Source of the DNA: Actinomycetota bacterium | GTDB lineage: Bacteria; Actinomycetota; Actinomycetes; Nanopelagicales; Nanopelagicaceae | NCBI GenBank assembly: GCA_010030895.1 | Contig: RHBS01000003.1 | Span: 1-47,008, forward strand | DNA: 47,008 nt | Direction: 5' to 3' | Part shown: one piece after another, positions 1 through 47,008 of the stretch | How the letters are laid out: every line of letters starts with the position of its first letter | Numbering within the stretch: position 1 is the first letter of the stretch | Translations under genes and position numbers: made by a program | Notes under the pieces: model-generated | What the model was told of the DNA's origin: nothing | Databases searched by the model: none | What the model saw: the letters and a program-made list of their open reading frames with translations, nothing else

Positions 1-1
1 T

Positions 2-928
2 GATGAGCCAAGTATCTCCATGACAATTGGAATTAATACCTCTCCACTTGCTGGCAAAAGTGGTACTAAGTTAACTGCTCGCCAAGTTAAAAATAGATTA
101 GATGCAGAGCTAGTGGGAAATGTTTCACTTCGAGTTTTAAATACTGATCGACCAGATACCTGGGAGGTTCAGGGTCGTGGTGAGCTACAGCTTGCAGTAT
201 TGGTTGAGATCATGAAGCGCGAGGGTTTTGAATTAACAGTTGGTAAACCACAAGTTGTAACCAAGATGATTGATGGCAAATTACATGAGCCGATGGAGCG
301 ATTATCAATTGATGCCCCCGAGGAGTACTTAGGAGTTATTACCCAGTTGATGGCGCTACGAAAAGGTCGGATGGAGCAGATGGTTAACCATGGCACTAGT
401 TGGATTCGCCTTGATTACCGAGTGCCATCTAGAGGATTAATTGGATTTAGAACTGAGTTCTTAACTGAAACTAGAGGTACTGGACTTTTACACCATGTTT
501 TTGATGGTTATGAAGCATGGCATGGTGAATTAAGAACTAGATCAACTGGCTCACTTGTTTCTGATCGATTAGGTGTAGTAACCAGTTACGCGCTTTATGG
601 CACACAAGATCGTGGATCAATCTTTGTCGAACCAGGGGATGAGGTTTATGAAGGAATGGTGATTGGTGAAAACTCTCGCAGTGAGGATATGGATGTCAAT
701 TGTGTGCGAGAAAAGAAATTAACCAATATGCGAGCTTCAGGAACCGATGAATCAGAGCGATTAATTCCAGCAAAGAAATTAAATATGGAGGGCGCCCTGG
801 AATTTTGCCGTGAAGATGAGTGTGTTGAGGTCACCCCGGCAGTTGTGAGAATTCGTAAGGTTATTTTGGATGGCTCAACTCGCGCTCGCATAACCTCTAA
901 AGCTAAGCGAGTCAACGAGAACTCTTAA
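2..928 (+). CDS. typA: TypA/BipA translational GTPase, C-terminal part (5' end outside window)
   Basis: Ribosome-associated GTPase of the EF-G/LepA superfamily involved in stress adaptation and ribosome assembly. The reading frame is open from base 2, giving DEPSISM before the first internal Met at 20. That matches the middle of BipA, so the 20 ATG is not the true start and the GTPase domain lies outside the window. What remains covers the EF-G-like domains III and V and the BipA-specific C-terminus: RGELQLAVLVEIMKREGFEL (about residues 54-73 of the visible part), PSRGLIGFRTEFLT, GLLHHVFDGYEAWHG, and the closing FCREDECVEVTP stretch before a basic tail. The stop is TAA at 926-928. The next gene is 53 bp downstream on the same strand. 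The family call is firm; the length cannot be judged. Confidence 0.95.
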   Translation, partial: DEPSISMTIGINTSPLAGKSGTKLTARQVKNRLDAELVGNVSLRVLNTDRPDTWEVQGRGELQLAVLVEIMKREGFELTVGKPQVVTKMIDGKLHEPMERLSIDAPEEYLGVITQLMALRKGRMEQMVNHGTSWIRLDYRVPSRGLIGFRTEFLTETRGTGLLHHVFDGYEAWHGELRTRSTGSLVSDRLGVVTSYALYGTQDRGSIFVEPGDEVYEGMVIGENSRSEDMDVNCVREKKLTNMRASGTDESERLIPAKKLNMEGALEFCREDECVEVTPAVVRIRKVILDGSTRARITSKAKRVNENS

Positions 929-981
929 GCTTTAACTTTGGCCATCCCCTTAATGTCGTAGCTGTGGCGTTAAATTAAGCC

Positions 982-3900
982 GTGGCCGCAAATTCTAAGG
1001 TGAAACTAAAGCTTGTTAGATCTCCGATTCAAAGTGAGCTAATTACCGATGAGGAGTTAAGTAGTGAACAAAAACAGGTTATAGATCATCGATCATCACC
1101 ATTACTTGTTTTAGGTGCTGCTGGCTCTGGCAAAACTACAACTTTAGTTAAAGCAGTTGCTAATCGAATTGCCCAAGGTTTTGATGCTAATAATATTTTA
1201 GTAATTACCTATGGGCGTCAAAGTGCAAGTAGGTTAAGAGATCAGATTGCGTCAGCAAATCCCCAGCTTCACACCGTAAATGAGCCAATCGCAAGAACCT
1301 TTCACTCAATTGCATTTTTGATATTAAATGACCAACTGGTAAATGAAGAAAATAGTAAATATGTACTTCTATCTGGTGCCGAACAAGATGCAGTAATAAC
1401 TCAACTTCTTGCTATTGATTCACAAAAATTGGCACAAAATCCAAATTTAGATATCTGGCCTAAGGAGTTGATTCCAGCACTTACTACCCGAGGCTTTGCA
1501 AAGGAACTCCGAGATTTTATCGGTCGAGCGACAGAGCGGGGATCATCTCCGCAGGAGCTAAAAAAATATGCCCAAAAGTATGGGCAAAAGTATTGGCCAG
1601 CAATTTGTAATTTTTGGGATGAGTATCGAAAAACCTTAGCCCTACGTGATGGCACAACTACAAACAAATTAAATCGTATCGATCCAAGTGAGATTATTAT
1701 TGCTGCAATTGAAAAATTAGAAAGTAATCATAAATTACTTGAAAAGTACCGAAATATTTTTCAAGTTATTTATGTCGATGAGTTCCAAGAATCAGACAGG
1801 GCTCAACGAAAACTTCTAAAATTGCTAAGCGGGTCAGAGTTAGTAATTTTTGCAGATCCAGATAGTGCAGTGGGGCGATTTAGAGGGGCAGATCCTGATA
1901 ATTTATTAAATGATCTAGAGCAATTTGGAGTAAGCAATAGGGTAATTTTAGGCAAAAGTTTTCGAGGTACTTTAACTCCAAAAGTTGCGGCCGTTAGTAG
2001 TGCAAGTGAAGAAGCAAATTTTATTGCCCAACAATTTAGATCAGCACACTTAAGAGCTGGTGTGCCATGGTCACAAATGGCAGTTATTTTGCGCTCACCA
2101 GGTTCCCAGGTTTCAGCCTTAAGTCGAGCATTTGCGATTAATCAAATACCTGTTGAAATTGATGCTGCTGCTAATTCATTAGCTGATAATCCGGCAATTA
2201 AGCCAATAATTACAGTTGCTCAAATTGCGTTAGGAGAAATTAAATTAGTTTCAAGTAATTGGGATCTAATTGAACAACTTTTATATAGTGAATTTGCTGG
2301 TGCTGATGCGATTTCAATTCGGCAAATGCGAATTCTACTAACTAAAGGACAAAAAGGTGAGAACCAAAAAAATTCAACAGAGTTAATTTTAGATGCACTT
2401 ACTGCTCAAGTAGTGGATTTGCCATGGGAGCAATTAACGCCATTAAAGCGAGTAAATGATCTGATAAGTGAAGCTAAAAAAACATTAGCAAAATCTAAAG
2501 ATATTTCAGATTTGCTTTGGAGTATTTGGAGCAATGCAAAAAATTATGAAGGTGAAAGCATCTCTAATTCTTGGCAAAACCAAGCATTAGTGGGCGGTAA
2601 TAAAGGTGCTATTGCCGATCAAAATTTGGATGCTGTGATTTCACTATTTGAAGTGGCTCGAAGATTTAGCGAGCGATTGCCCGGAGCACAACCTGGATTA
2701 TTTATCGATCAACTTTTAGGTGAAAAAATTCTTTCAGATAGCATCACTGCTACTGCGCAACGAAATGAGGTTGTAAAGGTATTAACGGTTCACTCGGCAA
2801 AAGGCTTAGAGTGGGAGTATGTAGCACTTGCTGGCATGCAAGAAGGTAGCTGGCCTAATCTAAAACAGCGCGGATCCTTGCTAGGTAGTGAGAGATTAGT
2901 TGAAATTTTCAGACATGGGATCAGTAATCCGGATCAATTAGATGCAATTTCAGCCTCGGGCTTGGCAGAGGATGAGATGAGATTACTTAATGTGGCAACT
3001 ACACGAGCTACTAAACAATTAATTGTTACCGCAGTTGTTGAAGAGGATAATCAGCCATCAAAGTATTTTGAAAGATTTGCTGGTGATGATTATCAATTAA
3101 CACAAAATGATCGTGCCATAACTCAACCAGCATTAGTCGCAGAGTTACGGCGAATTGCTATGCGGAGTAATTCTGAAATCGAGATTGCTTTTGCTACCTC
3201 GGCACTTAAGACCTTAGCTAGCAATGGCGTTAGAGCAGCTGAGCCTAGAAATTGGGTTGGCAATCTGCCAATCTCAACAGAGCTTGCAGTAATTTCTGAA
3301 CAGGAACAATTACGAATTTCACCTAGTTCACTTGAGACATTTAGTGAGTGTGGCCTTAAGTGGATGCTGGAACAAAGTGGTGGTAAAGATGCAGATTCAA
3401 CTGCACAGGTGTTAGGAACTGCAATACATGTAATCGCAGCTCAATTGAGTGAACAACCAGATTTAACCCTCGATCAATTAGAGGTTAAATTAAAAGGTGC
3501 TTGGAGTTTAATTGATATGAATAAGGGCTGGATTAAAGATTATGAATATCGAAGAGCCGCGCAAATGCTACAAAAATTTTATGGTTGGAATAGTAAAAAT
3601 CAAAATACTTTAGTTGCAGTAGAGGCAAAATTTGAGTTTAAGCTTGGCAATGCCATTATTTCTGGTTCTATTGATCGAATTGAATTAACTAGTGAAAATC
3701 AATACTACATTGTAGATTTAAAGACTGGGGCAACTGCAATTAGTAAAGAGAAAGCAATCAAAAACAAGCAACTTCAAACCTATCAATTAGCAGTTGTAAA
3801 AGATGCATTTAAAAATAAGTTAGAGCATCAAGATGTTTCAGGAGCCTCTTTAGTATTTATCGGTGATCTTGAGGCTAAAGAAGCAGCCATTCGGCCGCAG

Positions 3901-4062
3901 GAAAAAGTAGAGAGTGAAGTTGTTACCCAAGAACTTATAAATGTGGCAAAAGAAATGAGTGATAAAACTTTTGTCGCAAAAATAAATGATCGTTGCCGTA
4001 GTTGTGGCGTAAAGACGAGTTGCCCGATTCAACCACAGGGTCAGGTGGTGATTGGAAAATGA
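982..4062 (+). CDS. adnA: AdnA-like helicase-nuclease subunit (UvrD helicase plus RecB-type Fe-S nuclease)
   Basis: Subunit of the actinobacterial AdnAB motor-nuclease that resects double-strand breaks. The GTG start at 982 gives 1026 aa, close to mycobacterial AdnA. The N-terminal UvrD-like motor has Walker A GAAGSGKT (K51), Walker B-like VDEFQES and motif VI-like LLNVATTRA. The C-terminal PD-(D/E)XK nuclease has SIDRIE, VDLKTG and QTYQLA. C790 together with C1005, C1008 and C1014 (CRSCGVKTSC) form the split four-cysteine pattern of an Fe-S clasp as in AddB/AdnA nucleases. The usual motif III GDPxQ is altered to ADPDS, so its ATPase may be weaker than that of its partner. The stop overlaps the adnB start as ATGA. 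Assignment to AdnA rather than AdnB rests on gene order, size and the Fe-S cysteines. Confidence 0.9.
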   Translation: MAANSKVKLKLVRSPIQSELITDEELSSEQKQVIDHRSSPLLVLGAAGSGKTTTLVKAVANRIAQGFDANNILVITYGRQSASRLRDQIASANPQLHTVNEPIARTFHSIAFLILNDQLVNEENSKYVLLSGAEQDAVITQLLAIDSQKLAQNPNLDIWPKELIPALTTRGFAKELRDFIGRATERGSSPQELKKYAQKYGQKYWPAICNFWDEYRKTLALRDGTTTNKLNRIDPSEIIIAAIEKLESNHKLLEKYRNIFQVIYVDEFQESDRAQRKLLKLLSGSELVIFADPDSAVGRFRGADPDNLLNDLEQFGVSNRVILGKSFRGTLTPKVAAVSSASEEANFIAQQFRSAHLRAGVPWSQMAVILRSPGSQVSALSRAFAINQIPVEIDAAANSLADNPAIKPIITVAQIALGEIKLVSSNWDLIEQLLYSEFAGADAISIRQMRILLTKGQKGENQKNSTELILDALTAQVVDLPWEQLTPLKRVNDLISEAKKTLAKSKDISDLLWSIWSNAKNYEGESISNSWQNQALVGGNKGAIADQNLDAVISLFEVARRFSERLPGAQPGLFIDQLLGEKILSDSITATAQRNEVVKVLTVHSAKGLEWEYVALAGMQEGSWPNLKQRGSLLGSERLVEIFRHGISNPDQLDAISASGLAEDEMRLLNVATTRATKQLIVTAVVEEDNQPSKYFERFAGDDYQLTQNDRAITQPALVAELRRIAMRSNSEIEIAFATSALKTLASNGVRAAEPRNWVGNLPISTELAVISEQEQLRISPSSLETFSECGLKWMLEQSGGKDADSTAQVLGTAIHVIAAQLSEQPDLTLDQLEVKLKGAWSLIDMNKGWIKDYEYRRAAQMLQKFYGWNSKNQNTLVAVEAKFEFKLGNAIISGSIDRIELTSENQYYIVDLKTGATAISKEKAIKNKQLQTYQLAVVKDAFKNKLEHQDVSGASLVFIGDLEAKEAAIRPQEKVESEVVTQELINVAKEMSDKTFVAKINDRCRSCGVKTSCPIQPQGQVVIGK

Positions 4063-7000
4063 GCATCAACTTCTCAGCAACTGAAATTGCCAATCGTATA
4101 AAGGCAGTTGATCCAACCTTTAAAGTTCCAACAAAGGAACAAATAGCCATTATTGAAGCGCCACTTGCACCAGCGGTTGTAATAGCCGGGGCGGGTTCTG
4201 GAAAAACTGAGACTATGAGTCAGCGAGTTCTATATTTGGTGGCAAACTCAGTTATCACACCTAATCAATTACTCGGCCTAACCTTTACTAGAAAGTCAGC
4301 AGGTGAGCTATCAAAGCGAATTAAGCACAGATTAAAACAACTCAAAAGTGCCAAGTTATTACCGGAAAATCTAGATGAATCTGAATTAACGGTTTCAACT
4401 TATCACTCATACGCTGGCAGAGTTTTATCAGATCATGCAATAAGGATTGGCATCGATGCAGATACAGATCCGATTGGTGAGGCAGCGGCCTGGCAAATTG
4501 CGTTTGAAGAGGTAAGTAGATTTGCTGATGGTGATCTGCCTATCAATGGCTCGCCAAAATCAGTAGTAGCTCAGGTAATGGACCTATCTACTCAATTGGC
4601 AGAGAATAATAAGAGTGCGCAAGAGATTATCGCTTACACCAACAATTTACTTAATCATCTATCTACTTTTGGAGATCGTCAAACAGTAGCTGTCTTAGAT
4701 TTTAAGGAGGTGCTCACTCAAAGACTTGCCATCTTGCCAATTGTGGCTGCCTTTGATGAACGTCGAAAACAACATGGTCTGCTTACCTTCAATGATCATA
4801 TGTCAATTGCAGCTCATTTAGTTCAAGAAAGTAAAGAAAATCATAATGATGATATTGCAATTTTAGAGCGAAATAAATTTAAAGTTGTCTTACTTGATGA
4901 GTATCAGGATACTTCTTATAACCAGATTAAATTTTTATCTAATTTATTTGGACATAACCATCCTGTAACCGCCGTAGGTGATCCAAATCAAGCAATTTAT
5001 GGTTGGCGAAGTGCAAGTTCTGAAACTTTAGATACATTCTCTAAATCATTTAATAGTAAAGCCACTAGATATACATTACTAACTACTTGGCGTAATGATG
5101 AATCAATACTGAACTTAGCAAATGTAATGATTGATAATATTTCAAAAAATAGCAGCTCTGAAAAATTAGCTGTAAGGCCAAAAGCTAAAACTGGTGAAAT
5201 ACTCTGTGGAATCTATGAAACGGCAGAACAAGAGGGCAAAGCGATTGCTGAGTATTTTGCAAAGTACTGGTTTGATGCAAATCGCATATCCAAATCAGAT
5301 GCTGAAAAGAGTACATTTGCTGTTTTAGTTAGAAATAGATCTCAGATCGATTTAATTCAAAGTGCATTTGCAGATTTAGATATTCCAACTGATGTGCCTG
5401 GAGTAGGCGGATTAATTCATACTGCAGAGGTTGCGGACATAATTGCATTACTTCGTACACTTACCATGCCAGATTCTGGTACTTCTCTAATGCGTTTACT
5501 TACCGGTCCCCACTTAGCCTTAGGAGCCAGAGATTTAATGGCCCTAGGTGCATTTACAAAATCCATTGCTAAAGCAAATGATCATTCCCGAACAAATCAA
5601 TTAAAGCAGGCGTTGGAAGAAAATATTGAGGTTGTGGCAACTGCTGATGAGTTTGCGACTGGCTCAATAATTGAATCATTGGATCAGTTACTTTTACTAG
5701 ATAGAAATGAATTTGAAAATTTTCACTTTATTCCAACTTTTACTCAAGAAGGAATAGAGCGATTAAAAAAGTTTGCTATTTCTTTAAGATCACTTAGAAG
5801 AGGTCTAACCGGATCAATTACTGATGCAATCATTGAAGCAGAGCAATTTTTAAATCTTGATAGTGAGGTGTTAGTTAGAGATGGATGGCAAAATGGTAGA
5901 AGAAATTTGGATAGATTTTTGGATGAGGCTGCAAAGTTTCAGAAAAACGGTGGTAGCTTAAACGGTTTTTTGCAATGGCTAAAAATTGCCGAAGAGGCTG
6001 AAGGTGGATTAAAACCGGTTGAGGTAGATGTCAGAAGTGATGCGGTTCAAATCTTAACAATCCATGGCGCAAAGGGAGCTGAGTGGGACTATGTAGCGAT
6101 ACCAGGCCTTGCAACAAAAAGTTTTCCAAGCATTGGTAAAAAATCTGACAACTGGATAACAAATGCTGGATCAATTCCTGTAAGTATGCGTGGAGATTTT
6201 GATCAACTTCCAAGTATTACCTTTGAGAATTTTTCAAATAATAAAAGCCTAAAGGCAGGATTAGATAAATTTTCCGAACAATGGAAAGTAAGAAAGAATT
6301 TAGAGGAGATGAGATTGGCCTATGTAGCAATCACGCGGGCAAAACAGGGATTAATTTGTACAACCTCACACTTTAGAAGTGGTGATAAACCTGTTGCACC
6401 TAGTGTGTTATTTGAAATTTTCACTAAATCTATAAAGGAAATTTCAGGTGGCATTATTTTAAATGATGTTACAGCCCCGGTTGGGAAAAATCCTCTAAAA
6501 GAAAACCCAATAACTGGAAAGTGGCCAAAGCAAAGTTCACAAGTAGAAAAAATTCGTCAAATTGCAGATTTAACAGCTAAAGCCGAGGAGTTAGATATTG
6601 AAACTGAATTGGCGAGAGTAAAAAGTAAAGAAATGATCTCTATTTTGCAAGATATGCAATCAATAATTAATGAGTTAAAGAATAGAAAAGATTACCTGAC
6701 AGTTACTCTTCCAAATAGATTATCAGTTTCAACATTGCTTTATTTAGCTAAAGATCCACAAGAGTTAGCAGTAAAAATCCGTCGTCCTATGCCAAACCAT
6801 ATTGATAAGTATGCTCGACGTGGAACTGAGTTTCACCAATGGTTAGAGTCCTACTTTAAACATCCAGCATTGATTTCAATGGATGAGATTTTTAATCAAT
6901 CTTTAAGTAAAACTGAAAAAGAGCAGGATGAACCATTAGATAAGTTACAAAGCGCATGGTTGGCAAGTGATTGGGCATCGAAAAATCCAGTTGATGTTGA

Positions 7001-7313
7001 AGTGGGATTTGAAACCATGATAGATAAAACCTTGGTACGTGGTCGAATCGATGCTGTTTATCAGATTGGAGTAAATCAATATGAGGTTGTTGATTGGAAG
7101 ACTGGAAAGGTGAAGGATGGATCTGATTTAGAAAATGCAGCTATTCAACTTGCAATGTATAGATTGGCATATTCAAAATTAAAATCTGTTCCAGTAGCAA
7201 ATGTTAGTGCGGCCTTTCACTACGTCTCCAGTAATGAAACAGTAAGACCAGTTGATATTTTAGAAGAAGCAGACTTGAAGGCTTTAATTTCAGCGATACC
7301 TATTGAAATTTGA
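4059..7313 (+). CDS. adnB: AdnB-like helicase-nuclease subunit (UvrD helicase plus RecB-type nuclease)
   Basis: Second AdnAB subunit, expected to be the main translocation motor. I choose the ATG at 4059, which overlaps the adnA stop as ATGA. An upstream in-frame TTG at 4002 would give 19 extra non-conserved residues inside adnA. From 4059 it is 1084 aa. Helicase motifs are complete: AGAGSGKT (K49), LLDEYQDTS, GDPNQAIYGWR, TTWRND, IHGAKGAEWDYVAIPG and LAYVAITRAKQ. The C-terminal nuclease shows GTEFHQWLE, GRIDAVYQ and VVDWKTGK, then QLAMYRLAY. No four-cysteine cluster is visible, unlike adnA. The adjacent helicase-nuclease pair is the hallmark of AdnAB. The 3' end overlaps the convergent gene by 14 bp. 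Confidence 0.92.
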   Translation: MSINFSATEIANRIKAVDPTFKVPTKEQIAIIEAPLAPAVVIAGAGSGKTETMSQRVLYLVANSVITPNQLLGLTFTRKSAGELSKRIKHRLKQLKSAKLLPENLDESELTVSTYHSYAGRVLSDHAIRIGIDADTDPIGEAAAWQIAFEEVSRFADGDLPINGSPKSVVAQVMDLSTQLAENNKSAQEIIAYTNNLLNHLSTFGDRQTVAVLDFKEVLTQRLAILPIVAAFDERRKQHGLLTFNDHMSIAAHLVQESKENHNDDIAILERNKFKVVLLDEYQDTSYNQIKFLSNLFGHNHPVTAVGDPNQAIYGWRSASSETLDTFSKSFNSKATRYTLLTTWRNDESILNLANVMIDNISKNSSSEKLAVRPKAKTGEILCGIYETAEQEGKAIAEYFAKYWFDANRISKSDAEKSTFAVLVRNRSQIDLIQSAFADLDIPTDVPGVGGLIHTAEVADIIALLRTLTMPDSGTSLMRLLTGPHLALGARDLMALGAFTKSIAKANDHSRTNQLKQALEENIEVVATADEFATGSIIESLDQLLLLDRNEFENFHFIPTFTQEGIERLKKFAISLRSLRRGLTGSITDAIIEAEQFLNLDSEVLVRDGWQNGRRNLDRFLDEAAKFQKNGGSLNGFLQWLKIAEEAEGGLKPVEVDVRSDAVQILTIHGAKGAEWDYVAIPGLATKSFPSIGKKSDNWITNAGSIPVSMRGDFDQLPSITFENFSNNKSLKAGLDKFSEQWKVRKNLEEMRLAYVAITRAKQGLICTTSHFRSGDKPVAPSVLFEIFTKSIKEISGGIILNDVTAPVGKNPLKENPITGKWPKQSSQVEKIRQIADLTAKAEELDIETELARVKSKEMISILQDMQSIINELKNRKDYLTVTLPNRLSVSTLLYLAKDPQELAVKIRRPMPNHIDKYARRGTEFHQWLESYFKHPALISMDEIFNQSLSKTEKEQDEPLDKLQSAWLASDWASKNPVDVEVGFETMIDKTLVRGRIDAVYQIGVNQYEVVDWKTGKVKDGSDLENAAIQLAMYRLAYSKLKSVPVANVSAAFHYVSSNETVRPVDILEEADLKALISAIPIEI

Positions 7314-8157
7314 TTTCAACGCCAATGGGAATATGGTCAGAAATTCTAGTTTTAATCTTGTTTTCAATTAGCTTAGCGGATATTTGACCAGATTTTAATG
7401 AGCTGCTTCTGGCCATAATATAGTCAAATTGAATCTTCACTTTCCAACTTGGATATGTTGGGGTGTTAGCAAGGGATTTAAAACCACTTAATTTAGATGG
7501 AGTATTACCTGGAAGATTTAAGTCACCAGTTAAAATCTTCTCACCAGGAAGTTTTTTAATAAATGAACTTAGGCGATTTAATTGGAAGATATTGACTCCA
7601 GGTACAAACGAAAGATGCGTTGTAGCAATTGTTAATCCATTTGCAAGTTGAGCAACCAGAGCCACCCTGGGTTCATCTTTTACATAAATAAACTTAGCAC
7701 CTTTACCATCCTCTCGTGGAATAAGCAGAGGTAATCCAATTAAAGATCTGCCCAATCTTTTAACGCTTAACTTTATTATTTTTTGATTTGTAGCAATTCC
7801 TATTCCATAACTTTTTACATCAGAATTATTTTTTTCATTAGTTAAGATTGCTTCCTCTAAATTCTCAACACTTTTCCATTTTTCTCCTGGAGTGCCAAAG
7901 ATTGCTGGCAAAAATGCCCAGTATTTGAGCCCTGAATTCTCAGCGATAATTTTTGTCTGATTTATAAAATTGGATCGAGGTTGTAAATAATCAACTTCTT
8001 GAATTGATATAAAATCTGGTTGGAAATTTGCAACTATCTCATTAGTAGCAGAGGTTAGGCTTTCTTCCCAGTTTTGGTCTGGTCGAGGTGGAATTGCTTG
8101 TCCATGCAAAAGATTCCATGAGATTACCCGCAGGCTTTGAACGGGGGCGACAACCAT
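7300..8157 (-). CDS. Endonuclease/exonuclease/phosphatase (EEP) family protein
   Basis: A 285 aa Mg-dependent phosphodiesterase-fold protein. EEP signature elements in order are SWNLLHGQ near the N-terminus, ISIQEVD (catalytic Glu), TTHLSF, TGDLNLPG and SDHIPIGV near the C-terminus (catalytic His). No signal peptide or membrane segment is evident, so it is probably cytoplasmic. The substrate (DNA, phospholipid head group or other phosphodiester) cannot be told from sequence. It lies opposite to and between adnB and nudC, overlapping the adnB 3' end by 14 bp. Only 25 bp separate its ATG from the nudC GTG. On the minus strand TAGCCT lies 6 nt before the ATG, suggesting a leaderless transcript. 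Confidence 0.8.
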   Translation of the reverse strand: MVVAPVQSLRVISWNLLHGQAIPPRPDQNWEESLTSATNEIVANFQPDFISIQEVDYLQPRSNFINQTKIIAENSGLKYWAFLPAIFGTPGEKWKSVENLEEAILTNEKNNSDVKSYGIGIATNQKIIKLSVKRLGRSLIGLPLLIPREDGKGAKFIYVKDEPRVALVAQLANGLTIATTHLSFVPGVNIFQLNRLSSFIKKLPGEKILTGDLNLPGNTPSKLSGFKSLANTPTYPSWKVKIQFDYIMARSSSLKSGQISAKLIENKIKTRISDHIPIGVEIKFQ

Positions 8158-8163
8158 GACGAC

Positions 8164-8176
8164 AGGCTAGTAGGGT
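8164..8176. promoter_or_regulatory. Back-to-back -10 boxes of the divergent EEP gene and nudC
   Basis: On the minus strand TAGCCT (8169-8164) lies 6 nt before the EEP ATG. On the plus strand TAGGGT (8171-8176) lies 6 nt before the nudC GTG. The two -10 boxes are separated by a single base pair and point away from each other, so each polymerase would cover the other promoter. No good -35 is seen for either. This is inferred from spacing only. Confidence 0.5.
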
Positions 8177-8182
8177 CGGCAG

Positions 8183-9103
8183 GTGATTGCGCCCAAGAAA
8201 CCACTAAAACTTCCACTAGCGGCTGCTGAGGTAGATAGGTCAGCGCATCTGCGAAGTGATGAAAAGTACCTAATCAAGGCTTGGCCAACTGCAGAGGTTT
8301 TAGTTTTTATTAATGAAAGATTTTCAACAACTAATGATCAGCTACTTTTTCAAAAAGGTAGTGAGTTAGGTTCATATCAATCTGAAACTGATTATTTTTT
8401 GGGCATAAAAGATAATAAAACTTTTTTTGTTCGTCACTTATCAATTAATACCGTAACAAATTTTGAGTTAAAAACTTTACGTGAAGTAGGAGCCTTCTTA
8501 CCATCAAGAGATATTGGTTTAGCAGTGCATGCTCAAGGATTAGCTAATTGGCACCAAAAACATCCAATGTGCTCCCAGTGTGGTGGCAAGACTGTGGCAA
8601 CTGCTGGGGGTTCAATTAGAAAATGTTTAGCTGATAACAGTGAACATTATCCAAGAACTGATGGTGCCATAATCGTTCTAGTTAAGGATGATAGGGATCG
8701 AATTTTATTGGGCCGGCAAAAGGTGTGGCCTAAAAATAGATTTTCAACATTTGCTGGCTTTGTTGAGCCAGGTGAATCTTTTGAGCATTGTGTCGTTAGA
8801 GAGGTTTTGGAAGAGGCAGGAGTTGAGGTAACTGATATTAATTATTTAGGCTCTCAGCCTTGGCCATTTCCAGCTTCATTAATGATTGCATTTGAGGCAA
8901 TTACAAACACTCCAGAGAGTGCAAAAGCCGACGGTGAGGAGATTGAGGAGATTAGATGGTTTTCAAGAGCAGATATGAAAGCTGCAATTCTTGATAACTC
9001 TTTGATTTTGCCGCTAGAGATTAGTGTGGCTAGGCAAATGATTAAGGCTTGGTATGGTGCTGGTGCAGAGATTGATTTAAAAGGTAATGAGTCATGGCGG
9101 TAG
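8183..9103 (+). CDS. nudC: NudC-type NAD(+) diphosphatase / NAD-cap hydrolase (Nudix)
   Basis: Hydrolyses NAD(H) and, in characterised homologues, removes NAD caps from RNA. The GTG start at 8183 gives 306 aa. The N-terminal region leads to a zinc ribbon with C130, C133 and C148. The fourth ligand position is a non-cysteine in the SEHYPRTD stretch, a variant I recall in actinobacterial NudC. The Nudix box is complete at about 192-214 (GFVEPGESFEHCVVREVLEE, then AG) and is followed by SQPWPFP (224-230), the motif that separates NudC from other Nudix enzymes. The 3' end overlaps uvrD2 by 10 bp, so the two are co-transcribed. A TAGGGT box lies 6 nt upstream of the start codon. Confidence 0.93.
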   Translation: MIAPKKPLKLPLAAAEVDRSAHLRSDEKYLIKAWPTAEVLVFINERFSTTNDQLLFQKGSELGSYQSETDYFLGIKDNKTFFVRHLSINTVTNFELKTLREVGAFLPSRDIGLAVHAQGLANWHQKHPMCSQCGGKTVATAGGSIRKCLADNSEHYPRTDGAIIVLVKDDRDRILLGRQKVWPKNRFSTFAGFVEPGESFEHCVVREVLEEAGVEVTDINYLGSQPWPFPASLMIAFEAITNTPESAKADGEEIEEIRWFSRADMKAAILDNSLILPLEISVARQMIKAWYGAGAEIDLKGNESWR

Positions 9104-10737
9104 ATAACCAGCAAATATTAAGTGGCTTAGATCAAGAACAGCTTGCTGTAGTTACTGCAATTAGAGGCCCAGTATGTGTTATTGCCGGTGCAGGAACTGG
9201 AAAAACTAGAGTCATAACTAATCGGATTGCATATGCAATTAATTCTTCAGTTACCGATCCAACCAAGGTATTAGCTTTAACCTTTACAGCTCGAGCAGCT
9301 GGAGAGATGCGGGCTCGACTTCGAGCATTAGGTGTGCCAAATGTGGCGGCTAGAACCTTTCACTCTGCCGCATTAAAGCAACTACTTTATTTTTGGCCAT
9401 ATGCCTTTGGTGGGCAATTTCCTTCATTGTTAACCAGTAAATCTGGGTTTATTAGCCAGGCAATAGAAAGAGCTGAGGTTGCAATTCCGGCACAAGTAAG
9501 CTCATTGCGAGAGATAGCAAGTGAAATTGAGTGGGCAAAGGTTTTAGAAATTTCACCAGATGAGTACTGCCAACGAGCCCTTGAGAGCGATCGATTGGTA
9601 AAACTTCCAAATAACAAAAGTAATAATGAAAATTTTTCTATGATTGCAAAAGTATATGAGGCTTATGAAGCATTAAAGCGAGAGGAAAGAAGCTTAGATT
9701 TTGAGGATGTCCTTCTACTTACAGTGGGCATGTTAGAGGAGGAACGTGGGGTGCGCGAGCGAGTCCGAGATCAGTACCGTTACTTCACAGTAGATGAGTA
9801 CCAAGATGTATCACCATTACAACAGCGGCTACTTAATTTATGGTTAGGTAATAGAGAAGAGATCTGTGTAGTTGGGGATGCTGCTCAAACAATTTACTCA
9901 TTTGCCGGTGCAACCTCAAACTTTCTACTAAACTTTAAAAATAGATTTCCAAATGCTCAAATCTTTAGATTAACGACTGGGTATAGATCAACACCTGAGA
10001 TTATTAACACGGCTAATTTAATCCTACGAAGTTCAAATTTAATCTCAGATCAAGTGCTAGAGCTACAATCTGTAAATAACCACGGTGAAAAGCCAGCTGT
10101 AAATGGTTTTACCTCAGCAGCTGATGAGATTTCATATGTGGCTAATGAGGTATTACAGCAAATAAAAGCCGGAGTTGATTCCTCTGATATTGCAGTTTTG
10201 GCTAGAACAAATGCCCAGTTAGACCAGGTTAAATCAGCGCTTAATAATCTAAAGGTTGTCAACCAAATTAGATCAGGTGAGCGATTTTTTGAGAGAGTAG
10301 ATGTTAGAGATGCGATGCGCCTAATCCGAGGGGCATCGGTTCTGCCATCTGAGGGTGGTGATTGGTATGCCGATCTAGTAGCGGTTTTACAGCCATTTGG
10401 TGATGCCGATTATGTGACCGCTTTTTTACGCTTGGCAAAAAGTATTAAAGATAATGGTGGTGAAAATATGCGGGCTTTTTTGCGAGAAATAGAGGATCGA
10501 GCTGAACAAAATAATCCACCAACTCTGCCTGGGGTAACTCTTGCAACTTTACATGCAGCAAAGGGTTTGGAATGGGATCACCTATATTTGATTGGGGTTT
10601 CTGATGGCGTATTACCAATGGGTAATGATCTAAATGAAGAGCGACGATTATTTTATGTTGGCGTGACTCGGGCAAAACAGCGGATTCAAATAACCTACGC
10701 CGGTAAACCCAGCGTATTTTTAGAGCAATTTAATTAA
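9094..10737 (+). CDS. uvrD2: UvrD2-like superfamily 1A DNA helicase, lacking the HRDC domain
   Basis: ATP-dependent 3'-5' DNA helicase of the UvrD/PcrA family, 547 aa from ATG 9094. Motifs in order are AGAGTGKTRVIT (K37), FTVDEYQDVSPLQQ, GDAAQTIYSFAGA, YRSTPEI, TLHAAKGLEWDHLYLIG and RLFYVGVTRAKQR. The chain ends about 20 residues after motif VI. Mycobacterial UvrD2 is roughly 700 aa and carries a four-cysteine linker and a C-terminal HRDC domain; neither is present here. The context nudC-uvrD2-whiB7 matches the mycobacterial order and supports orthology. Its TAA at 10735-10737 sits in the AT-rich sequence preceding the whiB7 leader promoter, so part of that control region is coding. No frameshift continuation with HRDC-like sequence is visible downstream. 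Confidence 0.88.
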   Translation: MAVDNQQILSGLDQEQLAVVTAIRGPVCVIAGAGTGKTRVITNRIAYAINSSVTDPTKVLALTFTARAAGEMRARLRALGVPNVAARTFHSAALKQLLYFWPYAFGGQFPSLLTSKSGFISQAIERAEVAIPAQVSSLREIASEIEWAKVLEISPDEYCQRALESDRLVKLPNNKSNNENFSMIAKVYEAYEALKREERSLDFEDVLLLTVGMLEEERGVRERVRDQYRYFTVDEYQDVSPLQQRLLNLWLGNREEICVVGDAAQTIYSFAGATSNFLLNFKNRFPNAQIFRLTTGYRSTPEIINTANLILRSSNLISDQVLELQSVNNHGEKPAVNGFTSAADEISYVANEVLQQIKAGVDSSDIAVLARTNAQLDQVKSALNNLKVVNQIRSGERFFERVDVRDAMRLIRGASVLPSEGGDWYADLVAVLQPFGDADYVTAFLRLAKSIKDNGGENMRAFLREIEDRAEQNNPPTLPGVTLATLHAAKGLEWDHLYLIGVSDGVLPMGNDLNEERRLFYVGVTRAKQRIQITYAGKPSVFLEQFN

Positions 10738-10768
10738 GTTGCGCCTTGGGCGCTAGATGCTCTACCCT
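10724..10768 (+). promoter_or_regulatory. Predicted whiB7 leader promoter with AT-rich WhiB7-type motif
   Basis: An AT-rich run CAATTTAATTAAG (about 10726-10738) touches a -35-like TTGCGC (10739-10744). After an 18 bp spacer comes TACCCT (10763-10768), 7 nt before an ATG at 10776. In mycobacteria WhiB7 activates its own promoter through an AT-rich element immediately upstream of the -35, and this layout matches. Assignment is by position and composition only. Confidence 0.5.
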
Positions 10769-10775
10769 TTGTCAC

Positions 10776-10952
10776 ATGGCAAAGTTAATTGATACTTGGA
10801 CAGTAACTGCATTCGCAGTTGCTGCTGATTCCCCTGCCATAAATTCAGTTACGGCGAAATCAACATATCGCTCAGACTGGACCAATAAGCGCTCTAATAA
10901 GGGTTTTTATACCTTTACATCAGATCGCACCCCAAGGAGCTATATCGGATAA
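10776..10952 (+). CDS. Candidate leaderless upstream ORF in the whiB7 leader (58 codons)
   Basis: The ATG at 10776 opens 58 codons beginning MAKLIDTWTV and ending TPRSYIG, with stop TAA at 10950-10952. It has no recognisable domain and is rich in Ser, Thr, Lys and Arg. It starts 7 nt after a TACCCT box and has no Shine-Dalgarno, so translation is probably leaderless. It ends 19 nt before an intrinsic terminator that precedes whiB7. This matches the arrangement of whiB7 leaders in mycobacteria, where an upstream ORF senses translation stress and controls terminator read-through. A longer frame from 10746 starts before the predicted -10 and is unlikely. It could be a non-functional spacer ORF; the peptide itself need not matter. 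Confidence 0.55.
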   Translation: MAKLIDTWTVTAFAVAADSPAINSVTAKSTYRSDWTNKRSNKGFYTFTSDRTPRSYIG

Positions 10953-10971
10953 AACCGAAATAGAAGCCAAG

Positions 10972-11010
10972 GGGCCCGCGAATCTAATGATTCGGGGCCC
11001 TTTTTCTTTT
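10972..11010 (+). terminator. Intrinsic terminator / attenuator upstream of whiB7
   Basis: GGGCCC-G-CGAATC (10972-10984) pairs with GATTCGGGGCCC (10989-11000) around a TAAT loop with a single bulged G. TTTTTCTTTT (11001-11010) follows directly. It lies between the upstream ORF stop and the whiB7 start, 70 nt before the ATG at 11081, so whiB7 expression from the leader promoter requires read-through. Confidence 0.85.
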
Positions 11011-11080
11011 CTCCAAAATTAAAAAGCCAACCGGCGAAGAAATAAATCAATGCAAGATAACGAAAGGAAAGGTGAGAACG

Positions 11081-11551
11081 ATGACCGTTCTCTTCAGCGA
11101 ACTACTAATCCCAGGTTGGGCAGAGGGCCCAACTGCAAAAATTGGATTAGGAGATATCACCTGGGCTTATGACGAAGCTCCAGTGATCTCCTATACCGAC
11201 TACACCACAAACTCAACTGCAAATTCAACATATGCAACGAGCTCAAAGGTTAAGGGTGAGTACAAGCGCGCTGATAATCCTTTTCTACCTGAGATTAAAC
11301 AAAGTATGAAGCCACTCTCCCTACCCTGCCACTCGGCCGATCCCGAGCTCTTCTTCAGTGAGAGTGCTCAGGTAATTGCTCAAGCTAAGGCGCTATGCGG
11401 CAGTTGCCCGATGAGGGCAAGGTGCTTAGAGGGGGCGTTATCTCGAGCAGAGCCTTGCGGGGTCTGGGGTGGAGAGTTATTTGATGAAGGTCAAGTAATT
11501 CAAAGCAAACGACTACCGGGTAGACCAGCAAAGGTAGCGGTTGCAAGTTAA
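11081..11551 (+). CDS. whiB7: WhiB7-like Fe-S transcriptional regulator
   Basis: WhiB-family [4Fe-4S] protein that binds the primary sigma factor and activates antibiotic and stress resistance genes. The ATG at 11081 is preceded at 5 nt by the Shine-Dalgarno-like AAAGGTGA. A GTG at 11072 in the same frame is possible but poorly spaced. It is 156 aa. The four cluster cysteines lie in SLPCHSADPELFF, LCGSCPMRARC, then EPCGVWGGELFD (the WhiB GVWGG turn) and a C-terminal LPGRPAK, a reduced AT-hook that points to WhiB7. It is longer than mycobacterial WhiB7 (about 92 aa) because of an approximately 75-residue, Thr/Ser/Tyr-rich N-terminal extension. Upstream lie a leader ORF and a terminator, as for whiB7 in mycobacteria. 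Confidence 0.88.
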   Translation: MTVLFSELLIPGWAEGPTAKIGLGDITWAYDEAPVISYTDYTTNSTANSTYATSSKVKGEYKRADNPFLPEIKQSMKPLSLPCHSADPELFFSESAQVIAQAKALCGSCPMRARCLEGALSRAEPCGVWGGELFDEGQVIQSKRLPGRPAKVAVAS

Positions 11552-11590
11552 TTTAAAAACCAAACTGTTAACTAGAAAGGGTTAACAAAA

Positions 11591-11630
11591 AAGCCGGGAT
11601 TGGTAACTTACCAATCCCGGCTTTACATTT
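11591..11630. terminator. Strong bidirectional terminator between whiB7 and the DUF5679 gene
   Basis: Perfect 16 bp inverted repeat: AAGCCGGGATTGGTAA (11591-11606) and its complement (11608-11623). The plus strand continues TTTACATTTTGG. On the minus strand the stem is followed by TTTTTTGTTAAC. It separates two convergent genes and can serve both. Confidence 0.9.
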
Positions 11631-11645
11631 TGGTTTACTGATGTA

Positions 11646-11804
11646 TTAAGCCTTACCAAGAATACGATTTACCTTTGTGCCACACACTGGGCAGATTCCT
11701 TGTGCCATACGACGACCAGAATCAGAGACCTTTACATGTCCTTCAAAGGAGCGCTTCTCTTTGCACTTAACGCAGTAAGCCTCACCTTTGTACTCTTCTG
11801 CCAT
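11646..11804 (-). CDS. Small zinc-ribbon protein, DUF5679 type
   Basis: A 52 aa protein starting MAEEYKGEAY. The start at 11804 is preceded on the minus strand by GGAGG six nt upstream, a textbook ribosome binding site; the longer frame to 11888 lacks one and adds unconserved sequence. Two CxxC pairs (AYCVKCKEKR and ICPVCGTK) indicate one structural zinc, and the tail NRILGKA is basic. The pattern matches the short actinobacterial DUF5679 family, which has no assigned function. It shares a bidirectional terminator with whiB7 and is probably a monocistronic gene. Confidence 0.82.
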   Translation of the reverse strand: MAEEYKGEAYCVKCKEKRSFEGHVKVSDSGRRMAQGICPVCGTKVNRILGKA

Positions 11805-11961
11805 TTTCTTCCTCCATCCGCCGCACCCTTGGGAGCACACAGGGGAGTTCCTGCGTGAGAGTACGAATGGCAACACCATACCCCTCACACCACGCTCAAC
11901 ATGGGTTTTCCACGCGTAAAAACCTAAATATTAATCAGGAAGGTGGAAAAAAGGGGTAAAA

Positions 11962-12591
11962 CTAGATATTTATCGCCGACATCACGCCAGATCCACCAAA
12001 TTGGCAACCAATCTCAAATCCCTCTAAAAATGCCTCGGCTCTAGCTTGATCCTCATACCGATTTAAATAGTATTTAAATTGATCATCATGGCCTGGCACC
12101 TGAAGGTGAATTAATTCATGAAAAATAATGTAATTCAAAACAAATGCTGGTGCGCCAATTAATCGGTCAGAGATTCTGATACTCCGATCAACAGTGGTGC
12201 ATGAGCCCCACCGTTCATTCATTGCGCGCCAATTTATGCTGGCTGGAGTAGTAGAAAAATCTGGAAGATACTTTTTCAGTAGAGTCAGCCCAATATCTAA
12301 CAATTGCTGATCACTTTTTCGCTCTTTAGCCTCTCGCCGCAAAACCATAGCGATCATCTCGGGGATAGCCTCTAACTCCTGACGTTTACTCATCTTGGCT
12401 GGAATGTGAATCTCAATCACCCCAGCATTTCGATAAGCGCTCATACTGCGTCGCCGTCTCTGGTTTCTCACTACCTTAAACTCAGGCAGCCCTGTAGGCA
12501 GCGCAGCTTCATATCGTTTTCTTCGCTTTGATATTTGAGCAACAGGTGGCAGCAGATCAGTAAAGAGAGTTTGTTGCTCAAAGTTATCCAC
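11962..12591 (-). CDS. YgjP-like zinc metallopeptidase (M48-related, DUF45)
   Basis: A 209 aa protein. The start is GTG at 12591, with AGAGGT four nt upstream on the minus strand. The conserved core contains MNERWGSCTTVDRSIRISDR, then the zinc-binding HELIH and a downstream H in GHDDQFKYYLNRY, the pattern of the YgjP/DUF45 group of gluzincins. There is no signal peptide or membrane segment, and the N-terminal 70 residues are basic (ISKRRKRYE, NQRRRRSM), which could aid nucleic acid binding. Homologues are often annotated as SprT/YgjP-like with unknown substrate. It sits next to a 320 bp control region containing DnaA-box-like sequences; the first of these boxes lies over its first codons. Confidence 0.85.
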   Translation of the reverse strand: MDNFEQQTLFTDLLPPVAQISKRRKRYEAALPTGLPEFKVVRNQRRRRSMSAYRNAGVIEIHIPAKMSKRQELEAIPEMIAMVLRREAKERKSDQQLLDIGLTLLKKYLPDFSTTPASINWRAMNERWGSCTTVDRSIRISDRLIGAPAFVLNYIIFHELIHLQVPGHDDQFKYYLNRYEDQARAEAFLEGFEIGCQFGGSGVMSAINI

Positions 12592-12645
12592 TATTACCTC
12601 TTTTTATCCACCATAATTAGCCATATCTCCACAGGTTAATCCACA
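12584..12645 (+). other. Cluster of four DnaA-box-like 9-mers
   Basis: Same-orientation sequences close to TTATCCACA occur at 12584 (TTATCCACT), 12604 (TTATCCACC), 12625 (ATCTCCACA) and 12637 (TAATCCACA), each one to three changes from consensus. An inverted repeat GAGCCG/CGGCTC (12646-12668) and an AT-rich stretch (about 12710-12775, with TCAAAA-AATA-TTTTGA at 12745-12760) follow. No dnaA or dnaN is nearby, so this is not an obvious oriC. It could bind DnaA for titration or gene control, or be chance. Confidence 0.4.
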
Positions 12646-12789
12646 GAGCCGCATAAATTTTACGGCTCCTACTACCCGTAATTGGTTTAGGCATACCGAT
12701 AGATTAAGTACAGAAAATTTTTATGGTTTAGTAAGCGCAAAATCTCAAAAAATATTTTGAAAAAATACATCACAAATGGTCATATCAAG

Positions 12790-12818
12790 TTGATTCTCAT
12801 CATTTATTAACCTAAGTT
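12790..12818 (+). promoter_or_regulatory. Predicted sigma-70-type promoter for a small RNA
   Basis: TTGATT (12790-12795), a 17 bp spacer, then TAAGTT (12813-12818). A start point 7 nt on, near 12825, coincides with the first base of a long hairpin that ends in a U-tract. No protein gene follows on this strand before 14331. Confidence 0.5.
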
Positions 12819-12824
12819 AGCGCT

Positions 12825-12903
12825 ACGAAGTCCCCGGATAACCGTTTCATATCTGCAAGGGGAAGGCAGATAGGAAATGTGCGGCCGGGGACTTCGCTTT
12901 TTT
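12825..12903 (+). ncRNA. Candidate structured small RNA ending in an intrinsic terminator
   Basis: The outer stem CGAAGTCCCCGG (12826-12837) pairs perfectly with CCGGGGACTTCG (12885-12896) and is followed by CTTTTTT. Inside, CCG/CGG, TTTC/GAAA and ATCTGC/GCAGAT (12851-12856 with 12866-12871) extend the rod to a 9 nt purine loop AAGGGGAAG. Transcription is predicted to begin at about 12825, so almost the whole transcript folds. Flanking protein genes are on the other strand, and on that strand no T-run follows the stem, so it is not simply their terminator. I do not recognise a known RNA family: it lacks SRP, 6S and tmRNA hallmarks. The loop resembles a Shine-Dalgarno and could pair with pyrimidine-rich targets. 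Confidence 0.55.
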
Positions 12904-12913
12904 ATCTTAAGAT

Positions 12914-14227
12914 TTAGAGCAGACCAGAAAGATCATCAGGGACAGTAACGCTATCTAAAAATGCTTTTGCATCAGCTAAATCTTTTGGCATTGGCAAAAA
13001 TGCTGGATCTTCCCAGCACTTATCCCGGCCATCTGCACCCCGTAAATTTTTTACCTCACTCCAAAAGGCGGAGGCCTCTCTCATTTTTCTTGGCGACACC
13101 TCTAATCCCAACAAGCTTGCAAATAATTGTTGCATTGGAGAGCTAGTAGCTCGCCGACGTCGTGAGTTTTCAATTAAAGCGCTAAAACTTGGAATGCGAT
13201 CACCTGCAACTTGAGAAACTACATGATCAATCCAACCTTCAATTAAAGCTAGAGTCATCTCTAATTTAGTTAATGCTAACTCTTGAGCTGGAGTTTGTTG
13301 TGGGGTAAATAATCCTGAGTTTAAAGCGATATTTATCGCTTGCGGATTGTTGATATCAATTTGACCAGCAGAGATTGCCTCTTCGGCTTGGCGAGTAATG
13401 GAATCAACATCAATCGTAATTCCCTTACCATAAGTGGTTATTGCATCACGAAGGTAGGTGTGTAACCAGGTATTTTTTGCAAATAATCGGCTTGCTGCCA
13501 CCTCGCGAAGTGCTAAATATAAATTAACCTCAGACTTTTCTATTCCCAGGCCATCTGACCACTCTAAGATATTTTGTGGAATTAAATGTGGGCCACTATC
13601 TGGCTTTAACAACGGGATTGCCACATCATTAGCACTAGTTATTGAGTTGGCGAGTAATCCAATTCCCTGCCCTAATTGATTTGCAATCAAAGTTCCCATA
13701 AAACTTCTTAGCAACTTAGCCACCATCTGTTTCATCGCCTCTTGCTGCTCTGGAGACTGATCTAGCTGGCCGGCTAGTTCAATCGGAAGGGCGGTGGCGG
13801 GGTTAGAAACCACCTGGGCGAGTGCATCAGCCATTCCAGTTGCAAGTGGCTCAATTAGTGATTGCCAGCCCGCTAATGATTCATCCAACCAGGTGCCTTT
13901 TGACCAGGCGCTATCTGAGGGCAGAGTAGATGCCGGAAATAAAATTTCAGTATCAAGCCAGGTGTTGGCAATCGCAATTGATTGAGATAGCTGATCTTGA
14001 TCGCTAACTCCTATTGGTAGGTCACTTTTTGTAGCAATTATCTTCTTTGCGATTTGTCGTAGCATCGACTGATTAATTAAATTTTGATTAGGGGTGGAAG
14101 AGTGCATATTCTCAATAAATGATTTAGCTCCAGCTAAAGTTTGAGAATCAATTCCCATCTCTGAGAATTGTTTTAGCAGCGCCTCAAAGTCAGGTTGACC
14201 ATCACCTGGCAAAAAACCAAAACTCAT
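12914..14227 (-). CDS. DUF2342 / zincin-like protein (Rv3195-type), probable loss of the metal-binding His
   Basis: A 437 aa protein of the actinobacterial DUF2342 (Zincin_2) family, annotated elsewhere as a putative zinc-dependent metalloprotease. The ATG at 14227 follows GGGAG eight nt upstream on the minus strand. The N-terminus is Gly/Pro-rich (MSFGFLPGDGQPDF). Helical segments follow, with LGQGIGLL near 185-192 and the family core LREVAASRLF (240-249), later EGWIDHVV, SRRRRATSSP and a tail with PDDLSGLL. In relatives I remember, the core reads REAAHxRLF; here Ala-Ser replaces the His positions, so catalysis is doubtful. Its position between the YgjP-like gene and the PDZ protease matches the mycobacterial order. 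Confidence 0.75.
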   Translation of the reverse strand: MSFGFLPGDGQPDFEALLKQFSEMGIDSQTLAGAKSFIENMHSSTPNQNLINQSMLRQIAKKIIATKSDLPIGVSDQDQLSQSIAIANTWLDTEILFPASTLPSDSAWSKGTWLDESLAGWQSLIEPLATGMADALAQVVSNPATALPIELAGQLDQSPEQQEAMKQMVAKLLRSFMGTLIANQLGQGIGLLANSITSANDVAIPLLKPDSGPHLIPQNILEWSDGLGIEKSEVNLYLALREVAASRLFAKNTWLHTYLRDAITTYGKGITIDVDSITRQAEEAISAGQIDINNPQAINIALNSGLFTPQQTPAQELALTKLEMTLALIEGWIDHVVSQVAGDRIPSFSALIENSRRRRATSSPMQQLFASLLGLEVSPRKMREASAFWSEVKNLRGADGRDKCWEDPAFLPMPKDLADAKAFLDSVTVPDDLSGLL

Positions 14228-14318
14228 CGGTCACTCCCTTATTCCTTCATATTCCCTAAGTGTTAAAGATATCTGATTATCTATAACAATTCTGCCCGCC
14301 GATTTCTTCCCCGTTCAA

Positions 14319-14324
14319 TATGAT
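14319..14324 (+). promoter_or_regulatory. -10 box TATGAT for the small membrane protein / PDZ protease operon
   Basis: TATGAT lies exactly 6 nt before the ATG at 14331, predicting a leaderless mRNA. No convincing -35 is seen 17 nt upstream. Confidence 0.55.
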
Positions 14325-14330
14325 ATTCCT

Positions 14331-14510
14331 ATGAATTCAGCCCCACTCTCAGCATTGATCTGGTGGGTAATCCCTATTGGTGCGGTTTTCTGTGCAATTT
14401 TATATGGGGTGTGGCTAAGTAAGTACAAGTCTAAATTTGATAACCAAACCAGTAGATCTGTTAATAAGTTTAAGAATTTCCAAAAATCATTTCATCCAAA
14501 AAATAAGTAA
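14331..14510 (+). CDS. Small single-span membrane protein, 59 aa, function unknown
   Basis: The ORF opens MNSAPLSALIWWVIPIGAVF, with one strong transmembrane helix at about residues 8-29, followed by a Lys/Asn-rich cytoplasmic tail (SKYKSKFDNQ to FHPKNK). The stop TAA at 14508-14510 is 3 bp before the ATG of the PDZ protease gene, so the two are almost certainly translated from one mRNA. A TATGAT box 6 nt before its ATG supports it as the first gene of the operon. I do not recognise a named family. The position suggests a partner of the membrane-anchored protease or of the UPF0182 protein downstream. Confidence 0.75.
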   Translation: MNSAPLSALIWWVIPIGAVFCAILYGVWLSKYKSKFDNQTSRSVNKFKNFQKSFHPKNK

Positions 14511-14513
14511 TAG

Positions 14514-15575
14514 ATGAGATCATTACTTCCCGTCAGGTCACAGATACCTGGCCCCACAAAATTACTTCTAGCGATCTTGATTTTTGCTGCATTTTTTATT
14601 AAATCACCATATGTAATTCTCGCTCCTGGAGATCCACAAAATATTTTAAGTTCAGCAATCAAAATCTCTGGAACCAATATTTATCCAACTACCGGAAAGT
14701 TATCTGTTACCTCGGTGATGGTAACTGACCCAGATTCCTACATGACTGGATTTGATGTTTTGTATGCCTGGTTATCTAGAGAACAAGCAGTTTTACCTCG
14801 GGTTGATATTTATCCAGAAGGTGAAAGTACTGAAGAGTCGATGCGAATTGGTGCGCAAGAGATGGCAGATTCTCAAGTAAATGCCACAGCTGCAGCATTA
14901 AAATATTTAGGTTATGAGTTAACTTCAAAGTTAATTATTGGCCAAGTCAATAAGCAAACTAATGCCTACCAGATATTAAGGGTGGGAGATGAGGTCTTAA
15001 CGGTGGACAATGTTAAGTATGCCTCTCAAGCTGAGATCGCCAATGCTTTAGATAAGAAAAAACCTGGTCAATACGTAAGTGTTAAGGTAATGAGATCAAA
15101 CTCCCAAATCATTGAAAAGCAAATAAAGCTTTCTGCTAGAGATGATGGTTCTGCATTTATCGGTATCGGAATTAGAACTGAATTTGATTTTCCATTTGAA
15201 GTTGAGATTAAATTAAAAGAAACAGCTGGTCCAAGTGGTGGGTTGATCTTTGCCTTGGGAATAATTGATAAATTAACGGTGCAGGATCTGGTGCGCTCGC
15301 GAAATATCGCTGGCACTGGAACTATTTCAACTGATGGACAGGTAGGGCCAATTGGGGGAATTGCTGAGAAGATTATTGGAGCTGAAAAAGCAGGAGTGCA
15401 AATATTTTTTACTCCTGTTGAAAATTGTTCAGATTTAGTAAATGTCGATCAAATTCTTAAAAACCAGGGCCCATCAGGCATGAAAATTGTGCCCGTCGCC
15501 ACACTATCTGAGGCAGTCTCGATACTAAATAAGCCGAATAATTCTCAGTTTCCAAGTTGCAAAAGCATCGCCTAG
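14514..15575 (+). CDS. Membrane-anchored PDZ / S16 (Lon-like) serine protease, YlbL family
   Basis: A 353 aa extracytoplasmic protease. It has one N-terminal transmembrane helix (about 16-37, LLLAILIFAAFF), then a PDZ domain (about 130-205; YQILRVGDEVLTVDN), then a Lon-type proteolytic domain with the Ser-Lys dyad visible: S241 in AGPSGGL and K286 in GGIAEKIIGA, separated by GTISTDGQVGPIGG. It lacks the AAA+ ATPase of true Lon, as expected for YlbL. It starts 3 bp after the small membrane protein and ends 19 bp before UPF0182, the order seen in Rv3194c-Rv3193c. The likely role is quality control of envelope proteins; substrates are unknown. Confidence 0.9.
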   Translation: MRSLLPVRSQIPGPTKLLLAILIFAAFFIKSPYVILAPGDPQNILSSAIKISGTNIYPTTGKLSVTSVMVTDPDSYMTGFDVLYAWLSREQAVLPRVDIYPEGESTEESMRIGAQEMADSQVNATAAALKYLGYELTSKLIIGQVNKQTNAYQILRVGDEVLTVDNVKYASQAEIANALDKKKPGQYVSVKVMRSNSQIIEKQIKLSARDDGSAFIGIGIRTEFDFPFEVEIKLKETAGPSGGLIFALGIIDKLTVQDLVRSRNIAGTGTISTDGQVGPIGGIAEKIIGAEKAGVQIFFTPVENCSDLVNVDQILKNQGPSGMKIVPVATLSEAVSILNKPNNSQFPSCKSIA

Positions 15576-15582
15576 GAGTAGA

Positions 15583-15588
15583 TAAGAT
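15583..15588 (+). promoter_or_regulatory. -10 box TAAGAT before the UPF0182 gene
   Basis: TAAGAT lies 6 nt before the ATG at 15595, the same spacing seen at other leaderless starts in this window. The gene may therefore have its own promoter in addition to read-through from 14331. Confidence 0.5.
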
Positions 15589-15594
15589 CTGCGC

Positions 15595-18516
15595 ATGAGC
15601 AACTCTGGTTTTGGTGGCGGCGGTTTTAATCGCAATAACAATCCATTTGGCGGTAGCGGATTTGGTGGTAACTTTCCCAACCCATTCACAAATAGAGGCG
15701 GTGGCCGAAGAAGAGTTAGCCCATTAACTATTACTTTTATCATCCTATTTATTTTGGCAAGTATCTTAGTTTCACTTAGTAGTTTTTATGCAGACCTACT
15801 TTGGTTTAGATCAGTTGATTATGTAAATGTTTGGCAAACCTCGTTATTTACCAAAGTATTTTTGTTTTTAGGTTTTGGCTTTGTTACTGCAGTATTTATA
15901 ACCGCAAATATTTATATTGCATATCGGAAGCGTCCGGTTTACGTGCCAGTTGCGGTGGAAGCCGATAATTTAGAGCGGTATCGCTCACAGATTGAGCCAA
16001 TTAAGAAATTGGTATCGATCGCAATATTTCTAGCTATTTTTTACTTTGCTGGCACAGCGGGCTCTAGATTTTGGCAACCATGGTTACTCTTTAGAAACTC
16101 AACTGATTTTGGTGTAGTAGATCCCCAATTTGGATTAGATATTTCATTTTTTGCATTTAGATTGCCGATGTGGCAAGCATTAATTGGCTGGGGAATATCA
16201 ACCATAATTTTATCTTTAATCGCTGCAGCTGCGGTTCATTATATATATGGTGGAATTAGACCAGCTGTTAAAGAGGAGAGAACAACTGTTTCCGCTCGCG
16301 TGCAACTTTCAGTGCTACTTGGTTTATTAGTACTACTCAAAGCTGTTGCTTATTGGTTTGATCGGTACGCCTTAACCTTGAAAGAAGGAAGGTTAATCAC
16401 TGGACTTACTTACACCGATGTGAATGCTCTACTTCCGGCTAAATCTATTTTGGCTGCAATCGCCTTAGTATGCTCACTTTTATTTTTTGCAAATATTGTT
16501 CGCAAATCTTGGCTACTTCCAACAGCGGGCGTGGCATTAATGGTAATTGCTTCTGTATTAATTGCCGGTATCTATCCAGCTGCAATTCAGCAGTTCCAAG
16601 TTAAGCCATCAGAGTCAACTAAAGAAGCGCCTTTTATTCAAAACAATATTAATGCCACTAGAGCTGCTTATGGATTAGATTCAGTTGAGGTTAAAGATTA
16701 TCAAGCAACAGTTTCAACTTCAGCAGGTCAGTTAGCAAATGATGCGGCTACTATTGCAAATATTCGATTAATGGATCCAAATGTTTTATCTTCAACTTTT
16801 AGACAGTTACAGCAGATTAAACCTTATTATGCTTTTGCTGACTCTTTAGATATAGATAGATACACAATTGATGGAAAAGAACGAGATGTAGTAGTTGCAG
16901 TTCGTGAGTTAAACATCGAAGGAAATCCATCTAGAAATTGGATTAATGATCACTTGGTATATACCCATGGATTTGGTTTGGTCGGTGCATTTGGAAATAC
17001 GGTTGATGCAGATGGTAAACCAACATTTGTGATTGGTGATATTCCTCCAACTAAAGGCTTAGGTGAATTTCAACCTCGGGTTTACTTTGGCGAGAATGTT
17101 CCAGATTATTCAATCATTGGTGGGCCAGCATCAGGAAATCCAGTTGAGCTTGATTATCCAGATGATAAATCTCCAAATGGCCAGAAAAACTACACCTACA
17201 CTGGTAAAGGTGGAGTACCAATGGGCTCACTATTTACTCGCCTGTTGTTTGCAATTAAATATCAAGAACAAAGAATTTTGTTATCTAATTTAATCAACTC
17301 TGACTCTAAAATCTTATTTGAGCGAAATCCTCGCGAGCGCGTGGCCAAGGTAGCTCCTTGGTTAACTCTAGATGGTGATCCATACCCAGCGATTATTGAT
17401 GGCAAAATTCTTTGGATTATTGATGGTTACACAACAAGTGCAGGATATCCAAACTCTAGAATTGTGAATTTAGCTAACACCGGTGATGCACTTACTAGTC
17501 GCGCAAATGCAGTTGCTACCTTAGATGATCGAAATGTTAATTACATTCGAAATTCAGTGAAAGCAACAGTTGATGCCTACGATGGTACGGTTTCACTTTA
17601 CCAATGGGATGAGAAAGACCCAGTTCTTGCCACTTGGAGTAAGGCATTTCCGGGCAGTGTAAAGCCAAAGAGTGAGATCTCTGCTGAATTACTTTCACAT
17701 ATTAGGTATCCAGAGGATATGTTCCGAGTTCAAAGAGATATTTTGAGCGCCTATCATGTAACTACAGCTGAGGCATTTTATGGCGGCCAAGATTTCTGGC
17801 GCGTTCCACTTGATCCTTCTAGCTTTGGCGCAAACTCTGGCGTACAACCTCCTTATTATTTAACGATGCAGATTCCAGGACAAAGTAAGCCAACCTTCTC
17901 TCTTTACACTCCTTTCGTTCCTCGCGGTGGACGTGAGAATTTAACTGCTGTGGCGGTAGTAAATGCTGATGCTGGTGATAATTATGGAAAAATTACGGTG
18001 TTGCAACTTCCTCGTTCAACAAATATTGCTGGACCTTCTCAGGTGGCATCTAATTTTGAAGCAAAACCTGAGGTTGCAACCTCACTTTCTTTACTTCGCC
18101 AAGGTGGATCAGATGTAGTTCTAGGAAATCTACTTACTTTGCCAGTTGGAAAGGGATTACTTTACGTACAACCAGTTTATGTTAGAGCAACTGGTAACAC
18201 AGCAGCTTATCCACTCCTTCAAAAAGTATTAGTCTCATTTGGTGATCAAATTGGATTTAGTGAAACTCTTCAAGGAGCATTGGATCAAGTATTTGGTGGT
18301 GATTCTGGAACTGACGCTTCAAATAATCAACCAAACTCACCAATTAATGGTGGTGCCGGAAGTAGCCAGGCAATAAAAGCAGCTATTGCTTCATTACAAT
18401 CTGCATATGCAGATCTTGAAGCTGCACAGAAGCGATTAGATGGCGCAGCAGAGGATCGCGCTCGAGCAAGAGTTAAGGCTGCAATATCTGCTTTAGTTTC
18501 CGCACAAAATAGATAA
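15595..18516 (+). CDS. UPF0182 family large membrane protein
   Basis: A 973 aa protein. A Gly/Asn/Phe-rich cytoplasmic N-terminus (residues 1-40, GFGGGGFNRNNNPFGGSGFG) leads to about seven transmembrane helices between roughly 42 and 330 (for example LTITFIILFILASILVSL, LFTKVFLFLGFGFVTAVFI, LSVLLGLLVLLKAVAYWF). A long extracytoplasmic domain follows, with family features such as NWINDHLVYTHGFG and PEDMFRVQRDIL. The C-terminus is an Ala/Glu/Arg-rich helix (AYADLEAAQKRLDGAAEDRA) likely to form a coiled coil. UPF0182 (Rv3193c-like) has no assigned function. Conserved adjacency to the PDZ/S16 protease suggests a joint envelope role. The next feature is the tRNA 54 bp on. Confidence 0.93.
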   Translation: MSNSGFGGGGFNRNNNPFGGSGFGGNFPNPFTNRGGGRRRVSPLTITFIILFILASILVSLSSFYADLLWFRSVDYVNVWQTSLFTKVFLFLGFGFVTAVFITANIYIAYRKRPVYVPVAVEADNLERYRSQIEPIKKLVSIAIFLAIFYFAGTAGSRFWQPWLLFRNSTDFGVVDPQFGLDISFFAFRLPMWQALIGWGISTIILSLIAAAAVHYIYGGIRPAVKEERTTVSARVQLSVLLGLLVLLKAVAYWFDRYALTLKEGRLITGLTYTDVNALLPAKSILAAIALVCSLLFFANIVRKSWLLPTAGVALMVIASVLIAGIYPAAIQQFQVKPSESTKEAPFIQNNINATRAAYGLDSVEVKDYQATVSTSAGQLANDAATIANIRLMDPNVLSSTFRQLQQIKPYYAFADSLDIDRYTIDGKERDVVVAVRELNIEGNPSRNWINDHLVYTHGFGLVGAFGNTVDADGKPTFVIGDIPPTKGLGEFQPRVYFGENVPDYSIIGGPASGNPVELDYPDDKSPNGQKNYTYTGKGGVPMGSLFTRLLFAIKYQEQRILLSNLINSDSKILFERNPRERVAKVAPWLTLDGDPYPAIIDGKILWIIDGYTTSAGYPNSRIVNLANTGDALTSRANAVATLDDRNVNYIRNSVKATVDAYDGTVSLYQWDEKDPVLATWSKAFPGSVKPKSEISAELLSHIRYPEDMFRVQRDILSAYHVTTAEAFYGGQDFWRVPLDPSSFGANSGVQPPYYLTMQIPGQSKPTFSLYTPFVPRGGRENLTAVAVVNADAGDNYGKITVLQLPRSTNIAGPSQVASNFEAKPEVATSLSLLRQGGSDVVLGNLLTLPVGKGLLYVQPVYVRATGNTAAYPLLQKVLVSFGDQIGFSETLQGALDQVFGGDSGTDASNNQPNSPINGGAGSSQAIKAAIASLQSAYADLEAAQKRLDGAAEDRARARVKAAISALVSAQNR

Positions 18517-18570
18517 TTAATTCATCTAATTGGGCTTAGGGCCAAACCTGCTCTAAGATTAAATATCCGA

Positions 18571-18647
<77 letters not shown>

Positions 18648-18648
18648 A

Positions 18649-20955
18649 TTATTTAATTCGTAAACTATTTAACACTACAAATAATGAAGATAGTGACATT
18701 GCCGCTGCGGCATACATAGGGGACAAATTTCCAGAGGCAGCAAATGGGATAGCAGCTACATTGTAGAAAAATGCCCAACCCAAATTAGATTTAATAATTT
18801 TTACACTCTTTTTTGAAATTTTAATTGCTTCCAAAGCTGCAAGGAGTGAAGGTCTTATAAGAGTCACATCTGCAGCTGCCATTGCAGTATCTGTTCCAGA
18901 GCCCATAGCGATACTAAAATCAGCCTTTGCGATAGCTGCTGCATCATTAATTCCATCTCCAATCATCATAACCTTGCCATGGCTCTGAAGAGAGGAAATA
19001 AAATTCAACTTATCCTCTGGAGTTGCAGTGGCATAGATATGCTCGATATCAATTCCTACCTTTGAACCAATAGCTATTGCGGCATTTTCTGAGTCGCCGG
19101 TCAATAGCCAAGTTTTAACTCCTGCGCCTTCAAGGTTTCGGATTGCTGATTTACTGTCAGACTTAATTTGATCACCAACTTCAAATACCCCATAGGCCAA
19201 ACCATCAATTGCCAAAACTGCTACTGAATTCGCTCGGTTTTGAGCGTTTTCAATGGCTGCACTTAATTTTGGTGAGAATTCAGTTGTACTTCTTGAAATT
19301 GAAAGTGGTGAACCGATTAGTACCGCCTTGCCTACATCGGTACTAGTTGGTTTAACTCGAGCAGCAACACCAACTCCTGGAGTATGTTCAAACTCGGTAA
19401 CAGTGAGTTTGCTTATGCCCTGCTTTAGCAGTGCCTGTGTAATTGCGATTGCAATTGGGTGTGAATCCATGCTTTCAACACTTAGCGCATAACTCATCAA
19501 CATTGCAGCAGATATTTCAGTACTAGGCCTGTCTAATGGGTTATCTATTAAGACCATTTCAATTACTTCCATTTTTCCGGTTGTGATCGTTCCAGTTTTA
19601 TCAAAAACTGCATCTGTTATTCCAACAGCCTTTTCAATTGATCTAGGTGATCTAATTATTATTCCCTTTTTTGCTGCCTTTCCAGATGCCACCATTAGCG
19701 CAATTGGTGTGGCAAGTCCAAGAGCACAGGGGCAGGCGATTACCAACACTGAAACTGCAGTTGCAATTGATTTTGAGATAGTTGCGCCTGATATGAACCA
19801 AGTGATGTAAGTGGCTAATGAAAGTAATAAAACTATTGGAACAAATACTCTACTGATTCGATCTGCTAATTGTTGCGCCGGTGCCTTTTCGGATTGGGCT
19901 GCAAGGACCATTTTGGTAACTCTAGCTAACTCAGTATCAGAGCCAACCCTTGTGGCACTTACAACTAGATTGCCATTATTATTTATAGAACCGGCAAAAA
20001 CTAAAGTATTTTCTGAAACCTCTACCGGTGTGAATTCTCCAGTTAAAAATGAGTTATTTATTGTGCTAAAACCAGAGATAACTTTGCCATCAGTAGCAAT
20101 TCGATCGCCGGGCTTGACTACAAATATATCGCCGATTTCCAATTCACTTATCGGAATAATTTTAGTTACGCCATCTTTTTGTACCTCAACTTCAGAGGCA
20201 GATAATTTAAACAACTCTGCCAAGGCTGAGCCAGCTTTGCGCTTGGCCCGATGCTCTAAGTAACGACCAAAAATAACAAATAAAATTACCGAAGCAGAGA
20301 CCTCAGCATAAATTGTAGGCATAATTTCAGAGATTGGATCAAATACAAAGGCCGAATAAGCACTCCAGGAAAATGAAATTATTGAACCAAGCGAGACTAA
20401 AGTATCCATCGTTGGGTTAAACAAATTTTTAAAGGCTGCTCTATGAATTGGCCAGGCGAAGATAAAAACAATTGGAATAGATAACAGAATTAGTAACCAA
20501 CTACTTATGGGTGCATTAGGATAATTTAAAACTAAACTTTGATTGTTTTCAGTTAATATTTTATTAATCTGATCAATAAAACTTATCAATTGCTGATCAA
20601 TGCTAATCTGCGCCTGATCAAACATAGAGATTGCGATAATTGGTGCAGTTAAAATAAAAGTTAATAGCAGGCGTACGCCTAACTTACTGGATTTTTCAAA
20701 TGATTCGCGTTCACCTTTAAAAGCACTGGCTTGGTAACCTGAGGCTTTTATCTCACGAATTAACTGTTCCTCCGAAATGCCTTCAGGCGCAATAACATGA
20801 GCTGATTCCATGGCTAGATTTACAACAGCTCGCACTCCAGGTAATTTATTTAAGGATGTCTCAATGGTATTTACACAGGATGAACAGGTCATACCTGAAA
20901 TCTGAAGGTCAATCTGTCTGGTTTTTAGATTCGGTTGACTAGAAATTGTGCCCAT
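18649..20955 (-). CDS. copA: Copper-translocating P1B-type ATPase
   Basis: Exports Cu(+) from the cytoplasm. 768 aa from ATG 20955. There is one N-terminal heavy-metal domain with GMTCSSC (C24, C27), then paired helices and the P1B core: actuator SFLTGEFTPV, transmembrane ACPCALGLATP (the CPC copper site), the phosphorylation site FDKTGTITTGKM, the HP motif region SMDSHPIA, and the hinge GDGINDAAAIAKADFSIAMG. CPC plus the HMA domain supports Cu(I) rather than Zn or Cd. TAATCT lies 7 nt before the ATG on the minus strand. Neither a CopZ chaperone nor a CsoR repressor gene is adjacent. The 3' end is 1 bp from the initiator tRNA. Confidence 0.93.
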   Translation of the reverse strand: MGTISSQPNLKTRQIDLQISGMTCSSCVNTIETSLNKLPGVRAVVNLAMESAHVIAPEGISEEQLIREIKASGYQASAFKGERESFEKSSKLGVRLLLTFILTAPIIAISMFDQAQISIDQQLISFIDQINKILTENNQSLVLNYPNAPISSWLLILLSIPIVFIFAWPIHRAAFKNLFNPTMDTLVSLGSIISFSWSAYSAFVFDPISEIMPTIYAEVSASVILFVIFGRYLEHRAKRKAGSALAELFKLSASEVEVQKDGVTKIIPISELEIGDIFVVKPGDRIATDGKVISGFSTINNSFLTGEFTPVEVSENTLVFAGSINNNGNLVVSATRVGSDTELARVTKMVLAAQSEKAPAQQLADRISRVFVPIVLLLSLATYITWFISGATISKSIATAVSVLVIACPCALGLATPIALMVASGKAAKKGIIIRSPRSIEKAVGITDAVFDKTGTITTGKMEVIEMVLIDNPLDRPSTEISAAMLMSYALSVESMDSHPIAIAITQALLKQGISKLTVTEFEHTPGVGVAARVKPTSTDVGKAVLIGSPLSISRSTTEFSPKLSAAIENAQNRANSVAVLAIDGLAYGVFEVGDQIKSDSKSAIRNLEGAGVKTWLLTGDSENAAIAIGSKVGIDIEHIYATATPEDKLNFISSLQSHGKVMMIGDGINDAAAIAKADFSIAMGSGTDTAMAAADVTLIRPSLLAALEAIKISKKSVKIIKSNLGWAFFYNVAAIPFAASGNLSPMYAAAAMSLSSLFVVLNSLRIK

Positions 20956-20962
20956 ACTGAAA

Positions 20963-20968
20963 AGATTA
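20963..20968 (-). promoter_or_regulatory. -10 box TAATCT before copA
   Basis: On the minus strand TAATCT is followed by 7 nt and the ATG at 20955, implying a leaderless start. It lies in the 25 bp gap after rsgA, so copA can be expressed apart from aroA-rsgA. Confidence 0.45.
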
Positions 20969-20980
20969 CTCTTATTTGAA

Positions 20981-22033
20981 TTACTTGGTAGACAAAACTC
21001 TCCGCAAACTTGCTAATCGGGCATGATTTTTGTCATTAAATTTATCCCAAGAATTTAACACACAACTTTCCTCGTTATGTGAACAATTTTTTGGGCACAT
21101 AGAAACAGGTTCTGCAAACTCGGGAAACGCCGCAATAACTCTAGAAGGTTGAATATGTGCAACTCCAAAGGATCGCACACCTGGCGTATCGATAATCCAA
21201 CCAAAATTTTCACCAGCAAAAGTTGATGAAAGTGGTAATGCAATGGCACTAGATGATGTGTGTCTACCTCTGCCAGTGACTTCATTAACATCCCCAGTTT
21301 CACGATATGTACTCTCATCATTATGTCCAGCAGGTTTATTTTTAGAATTAATTAAGAGATTATTTACTAGAGTTGATTTTCCAACACCTGAATGTCCTAA
21401 GAGAACAGTTATTTTTTTTGAGAGCATACTTCTTAAGTCGGATAAATTTGAGTTTTTATCTATCTTAAATACTGGTATTTCTAGATCTTTGTAAGTTTCC
21501 AAGAATTTATCGCCACTTCCTAAATCTTGCTTGGTCATAATAATAATTGGTTTTATCCCTTGGTCATATGCAACTACCAAGGCGCGATCAACAAAACCCT
21601 CTCTAGGCTCTGGATTGGTTGTTGCAATCACAATTGCCATTTGATCAACATTTGCAACGATTACTCGCTCATCATTAACATGATCATCAATGGTTCTGGT
21701 AAGGGAATTTTTTCTTGGCAATACGGTTACAACTCTGGCTAAAGTTCCTTCACTGCCCGATGTATCTCCAACTATTGATACTAGATCTCCGACAACAACA
21801 GATTTTTTACCTAGCTCTCTAGCTTTCATTGCAGTAATTACTGCAGAATTTTTATCTTCTGTTATCAGACACTGCACTCTTCCTCGATCTACTTCAATTA
21901 TGGTTGCAGTTTTTGCTTTGGAATAATCTGGACGATCTTTAGTACGTGGTTTTGCTTTATTTGTTGCTCCAAATTCTCTAGATTTATTAATTCTTACATC
22001 ATCTTCATCCCAATTTTTACTTGATCTAGCCAT
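20981..22033 (-). CDS. rsgA: RsgA/YjeQ ribosome small-subunit biogenesis GTPase
   Basis: Circularly permuted GTPase that checks late 30S subunit maturation. I choose the ATG at 22033 (MARSSKNWDEDDVRIN, 350 aa), overlapping the aroA stop by 8 bp; the frame runs to 22114 but only through aroA coding sequence. An N-terminal OB fold is followed by the permuted order G4 (MTKQDLGSG, with T where N is usual), G1 GHSGVGKSTL, G2 GRGRHTSS and G3 DTPGVRSFG, then a zinc module MCPKNCSHNEESC. The Thr in G4 is a mild deviation from NKxD. The aroA-rsgA pair is translationally coupled. Confidence 0.93.
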   Translation of the reverse strand: MARSSKNWDEDDVRINKSREFGATNKAKPRTKDRPDYSKAKTATIIEVDRGRVQCLITEDKNSAVITAMKARELGKKSVVVGDLVSIVGDTSGSEGTLARVVTVLPRKNSLTRTIDDHVNDERVIVANVDQMAIVIATTNPEPREGFVDRALVVAYDQGIKPIIIMTKQDLGSGDKFLETYKDLEIPVFKIDKNSNLSDLRSMLSKKITVLLGHSGVGKSTLVNNLLINSKNKPAGHNDESTYRETGDVNEVTGRGRHTSSSAIALPLSSTFAGENFGWIIDTPGVRSFGVAHIQPSRVIAAFPEFAEPVSMCPKNCSHNEESCVLNSWDKFNDKNHARLASLRRVLSTK

Positions 22034-23321
22034 TAAGCATTTCCGCCCATAAGCCCGGAAAATCTGGCAATGTTTTCCTTGTAGTTTCAATATTTTCAAC
22101 AACCACACCATCAACTGCTAATCCAATAATCGCACCGGCAGTTGCCATTCTATGGTCTTCGTAGCTTTTAAAGACTTGAGTTGATTTGAGTGGTCGAGGT
22201 TTGATAAACAATTCTCCAGGGCCTTCTGTGACATCTCCGCCCAGATTGTTGATCTCCTTAGCAAGAGCTGAAATCCGGTCTGTCTCATGCAATCTTAAGT
22301 GTGCAATTCCACGAAGTGTTGATTCACTTGATGCCAAGGCTGAAACTGCGGCAATAGAAGGGGTTAACTCACCAACATCATGAAGATCTAAATCAATTCC
22401 ACTAATTTTACCCTGACCGGTTATTTTAAGACCTTTATCTGTAAACTCTATTTTTGCTCCCATGTTGCTGAAAATTTTTCTCAGCTGATCTCCCGGTTGC
22501 GAGGTTGTTCTGGGCCAATCCATAATTTCTACACTTCCGCCACAAATCATGGCTGCTGCCATAAATGGTGCTGCATTTGAAAGATCTGGTTCGATAATCA
22601 AATCCTGACCGATTAAATCTGCCGGCTCAACTTTCCAAGTATTTTCTCCAACTTCAACCTTGGCACCAAAGAGCTGTAACATCTGGATAGTCATTTGAAT
22701 ATGGGGAATTGAGGGCAATGTAGCGCCAGTATGCTTCACTGTAATTCCTGTTTCAGTTGCAGGTGCTAGTAGAAGAAGTGCAGAAACAAACTGACTTGAT
22801 GAGCTTGCATCAATTTCAACTAACCCACCTTTAACCTTGCCAGATCCATTAATTGTTAGTGGAAGTCGGTACTGATTACTGTGTTCAATAGTAACCCCGA
22901 GTTGCTCTAGCGCTTTAATCACTGGCGAGAGTGGCCGTTCGTGAGATCTAGCATCACCATCAAAATGAATTAGTCCATTTGCTAAAGCTGCAATCGGAGG
23001 AAGAAAACGCATAACAGTTCCAGCATTACCAACATCAATTTGAGTCGGTCCAGATAATTTATTTGGATCTATCAAATAATCAAAGCCAGCATTTGTTGTT
23101 ACTTTTTTAATTCCTACTCCAAGGTTTATTAAACCTTTTACCATCAGATCTGTATCTCTGGATGAGAGTGGTTTACGCAAGACCGATGGCGTCTTTGCAA
23201 TTGCTGCCAAAATTAACGCCCGATTTGTTGCAGATTTTGATCCCGGTATTTTTATCTGAGCAGTTATAGGCTTACTGGCAGGGGTCAAACCAGCCCTATA
23301 AGGTGCTTCCCAGTTGGCCAT
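22026..23321 (-). CDS. aroA: 3-phosphoshikimate 1-carboxyvinyltransferase (EPSP synthase)
   Basis: Shikimate pathway step joining shikimate 3-phosphate and PEP. 431 aa from ATG 23321. Motifs are KIPGSKSATNRALILAA (substrate loop), GNAGTVMRFLPPIAALANG (PEP binding), SSQFVSALLL, and near the end HLRLHETDRISAL and YEDHRMATAG. Length and motifs are normal for the family. On the minus strand TAGACT lies 9 nt before the ATG with a GGTGG between, so it probably heads the aroA-rsgA operon. The start is divergent from the SigR-type gene with a 107 bp intergenic space. Confidence 0.95.
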   Translation of the reverse strand: MANWEAPYRAGLTPASKPITAQIKIPGSKSATNRALILAAIAKTPSVLRKPLSSRDTDLMVKGLINLGVGIKKVTTNAGFDYLIDPNKLSGPTQIDVGNAGTVMRFLPPIAALANGLIHFDGDARSHERPLSPVIKALEQLGVTIEHSNQYRLPLTINGSGKVKGGLVEIDASSSSQFVSALLLLAPATETGITVKHTGATLPSIPHIQMTIQMLQLFGAKVEVGENTWKVEPADLIGQDLIIEPDLSNAAPFMAAAMICGGSVEIMDWPRTTSQPGDQLRKIFSNMGAKIEFTDKGLKITGQGKISGIDLDLHDVGELTPSIAAVSALASSESTLRGIAHLRLHETDRISALAKEINNLGGDVTEGPGELFIKPRPLKSTQVFKSYEDHRMATAGAIIGLAVDGVVVENIETTRKTLPDFPGLWAEMLNG

Positions 23322-23394
23322 ATGCCACCAAGTCTACCTTCGAGTGCGAAGTTGAGAATCTAGATTATTAGGCACTGTAGTTGGGTTATGAGCG

Positions 23395-23420
23395 GGAATA
23401 TTTACCAACTATTCGAGGTT
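23395..23420 (+). promoter_or_regulatory. SigR/SigH-type promoter (GGAAT-N18-GTT), autoregulatory
   Basis: GGAAT at 23395-23399 and GTT at 23418-23420 are separated by exactly 18 bp, the consensus for actinobacterial SigR/SigH (thiol-oxidative stress) promoters. The sigma factor gene starts at 23429, 8 nt after the GTT, so a leaderless or near-leaderless transcript would encode the sigma factor that recognises the site. Confidence 0.8.
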
Positions 23421-23428
23421 GATTCAAT

Positions 23429-24139
23429 ATGAATGCTCTGCGGCCGGTTATTACTGCCAATAAAATTTTTACTACCAATCCAAAGTCCCTATTCGAGGTA
23501 GCCTTAGGCCAAATGAGTAATGAAGATTTACTACCAGCTGTGGTAGACCGTGAAAAAGAAACCTTGGTACAAAGAAAAGCAAGGTTTGAGAAGGATGCTT
23601 TAGTTTTTACATCACAGTTATATGGGGCAGCTTTAAGATATACAAAAAACTCTCACGATGCTCAGGATTTAGTACAAGATACATATGCAAAAGCTTTTAC
23701 TAGTTTTCATCAGTTTGAACCCGGAACTAATTTAAAAGCTTGGCTTTACCGGATTCTTACTACAACATTTATTAACAATTATCGTAAAGATCAAAGACGT
23801 CCACAAATATCAGCAGGCGAAGTAGAGGATTGGCAAATAGCCGATGCTTCATCTCACACAAGTGATTTAGGAAAATCAGCAGAGGATGAGGTACTTGAAA
23901 ATATTGCTGATAAAGATATTAAAGATGCCCTTAGTGCAATGCCCGAAGAATTTAGAATGGCTGTCTATCTTTCAGATGTAGAAGGTTTCACTTACAAAGA
24001 AATTGCTGAAATAACTGGTGTGCCAACCGGAACTGTTATGTCAAGACTACATAGAGGTAGAAAATTATTAAGAGCATCACTTGCAACTTACGCTAAAGAT
24101 CGTGGTTATGGTAAAGATAAAGATGGTGACCAAAGATGA
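23429..24139 (+). CDS. sigR: SigR/SigH-type ECF RNA polymerase sigma factor
   Basis: Directs the oxidative/disulfide stress regulon. A 236 aa protein. A roughly 55-residue N-terminal extension precedes region 2 ([20 protein letters not shown], then [17 protein letters not shown]); region 4 is [20 protein letters not shown] then [20 protein letters not shown] with RKLLR. Core motifs match SigR of Streptomyces and SigH of mycobacteria. The gene overlaps its anti-sigma gene as ATGA, and a GGAAT-N18-GTT promoter lies directly upstream, so positive autoregulation is expected. The extension may be genuine, since the ATG sits right at the predicted transcript start. Confidence 0.92.
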
Positions 24140-24537
24140 ACTTTGAAGACAATAATTTAACCTGTTGTGATCAGATGTTGCCCAGCATAATCCTTTATAT
24201 AGATCATGAAATATTTGAAAATGATGAATTGCGTGCACTTGAAAATCACTTTACAGAGTGCCTAGGTTGTAAGCAAGTTATGGAACAAGAAACCAGAAAT
24301 CTAAACAAGGTACGTCAGCTATTATGCAATGCACTAAGTGAATCAGCACCTGAGGATTTAACAGCTAAAATAACTTTGCAAATTGAGGATTTATATAATC
24401 AAATGCTGCAATCAAACCAGCCTCAAACTATTACGGAATTCACCTATACTCAAACTACCTACACGGAATTTACCCCCGATGGTGCGACACAAATAGAAAT
24501 AACTAGCGAAATACGTAGGGAGTTCCCGCTAGAGTAA
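24136..24537 (+). CDS. rsrA: RsrA-like zinc-binding redox anti-sigma factor
   Basis: A 133 aa protein whose first codons overlap the sigma factor stop (ATGA at 24136-24139). It carries the ZAS signature H-x3-C-x2-C (HFTECLGC) and an upstream CC near residue 10 (LTCCDQML), which together form the zinc/disulfide switch of RsrA/RshA proteins. Under reducing conditions it should hold the sigma factor; oxidation of the cysteines releases it. The C-terminal half after about residue 75 (Gln/Thr-rich, [18 protein letters not shown]) is not a domain I recognise and extends past the roughly 100 aa of typical RsrA. No membrane helix is present, so it is cytoplasmic. Confidence 0.88.
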
Positions 24538-24549
24538 TTGAATAATCAC

Positions 24550-24555
24550 TAATCT
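24550..24555 (+). promoter_or_regulatory. -10 box TAATCT before the thioesterase gene
   Basis: TAATCT lies 7 nt before the ATG at 24563, within the 25 bp gap after the anti-sigma gene. It suggests a separate leaderless transcript. Confidence 0.45.
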
Positions 24556-24562
24556 TGCGATT

Positions 24563-25015
24563 ATGAAAGCAGAGCAAGTAATCGGGGCGATTGGCATGGC
24601 TAATATGACAATTCGTCCAGGGGATACTTCAGTAGCACATGGGGTAAATGATTTACCGGTGATTGGTTCAAATCAAATTGCTTCTCTCATGGAGAGCGCA
24701 TGTAGCACTGCAATTATCGAATTTCTAGATTTTGGTGAAACTACAGTTACAAGTCGACTTGAAATAGAGGTATTAAGCGCGGTAGGAATAAACCATGAAG
24801 TGCATGCCACGGCAAAGTGTTTAGGAATTAAAGATGGAATTTTGGAATTTGAAGTCGAGGTCCATCAAAGTGCGCGGTTGATTGCTACTGGCACTATTAC
24901 ACGTAAGTTTGTAGAAAGAGTTTCATTCATGGCTAAAGTTACAGCTGAAACTATGGTTGCCGAAAAAGCAAACTTAATTACTGAAAAGAAAATCGCTAGC
25001 AGCTTAAATTTCTAA
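24563..25015 (+). CDS. Hotdog-fold thioesterase, FlK-like
   Basis: A 150 aa single hotdog domain protein. MTIRPGDTSVAHGVNDLPVI, SNQIASLMESACSTAIIEFL and the later ATGTITRKFVERVSF follow the pattern of the fluoroacetyl-CoA thioesterase (FlK) and related thioesterases, in which Thr/Glu/His act in catalysis. The first strand and central helix with E (LMESAC) and the H in AVGINHEVHATAK are visible. The true substrate is probably an ordinary acyl-CoA; fluoroacetate resistance should not be assumed. It follows the sigma/anti-sigma pair on the same strand, and its last codons form the left arm of a terminator hairpin shared with sodN. Confidence 0.8.
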   Translation: MKAEQVIGAIGMANMTIRPGDTSVAHGVNDLPVIGSNQIASLMESACSTAIIEFLDFGETTVTSRLEIEVLSAVGINHEVHATAKCLGIKDGILEFEVEVHQSARLIATGTITRKFVERVSFMAKVTAETMVAEKANLITEKKIASSLNF

Positions 25016-25044
25016 GCCACTAGCGATATTTAAATTATTTTTTA
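24992..25044. terminator. Bidirectional terminator between the thioesterase gene and sodN
   Basis: ATCGCTAG (24992-24999) pairs with CTAGCGAT (25020-25027), with GCTTA/TAAGC inside. The plus strand continues into an A/T-rich run ending TTATTTTTT. The minus strand continues TTTTCTTTTC. The left arm lies inside the thioesterase coding end. Confidence 0.75.
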
Positions 25045-25442
25045 GTTGCCCAAAAAATCTCCGCAATTTCATCAATTTTACCAATTAATTTATTTGCTAC
25101 CGCAACATCGTTAGTACCTTTACTTCCGCCAGCGCCGGCTAACTTAGTTGCCTCATTAAATAGTGAATGAAGTTGAGGGTATGCTTCAAAGTGGTTTGGC
25201 TTAAAGTAATCAGTCCATAACACCCAAAGATGATGCTTTACTAACTCAGATCTTTCTTCCTTGATTGCAACTGCACGTGCTTTAAAATCTGCGTCGCTAC
25301 TTGCAGCATATTTTTCCATACATGCCTTTACTGATTGCGCTTCTATTTTTGCTTGTGCAGGATCATAAACTCCACAAGGTAGATCACAATGAGCAAAAAC
25401 AGTTTGCTTTGGCTTGATTAGATTTATGATTGATTTTTTCAT
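25035..25442 (-). CDS. sodN: Nickel superoxide dismutase (precursor)
   Basis: Dismutates superoxide with a nickel centre. A 135 aa protein. A 17-residue propeptide (MKKSIINLIKPKQTVFA) is followed by the nickel hook H18-C19-D-L-P-C23-G-V-Y, in which the freed N-terminal His and both Cys bind Ni. The remaining four-helix bundle sequence is of normal length. Cleavage after A17 needs a dedicated protease, and a SodX-like gene lies divergently 51 bp away. The ribosome binding site AAGGAG is well placed before the ATG at 25442. No transmembrane segment; cytoplasmic or exported folded after processing. Confidence 0.96.
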   Translation of the reverse strand: MKKSIINLIKPKQTVFAHCDLPCGVYDPAQAKIEAQSVKACMEKYAASSDADFKARAVAIKEERSELVKHHLWVLWTDYFKPNHFEAYPQLHSLFNEATKLAGAGGSKGTNDVAVANKLIGKIDEIAEIFWATKK

Positions 25443-25450
25443 TTTTCTCC

Positions 25451-25478
25451 TTGATTGATTTAATTCCGAACCTATAGT
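25451..25478. promoter_or_regulatory. Overlapping divergent promoters of sodN and sodX
   Basis: On the plus strand TTGATT (25451-25456), 16 bp, then TATAGT (25473-25478) points to sodX. On the minus strand TATAGG (25476-25471) points to sodN with a leader of about 22 nt carrying AAGGAG. The two -10 boxes share the palindrome CTATAG, so the genes may compete for polymerase or share one operator. Confidence 0.5.
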
Positions 25479-25493
25479 GGCAGAATACTCTTC

Positions 25494-25811
25494 ATGTTCG
25501 GATTTAGCACGGCCGAGGTTTCAGGAAGCTCTATGGCTCCAACCTACAGCGCTGGTGATTGGTTAGTTATTCGATACCTAAGTGGTAGAGAGCACACCTT
25601 AGCGATCGGCGGTGTTTACCTAATTGAGGATCCAATTCGTCCTGGAATTAAATTATTAAAGCGGCTTAAAGAAACTCGGATGGAGCATGGCAATATTAGT
25701 TATTGGGTCGAAGGAGATAATTTACAGAGTGCTGACTCTAGGCAATGGGGTTGGGTAGAAAAAGATAGGTTTATTGCAAAGGTTTTATTTAGATATCGAA
25801 GGGCAAATTAA
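25494..25811 (+). CDS. sodX: NiSOD maturation protease (SodX, S24/S26 signal-peptidase-like)
   Basis: A 105 aa peptidase of the LexA/signal peptidase fold. The catalytic Ser lies in EVSGSSMAPTYSAGDWL (S13, the SMxPT motif) and the general-base Lys in GIKLLKRLKE (K56). It ends with the fold's EGDNLQSADSRQWG. No transmembrane anchor is present, so it acts in the cytoplasm, consistent with removing the SodN propeptide to expose the nickel-binding His. Divergent pairing with sodN is the usual arrangement. The stop overlaps the convergent kgd 3' end by 4 bp. Confidence 0.92.
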   Translation: MFGFSTAEVSGSSMAPTYSAGDWLVIRYLSGREHTLAIGGVYLIEDPIRPGIKLLKRLKETRMEHGNISYWVEGDNLQSADSRQWGWVEKDRFIAKVLFRYRRAN

Positions 25812-28800
25812 CGAGTAAAAGCCTCAGTCATTAAAGCTTTCTCTTCCTCTTCATGCAGATGATGATTACCTGTTGCCGGACTTGCCGTGGCTCGGCGAGA
25901 GACTCTTCTAAGAGTTCTGCCATTTAACTCTTCATGGGCAACAAAAGCCTCAGCCACTGTTGCTGAAACAAATGGCCAAGGCCCTTGATTTGCAGGTTCA
26001 TCTTGCACCCAAAGTAAAGATGCCTTTGGATGTTTCTTAGCTTCAGCAATTATCGCTTCAATTGGCAGTGGATATAACTGCTCTACCCTTGCAATGGCAG
26101 TTGAGTGTTCACCTAACTTATCTCTTTCAGATAGCAAATCATAATAAACTTTACCTGACGTAAAGATTAACCTAGTTGCAGTTGTAACTTTCTCATCGGC
26201 TATAAACGGCTTAAAGTTTCCAGAAGTAAAATCTTTTAATCCACTTGCTGCTGCCTTTAACCGAAGCATTGATTTTGGCTCAAAGACAATTAAAGGCCTT
26301 CGTGCTGGATTTTTCATATGCCAGCGTAATAAATGAAAATAAGATGCGGGAGTTGATGGTTGAGCCACTGTCATATTCTGTTCAGCACATAAGGTTAAAA
26401 ATCTTTCAATTCTGCCAGATGAATGATCTGGTCCTTGACCTTCATAGCCATGAGGAAGGAGTAGGACAACTGATGATCGCTCGCCCCACTTTTGAAGTGC
26501 AGAAGAGATAAATTCATCGATCACAGTCTGAGCGCCATTAGCAAAATCTCCAAACTGTGCTTCCCAAATTACTAGAGCGTTATCTCGTTCAACAGAGTAG
26601 CCATACTCAAATCCCATGACTGCATACTCAGAAAGTAATGAATCGTAAATATGAAATTGATTTGGATCTGCTACTAATGACCTAAGTGGAAAATAATCGG
26701 CACCGGTATCTCGATTTACAATTACTGCATGACGATTACTAAATGTTCCTCTTCTTACATCCTGACCACTCATCCGGATTGGATAACCTTCAAGTAGTAG
26801 TGAGCCAAAGGCAAACATCTCACCTGCAGCCCAGTCAACTGTAGAGTCATCAAGCATCTCAGTGCGCTTAATCAGCTGCGGCAGTAATTTTGGATGGACC
26901 GTGAAGTCCGAAGGGATTGCTGCTTGAGTAGCGGCAATTTTTCTTAAAGTTGCTTCATCAACTGCGGTTTCAACACTCTCCGGTGCTGGAACAACAGGGG
27001 CTTTCCAATTTGGATCACTTTCTGGTTCAGTATTGTGAACGGCTGTAAATACACCTTCTAATTGTTGTTGGTAATCTCGCAAAACTTCTTCAGCCTCTTC
27101 AACAGTTATATCGCCTCTACCAATTAAAGCTTCAGTATAAAGTTTTCGTGTTGAACGCTTTGCATCTATGAGTTTGTACATAAGTGGCTGAGTAAAGCTT
27201 GGCTCATCACCCTCATTATGTCCTCTACGACGGTAACAGATCATGTCGATTACAACATCCTTATTAAACTTTTGGCGATACTCAAATGCCACTCTTGCTA
27301 CTCGGACACAAGCTTCTGGATCATCGCCATTAACATGAAAAACTGGTGATTGAATCATTTTTGCGATATCGGTTGAGTAGGTAGATGATCTTGCTGCATG
27401 TGGTGAGGTTGTAAAACCAACCTGGTTATTAACAATGATATGAATGGTTCCGCCCGTGCGATAACCCTTTAATAGTGAAAGTGAGAGGGTTTCAGAGACA
27501 ACTCCCTGTCCGGCGAATGCGGCATCACCATGAAGCAAGATTGGTAAGACCGGGTAATCACTCTGTTCATCAACTGTTGTATCACCAGCTTTAGATCGCA
27601 ACTTATCTTGCTTAGCACGAACTATTCCTTCAAGCACCGGATTTACAGCCTCTAGATGTGAGGGATTTGCAGCTAAATAAATCTTGGTGGTGGCTCCAGA
27701 TTCTGCAGTAAAGGTTCCCTTGGTTCCAAGGTGGTACTTAACATCTCCTGAACCGTGGACCTCATTATCATGATAATTACCCTCAAACTCCTGAAAGATT
27801 TGACCATAGGATTTGCCAGCGATATTTGCTAGAACATTTAGTCGCCCACGATGTGGCATACCAATACAAACCTCATCTAATCCAGTCTCAGCAGCTAGAG
27901 AGATAACGGCGTCTAATATTGGAATAACTGATTCTCCACCCTCCAGCGAAAATCTCTTTTGACCAACAAATTTAGTTTGTAAAAAGGTTTCAAATGCTTC
28001 TGCACTATTTAATTTCTTAAGAATTCTAAGTTGCTCTTCCCTGGCAGTTCTAGGAGCCCCAACCTCCATTTTTTCCTGAATCCATCTGCGCTCTTCCGGA
28101 TTTGCGATATACATATATTCAATTCCAATTGTGCGGCAGTAAGAATCTCTAAGAATTCCTAAAATTCTTCGCAACTTCATAAATGATTTTCCACCAAAAC
28201 CACCGGTTGCAAACTCTCTATCTAAATCCCAAAGTGATAATCCGTGATTAACCACATCTAGATCTGGATGTGACCTTTGTACATATGCTAATGGCTCAAC
28301 ATCAGCCATAAGATGGCCGGTAGATCTGTATGCATCAATTAATTTTTGGACTCGAGCTGTCTTACTGACATCATCATCTTTTTCAAATTGCATATCAACT
28401 ACCCAACGAATTGGGACATATGGAATTCTCAACGCTTCAAAAATCTCATCGTAGAAATTCTCTGCACCAAGCAAAATCTCATGGATTCTTCGTAGGAAAT
28501 CACCAGATTGAGCACCTTGAATTATTCGATGGTCGTAAGTGCTAGTGATGGTCACAACTTTACTTATAGCTAACTCGGCAAGTGTTTGCTCATTAGCACC
28601 CTGGAACTCTGCTGGATAATCCAAGGCACCCACACCAAGAATTAAGCCTTGGCCTTGCACCAATCGCGGTACTGAGTGAACTGTTCCAATTGTGCCCGGA
28701 TTAGTTAATGAGAGGGTAGTACCTGCAAAATCCTCAACTGTTAGCAAACCAGCTCTTGCTTTTCGCACCATCTCTTCATATGCCGACCAAAATTGTGCAA

Positions 28801-29566
28801 AATCTAAATCCTCACACCCTTTTATTGATGGAACTAGTAATTGCCGAGTGCCATCTGGTTTTGCTAAATCGATGGCAATTCCTAAATTGATATGTTCTGG
28901 ATGTCCTATAGCCGGCTTACCATCAAGCTCAGTGAAATAAGAGTTCATCTCTGGCATCGCTCTAATTGCCTTGATCATCGCATAACCAATTAAGTGGGTG
29001 AATGAAACTTTTCCACCTCTACCACGTTTTAAGTGATTGTTTATAACAGTTCGATTATCAATCAAAAGTTTTGCCGGTACAACGCGCACACTTGTGGCGG
29101 TAGGAACAGTTAATGAACCTTCCATTGATTGAACAACCCTTGCTGCAACTCCTCGCAGTGGTTCAACAGTTGAAGCACTTGGTGTAATTAAAGTTGGTAT
29201 TGGCCTAACTATTGGATCTGCTGGTTTGACCAGAGTTTCTGAAACAGTAGCGGGCGGTTCTTCCCTTATTGACGGGGCTGAAGGAATTGAATTTGTAACA
29301 ATTGGTTGAGCAACCTTTTGTTCAGAGCTTGCTTTTGCTAATTGAGACTTAGGGATTGGTGGACCTGATGGTTTTACTGAACTTGAATTTGTTAAGCTAT
29401 TTAATGAGGCAGTGCCTTGAAAATCTGCAAAGAAGTCCCACCATGCTTTATCAACAGAACTTGGGTCGCTTTGATACTTTTCATACATCTCCTGCACTAA
29501 CCATTCGTTAGGGCCAAATGAACCACCAAAGTGGTTAGCGGGCGTATTCGCTCCTGCTTGGCTCAC
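25808..29566 (-). CDS. kgd: Multifunctional 2-oxoglutarate dehydrogenase E1 / decarboxylase with fused E2-type domain (Kgd/OdhA)
   Basis: TCA-cycle enzyme in the actinobacterial form: a short N-terminal E1 tail (GPNEWLVQEMYEKYQSDPSS), a Pro/Ser/Thr-rich linker, an E2-like acyltransferase domain (VPTATSVRVVPAKLL to STYDHRIIQGAQSGDF), then the thiamine-dependent E1 (MPHRGRLNVLANI, HGDAAFAGQG, RRRGHNEGDEPSFTQP) and a transketolase-type C-terminus (LLPHGYEGQGPDHSSGR). There is no lipoyl domain, so a separate E2 is required. I favour the GTG at 29566 (GGGAG 8 nt upstream; TTG at 29569 is equally possible); the frame extends to a TTG at 29605. About 1252 aa, normal. The 3' end overlaps sodX by 4 bp. 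Confidence 0.95.
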   Translation of the reverse strand: MSQAGANTPANHFGGSFGPNEWLVQEMYEKYQSDPSSVDKAWWDFFADFQGTASLNSLTNSSSVKPSGPPIPKSQLAKASSEQKVAQPIVTNSIPSAPSIREEPPATVSETLVKPADPIVRPIPTLITPSASTVEPLRGVAARVVQSMEGSLTVPTATSVRVVPAKLLIDNRTVINNHLKRGRGGKVSFTHLIGYAMIKAIRAMPEMNSYFTELDGKPAIGHPEHINLGIAIDLAKPDGTRQLLVPSIKGCEDLDFAQFWSAYEEMVRKARAGLLTVEDFAGTTLSLTNPGTIGTVHSVPRLVQGQGLILGVGALDYPAEFQGANEQTLAELAISKVVTITSTYDHRIIQGAQSGDFLRRIHEILLGAENFYDEIFEALRIPYVPIRWVVDMQFEKDDDVSKTARVQKLIDAYRSTGHLMADVEPLAYVQRSHPDLDVVNHGLSLWDLDREFATGGFGGKSFMKLRRILGILRDSYCRTIGIEYMYIANPEERRWIQEKMEVGAPRTAREEQLRILKKLNSAEAFETFLQTKFVGQKRFSLEGGESVIPILDAVISLAAETGLDEVCIGMPHRGRLNVLANIAGKSYGQIFQEFEGNYHDNEVHGSGDVKYHLGTKGTFTAESGATTKIYLAANPSHLEAVNPVLEGIVRAKQDKLRSKAGDTTVDEQSDYPVLPILLHGDAAFAGQGVVSETLSLSLLKGYRTGGTIHIIVNNQVGFTTSPHAARSSTYSTDIAKMIQSPVFHVNGDDPEACVRVARVAFEYRQKFNKDVVIDMICYRRRGHNEGDEPSFTQPLMYKLIDAKRSTRKLYTEALIGRGDITVEEAEEVLRDYQQQLEGVFTAVHNTEPESDPNWKAPVVPAPESVETAVDEATLRKIAATQAAIPSDFTVHPKLLPQLIKRTEMLDDSTVDWAAGEMFAFGSLLLEGYPIRMSGQDVRRGTFSNRHAVIVNRDTGADYFPLRSLVADPNQFHIYDSLLSEYAVMGFEYGYSVERDNALVIWEAQFGDFANGAQTVIDEFISSALQKWGERSSVVLLLPHGYEGQGPDHSSGRIERFLTLCAEQNMTVAQPSTPASYFHLLRWHMKNPARRPLIVFEPKSMLRLKAAASGLKDFTSGNFKPFIADEKVTTATRLIFTSGKVYYDLLSERDKLGEHSTAIARVEQLYPLPIEAIIAEAKKHPKASLLWVQDEPANQGPWPFVSATVAEAFVAHEELNGRTLRRVSRRATASPATGNHHLHEEEEKALMTEAFTR

Positions 29567-29731
29567 CAATCCAACTCCCTGCTTAGCTATTTTGAGTTTG
29601 TGCAACAGGTCAATCTTAACTCTCCATTTACGCTGCCAAAGCCCGCTTGGAGCATATAGATCAAGTGAAAGTGGTCATCAGCACAGTTAAAGGGCTAGTA
29701 CTGCCCCTTAAATAGCCGCAAAGATAGCCCA

Positions 29732-30460
29732 ATGAATCAGACGGCAAAGTGGGCGATCGTCACTGGTGGATCACGAGGGCTTGGTTATGAAACCGCCAAA
29801 GGTTTAATTGCCTCTGGATTTGTTGTTTACATAATTGGAAAAGATGCAGAACGTGCTAAAAATAGCGCCAAAGTATTAGGTTGCAAGTATCGAGCAGTGG
29901 ATGTTTCTGATAGTAAAAAGTTTCGGCAAGTTTTAAGTGAGATTGTAGAAGAAGCCCAAAATTCTGGACTTGGCTCATTAGATGTTTTGGTTTTATCACA
30001 TGGAGTTATGAGTGAAAAGATGTCTAAGACATTACGTACTAGTGATGATGAATGGCGTAGGACTTTATCAATAAATTTAGATGCAGTTTTTACCGCTGTT
30101 AATGAATTAGCACCAGCCATGGCAGAAGCACGAAATGGAAGAGTAATTGTGTATTCAGCCTGCTTAGGAAGAATGTCCGGGCCAGGTACTCATGGCGGCT
30201 TAGCCCCGTATCGAATTAGTAAAGCTGGCGTGAATGCATTTGTAAAAAATCTTTCTTATGAAACTGGATTAGGTGCAAGGGGATTTTTAGTGGATGCAAT
30301 TTGCCCAGGGCATTGCCGAACCGATATGGGTGGTCCAGATGCACCAAGAAGTGCGCAAGAAGGAGCTGCAACTGCTATTTGGCTGGCCACTCGAGATTTT
30401 GATCCCACAAAGGATAAAACAGGATTACTTTGGGAAGATAATCAAGTAGTAGATTGGTAA
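29732..30460 (+). CDS. Short-chain dehydrogenase/reductase
   Basis: A 242 aa NAD(P)-dependent classical SDR. It has the cofactor-binding TGGSRGLGYE near residue 11 (a Ser-Arg pair that often favours NADPH), then DVSDS, a modified NNAG position (LSHGVMS), catalytic Ser in IVYSACLG, and Tyr/Lys in APYRISKAGVNAF. A C-terminal CPGHCRTDMGGPDAPRS resembles enzymes acting on small carbonyl substrates. The substrate is unknown. It reads away from kgd with a 126 bp divergent region, and ends flush with the convergent membrane protein gene with no terminator seen. Confidence 0.9.
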   Translation: MNQTAKWAIVTGGSRGLGYETAKGLIASGFVVYIIGKDAERAKNSAKVLGCKYRAVDVSDSKKFRQVLSEIVEEAQNSGLGSLDVLVLSHGVMSEKMSKTLRTSDDEWRRTLSINLDAVFTAVNELAPAMAEARNGRVIVYSACLGRMSGPGTHGGLAPYRISKAGVNAFVKNLSYETGLGARGFLVDAICPGHCRTDMGGPDAPRSAQEGAATAIWLATRDFDPTKDKTGLLWEDNQVVDW

Positions 30461-30835
30461 TTACTCTTTATATCCCAGAGTTGAAGAGAAAATAGTAATG
30501 ATTGAAAGCAACATTAAAGGAATTCCAACCAATAAAAAATTACCGCTGATCATGTAGTAGGAAACTCCAAGTGCTATCAGATTAGCTAGAACGGCTGGAG
30601 CTCTGCCAAATGATCGTTGTTTTTCAAAGCCGATTGCACTTACCCATAATCCAATTGCAGCAAGTAAGCCAAATACAATTTCGGCAGATAGAGCATCAAC
30701 TTCACTTACTGAGGAAATGAGTGGTGCCACTAATAAATAAATTACCACTCCGAGTATTAATATAGACTCGAACTTAAGAAGGTAAATTGCCCGCTTTCGG
30801 CTAGCTTCTAGTGAAAAAAACCTATTAATATTCAC
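30461..30835 (-). CDS. Small four-span integral membrane protein, unknown function
   Basis: A 124 aa protein with a short basic N-terminus (SLEASRKRAIY) and four predicted helices: about 22-40 (FESILILGVVIYLLVAPL), 50-68 (AEIVFGLLAAIGLWVSAIG), 80-95 (APAVLANLIALGVSYY) and 99-118 (FLLVGIPLMLLSIITIFSS). There are no catalytic motifs. The GTG start at 30835 is preceded on the minus strand by TAGTAT at 6 nt. I recognise no named family. Its stop is immediately adjacent to the SDR stop, and its start is divergent from the GGDEF-like gene with 47 bp between. Confidence 0.75.
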   Translation of the reverse strand: MNINRFFSLEASRKRAIYLLKFESILILGVVIYLLVAPLISSVSEVDALSAEIVFGLLAAIGLWVSAIGFEKQRSFGRAPAVLANLIALGVSYYMISGNFLLVGIPLMLLSIITIFSSTLGYKE

Positions 30836-30841
30836 TTGCGA

Positions 30842-30847
30842 ATACTA
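30842..30847 (-). promoter_or_regulatory. -10 box TAGTAT before the four-span membrane protein gene
   Basis: On the minus strand TAGTAT is followed by 6 nt and the GTG at 30835, implying a leaderless transcript. Confidence 0.45.
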
Positions 30848-30882
30848 CCCTTACTCAAGATATTGGAAATAACAAAAAATTA

Positions 30883-31335
30883 ATGCCAGATCCATTTTTT
30901 AAGAATAATGGCGAGATTGACCTGCTAACTGGATCAATCTCACCAAATTTATTCAATCAAATCGTAAGACGGGATTTGCAATTATCTGACCGCAGCAAAT
31001 CAAGAGTTAGCATTATTTGCATAAATATCGATCTGCGTAAATTTATACCACCACAAATAAGTGAGGATTTAGATAAGGCAATCGAACAGGCTTTAATTGA
31101 GGCATTTTTTAAACTTAAGCAAGTATTTCGAGATTCAGATTGCATTTGTAGAATCTCGCAACTGGGATTTTGGGTATTGGTAAGCGGCATAAATGATGCT
31201 GACAGTAGGGAGCTCTTAGCGCGAGTAACTGCTCTTCTACCAGATTTCTTTGCTATAGACATCTCACATCGCATAAATGGTCAGAGCCAATTAGATTGGT
31301 ATGGCCAGATTGATGAACTGCACTTTAAAAAGTAA
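30883..31335 (+). CDS. Degenerate GGDEF-like domain protein
   Basis: A 150 aa single domain protein with the GGDEF fold order: DLLTGSISPNLFNQIVRRDL (the usual D-x-LTG-x-x-NR entry), SIICINIDLRKF (the strand normally ending in the metal Asp), a helix FFKLKQVFRDSDCICR, and ISQLGFWVLV at the position of the GGDEF loop. The GGDEF signature itself is gone, so it should not make c-di-GMP. It might bind nucleotides or act as a structural partner. It lies 84 bp before the cpaF-tadB-tadC trio on the same strand and may be a regulator or component of that machine. The fold call is by pattern only. Confidence 0.5.
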   Translation: MPDPFFKNNGEIDLLTGSISPNLFNQIVRRDLQLSDRSKSRVSIICINIDLRKFIPPQISEDLDKAIEQALIEAFFKLKQVFRDSDCICRISQLGFWVLVSGINDADSRELLARVTALLPDFFAIDISHRINGQSQLDWYGQIDELHFKK

Positions 31336-31419
31336 CTAATGGTATTTTCCTAGATTCAAAACGCTAGATTTAATTCACAATATATTTTTAGCAGGAACCT
31401 TGTTGTAAATAATTGGATC

Positions 31420-32442
31420 ATGATAAATCAATCTGTCCGAAACAAAACCTTTGGCCCACTCCAAGATTTAATTGATGATCATGAGGTAGAGGAGATTTGG
31501 ATTAACTCGCCCAGCCAGGTATTTGTTGCACGGCACGGCCAAAGTGAGCTTACAAATTTGATTCTGACAAGAGAGATTGTGCAGGATCTAATTGAGCGAC
31601 TTTTGATCTGGGGTGGCAGAAGATTAGATGTAAGTACACCATTTGTTGATGCAAGGTTGCCTGATGGTAGTCGCCTACATGTTGCAATCCCTGAAGTAAC
31701 TGCATCGGAATGGGCAATCAACATTCGAAAACACTTAGGTAAAGCGAGCAACCTTGATGAATTGGTAAATCTTGGATCCATTAGTGAAGAGGCTGCTGAA
31801 TTTATTAAGCAGGCTATCGAATTAGGATTTAATTTTTTAATCAGTGGTGGCACGCAGGCTGGGAAAACTACCTTCTTAAATGCACTCCTAAATCAAGTTT
31901 CACCACTAGAACGAGTGATAACTATCGAGGAGGTATTTGAATTAAAGCCAAATCTACCTGATTGGATTGCATTACAAACAAGAACTGCAAATTTGGAGGG
32001 TGAGGGTGAAATTTCATTACGACGTTTGATTAAAGAGTCATTAAGAATGAGGCCGAGTCGGATAGTCGTTGGTGAGGTAAGAGAGGCAGAGGCCTTGGAT
32101 TTACTTGTTGCATTAAACGCAGGACTTCCTGGAATGGCAACACTACATTCCAACTCAGTTCGTGGTGCAATAAACAAATTACAACTACTACCATTACTAG
32201 CTGGCGAGAATATTGCACAAAAATTTATTACTCCAACAATTGCAAGCAGCATCGATTTAGTTATTCAATGCTCAATTGATAATTGTGGAAAACGCCGAGT
32301 AGTAGAAATTTCAGCAGTTACAGGTAGATGTGAGGATTCAATCATTGAACTTGAATCAGTCTTCAAATGGAATGGCTCAAATCAAATCAAGGGCTTAGGA
32401 ACAATAGATACTTTGAAACTAAAGCGAGACCGAATCAATTAA
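31420..32442 (+). CDS. cpaF: CpaF/TadA-type secretion ATPase
   Basis: A 340 aa hexameric ATPase of the type II/IV secretion superfamily that powers Tad (Flp) pilus assembly. The N-terminal domain has EEIWINSPSQVFVARHG. The nucleotide-binding domain has Walker A ISGGTQAGKTTFLN, an Asp-box-like VITIEEVFELKP, the Walker B and His-box region IVVGEVREAEALDLLVALNA and TLHSNS. It is somewhat short at the N-terminus compared with CpaF proteins of about 400-450 aa. AATAAT lies 6 nt before the ATG. The stop is immediately followed by the tadB ATG, so the three genes form one operon. Confidence 0.9.
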   Translation: MINQSVRNKTFGPLQDLIDDHEVEEIWINSPSQVFVARHGQSELTNLILTREIVQDLIERLLIWGGRRLDVSTPFVDARLPDGSRLHVAIPEVTASEWAINIRKHLGKASNLDELVNLGSISEEAAEFIKQAIELGFNFLISGGTQAGKTTFLNALLNQVSPLERVITIEEVFELKPNLPDWIALQTRTANLEGEGEISLRRLIKESLRMRPSRIVVGEVREAEALDLLVALNAGLPGMATLHSNSVRGAINKLQLLPLLAGENIAQKFITPTIASSIDLVIQCSIDNCGKRRVVEISAVTGRCEDSIIELESVFKWNGSNQIKGLGTIDTLKLKRDRIN

Positions 32443-33105
32443 ATGAGTTTTATAACTTTAATCATCATTAATGTTATTTTAATTGCTGGGCTAATCCTGA
32501 CTTACAAATCCTTAAAATCTAAAAAAACTAGTAGTCAACAAGCAAATTCATGGCCGGAAGTTATTGACTTAATAGTTTCAACTCTTCAGTCAGGAGCATC
32601 AATTTCAGAGAGTTTATCAATGGTTGGAAAAGTTGGTCCAATCTCGGTACGTAATCAATTCCAAGAATTCTCTCAAAAACTCTCCAGTGGTGAAAGATTT
32701 GATTCGGCATTAGATTTTTTAAAGTCTAAGTTCTCTGACCCAATTGCAGATCAACTTTTTGAATCACTGTATTTTGCCTCCGCATTTGGCAGTAAAAATA
32801 CGATTAAGATATTGAGGGAGTTATCGGAGTATGTATCCTCTGATTTGGCATTACGAGGTGAGATACAGATTAGATTTGGCTGGATTAGAAATTCAGCAAA
32901 TTTGGCTGCATTAGCTCCATGGCTTCTCTTCTTAATTTTAAGAAGCCAAGAAAATGCCAAAATTGCATATGATCAACCAGTCGGACAACTTATAATCATC
33001 TCTGGTGTAATCACCACTTTTATTGCATATCTTTGGATGCAAAAAATTGCAAAGCTGCCTTCTCCAAAACGACTATTCACCTTAGAAATAGTAAGTAATG
33101 AGTAA
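32443..33105 (+). CDS. tadB: TadB-like T2SS F-domain membrane protein
   Basis: A 220 aa inner-membrane platform protein of a Tad-type secretion system. It has an N-terminal helix (ITLIIINVILIAGLILTY), a cytoplasmic type II secretion F domain (about 40-140; LIVSTLQSGASISESLSMVG and PIADQLFESLYFASAFG) and two C-terminal helices (LAALAPWLLFLIL; QLIIISGVITTFIAYLWM). It lacks the extra length of canonical TadB (about 280-320 aa). It starts directly after the cpaF stop and overlaps tadC by 8 bp. Confidence 0.85.
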   Translation: MSFITLIIINVILIAGLILTYKSLKSKKTSSQQANSWPEVIDLIVSTLQSGASISESLSMVGKVGPISVRNQFQEFSQKLSSGERFDSALDFLKSKFSDPIADQLFESLYFASAFGSKNTIKILRELSEYVSSDLALRGEIQIRFGWIRNSANLAALAPWLLFLILRSQENAKIAYDQPVGQLIIISGVITTFIAYLWMQKIAKLPSPKRLFTLEIVSNE

Positions 33106-33715
33106 AATCAACCTCTATATCTTATTACTTATTGCGCCAGCGGTAATATTTTCATTAAGAATAATCTTGGAAGAAATAGCGAATTTACTTGCAGTATCTG
33201 ATTATGCCAAACAACTAAATTGGTTAAATTTGATGCTACGAAAAATTTCAGGAAGTGAAGTAAAGCAAAGTGAAATAAATGAAGAGTTAGTAAGTATTTT
33301 ACAGATGTTATCCATTATGATTTCTTCAGGTGAAAGCCCAATGTCTGCAATGAGGTATGTCTCTCAGAGATCTGATGGAATTCTGCCAAATTTGATTAGG
33401 CAGAGTATTACTAAGTATGCAGATGGCAATAACATCACACAAACTTTAGATTTTCTTGCAACCGCCACGGGTTCAGCTCAGGTTCGCAGATTGACTAATT
33501 CAATTCAGATTGCAATTCATCGGGGGACTCCGATACTTGATGTGCTAAACAATCAGGTAATAGCTTTAAACAAACAGATAAATTTCAATTTAATGAAGCG
33601 CTCTGGCAAGAGTGAAATAGCCTTGCTAATCCCAGTAGTCTTTTTGATTCTGCCAGTTTCGATTAGTTTTGCAATCTGGCCCTCACTATATGGCTTAAAC
33701 CAAGCGGGGTTTTAA
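33098..33715 (+). CDS. tadC: TadC-like T2SS F-domain membrane protein
   Basis: A 205 aa second platform protein with the same layout as tadB: N-terminal helix (LYILLLIAPAVIFSLRIIL), F domain (VSILQMLSIMISSGESPMSA and the MKRSGKSEI segment) and a C-terminal helix (ALLIPVVFLILPVSISFAIW). It overlaps tadB by 8 bp and ends 22 bp before argG. No pilin (Flp), TadE/F or prepilin peptidase gene follows, so the rest of the apparatus must be encoded elsewhere or the trio is a reduced system. Confidence 0.85.
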   Translation: MSKINLYILLLIAPAVIFSLRIILEEIANLLAVSDYAKQLNWLNLMLRKISGSEVKQSEINEELVSILQMLSIMISSGESPMSAMRYVSQRSDGILPNLIRQSITKYADGNNITQTLDFLATATGSAQVRRLTNSIQIAIHRGTPILDVLNNQVIALNKQINFNLMKRSGKSEIALLIPVVFLILPVSISFAIWPSLYGLNQAGF

Positions 33716-33725
33716 TCTAAAAGGT

Positions 33726-35063
<1,338 letters not shown>

Positions 35064-35116
35064 GCGCCCGATAAAACTGCGCTTATTTAACAATTTGTAA
35101 GGCAATAATCTCTTGG

Positions 35117-35122
35117 TAGACT
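35117..35122 (+). promoter_or_regulatory. -10 box TAGACT for the riboflavin operon
   Basis: TAGACT with a weak TTGTAA (35095-35100) 16 bp upstream. Transcription would start near 35129, at the first bases of the FMN aptamer, so the riboswitch is the whole leader. Confidence 0.5.
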
Positions 35123-35130
35123 AAAGCTAC

Positions 35131-35252
35131 ATTTTCGGGGTCGGTGTAATTCCGAACCGGCAGTTAAAGTCTGCGACCCGCTTACATCCAGTTAGCGGTG
35201 GACTTGGTGAAACTCCAAGACCGACGGTTAAAGTCCGGATGAGAGAAGATGT
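35131..35252 (+). promoter_or_regulatory. FMN riboswitch (RFN element)
   Basis: All conserved RFN blocks are present in order: TTCGGGGTCGGTGTAATTCC, GAACCGGCAGTTAAAGTCTG, a variable arm GCTTACATCCAGTTAGC, then GGTGAAACTCCAAGACCGAC, GGTTAAAGTCCGGATGAGAG and AAGAT. It precedes ribD-ribE-ribBA-ribH and should sense flavin mononucleotide to repress the operon. Confidence 0.97.
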
Positions 35253-35294
35253 ATGTAAGTGGCGTGCTGTCATTGCGTCATTTTCTTTTGCGTA

Positions 35295-35315
35295 CCCCGA
35301 TTTCTATTCTGGGGG
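35295..35315 (+). promoter_or_regulatory. Putative RBS-sequestering hairpin of the FMN riboswitch
   Basis: CCCC (35295-35298) can pair with GGGG of the GGGGGC ribosome binding site (35311-35316) just before the ribD ATG at 35322. No terminator with a U-tract lies between the aptamer and ribD, so control is probably at translation initiation. The antisequestering partner was not identified. Confidence 0.4.
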
Positions 35316-35321
35316 CGCTTT

Positions 35322-36311
35322 ATGGATTACTCAGCTTTAATGGCACAAGCCGATGAGTTATCCCTGCTTGGTTTAGGAAAAACATCTCCAAATCCAATTG
35401 TTGGTGCACTAATTGTTGATGAATCAGGCTACGTAATAGCACAAGATTTTCACGATGGTGGCTTGCACGCCGAAGCTAAAGTAATAAAAAAAGTTGGCAA
35501 AATTCCAAAGGGTGCAACATTAATTACAACATTAGAACCTTGTAATCACCATGGAAAGACACCGCCATGCTCAGAATTAATAATTGATTCAGGAATTAGA
35601 AAAGTTGTCTACTCAGTTTCAGATCAAAATTTAGTTGCAAAAGGTGGCGCAGACCGCTTGAAAAGTGCCGGCATCGAGGTTGTTGGTGGCGTACTAAAAG
35701 AAAGAGTGAGTCATTCAAATAGGTTTTGGTTAAATAAAATAGTCAATCATCGCCCATACTTTATTTGGAAGATTGGAATGACTCTCGATGGAAAAATTTC
35801 AGCCCAAGATGGAAGTTCTAAGTGGATAACAAGTGAAGCCTCTCGAATGCAAGTTTCTAAATTAAGAGGGCAATCTGACTTAATTTTAATTGGGACAGGT
35901 ACAGCATTAGCCGATAATCCTTCATTGAATTCAAAGGAAGAAAATGCCAATCAGCCAAAGAGATTAGTTATGGGCAATCGAGTCATACCTAATACTCATA
36001 ACCTAAATGATGGAACTGCCCCAACTTTCTTCTTGCAGAGTCATGAAATATCTGACCTCTTGGATTTACTTGAAAAACTTGAGGTAAACCAAGTTTTAGT
36101 CGAATCTGGTGCAACATTGGGCACGTTTTTGGTTAAATCTGATGTAGTAGATGAGATTCATATCTATTTGAATCCATCTTTATTAGGCACTGGACAAAGT
36201 TTTATTGGTGACTTAGGCATAAATTCATTGGAAAATAGAATTAACTTCAAAATTTACAGCTCCGAGATAGTTGATACAGATCTAAAAATAATCTTAGTTA
36301 AGGATCAATAA
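35322..36311 (+). CDS. ribD: Riboflavin biosynthesis deaminase-reductase RibD
   Basis: Bifunctional pyrimidine deaminase and reductase, 329 aa from the ATG at 35322 (MDYSALMAQADELSLLGLGK), which has GGGGGC about 6 nt upstream. The frame extends to 35259, but those residues fall in the riboswitch expression platform. The N-terminal deaminase shows zinc motifs LHAEAKVIK and LEPCNHHGKTPPCSELI. The C-terminal reductase has WKIGMTLDGKISAQDGSSKW, LRGQSDLILIGTGTALADNP and LVESGATLGTF. Its stop overlaps the next start (TAATG at 36309-36313). First gene of the FMN-regulated operon. Confidence 0.95.
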   Translation: MDYSALMAQADELSLLGLGKTSPNPIVGALIVDESGYVIAQDFHDGGLHAEAKVIKKVGKIPKGATLITTLEPCNHHGKTPPCSELIIDSGIRKVVYSVSDQNLVAKGGADRLKSAGIEVVGGVLKERVSHSNRFWLNKIVNHRPYFIWKIGMTLDGKISAQDGSSKWITSEASRMQVSKLRGQSDLILIGTGTALADNPSLNSKEENANQPKRLVMGNRVIPNTHNLNDGTAPTFFLQSHEISDLLDLLEKLEVNQVLVESGATLGTFLVKSDVVDEIHIYLNPSLLGTGQSFIGDLGINSLENRINFKIYSSEIVDTDLKIILVKDQ

Positions 36312-36913
36312 TGTTTACAGGATTAATACAAGAGGTCGGGGTTGTTAAAAACATTATTACTCAAAAAGACTCTGCCAAAATTGAGATAAATTGCAGCTCT
36401 TCTAAAGATGAATTAAAAGTTGGTGATTCAATCGCTGTAAATGGTGCATGCTTAACGGCAACTGAGGTCACAGATTTTGGCTTCACAGCAGATGTTATGA
36501 CTAAAACTTTGGAGTTAACTGCTTTAGGGCAATTAAAGATTGGTGATTCATTAAACCTGGAATTGGCTATGAAATTCAGTGATCGTATAGGTGGACATTT
36601 AGTTCAAGGACATGTAGATACGGCAGCTAAAATTGTAAGCATTGCCCCATCTAAAGAATGGACAAAATTACAGATAGTTCTTCCAGGGCATCTACTTAAG
36701 TATGTTGTCGCTCAAGGTTCAATCTGTTTGGATGGTGTTTCACTAACTATCGGTGAAATTGAAACAAATTTGATAACAGTTTGGCTAATTCCTAAAACAT
36801 TAGAAAAAACTAACTTATCTAGTAAAAAAGTGGGAGATCTAGTAAATGTCGAAGTAGACCTATTAGCTAAGTATGTAGAAAGACAGTCAAATGGTGGTCG
36901 AAGCAATGACTAA
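36311..36913 (+). CDS. ribE: Riboflavin synthase alpha subunit
   Basis: Converts two lumazine molecules to riboflavin. A 200 aa protein with two homologous lumazine-binding barrels: MFTGLIQEVGVVKNI with VNGACLTATEV in the first, and GHLVQGHVDTAAKI with SICLDGVSLTIGE in the second, then LIPKTLEKTNL and DLLAKYVERQ. The start overlaps the ribD stop by one base and the end overlaps ribBA by 8 bp. Standard length. Confidence 0.95.
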   Translation: MFTGLIQEVGVVKNIITQKDSAKIEINCSSSKDELKVGDSIAVNGACLTATEVTDFGFTADVMTKTLELTALGQLKIGDSLNLELAMKFSDRIGGHLVQGHVDTAAKIVSIAPSKEWTKLQIVLPGHLLKYVVAQGSICLDGVSLTIGEIETNLITVWLIPKTLEKTNLSSKKVGDLVNVEVDLLAKYVERQSNGGRSND

Positions 36914-38111
36914 TAATTCAAGATTAGCTTTAGATGACTATCGCTCTGGTCGAATGATCATTGTTACCGATGATGAAAATCGGGAAAATGAAGCAGACCT
37001 TGTTTTTTCTGCTCAATTCGCTACTCAAGAAAAACTAGCATTCATGATTCGCCACACCTCAGGTGTTATCTGTGTGGCAATAACATCTGAAAGAGCAAGA
37101 ACTCTTGATTTGCCTCAAATGATTTCAAATAATCAAGATCTCAAACGTACAGCTTTTACAGTTTCCGTTGATTATAAGTCTGAATTAACCACAGGAATTA
37201 GCGCAAAAGAGCGAGCAAATACCATCTTGGCAATTGCTAACAATAAAACTAAAGCAAATGATTTTGTCAGACCAGGACATATTTTCCCACTGGTAGCAGA
37301 CAGAGCTTTACTTAAGGGCAGATCTGGACATACTGAAGCTGCAGTTGCACTTAGCATATTGGCAGGCCAACCACCTGTTGGAGTTTTATCTGAATTAGTA
37401 AATGATGATGGCACCATGATGACTGGTAATAGTGTTTCTGAGTTTGCTGCGGCTAATAAGTTGCAAATAATCAGCATTGCAGAGCTAACAAAGTATTTCA
37501 TTGAAGCTAATCCAGTTTTAGAGCAAGATGTTGTTAAGTATGAATGGAGTGATTTACCGAGAAAAAATAATACTTGGAAGATTGCAACAGATTTTGGCTC
37601 AAATGGTCAAACGCATGCAATTTTGTCATACGGAAAGATCCACTCAAAAGGAATGTTAGTTAGAGTACATTCTGAATGTTTAACTGGTGAAATATTTGGC
37701 TCTACCCGATGTGATTGCGGTGAGCAATTGAGTAAGGCTATGGAAGAAATAGAGCGAGCTGGAAGTGGATTAATTATTTATTTAAGAGGTCATGAAGGAC
37801 GAGGAATTGGACTTTCTGAAAAAATAAAAGCTTACAAATTACAAGATGAAGGGTTAGATACAGTAGAAGCTAATTTGGCACTTGGCCATGGCGCAGATAT
37901 GCGCTCCTGGGAAGATGCAGCATTGATTTTGAGAAATCTTAATATTTCACAGATTAATTTATTAACAAATAATCCCGCAAAGATAGCAGCACTTGCCGGT
38001 GAATCCATAGAGGTCACCCAGGTACCATTAGTGATTCCTGAAAATTCCACAAACAAGAAATATTTGAATACAAAAAGAAGTAAACTAAATCATATTATGA
38101 AGGAAATATAA
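36906..38111 (+). CDS. ribBA: RibBA: 3,4-DHBP synthase / GTP cyclohydrolase II
   Basis: Bifunctional enzyme that supplies both riboflavin precursors. I prefer the ATG at 36906 (GGTGG 8 nt upstream; overlaps ribE by 8 bp) to the ATG at 36891; 401 aa. The N-terminal DHBP synthase has DDENRENEADLVF, the catalytic RPGHIFPLVA and GRSGHTEAAV, and TGISAKERANTI. The C-terminal cyclohydrolase has HSECLTGEIFGSTRCDCGEQ (zinc cysteines), RGHEGRGIGLSEKI and NLALGHGADMRSW, with a reduced tail in place of the long NNP segment. Co-translated with ribH by a 1 bp overlap at 38111. Confidence 0.95.
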   Translation: MTNNSRLALDDYRSGRMIIVTDDENRENEADLVFSAQFATQEKLAFMIRHTSGVICVAITSERARTLDLPQMISNNQDLKRTAFTVSVDYKSELTTGISAKERANTILAIANNKTKANDFVRPGHIFPLVADRALLKGRSGHTEAAVALSILAGQPPVGVLSELVNDDGTMMTGNSVSEFAAANKLQIISIAELTKYFIEANPVLEQDVVKYEWSDLPRKNNTWKIATDFGSNGQTHAILSYGKIHSKGMLVRVHSECLTGEIFGSTRCDCGEQLSKAMEEIERAGSGLIIYLRGHEGRGIGLSEKIKAYKLQDEGLDTVEANLALGHGADMRSWEDAALILRNLNISQINLLTNNPAKIAALAGESIEVTQVPLVIPENSTNKKYLNTKRSKLNHIMKEI

Positions 38112-38578
38112 TGACTGGATCATCCCCGAAGATTAAGGTTTTAGATGGATCAAGCCTTAATGCTTCAATAGTTACATCTAGTTGGCATTCAGATGTATGT
38201 GAGGCATTAATAACTGGTGCAAAAAGAGCGTTAACCCAGGCAGGGTGCAAAAAAGTCTTAGTTCATAAAGTATCTGGTTCTTTTGAAATTCCACTAGCCT
38301 CACAAAAATTACTTGATGCAGGCTCTGATTTAGTAGTGGCGGTTGGATTAATATTGAAGGGTGATACACCACATTTTGACTATGTCTGTCAAGGAGTAAC
38401 AAGTGGGATTATGCAAGTATCACTTACGAGAAATAAGCCAATTGGTTTTGGAATTTTGATGTGCGAGAGTTTAAATCAGGCATATGAACGATCAGGGTTA
38501 TCAGAAGGCGAAGAGAATAAAGGATTTGAAGCTGCAGTAGCAGCTCTAAACCTAGCTATTGAATATAAAAATCTCTAA
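38111..38578 (+). CDS. ribH: 6,7-dimethyl-8-ribityllumazine synthase
   Basis: Condenses the two RibBA/RibD products into lumazine. A 155 aa protein with IVTSSWHSDVCEALITGAKR, HKVSGSFEIPLASQKLLDAG, VVAVGLILKGDTPHFDYVCQ (proton-transfer His before FDY) and GFGILMCESLNQAYERSG, which has small changes from the usual GVLT motif. Normal length for an icosahedral or pentameric subunit. Last gene of the riboflavin operon. 41 bp separate it from the convergent pirin gene, with no strong terminator seen. Confidence 0.94.
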   Translation: MTGSSPKIKVLDGSSLNASIVTSSWHSDVCEALITGAKRALTQAGCKKVLVHKVSGSFEIPLASQKLLDAGSDLVVAVGLILKGDTPHFDYVCQGVTSGIMQVSLTRNKPIGFGILMCESLNQAYERSGLSEGEENKGFEAAVAALNLAIEYKNL

Positions 38579-38619
38579 AAATTTAGTGAGTGGCCTTTAG
38601 AGAAAAACTTACTGAAAGT

Positions 38620-39669
38620 TTAACTTTCCTGTAATTCCTCTGGTGTCCCATGAACTCCCGTTAAATCTGCACCTAATTTATAGCCAATCCCATCTCTTTG
38701 AAGGGGGCGTTTTGATTTGTCCCAATTTGGCGGTACAACACCAAGCACGCCTTTTTGAAAATCATCAAATGCTTTTAGAACCTCAGACTTTGTGTTCATT
38801 ACAAATGGACCCATCCAAGCTACAGGCTCTTTTATTGGTTGCCCGCCAAGAATTAATACATCAAGCTCTGGCGATTTTGAATCTTGAGTCTTATTTGCGG
38901 AAATGACAATTAAATCTCCATCACGATAGGTAATCAATTGGCCTGTGGTGACCGTATGTTTTTCATCTCCGACACTCCCATTACCATTTAGTACATAAGC
39001 AAGAGCGTTATAACTCTTATTCCATGGCAATCTTAATTCGGCTCCTGGTTGTAAGGTGGCATGAACTAATGTAATTGGAGTTTGAGTTGATCCAGGTCCT
39101 TTAAATCCATCAATCTCACCAGCAATAACTCGTAGAAGTGCGCCACCATCCGCTGATGATAAAAGTGCAACATCTGATGCAACTAGGTGTTGATAAGCCG
39201 GAGGTGACCATTTTTTTGCCGCAGGTAAATTTACCCAAAGTTGAAATCCATGGAATAGACCGCCACTTACCACCAAATGTTCTGGTGGAGTTTCAATGTG
39301 CAAAATTCCACTACCGGCAGTCATCCATTGAGTATCTCCGTTAGAGATAGTTCCACCACCGCCATGGTTATCATAATGATCAAATATTCCATCAATAATG
39401 TATGTAACAGTCTCAAATCCACGATGCGGATGCCATGGGGTTCCTTTTGGCTCACCAGGTGCGTACTCAACTTCACCCATTTGATCAAGGTGGATAAATG
39501 GATCTAGGTCAGCTAGATCTACACCTGCAAATGCTCGCCTTACTGGAAAACCTTCTCCTTCATGACCTTGAGGCGCGGTTGTAATGCTTTTAACTTTACG
39601 AGCTCTAGCGGAGGGATTGGAAAGTACTCTAGGCAAAATTGTTATATCTTTAACAGTTACTGCTGGCAC
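38620..39669 (-). CDS. Pirin family cupin protein
   Basis: A 349 aa bicupin. The N-terminal metal-binding motif is PHRGFETVTYIIDGIFDHYD then NGDTQWMTAGSGILHIETPP, typical of pirins, in which three His and one Glu bind iron. The C-terminal cupin contains NAYVLNG-like NALAYVLNGNGSVG and a final LGVVPPNWD. Some pirins have quercetinase activity and others act as redox-sensing regulators; the function here is not decidable. The GTG start at 39669 is preceded by GGAGAG on the minus strand. It sits 59 bp downstream of pntB and could be the last gene of that operon. Confidence 0.9.
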   Translation of the reverse strand: MPAVTVKDITILPRVLSNPSARARKVKSITTAPQGHEGEGFPVRRAFAGVDLADLDPFIHLDQMGEVEYAPGEPKGTPWHPHRGFETVTYIIDGIFDHYDNHGGGGTISNGDTQWMTAGSGILHIETPPEHLVVSGGLFHGFQLWVNLPAAKKWSPPAYQHLVASDVALLSSADGGALLRVIAGEIDGFKGPGSTQTPITLVHATLQPGAELRLPWNKSYNALAYVLNGNGSVGDEKHTVTTGQLITYRDGDLIVISANKTQDSKSPELDVLILGGQPIKEPVAWMGPFVMNTKSEVLKAFDDFQKGVLGVVPPNWDKSKRPLQRDGIGYKLGADLTGVHGTPEELQES

Positions 39670-39728
39670 AATCTCTCCAATGCTTTGTCAACTAAATTAT
39701 ATAACTGCTAAATCTGTTTAAATATTCC

Positions 39729-41114
39729 TTACAATGATTTTAAGGAGCTAACTACCTTAGTTAGCGAATCTTTTGCATCTCCGAAAAGTAAAGTCGTTTT
39801 TGAATCATAAAGTAGCTCATTTTCGATTCCAGCAAAACCTGGGCGCATTGATCTCTTCAAAAAGATCACATTTCCAGCAAGGGATACATCCAAAATAGGC
39901 ATGCCATAGATTGGACATCCTGGGGTGGTTTTTGCCGCTGGATTTACTACATCGTTAGCTCCAACTACTAATACGACATCTGTTTGTGGAAAGGTTGGAT
40001 TAATCTCTTCCATCTCAACTAATTGTTCATATGGAACATTTGCCTCAGCAAGTAAAACATTCATATGACCTGGCATACGTCCGGCAACTGGATGAATTCC
40101 ATATGCAACCTCTACACCTTTTGCGCTTAGTAGATCTGCCAACTCTCGAACTGTGTGTTGAGCTTGGGCAACTGCTAAACCAAATCCAGGCACTATCACT
40201 ACACGTTGGGCGTAATTAAGAAGTATTGCAACATCCTCAGCAGATCCTGACTTAACTGGTCGTGTCTCTGCACTCCCAGCGCTTTGCTGAGCAGTTGCAG
40301 TAAATGCACCGAACAAGGTTCCAAACAGCGATCTACCCATAGCCTCAGCCATTAATTTTGTAAGAATTGTGCCCGAAGCACCAACTAATGTTCCGGCAAT
40401 TATTAGAAGTGTAGTTTGCAAAACATAACCAGAAGCCGCAACAGTTAATCCAGTAAATGCATTTAGTAATGAGATTACAATTGGAACATCTGCTCCACCT
40501 ACGGGTAATACAAACAAAATTCCGAAAATTAACGAAAGCAAACCATTAATCAAAAGCGGCGTAGTTCCACCACTTGCAATAACCCAACCACCACTAAGTA
40601 ATACCCCAATTAGAGTTAAGCCAATTATTTGCCTACCAAATGGGAAAATTACAGGACGTGTTGTCATAAGCTCCTGGAGTTTTAGGAATGTAACAATTGA
40701 ACCTGAAAATGAAACACAGCCAACAATTACGGTAAAGACGGTTGCAATAACTACCGCGGTAGTGGCATCACTTCCTAACTTCAGGTATTCAACAATTGCA
40801 ACTAAGGCAGCTGCCCCGCCACCGACACCGTTAAACAATGCGACCAATTGCGGCATCTGAGTCATTTGGACTTTTCTGGCAGCTGGTACACCAACTAAAA
40901 CTCCAAATCCAATCGCAGATAAAATCAGTGTTTGATTGTTTAAGGCCCTACCTTCATTTGCGTAAAAGAAAACAATTACTGAGGCCACCGTTGCACCCAA
41001 TGCTCCGATGAGATTTCCTCTCCGGGCAGATTTGGGTGAAGATAAACCTTTCAGAGCCAGGATGAAGCAAATACCGGCCGCTAAGCCAATTAAATCATAG
41101 ATATTGCGACTCAT
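39729..41114 (-). CDS. pntB: NAD(P) transhydrogenase subunit beta
   Basis: Membrane and NADP-binding subunit of the proton-translocating transhydrogenase, 461 aa. It has about eight or nine helices in the first 270 residues (LIGLAAGICFILALKGL; VASVIVFFYA; GVLLSGGWVIASGG), then the cytosolic NADP(H) domain III: IVPGFGLAVAQAQHTVRELA, YGIHPVAGRMPGHMNVLLAE, VLVVGANDVVNPAA. It uses the proton gradient to drive NADPH formation, possibly from rhodopsin or respiration. ATGA overlap with pntAB upstream. Confidence 0.96.
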   Translation of the reverse strand: MSRNIYDLIGLAAGICFILALKGLSSPKSARRGNLIGALGATVASVIVFFYANEGRALNNQTLILSAIGFGVLVGVPAARKVQMTQMPQLVALFNGVGGGAAALVAIVEYLKLGSDATTAVVIATVFTVIVGCVSFSGSIVTFLKLQELMTTRPVIFPFGRQIIGLTLIGVLLSGGWVIASGGTTPLLINGLLSLIFGILFVLPVGGADVPIVISLLNAFTGLTVAASGYVLQTTLLIIAGTLVGASGTILTKLMAEAMGRSLFGTLFGAFTATAQQSAGSAETRPVKSGSAEDVAILLNYAQRVVIVPGFGLAVAQAQHTVRELADLLSAKGVEVAYGIHPVAGRMPGHMNVLLAEANVPYEQLVEMEEINPTFPQTDVVLVVGANDVVNPAAKTTPGCPIYGMPILDVSLAGNVIFLKRSMRPGFAGIENELLYDSKTTLLFGDAKDSLTKVVSSLKSL

Positions 41115-41440
41115 TTGCTATCACCAAAATCTTTTTTTGGCTTTGACTTGCCCTTAAACATTTGCAACATTCGATCTGTAACTACAAATCCTCCAACCAT
41201 GTTTATGGTGGCGAGAATTACCGCAGCAATCGCAAGCGTAATTTCAAGGGTAGTTTTGGCATGATCTGCAACTACAATTGCTCCTACCAATATAACTCCA
41301 TGAATTGCATTAGCACCACTCATAAGAGGGGTGTGTAATGTAGTAGAAACTTTGGAAACTACCTCAAAGCCAACAAATACTGAGAGCAAAAATATGGCAA
41401 GAAGAGCGATTTCATTACTCATTAATTCACTACTCATCAT
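41111..41440 (-). CDS. pntAB: NAD(P) transhydrogenase subunit alpha 2 (membrane part)
   Basis: A 109 aa membrane segment of the alpha subunit, here a separate protein as in Rhodospirillum-type three-gene operons. Three helices: LLAIFLLSVFVGFEVVS, ANAIHGVILVGAIVV and ITLAIAAVILATINMVGGF, ending in a short basic tail (KGKSKPKKDF). Starts by a 4 bp overlap with pntAA, ends with a 4 bp overlap with pntB. Confidence 0.94.
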   Translation of the reverse strand: MMSSELMSNEIALLAIFLLSVFVGFEVVSKVSTTLHTPLMSGANAIHGVILVGAIVVADHAKTTLEITLAIAAVILATINMVGGFVVTDRMLQMFKGKSKPKKDFGDSK

Positions 41441-42561
41441 TTGCCCTTCTCTCTTCTAATGCCGTTATGAGTCAAGGTAGCTGAATCAATAATTTCATCT
41501 GAAAAATCTGGAGCTATTTCACCAGTTGCTTTTCCATCAACGCTCTTATTCATTAGTAAAAGTAGATTTACAACATTCCGAGAGAACAACATCGAGGCAT
41601 GGTAAGCCAATTGGCTGGGTACATCTTTACCTCCCCAAATTTTCACACCATTATTTGTTGTGATGATCTCTCCAGCAACTGATCCTTCAACATTACCGCC
41701 ACTTTCTGCGGCTAGATCAACAACTACTGAACCAGGAGCCATTTGAGAAACCATATTTGAAGTAACCAATCTCGGAGCAGTTCTGCCAGGCACAGATGCT
41801 GTTGTGATTAAAACATCAGCTGCTGCGACATATGGAGTTAATAAATCTCTCTGTTTGGCAGCACGTTCTTCGGTCATCTCTCTTGCGTAACCACCTGCTC
41901 CTTCGAGTGCTTCTAACTCCAATGAAATAAATTTTGCACCCATAGATTTAACTTCATCTGCCGAAGATGGTCGGACATCGTATGCTGAAACTACCGCTCC
42001 TAAACGTTTTGCAGTGGCAATAGCCTGCAAACCTGCAACACCTGCACCTAACACAATTACTTTTGCTGGAGTTACCGTGCCAGCTGCTGTCATTAGTAAT
42101 GGAAAAAATTTAGGGGAGAGCTCCGCAGCGATTAGTGCAGCTTTATATCCTGCACAAAGTGCTTGTGAGGTTAGTGCATCCATTGATTGAGCTCTAGATA
42201 TTCTAGGCACAAATTCAAGCGAGAGTGCTGTAATTGAGTTGGTTACTGCGGCCTCGATTGAATCACCTGCAGTTGTAGGTGATAGGAAAGATATGGTTAA
42301 TGCACCCTTTTTTAAAGTTTTTATTTGGGTAGGTGTTAATGGCTGGACCGACAAAACTACATCACTATTTGATAGAACCTCTGCAGATTTTACTTCTGCA
42401 CCCGCATCGATAAATTGTTTATCGGAGTATTGCGCAGCTACCCCAGCTCCAGACTCAATAACTACTTGGTGACCAGATTTGGTTAATTTAGAAATGATAT
42501 CCGGGACTAAAGCCACCCGTTTTTCGCCAGCTTTAATTTCTTTTGGAACTGCGATGCGCAT
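41437..42561 (-). CDS. pntAA: NAD(P) transhydrogenase subunit alpha 1 (NAD-binding)
   Basis: A 374 aa soluble NAD(H)-binding subunit related to alanine dehydrogenase. N-terminal MRIAVPKEIKAGEKRVALVP, Rossmann motif VIVLGAGVAGLQAIATAKRL followed by SAYDVRPS, then ITTASVPGRTAPRLV and VVDLAAESGGN. It lacks the membrane helices, which are in pntAB. TAAGGT on the minus strand lies 6 nt before the ATG and begins 2 bp after argF, so transcription of the pnt operon can start independently of argF. Confidence 0.95.
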   Translation of the reverse strand: MRIAVPKEIKAGEKRVALVPDIISKLTKSGHQVVIESGAGVAAQYSDKQFIDAGAEVKSAEVLSNSDVVLSVQPLTPTQIKTLKKGALTISFLSPTTAGDSIEAAVTNSITALSLEFVPRISRAQSMDALTSQALCAGYKAALIAAELSPKFFPLLMTAAGTVTPAKVIVLGAGVAGLQAIATAKRLGAVVSAYDVRPSSADEVKSMGAKFISLELEALEGAGGYAREMTEERAAKQRDLLTPYVAAADVLITTASVPGRTAPRLVTSNMVSQMAPGSVVVDLAAESGGNVEGSVAGEIITTNNGVKIWGGKDVPSQLAYHASMLFSRNVVNLLLLMNKSVDGKATGEIAPDFSDEIIDSATLTHNGIRREKGK

Positions 42562-42567
42562 TCGCCA

Positions 42568-42573
42568 ACCTTA
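42568..42573 (-). promoter_or_regulatory. -10 box TAAGGT before pntAA
   Basis: On the minus strand TAAGGT is followed by 6 nt and the pntAA ATG at 42561, the leaderless spacing seen elsewhere. It lies in the 13 bp gap after argF. Confidence 0.45.
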
Positions 42574-42574
42574 T

Positions 42575-43540
42575 CTAAACTTTACTTAAATTATTGCCGA
42601 CTAAATCACCTCTAGTTAGGTGATAGAGAAGTGCTTGAATCGTAGTCCTACGATGAAATGCTTGGCGCCAAACTACTGACTTAGGACCATCAATAACCTC
42701 AGCAGATACCTCTTCCCCCCTATGCGCTGGCAGACAGTGCATAAAAATGGAATCGGCTGCAGTTAATGCCATTAACTCTGGGGTAACCATAAATGGTTTA
42801 AGAGCTGCAAATTTTTCGATTCGATCAGATTCAGAATCTCCCATCGACATCCAAACATCTGTATAGATAACACTGGCACCAGTTGCCGCAAGCCTTACAT
42901 CATTTGTTACTTCAATTTTAGCCCCTGATTTTTTTGCAATTTCACTGGCTTGCTCAACAATTAAACTCTTTGGTGCCCATTTACCAGTTGGTGTAGCAAC
43001 AACTACGTGGGCTCCCATTATTGCACCCATAATTAACCAAGCATTGGCGACATTGTTCCCATCACCTACATATACAAATTTTCTCTCCTTTATATTTTTG
43101 CCAAACTTTTCTCTGATAGTCAACCAGTCCGCTAATAATTGAGTTGGATGATCATCATCAGTTAAAGCATTTATGACTGGGATTGAAGCAAATTTTCCAA
43201 GTTCATCAACATCAGATTGCGCAAATGTCCTAACTATAAGTGCACTGCAAAAACCAGAGATTATCTTCGCAGTATCTGAGATACTCTCTCCTCTTCCTAT
43301 TTGCAACTCATCACCGCGTAGAAAAACTGGTGTGCCCCCCAAGTGGGCAACTGCAGTCTCTGAAGCCAATCGAGTGCGAGTTGAAGATTTTGTCATATAA
43401 ATTGCAACAGTTCTTTTTGCTAAGGCCTTCTTTGAGCGCAGCGGATTGTTTGCAAATTTGGCTGCTGTATCTAGCAATAGCTCAACATCTGCTTTAGATA
43501 AGTCAGCAGTGCGTAAGAGATCCTTTAATTTCGTGCTCAC
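42575..43540 (-). CDS. argF: Ornithine carbamoyltransferase
   Basis: Makes citrulline from ornithine and carbamoyl phosphate. A 321 aa protein with MTKSSTRTRLASETAVAHLG (carbamoyl-phosphate STRT loop), FLRGDELQIGRGESISDT, NALTDDDHPTQLLADWLTIR and the ornithine site MHCLPAHRGEEVS. Normal size. The GTG start at 43540 has TACCAT 6 nt upstream on the minus strand and no Shine-Dalgarno. It is divergent from the DUF3039 gene by 40 bp and heads the minus-strand run argF-pntAA-pntAB-pntB-pirin. Confidence 0.95.
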   Translation of the reverse strand: MSTKLKDLLRTADLSKADVELLLDTAAKFANNPLRSKKALAKRTVAIYMTKSSTRTRLASETAVAHLGGTPVFLRGDELQIGRGESISDTAKIISGFCSALIVRTFAQSDVDELGKFASIPVINALTDDDHPTQLLADWLTIREKFGKNIKERKFVYVGDGNNVANAWLIMGAIMGAHVVVATPTGKWAPKSLIVEQASEIAKKSGAKIEVTNDVRLAATGASVIYTDVWMSMGDSESDRIEKFAALKPFMVTPELMALTAADSIFMHCLPAHRGEEVSAEVIDGPKSVVWRQAFHRRTTIQALLYHLTRGDLVGNNLSKV

Positions 43541-43546
43541 TGGTAA

Positions 43547-43552
43547 ATGGTA
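43547..43552 (-). promoter_or_regulatory. -10 box TACCAT before argF
   Basis: On the minus strand TACCAT is followed by 6 nt and the GTG at 43540. No -35 was recognised. Confidence 0.4.
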
Positions 43553-43568
43553 GGCGATATTTTTAGAT

Positions 43569-43574
43569 TAGGAT
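43569..43574 (+). promoter_or_regulatory. -10 box TAGGAT before the DUF3039 gene
   Basis: TAGGAT lies 6 nt before the ATG at 43581. The same position argues against the alternative TTG start at 43575. Confidence 0.45.
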
Positions 43575-43580
43575 TTGGCT

Positions 43581-43832
43581 ATGGGATTTTTAGATGATTT
43601 ACGCGGTAAATCTAGTAAATCAGGGGTACTCGAGGATGAAAAATTGGTACCTAATGATGAGGGCGATCACGAGAGATTTTCACATTACGTTGATAAAAAC
43701 AAGATCACAGAATCTGCGGTTACCGGAAGGCCAGTCCGAGCGCTTTGTGGCAAGAAGTGGATTCCAAATCGAGACCCTCAGAAATTTCCAATTTGTCCAA
43801 CATGTAAAGAGATTCACGCTCGCTTAAAGTAA
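43581..43832 (+). CDS. DUF3039 family protein
   Basis: An 83 aa protein (MGFLDDLRGKSSKSG) with the actinobacterial DUF3039 core ERFSHYVDKNKITESAVTGR, PVRALCGKKWIPNRDP and KFPICPTCKEIH; C-x2-C plus the upstream Cys suggest a metal site. Function unknown. I prefer the ATG at 43581 to an in-frame TTG at 43575 because of the -10 spacing. It is followed 31 bp later by the GH18-like gene on the same strand. Confidence 0.88.
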   Translation: MGFLDDLRGKSSKSGVLEDEKLVPNDEGDHERFSHYVDKNKITESAVTGRPVRALCGKKWIPNRDPQKFPICPTCKEIHARLK

Positions 43833-43850
43833 TTTCTCAGAATTTACCGA

Positions 43851-43856
43851 TACTCT
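43851..43856 (+). promoter_or_regulatory. -10 box TACTCT before the GH18-like gene
   Basis: TACTCT lies 7 nt before the ATG at 43864, implying a leaderless transcript separate from DUF3039. Confidence 0.4.
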
Positions 43857-43863
43857 AAAATTC

Positions 43864-45582
43864 ATGGGATTGCGGAAATTATTCATTTCTATCATTGCAT
43901 TAATTTTTATTTTTACTACTAGCATCCCAAGTTATGCAGACAAACCACCAAGGAGAATCCTTTCTGGCTGGTTACCAGATTATTCACTTAGCAGAAATTT
44001 GCCCACAGTAGAAGGTAACCTGGATTTAATTCGAGATGTATCTCCTTTTTGGTATGGCTTAGTTGGTGAAAATTCAATTAAAGATAAGTACGCTTTAGGA
44101 AAATATACAACTCCAAAAGAGCAGGTAATAGCAAGATTAAAATCAAATAATATTTTACTTTTACCAACTATTACCGATGATAACGGCAAATTAGTACTAG
44201 CAAATCTGCTAGCAAAGGAAAGTTCAAGAAATAACATTGTTCAATCGCTCAAATCGTTAGTTTTGAGACAAAATTACGATGGAATAGATCTCGATTTTGA
44301 AACTTTTTATACAAAAGATGGTAGATCAAGTTGGCCAGCATTAAAACCAAATTGGATTTTGTTTATTCAGCAACTTTCGGCTGAATTACGAGCACAAGGC
44401 AAACTCTTATCGGTTACTACTCCACCTGATTTTGCAAAGGAAACTAAGCGAGCTGGAAACTCCGTTTACTCATGGGCTGAAATTGGGCCATACATTGATC
44501 GATTAAGAATTATGGCTTATGACTTTTCAACTACATCACCTGGCCCAATTGGACCGATTGAATGGACCGAGGATGCAGTTAAATATGCAGTTACCCAGAT
44601 GCCAGCTTCAAAAGTATTCCTAGGCATTCCAGGATATGGGCGTGATTGGGTAACAAAAGTTGAAGGCACTTGTCCAAGCGCCTTTGCCTCCTCAGTAGTG
44701 GTTGGAGCAAAGGCGGCAGTTGTAATGAGAGAGGCATTAAATCTTGCCACTATTAATAATTCAGTTCCTGTATACAACGCAAAACATGCCGAATCAACCT
44801 TCAGTTATAAAAAGACCTATATGGATCCAACAAACTCAGCCATATTTTGCACGGCAAGTAGAACAGTTTGGTTTCCAGATGAAAAAAGTTATGCAATTCG
44901 AACTAACTTAGTTGGAAAATACCGGTTAGGCGGAATTGCAGTTTGGACTTTTGGTATGGAAAATGTTGCTGCTATGAGTGCAGTTCGCGAGATCGCTAAA
45001 TCAATTGCTCCTGATCAAGTAGTTGCAACACTTTCTAGCGATTTAGAGCAAATTTCCTACGGATCTATAGTAAATCTATCCGCAACATTTAAATTACCGG
45101 ATAAGACTCCCGTTTCAGCTTTGAATGTTAGATTTGAAATTAAAAATAGTAGTGATGCTAATTGGCGAAGTTTTGCTGCCGGAATAACAGATTCAGCCGG
45201 AACAATCTCCGTTCCAGTAGTGATTGGCGAGAAAAGTTTAATTAGATTAATTTCGGAGGGAAGTTGGGAGCGAGAGGAGGGCAGGACTGCTGAAAAAAAC
45301 ATCTCAGTAATACCAAAAGTAATTTTGCCTCTACCAACCTCAGTAAAAGCTGGGGCTAATTACGTAATTACTGGGCAACTGCTTCCGAGGGTTGCATCCA
45401 TAAAACTTAATGTGCTCCAGGATGGTAAACCGAAGGAAAGTTTAACCACAGATGCAAATGGAAACTTTACCCTCACCATCGCCCCTACTACAACAGGCAT
45501 TCATACTTATCAGTTTCAAATTGATGCCGGCCCAAAAAACTCTGCTACAAGTAGTGAACTCTTTACCATTTTGGTTAGATAA
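43864..45582 (+). CDS. Secreted GH18-family glycosidase-like protein with C-terminal Ig-like domains
   Basis: A 572 aa protein. Sec signal peptide at residues 1-25 ([20 protein letters not shown], cleavage near YADK). A GH18 barrel of the YaaH/SpoIVA-like peptidoglycan type spans about 30-380: [11 protein letters not shown], the catalytic YDGIDLDFE (D142, D144, E146), [17 protein letters not shown] and [11 protein letters not shown]. Two beta-rich segments follow (about 385-470 and 485-572; [20 protein letters not shown]). It probably acts on cell-wall or environmental glycans such as chitin-like or peptidoglycan polymers. The full catalytic motif suggests it is active. Its stop lies 7 bp before clpS. 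Confidence 0.87.
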
Positions 45583-45583
45583 T
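45578..45583 (+). promoter_or_regulatory. -10 box (TA)GATAAT before clpS
   Basis: GATAAT, within TAGATAAT, lies 6 nt before the clpS ATG at 45590 and overlaps the GH18 stop codon. Confidence 0.45.
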
Positions 45584-45589
45584 TGGGGT

Positions 45590-45886
45590 ATGAGCACTCA
45601 TACTCAAGTTGAAGAGGTCTTAGATTTAAGTAAATTTTTTGACCATTTATGGGTGACTATTGTTTGGGATGATCCAGTTAATTTAATGAATTATGTTACC
45701 TATGTATTTATTAAATTATTTGGGTTCTCAAAAGAAAAAGCTCATGAGCTTATGATGCAGGTACATAATGAAGGTAAGGCTGTTGTTGCATCTGGAACTC
45801 GTGAAGAGATGGAACGAGCTGTTCAAAGTTTGCATGAGCACGGTCTTTGGGCAACATTACAAAGAGAAGATCATGGGCGAATTTAA
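45590..45886 (+). CDS. clpS: ClpS adaptor protein
   Basis: A 98 aa N-end-rule adaptor that delivers substrates to ClpC/ClpA-ClpP. Actinobacterial core [39 protein letters not shown] and a final [13 protein letters not shown]. The start is ATG 45590; the reading frame opens upstream at 45452 but lies within GH18 coding sequence. It overlaps the DUF2017 gene by 14 bp, a conserved pair in Actinobacteria. Confidence 0.95.
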
Positions 45887-46445
45887 AGGCGCAGCAGGTA
45901 CCGGAGATCTTTCAATATCACTTAGTAATGATGAATTGCATATTCTCATCAACTTAGTTGAGCAATTATTGGAGCTACTTGGTGAGAGAAATTTCAATCA
46001 CCATTACCAATCTGATGATCCATTTGCGCAACTAATGGCAGCAAGTATGGGGGGCTTTGATTCTCCAATTTCACAACCAGAGGATCCGGTACTTCGAAGA
46101 CTTTTACCAAACGCATACTCAGATGTTGAAAGTGCAGATGAGTTTCGTAAATACACAGAACCAGCGCTTAGAAAGTTAAAGCAAGATCACCTGTTTTACC
46201 TTCGAGAGCAGTTAGTTTTTCCAGTAGATCATGAGTTAGCTAAAGCGGATATTGCAGTTTCAGACCCAACTCAGTGGCTAATCGCAATTAATGATTTACG
46301 TTTAGCGCTCGCAGTAAGATTAAATATTGATCAAAATAGTTTTGAGAAGTATGAATTATTACCAGATTCAGATTTGCAAAAACCACTTTTTGCAGTTTAC
46401 TTTTGGCTAGGTGGAATCCAAGAAGGCTTAATCAGCCATATATAG
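45873..46445 (+). CDS. DUF2017 family protein
   Basis: A 190 aa protein from the ATG at 45873 ([20 protein letters not shown]), preceded by AGAGAAG at 3 nt. The upstream frame to 45768 is inside clpS. It is mostly helical with [31 protein letters not shown] and the family-typical [20 protein letters not shown]. Function unknown; fused or adjacent to ClpS across Actinobacteria, so a role in N-end-rule or Clp control is plausible. Ends 9 bp before a bidirectional terminator. Confidence 0.9.
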
Positions 46446-46450
46446 AAATA

Positions 46451-46489
46451 AAAAAAGCGGGGTCAATTTCTTGACCCCGCTTAAATTAA
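46451..46489. terminator. Bidirectional terminator between DUF2017 and the rhodopsin gene
   Basis: AAGCGGGGTCAA (46455-46466) and TTGACCCCGCTT (46471-46482) form a perfect 12 bp stem with a TTTC loop. On the minus strand it runs directly into TTTTTATTTC, a strong U-tract for the rhodopsin gene; the plus side TTAAATTAA is weaker. Confidence 0.9.
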
Positions 46490-46498
46490 TCTAGACGA

Positions 46499-47008
46499 TT
46501 AGTGATCGTCCTTCATTCCTTCAGCTACGGATTTCATCTTTGCAATCTTTAGGATTGTTAGACCAAATACGCACTTAGCTAATACGTCAGCAATCGTGTA
46601 ACCGATCTGGCGATTAACAAACGCCGCTGGGTCCAGTGCATCTTGACCAAGAATTGGTAGCAAGTATGCAATTGGATAAACGCCCCAAGTAGCGATTAGA
46701 AGTAGGCGTAGACGACCAACGGTCGCTGCTACTCCAGCTGGTTGACGATCTAGAGACTTTGAAAGCTCTACGAACAATACATACAGGATGTATAGGAAAG
46801 GTATTGTTGACAATACACCCCATAGAACCTTGGTGTTGTTGTCAGTTGAAATCTCACCTGGATATCCAAGTGCGATCATTGCTGCTGATGCTGGAACTAA
46901 GCGGGTAATTAAAGAAGAAGCCGCTGCTTTAGCAAGAGCAAGTACTGCAACTACTTCTACTAGAAGTAGAGGTACAGTCAAAATCCAGTCAACATAGCGA
47001 TATGCCTC
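46499..47008 (-). CDS. Actinorhodopsin-like proton-pumping rhodopsin, C-terminal part (start outside window)
   Basis: Light-driven proton pump of the xanthorhodopsin/actinorhodopsin group. The frame is open to the window edge and covers about helices C to G. Helix C reads YRYVDWILTVPLLLVEVV: D is the proton acceptor, E the donor 11 residues on, and Leu at the proteorhodopsin 105-equivalent predicts green absorption. Helix F has LIATWGVYPIAYLLPILG. The retinal Schiff-base Lys is in IGYTIADVLAKCVFGL. A TTG at 46981 is not a true start: EAYRYVDWI precedes it in frame. A strong terminator follows its stop. Retinal and carotenoid genes are not in the window. Confidence 0.95.
   Translation of the reverse strand, partial: EAYRYVDWILTVPLLLVEVVAVLALAKAAASSLITRLVPASAAMIALGYPGEISTDNNTKVLWGVLSTIPFLYILYVLFVELSKSLDRQPAGVAATVGRLRLLLIATWGVYPIAYLLPILGQDALDPAAFVNRQIGYTIADVLAKCVFGLTILKIAKMKSVAEGMKDDH

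Follow-up and report, generated by a model that had tools for sequence, protein, structure and literature searches.

The window, that is, the whole stretch of 47,008 nt of actinobacterial DNA that was analysed, contains an intergenic region of ~320 nt with a predicted small RNA gene on the plus strand, flanked by two protein genes that are both read from the minus strand. In order of position, the features of the locus are:

11962 to 12591, minus strand: ygjP-like metallopeptidase gene (PF01863), divergent neighbour of the RNA gene
12584 to 12592, plus strand: DnaA-box-like site TTATCCACT, in a degenerate cluster upstream of the RNA gene
12604 to 12612, plus strand: DnaA-box-like site TTATCCACC, in the same degenerate cluster
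12625 to 12633, plus strand: DnaA-box-like site ATCTCCACA, kept across the window's genus
12637 to 12645, plus strand: DnaA-box-like site TAATCCACA, 12 bp after ATCTCCACA and likewise kept across the genus
12790 to 12795, plus strand: -35 element TTGATT of a conserved promoter, by direct reading
12813 to 12818, plus strand: -10 element TAAGTT of the same conserved promoter, 17-nt spacer after the -35 element, by direct reading
12825 to 12903, plus strand: putative small RNA gene of ~79 nt, a hairpin running from the inferred start to the T-run, predicted from fold, conservation, covariation and a comparison of G.U with A.C pairs
12826 to 12837, plus strand: 5' arm of the closing stem, CGAAGTCCCCGG, from the fold and compensatory changes
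12838 to 12842, plus strand: 5' side of the internal loop, AUAAC (GGAUAAC motif), opposite 12880-12884
12843-12848 with 12874-12879, plus strand: inner helix, from the fold
12850 to 12856, plus strand: 5' arm of the apical helix, TATCTGC, pairing with 12866-12872
12857 to 12865, plus strand: invariant 9-nt apical loop AAGGGGAAG, conserved in the alignment and in distant hits
12866 to 12872, plus strand: 3' arm of the apical helix, GCAGATA, pairing with 12850-12856
12885 to 12896, plus strand: 3' arm of the closing stem, CCGGGGACTTCG, pairing with 12826-12837 over 12 bp
12898 to 12903, plus strand: T-run TTTTTT (T6), a predicted intrinsic terminator together with the closing stem
12914 to 14227, minus strand: Zincin_2 gene (PF10103), convergent neighbour of the RNA gene in Nanopelagicaceae

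Direct reading and folding of the plus strand bore out the layout proposed in a preliminary description of this DNA, namely TTGATT-N17-TAAGTT, a start, a 12 bp stem, a 9-nt AAGGGGAAG loop and TTTTTT. The inferred start, A12825, is located ~7 nt downstream of the -10 element and one base ahead of the stem. The plus-strand fold has a predicted energy of -44 kcal/mol (z = -4.6), which was equalled by none of 200 shuffled sequences. The minus strand of the hairpin also folds, as any inverted repeat does, but it has no T-run, and the flanking genes are on that other strand; both points had been made in the preliminary description and hold. Among relatives, the T-rich tail is present in most AT-rich species and is weak or often unclear in GC-rich members, and the internal-loop motif AUAAC/GGAUAAC is retained in Nanopelagicaceae and several other families and missing in some lineages. 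Elsewhere in the window, a perfect 16-bp inverted repeat at 11590-11624, between convergent whiB-like and DUF5679 genes, has a terminator-like score on both strands and is probably an ordinary bidirectional terminator, and an FMN riboswitch (RF00050) was found at 35127-35254 on the plus strand with 108.6 bits.

By DNA search, homologues of the RNA were detected in 260 of 296 Nanopelagicaceae genomes, in 106 of the 108 near-complete ones and in all 17 genera. The RNA is mostly 80-98% identical within the family, and for genera whose RNAs share 80-90% identity the adjacent Zincin_2 protein is often only ~45% identical. A covariance model was run on 394 genomes of the class and matched 128 of them, from 53 genera. 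The RNA is found in many other families of the class and also in a few other classes of the phylum; these counts of genomes and loci are not phylogenetically independent, and the absence of the RNA from large families is to be read as absence by the models and filters used here. Three weak phylum hits with no loop (L362, L363 and L365) were left out of the counts, and three hits by pattern alone (L160, L226 and the Rhizobium locus L229), which come from outside Actinomycetota or have an unclear origin and do not show the structure, were taken as chance. The RNA was not matched in phages, plasmids or IMG/VR, the latter scanned with one strict pattern. Several of the records that carry the RNA, many of them acI-like, are titled Bifidobacterium breve, Streptomyces griseus, Streptomycetaceae, Clavibacter or Rubrivirga and are apparently mislabelled MAGs. 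Taken with the structural evidence below, the comparison of sequences lends good support to a genuine small RNA gene of ~79 nt in the window, one that is uncatalogued and kept across many actinobacteria.

In the 54-sequence family alignment 11 of the 19 consensus pairs were changed on both sides with pairing kept. In the 62-sequence cross-family alignment 95.2% of the cells were paired, a percentage favoured by the fact that the 17 pairs were picked on the same alignment, in which one row (L229) is now thought to be a chance hit. Covariation in this alignment was 0.528, as compared to 0.268 for shuffled alignments (reached in 0/500) and at most 0.163 for slid pairings, and the closing helix showed compensatory changes at 9 of 10 pairs. 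Compensatory change in relatives, suggested in the preliminary description as a check, is evidently present, as 14 of the 17 pairs had double changes. Cells with G.U were far more frequent than cells with A.C (80:16 and 75:6), and this indicates that the selected molecule is the plus-strand RNA. The same ratios bear on the idea that the locus acts as structured single-stranded DNA or as a cruciform, e.g. a loading hairpin for the primosome or DnaA, and not as RNA. A long inverted repeat that adjoins an array of DnaA boxes (see below) would fit with such a role, but an excess of G.U over A.C is expected of a plus-strand RNA and not of DNA hairpins, and a conserved promoter lies exactly at the stem base; we consider a DNA structure highly improbable.

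The promoter was analyzed across loci by its element TTGA..-17/18-TA...T, which was present just upstream of the hairpin in 169 of 199 distinct loci. Control windows taken from further upstream had it in 3 of 398 cases and shuffled sequences in 13 of 995, and its distance to the loop falls within a narrow range. From this position we infer that transcription starts at the stem base and that hairpin structure would begin almost at the 5' end of the RNA. A generic sigma-70 consensus scan of the window did not list the promoter at 12790-12818, and we hold it to be real because it is conserved in relatives and not on the basis of that scan. The proposal, made in the preliminary description, of a dedicated, promoter-driven and almost fully folded small RNA is supported.

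An opposite-strand ygjP match was found upstream at 53 of 75 distant loci, and the gene beyond the RNA differs between lineages (Zincin_2, DUF5679, ECH, Rpf and others). The variable downstream neighbour speaks against a function linked to any single gene on that side, and also against the hairpin being a mere terminator. In Nanopelagicaceae the hairpin is placed directly behind the stop codon of Zincin_2, which is on the other strand, and has a plus-strand T-run, as would be expected if it were a bidirectional terminator between convergent units with no function as RNA. There is, however, no plus-strand gene upstream to be terminated, as ygjP is read from the minus strand, and the hairpin has its own promoter directly before it; the downstream gene changes between lineages while the RNA does not, an invariant loop would be unneeded, and the hairpin is present as a single copy in its own genome. 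This explanation was already disfavoured, in agreement with the preliminary description, and we give it next to no credence. A terminator-only repeat is ruled out by the single copy and the own promoter.

The loop AAGGGGAAG was identical in 54 of 54 rows of the family alignment and exact in 40 of the 40 distant covariance-model hits inspected, which had not been selected by the loop pattern, and there it sits on otherwise re-paired stems. The loop is also kept in the other classes of the phylum that have the RNA, with its closing pair swapped from G-C to C-G. That 9 nt of loop stay invariant while the stem varies freely suggests that the loop is recognised by an unchanging partner. Possibly this partner is mRNA, if the molecule is a trans-acting antisense sRNA in which the loop pairs with short CU-rich sites, and a stem that exposes an unpaired purine loop of invariant sequence is a classical way of presenting a seed. 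The preliminary description leaned in this direction by calling the loop anti-Shine-Dalgarno-like and proposing CU-rich complementary targets. The former was not supported, since the purine loop if anything resembles the Shine-Dalgarno sequence itself, and no conserved CU-rich complement of 9-10 nt was found: the 10-nt loop complement occurred in the own genome and in some close complete relatives (G068 and G127) only as the antisense of the RNA itself, and when five genomes of the genus were compared, the RNA locus was the one place at which sites of the 9-nt complement coincided. It is therefore unlikely that the loop pairs over a long stretch with a conserved mRNA, and a protein partner is favoured. 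Seeds of 6-8 nt would escape these searches, but the loop appears to be conserved across classes more strictly than one would expect of a seed whose targets drift. Overall we find an antisense sRNA rather unlikely, and we hold with moderate confidence that the loop partner is a protein; against this, the loop may contact RNA via pairing of fewer than 9 nt or with G.U pairs.

In distant lineages we observed a clear accumulation of TCCACA sites upstream of the promoter. In 20 distant loci they were present at 15.4 per kb on the RNA strand (71 sites vs. 3 on the other strand), as compared to 0.19 per kb per strand elsewhere in the same loci, which corresponds to an ~80-fold enrichment, and 19 of these loci had at least two sites. 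The extended consensus of the sites is T(C/T)GTCCACAG, which resembles the known actinobacterial DnaA box, and similar extended sites are present at dnaA/oriC of the same genomes. Successive boxes are most often spaced by 11-12 or 22-23 bp, and the last box is located 7-8, 17-18, 28-29 or 40 bp from the -35 element in most of 71 loci. Relative to the start, the box positions follow a period of 11.0 bp (R = 0.817, n = 249), a value that carries no literal probability as the loci are related. Quantised distances are typical of activators that touch the polymerase from the same helix face. The composite pattern box-TTGAC-AAGGGGAAGG had matches in 65 of 316 genomes of the class and in 6 of 326 genomes sampled from the phylum, and its reversed control gave one class match. 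Outside Nanopelagicaceae, DnaA boxes are in other words enriched and positioned at the RNA promoter in the manner expected of a DnaA-regulated unit, and the 11-bp steps relative to the -35 element suggest direct control of the RNA by DnaA. Such control is likely in most of the lineages outside the window's family.

The copy in the window has four box-like sites at 12584-12645, a degenerate cluster ~180-240 bp upstream of the start; two of them, spaced by 12 bp, are kept as a pair across the genus, and the two others are imperfect. For many other members of Nanopelagicaceae no TCCACA was found within 300 nt upstream of the RNA. As the boxes are absent or remote in this family, DnaA control is a claim on most other lineages and uncertain for the organism of the window. 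The RNA gene, its strand, promoter, structure and loop and the phased box array are established by sequence comparison; the array itself could serve ygjP or DnaA titration instead of the RNA, which would count against the explanation we prefer. In a group of distant loci (L268-L287) a T-rich tract is found directly ahead of TCCACA, ~230 nt upstream of the loop, and may be part of either ygjP or the DnaA array. The distance between the RNA locus and dnaA is ~12-19% of genome length in complete genomes of the family (G068, G066, G127, G256, G255, G237, G128 and G036) and ~24-33% in three larger genomes (G355, G481 and G549).

It is conceivable that the locus is chiefly a DnaA-titrating or -inactivating element like datA, with the hairpin RNA as an adjacent transcript that insulates it or serves timing. 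Same-strand arrays of phased boxes resemble sites of DnaA oligomerisation, the locus lies at the above distance from dnaA in the complete family genomes, and E. coli datA adjoins a tRNA-Gly operon whose transcription regulates datA (PMC10950094). Titration, however, needs no phasing to the -35 element of the RNA, which is what the boxes display, and many Nanopelagicaceae retain the RNA and its loop although TCCACA is missing from the 300 nt ahead of it, which argues that the RNA is selected apart from the array. We regard a datA-like main function as unlikely.

Taken together, our results are best explained by an uncatalogued family of hairpin RNAs with a DnaA-controlled promoter in most of the other lineages and a protein-bound loop, a reading to which we assign a probability of about 0.6. 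A housekeeping-type promoter would give rise to a transcript of ~79 nt that forms one long hairpin, and in AT-rich species the closing stem and the T-run would end transcription. The stem would mainly serve to present the loop, which is probably the binding site of an unvarying protein. In most of the lineages beyond the window's family there are 1-6 same-strand boxes at distances of whole helical turns ahead of the -35 element, and from this geometry DnaA bound to them is predicted to contact the RNA polymerase. Such contact would activate (less likely repress) the RNA, the level of which would then vary with the state of DnaA; in loci with the array the same geometry makes DnaA most likely an activator. 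In the window's genus the RNA has been retained, and all that appears to be left of the input from DnaA is a degenerate cluster at a distance; this input may have been lost. A further-reaching version, in which the RNA is ancient over several classes, DnaA filaments in helical register activate its promoter and its level reports the state of the initiator via the invariant loop, falls in our judgement just short of an even chance. The preliminary description was correct in part: it recognised the RNA, and it missed both the promoter-phased DnaA-box array and how widely the RNA occurs in the class and phylum.

The RNA is near-universal in the abundant freshwater acI actinobacteria and also present in larger-genomed actinobacteria, and it is missing from Rfam. 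To our knowledge, control of replication initiation in Actinomycetota is poorly understood. If DnaA drives the RNA, the RNA would be a readable output of the replication initiator, and the locus may represent an ancient link between replication and RNA-based control; if the further-reaching version is true, it would be a previously undescribed kind of RNA regulator coupled to replication. The invariant loop offers a ready bait for finding the partner.

In Rfam 15 no match was obtained for 12790-12903 at the gathering threshold, and only chance-level hits appeared at E up to 10, in line with the preliminary description, which could place the RNA in no known family; in the literature, among open papers, no RNA of such description was found, and searching by the sequence yielded unrelated papers only. 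SRP RNA (RF00169) resembles the hairpin RNA in length, overall hairpin shape and single copy but differs in loop and motif, and it was rejected, as the locus has no match to the model and a separate canonical SRP RNA is present in 57 of 61 family genomes. The own assembly had no SRP RNA match, most likely because it is 87.5% complete, since relatives have SRP RNA. 6S RNA (RF00013) was rejected likewise, on the grounds of gene neighbourhood, size and shape, with no Rfam match and no large central bubble at the locus. The RNA described here shares with 6S RNA the form of a long rod that is almost completely paired and contains an internal loop, but its internal loop is small and absent in several lineages, and the invariant part is the apical loop. 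6C RNA has C-rich loops in two hairpins, and ANTAR-target RNAs have dual hairpins with short loops; both are actinobacterial RNAs recognised by conserved loops, as we propose here, and neither gave an Rfam match at this locus.

Ms1 of Mycobacterium (scr3559 of Streptomyces), whose partner protein is the RNA polymerase core, was sought in intergenic regions >300 nt beside HAD-hydrolase/oxidoreductase genes (PMC9130861). Ms1 too is a widespread, housekeeping-type small RNA of actinobacteria found by structure and synteny. It was ruled out by neighbours (here ygjP, Zincin_2, DUF5679 and ECH), size and shape, the RNA here being a single hairpin of ~79 nt with no large 6S-like bubble; as the intergenic region here is ~320 nt, it is only the gene neighbours that depart outright from the Ms1 search. 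EcpR1 of alpha-rhizobia is reported to be a stress-induced trans-sRNA that modulates cell-cycle progression (PMC4414408), and it resembles our RNA in its broad conservation and in a connection to the control of cell cycle and replication, which for our RNA is proposed. The comparison is one of description and claims no homology, and here DnaA would act on the RNA. By analogy, the nearest known arrangement is E. coli datA, where a DnaA-box cluster away from oriC is located beside a small-RNA transcription unit (PMC10950094). In that case the RNA is tRNA-Gly, the boxes are not accompanied by a conserved RNA family or phased promoter, and datA works differently; at the locus described here the boxes are, outside the window's family, in step with the promoter of the RNA.
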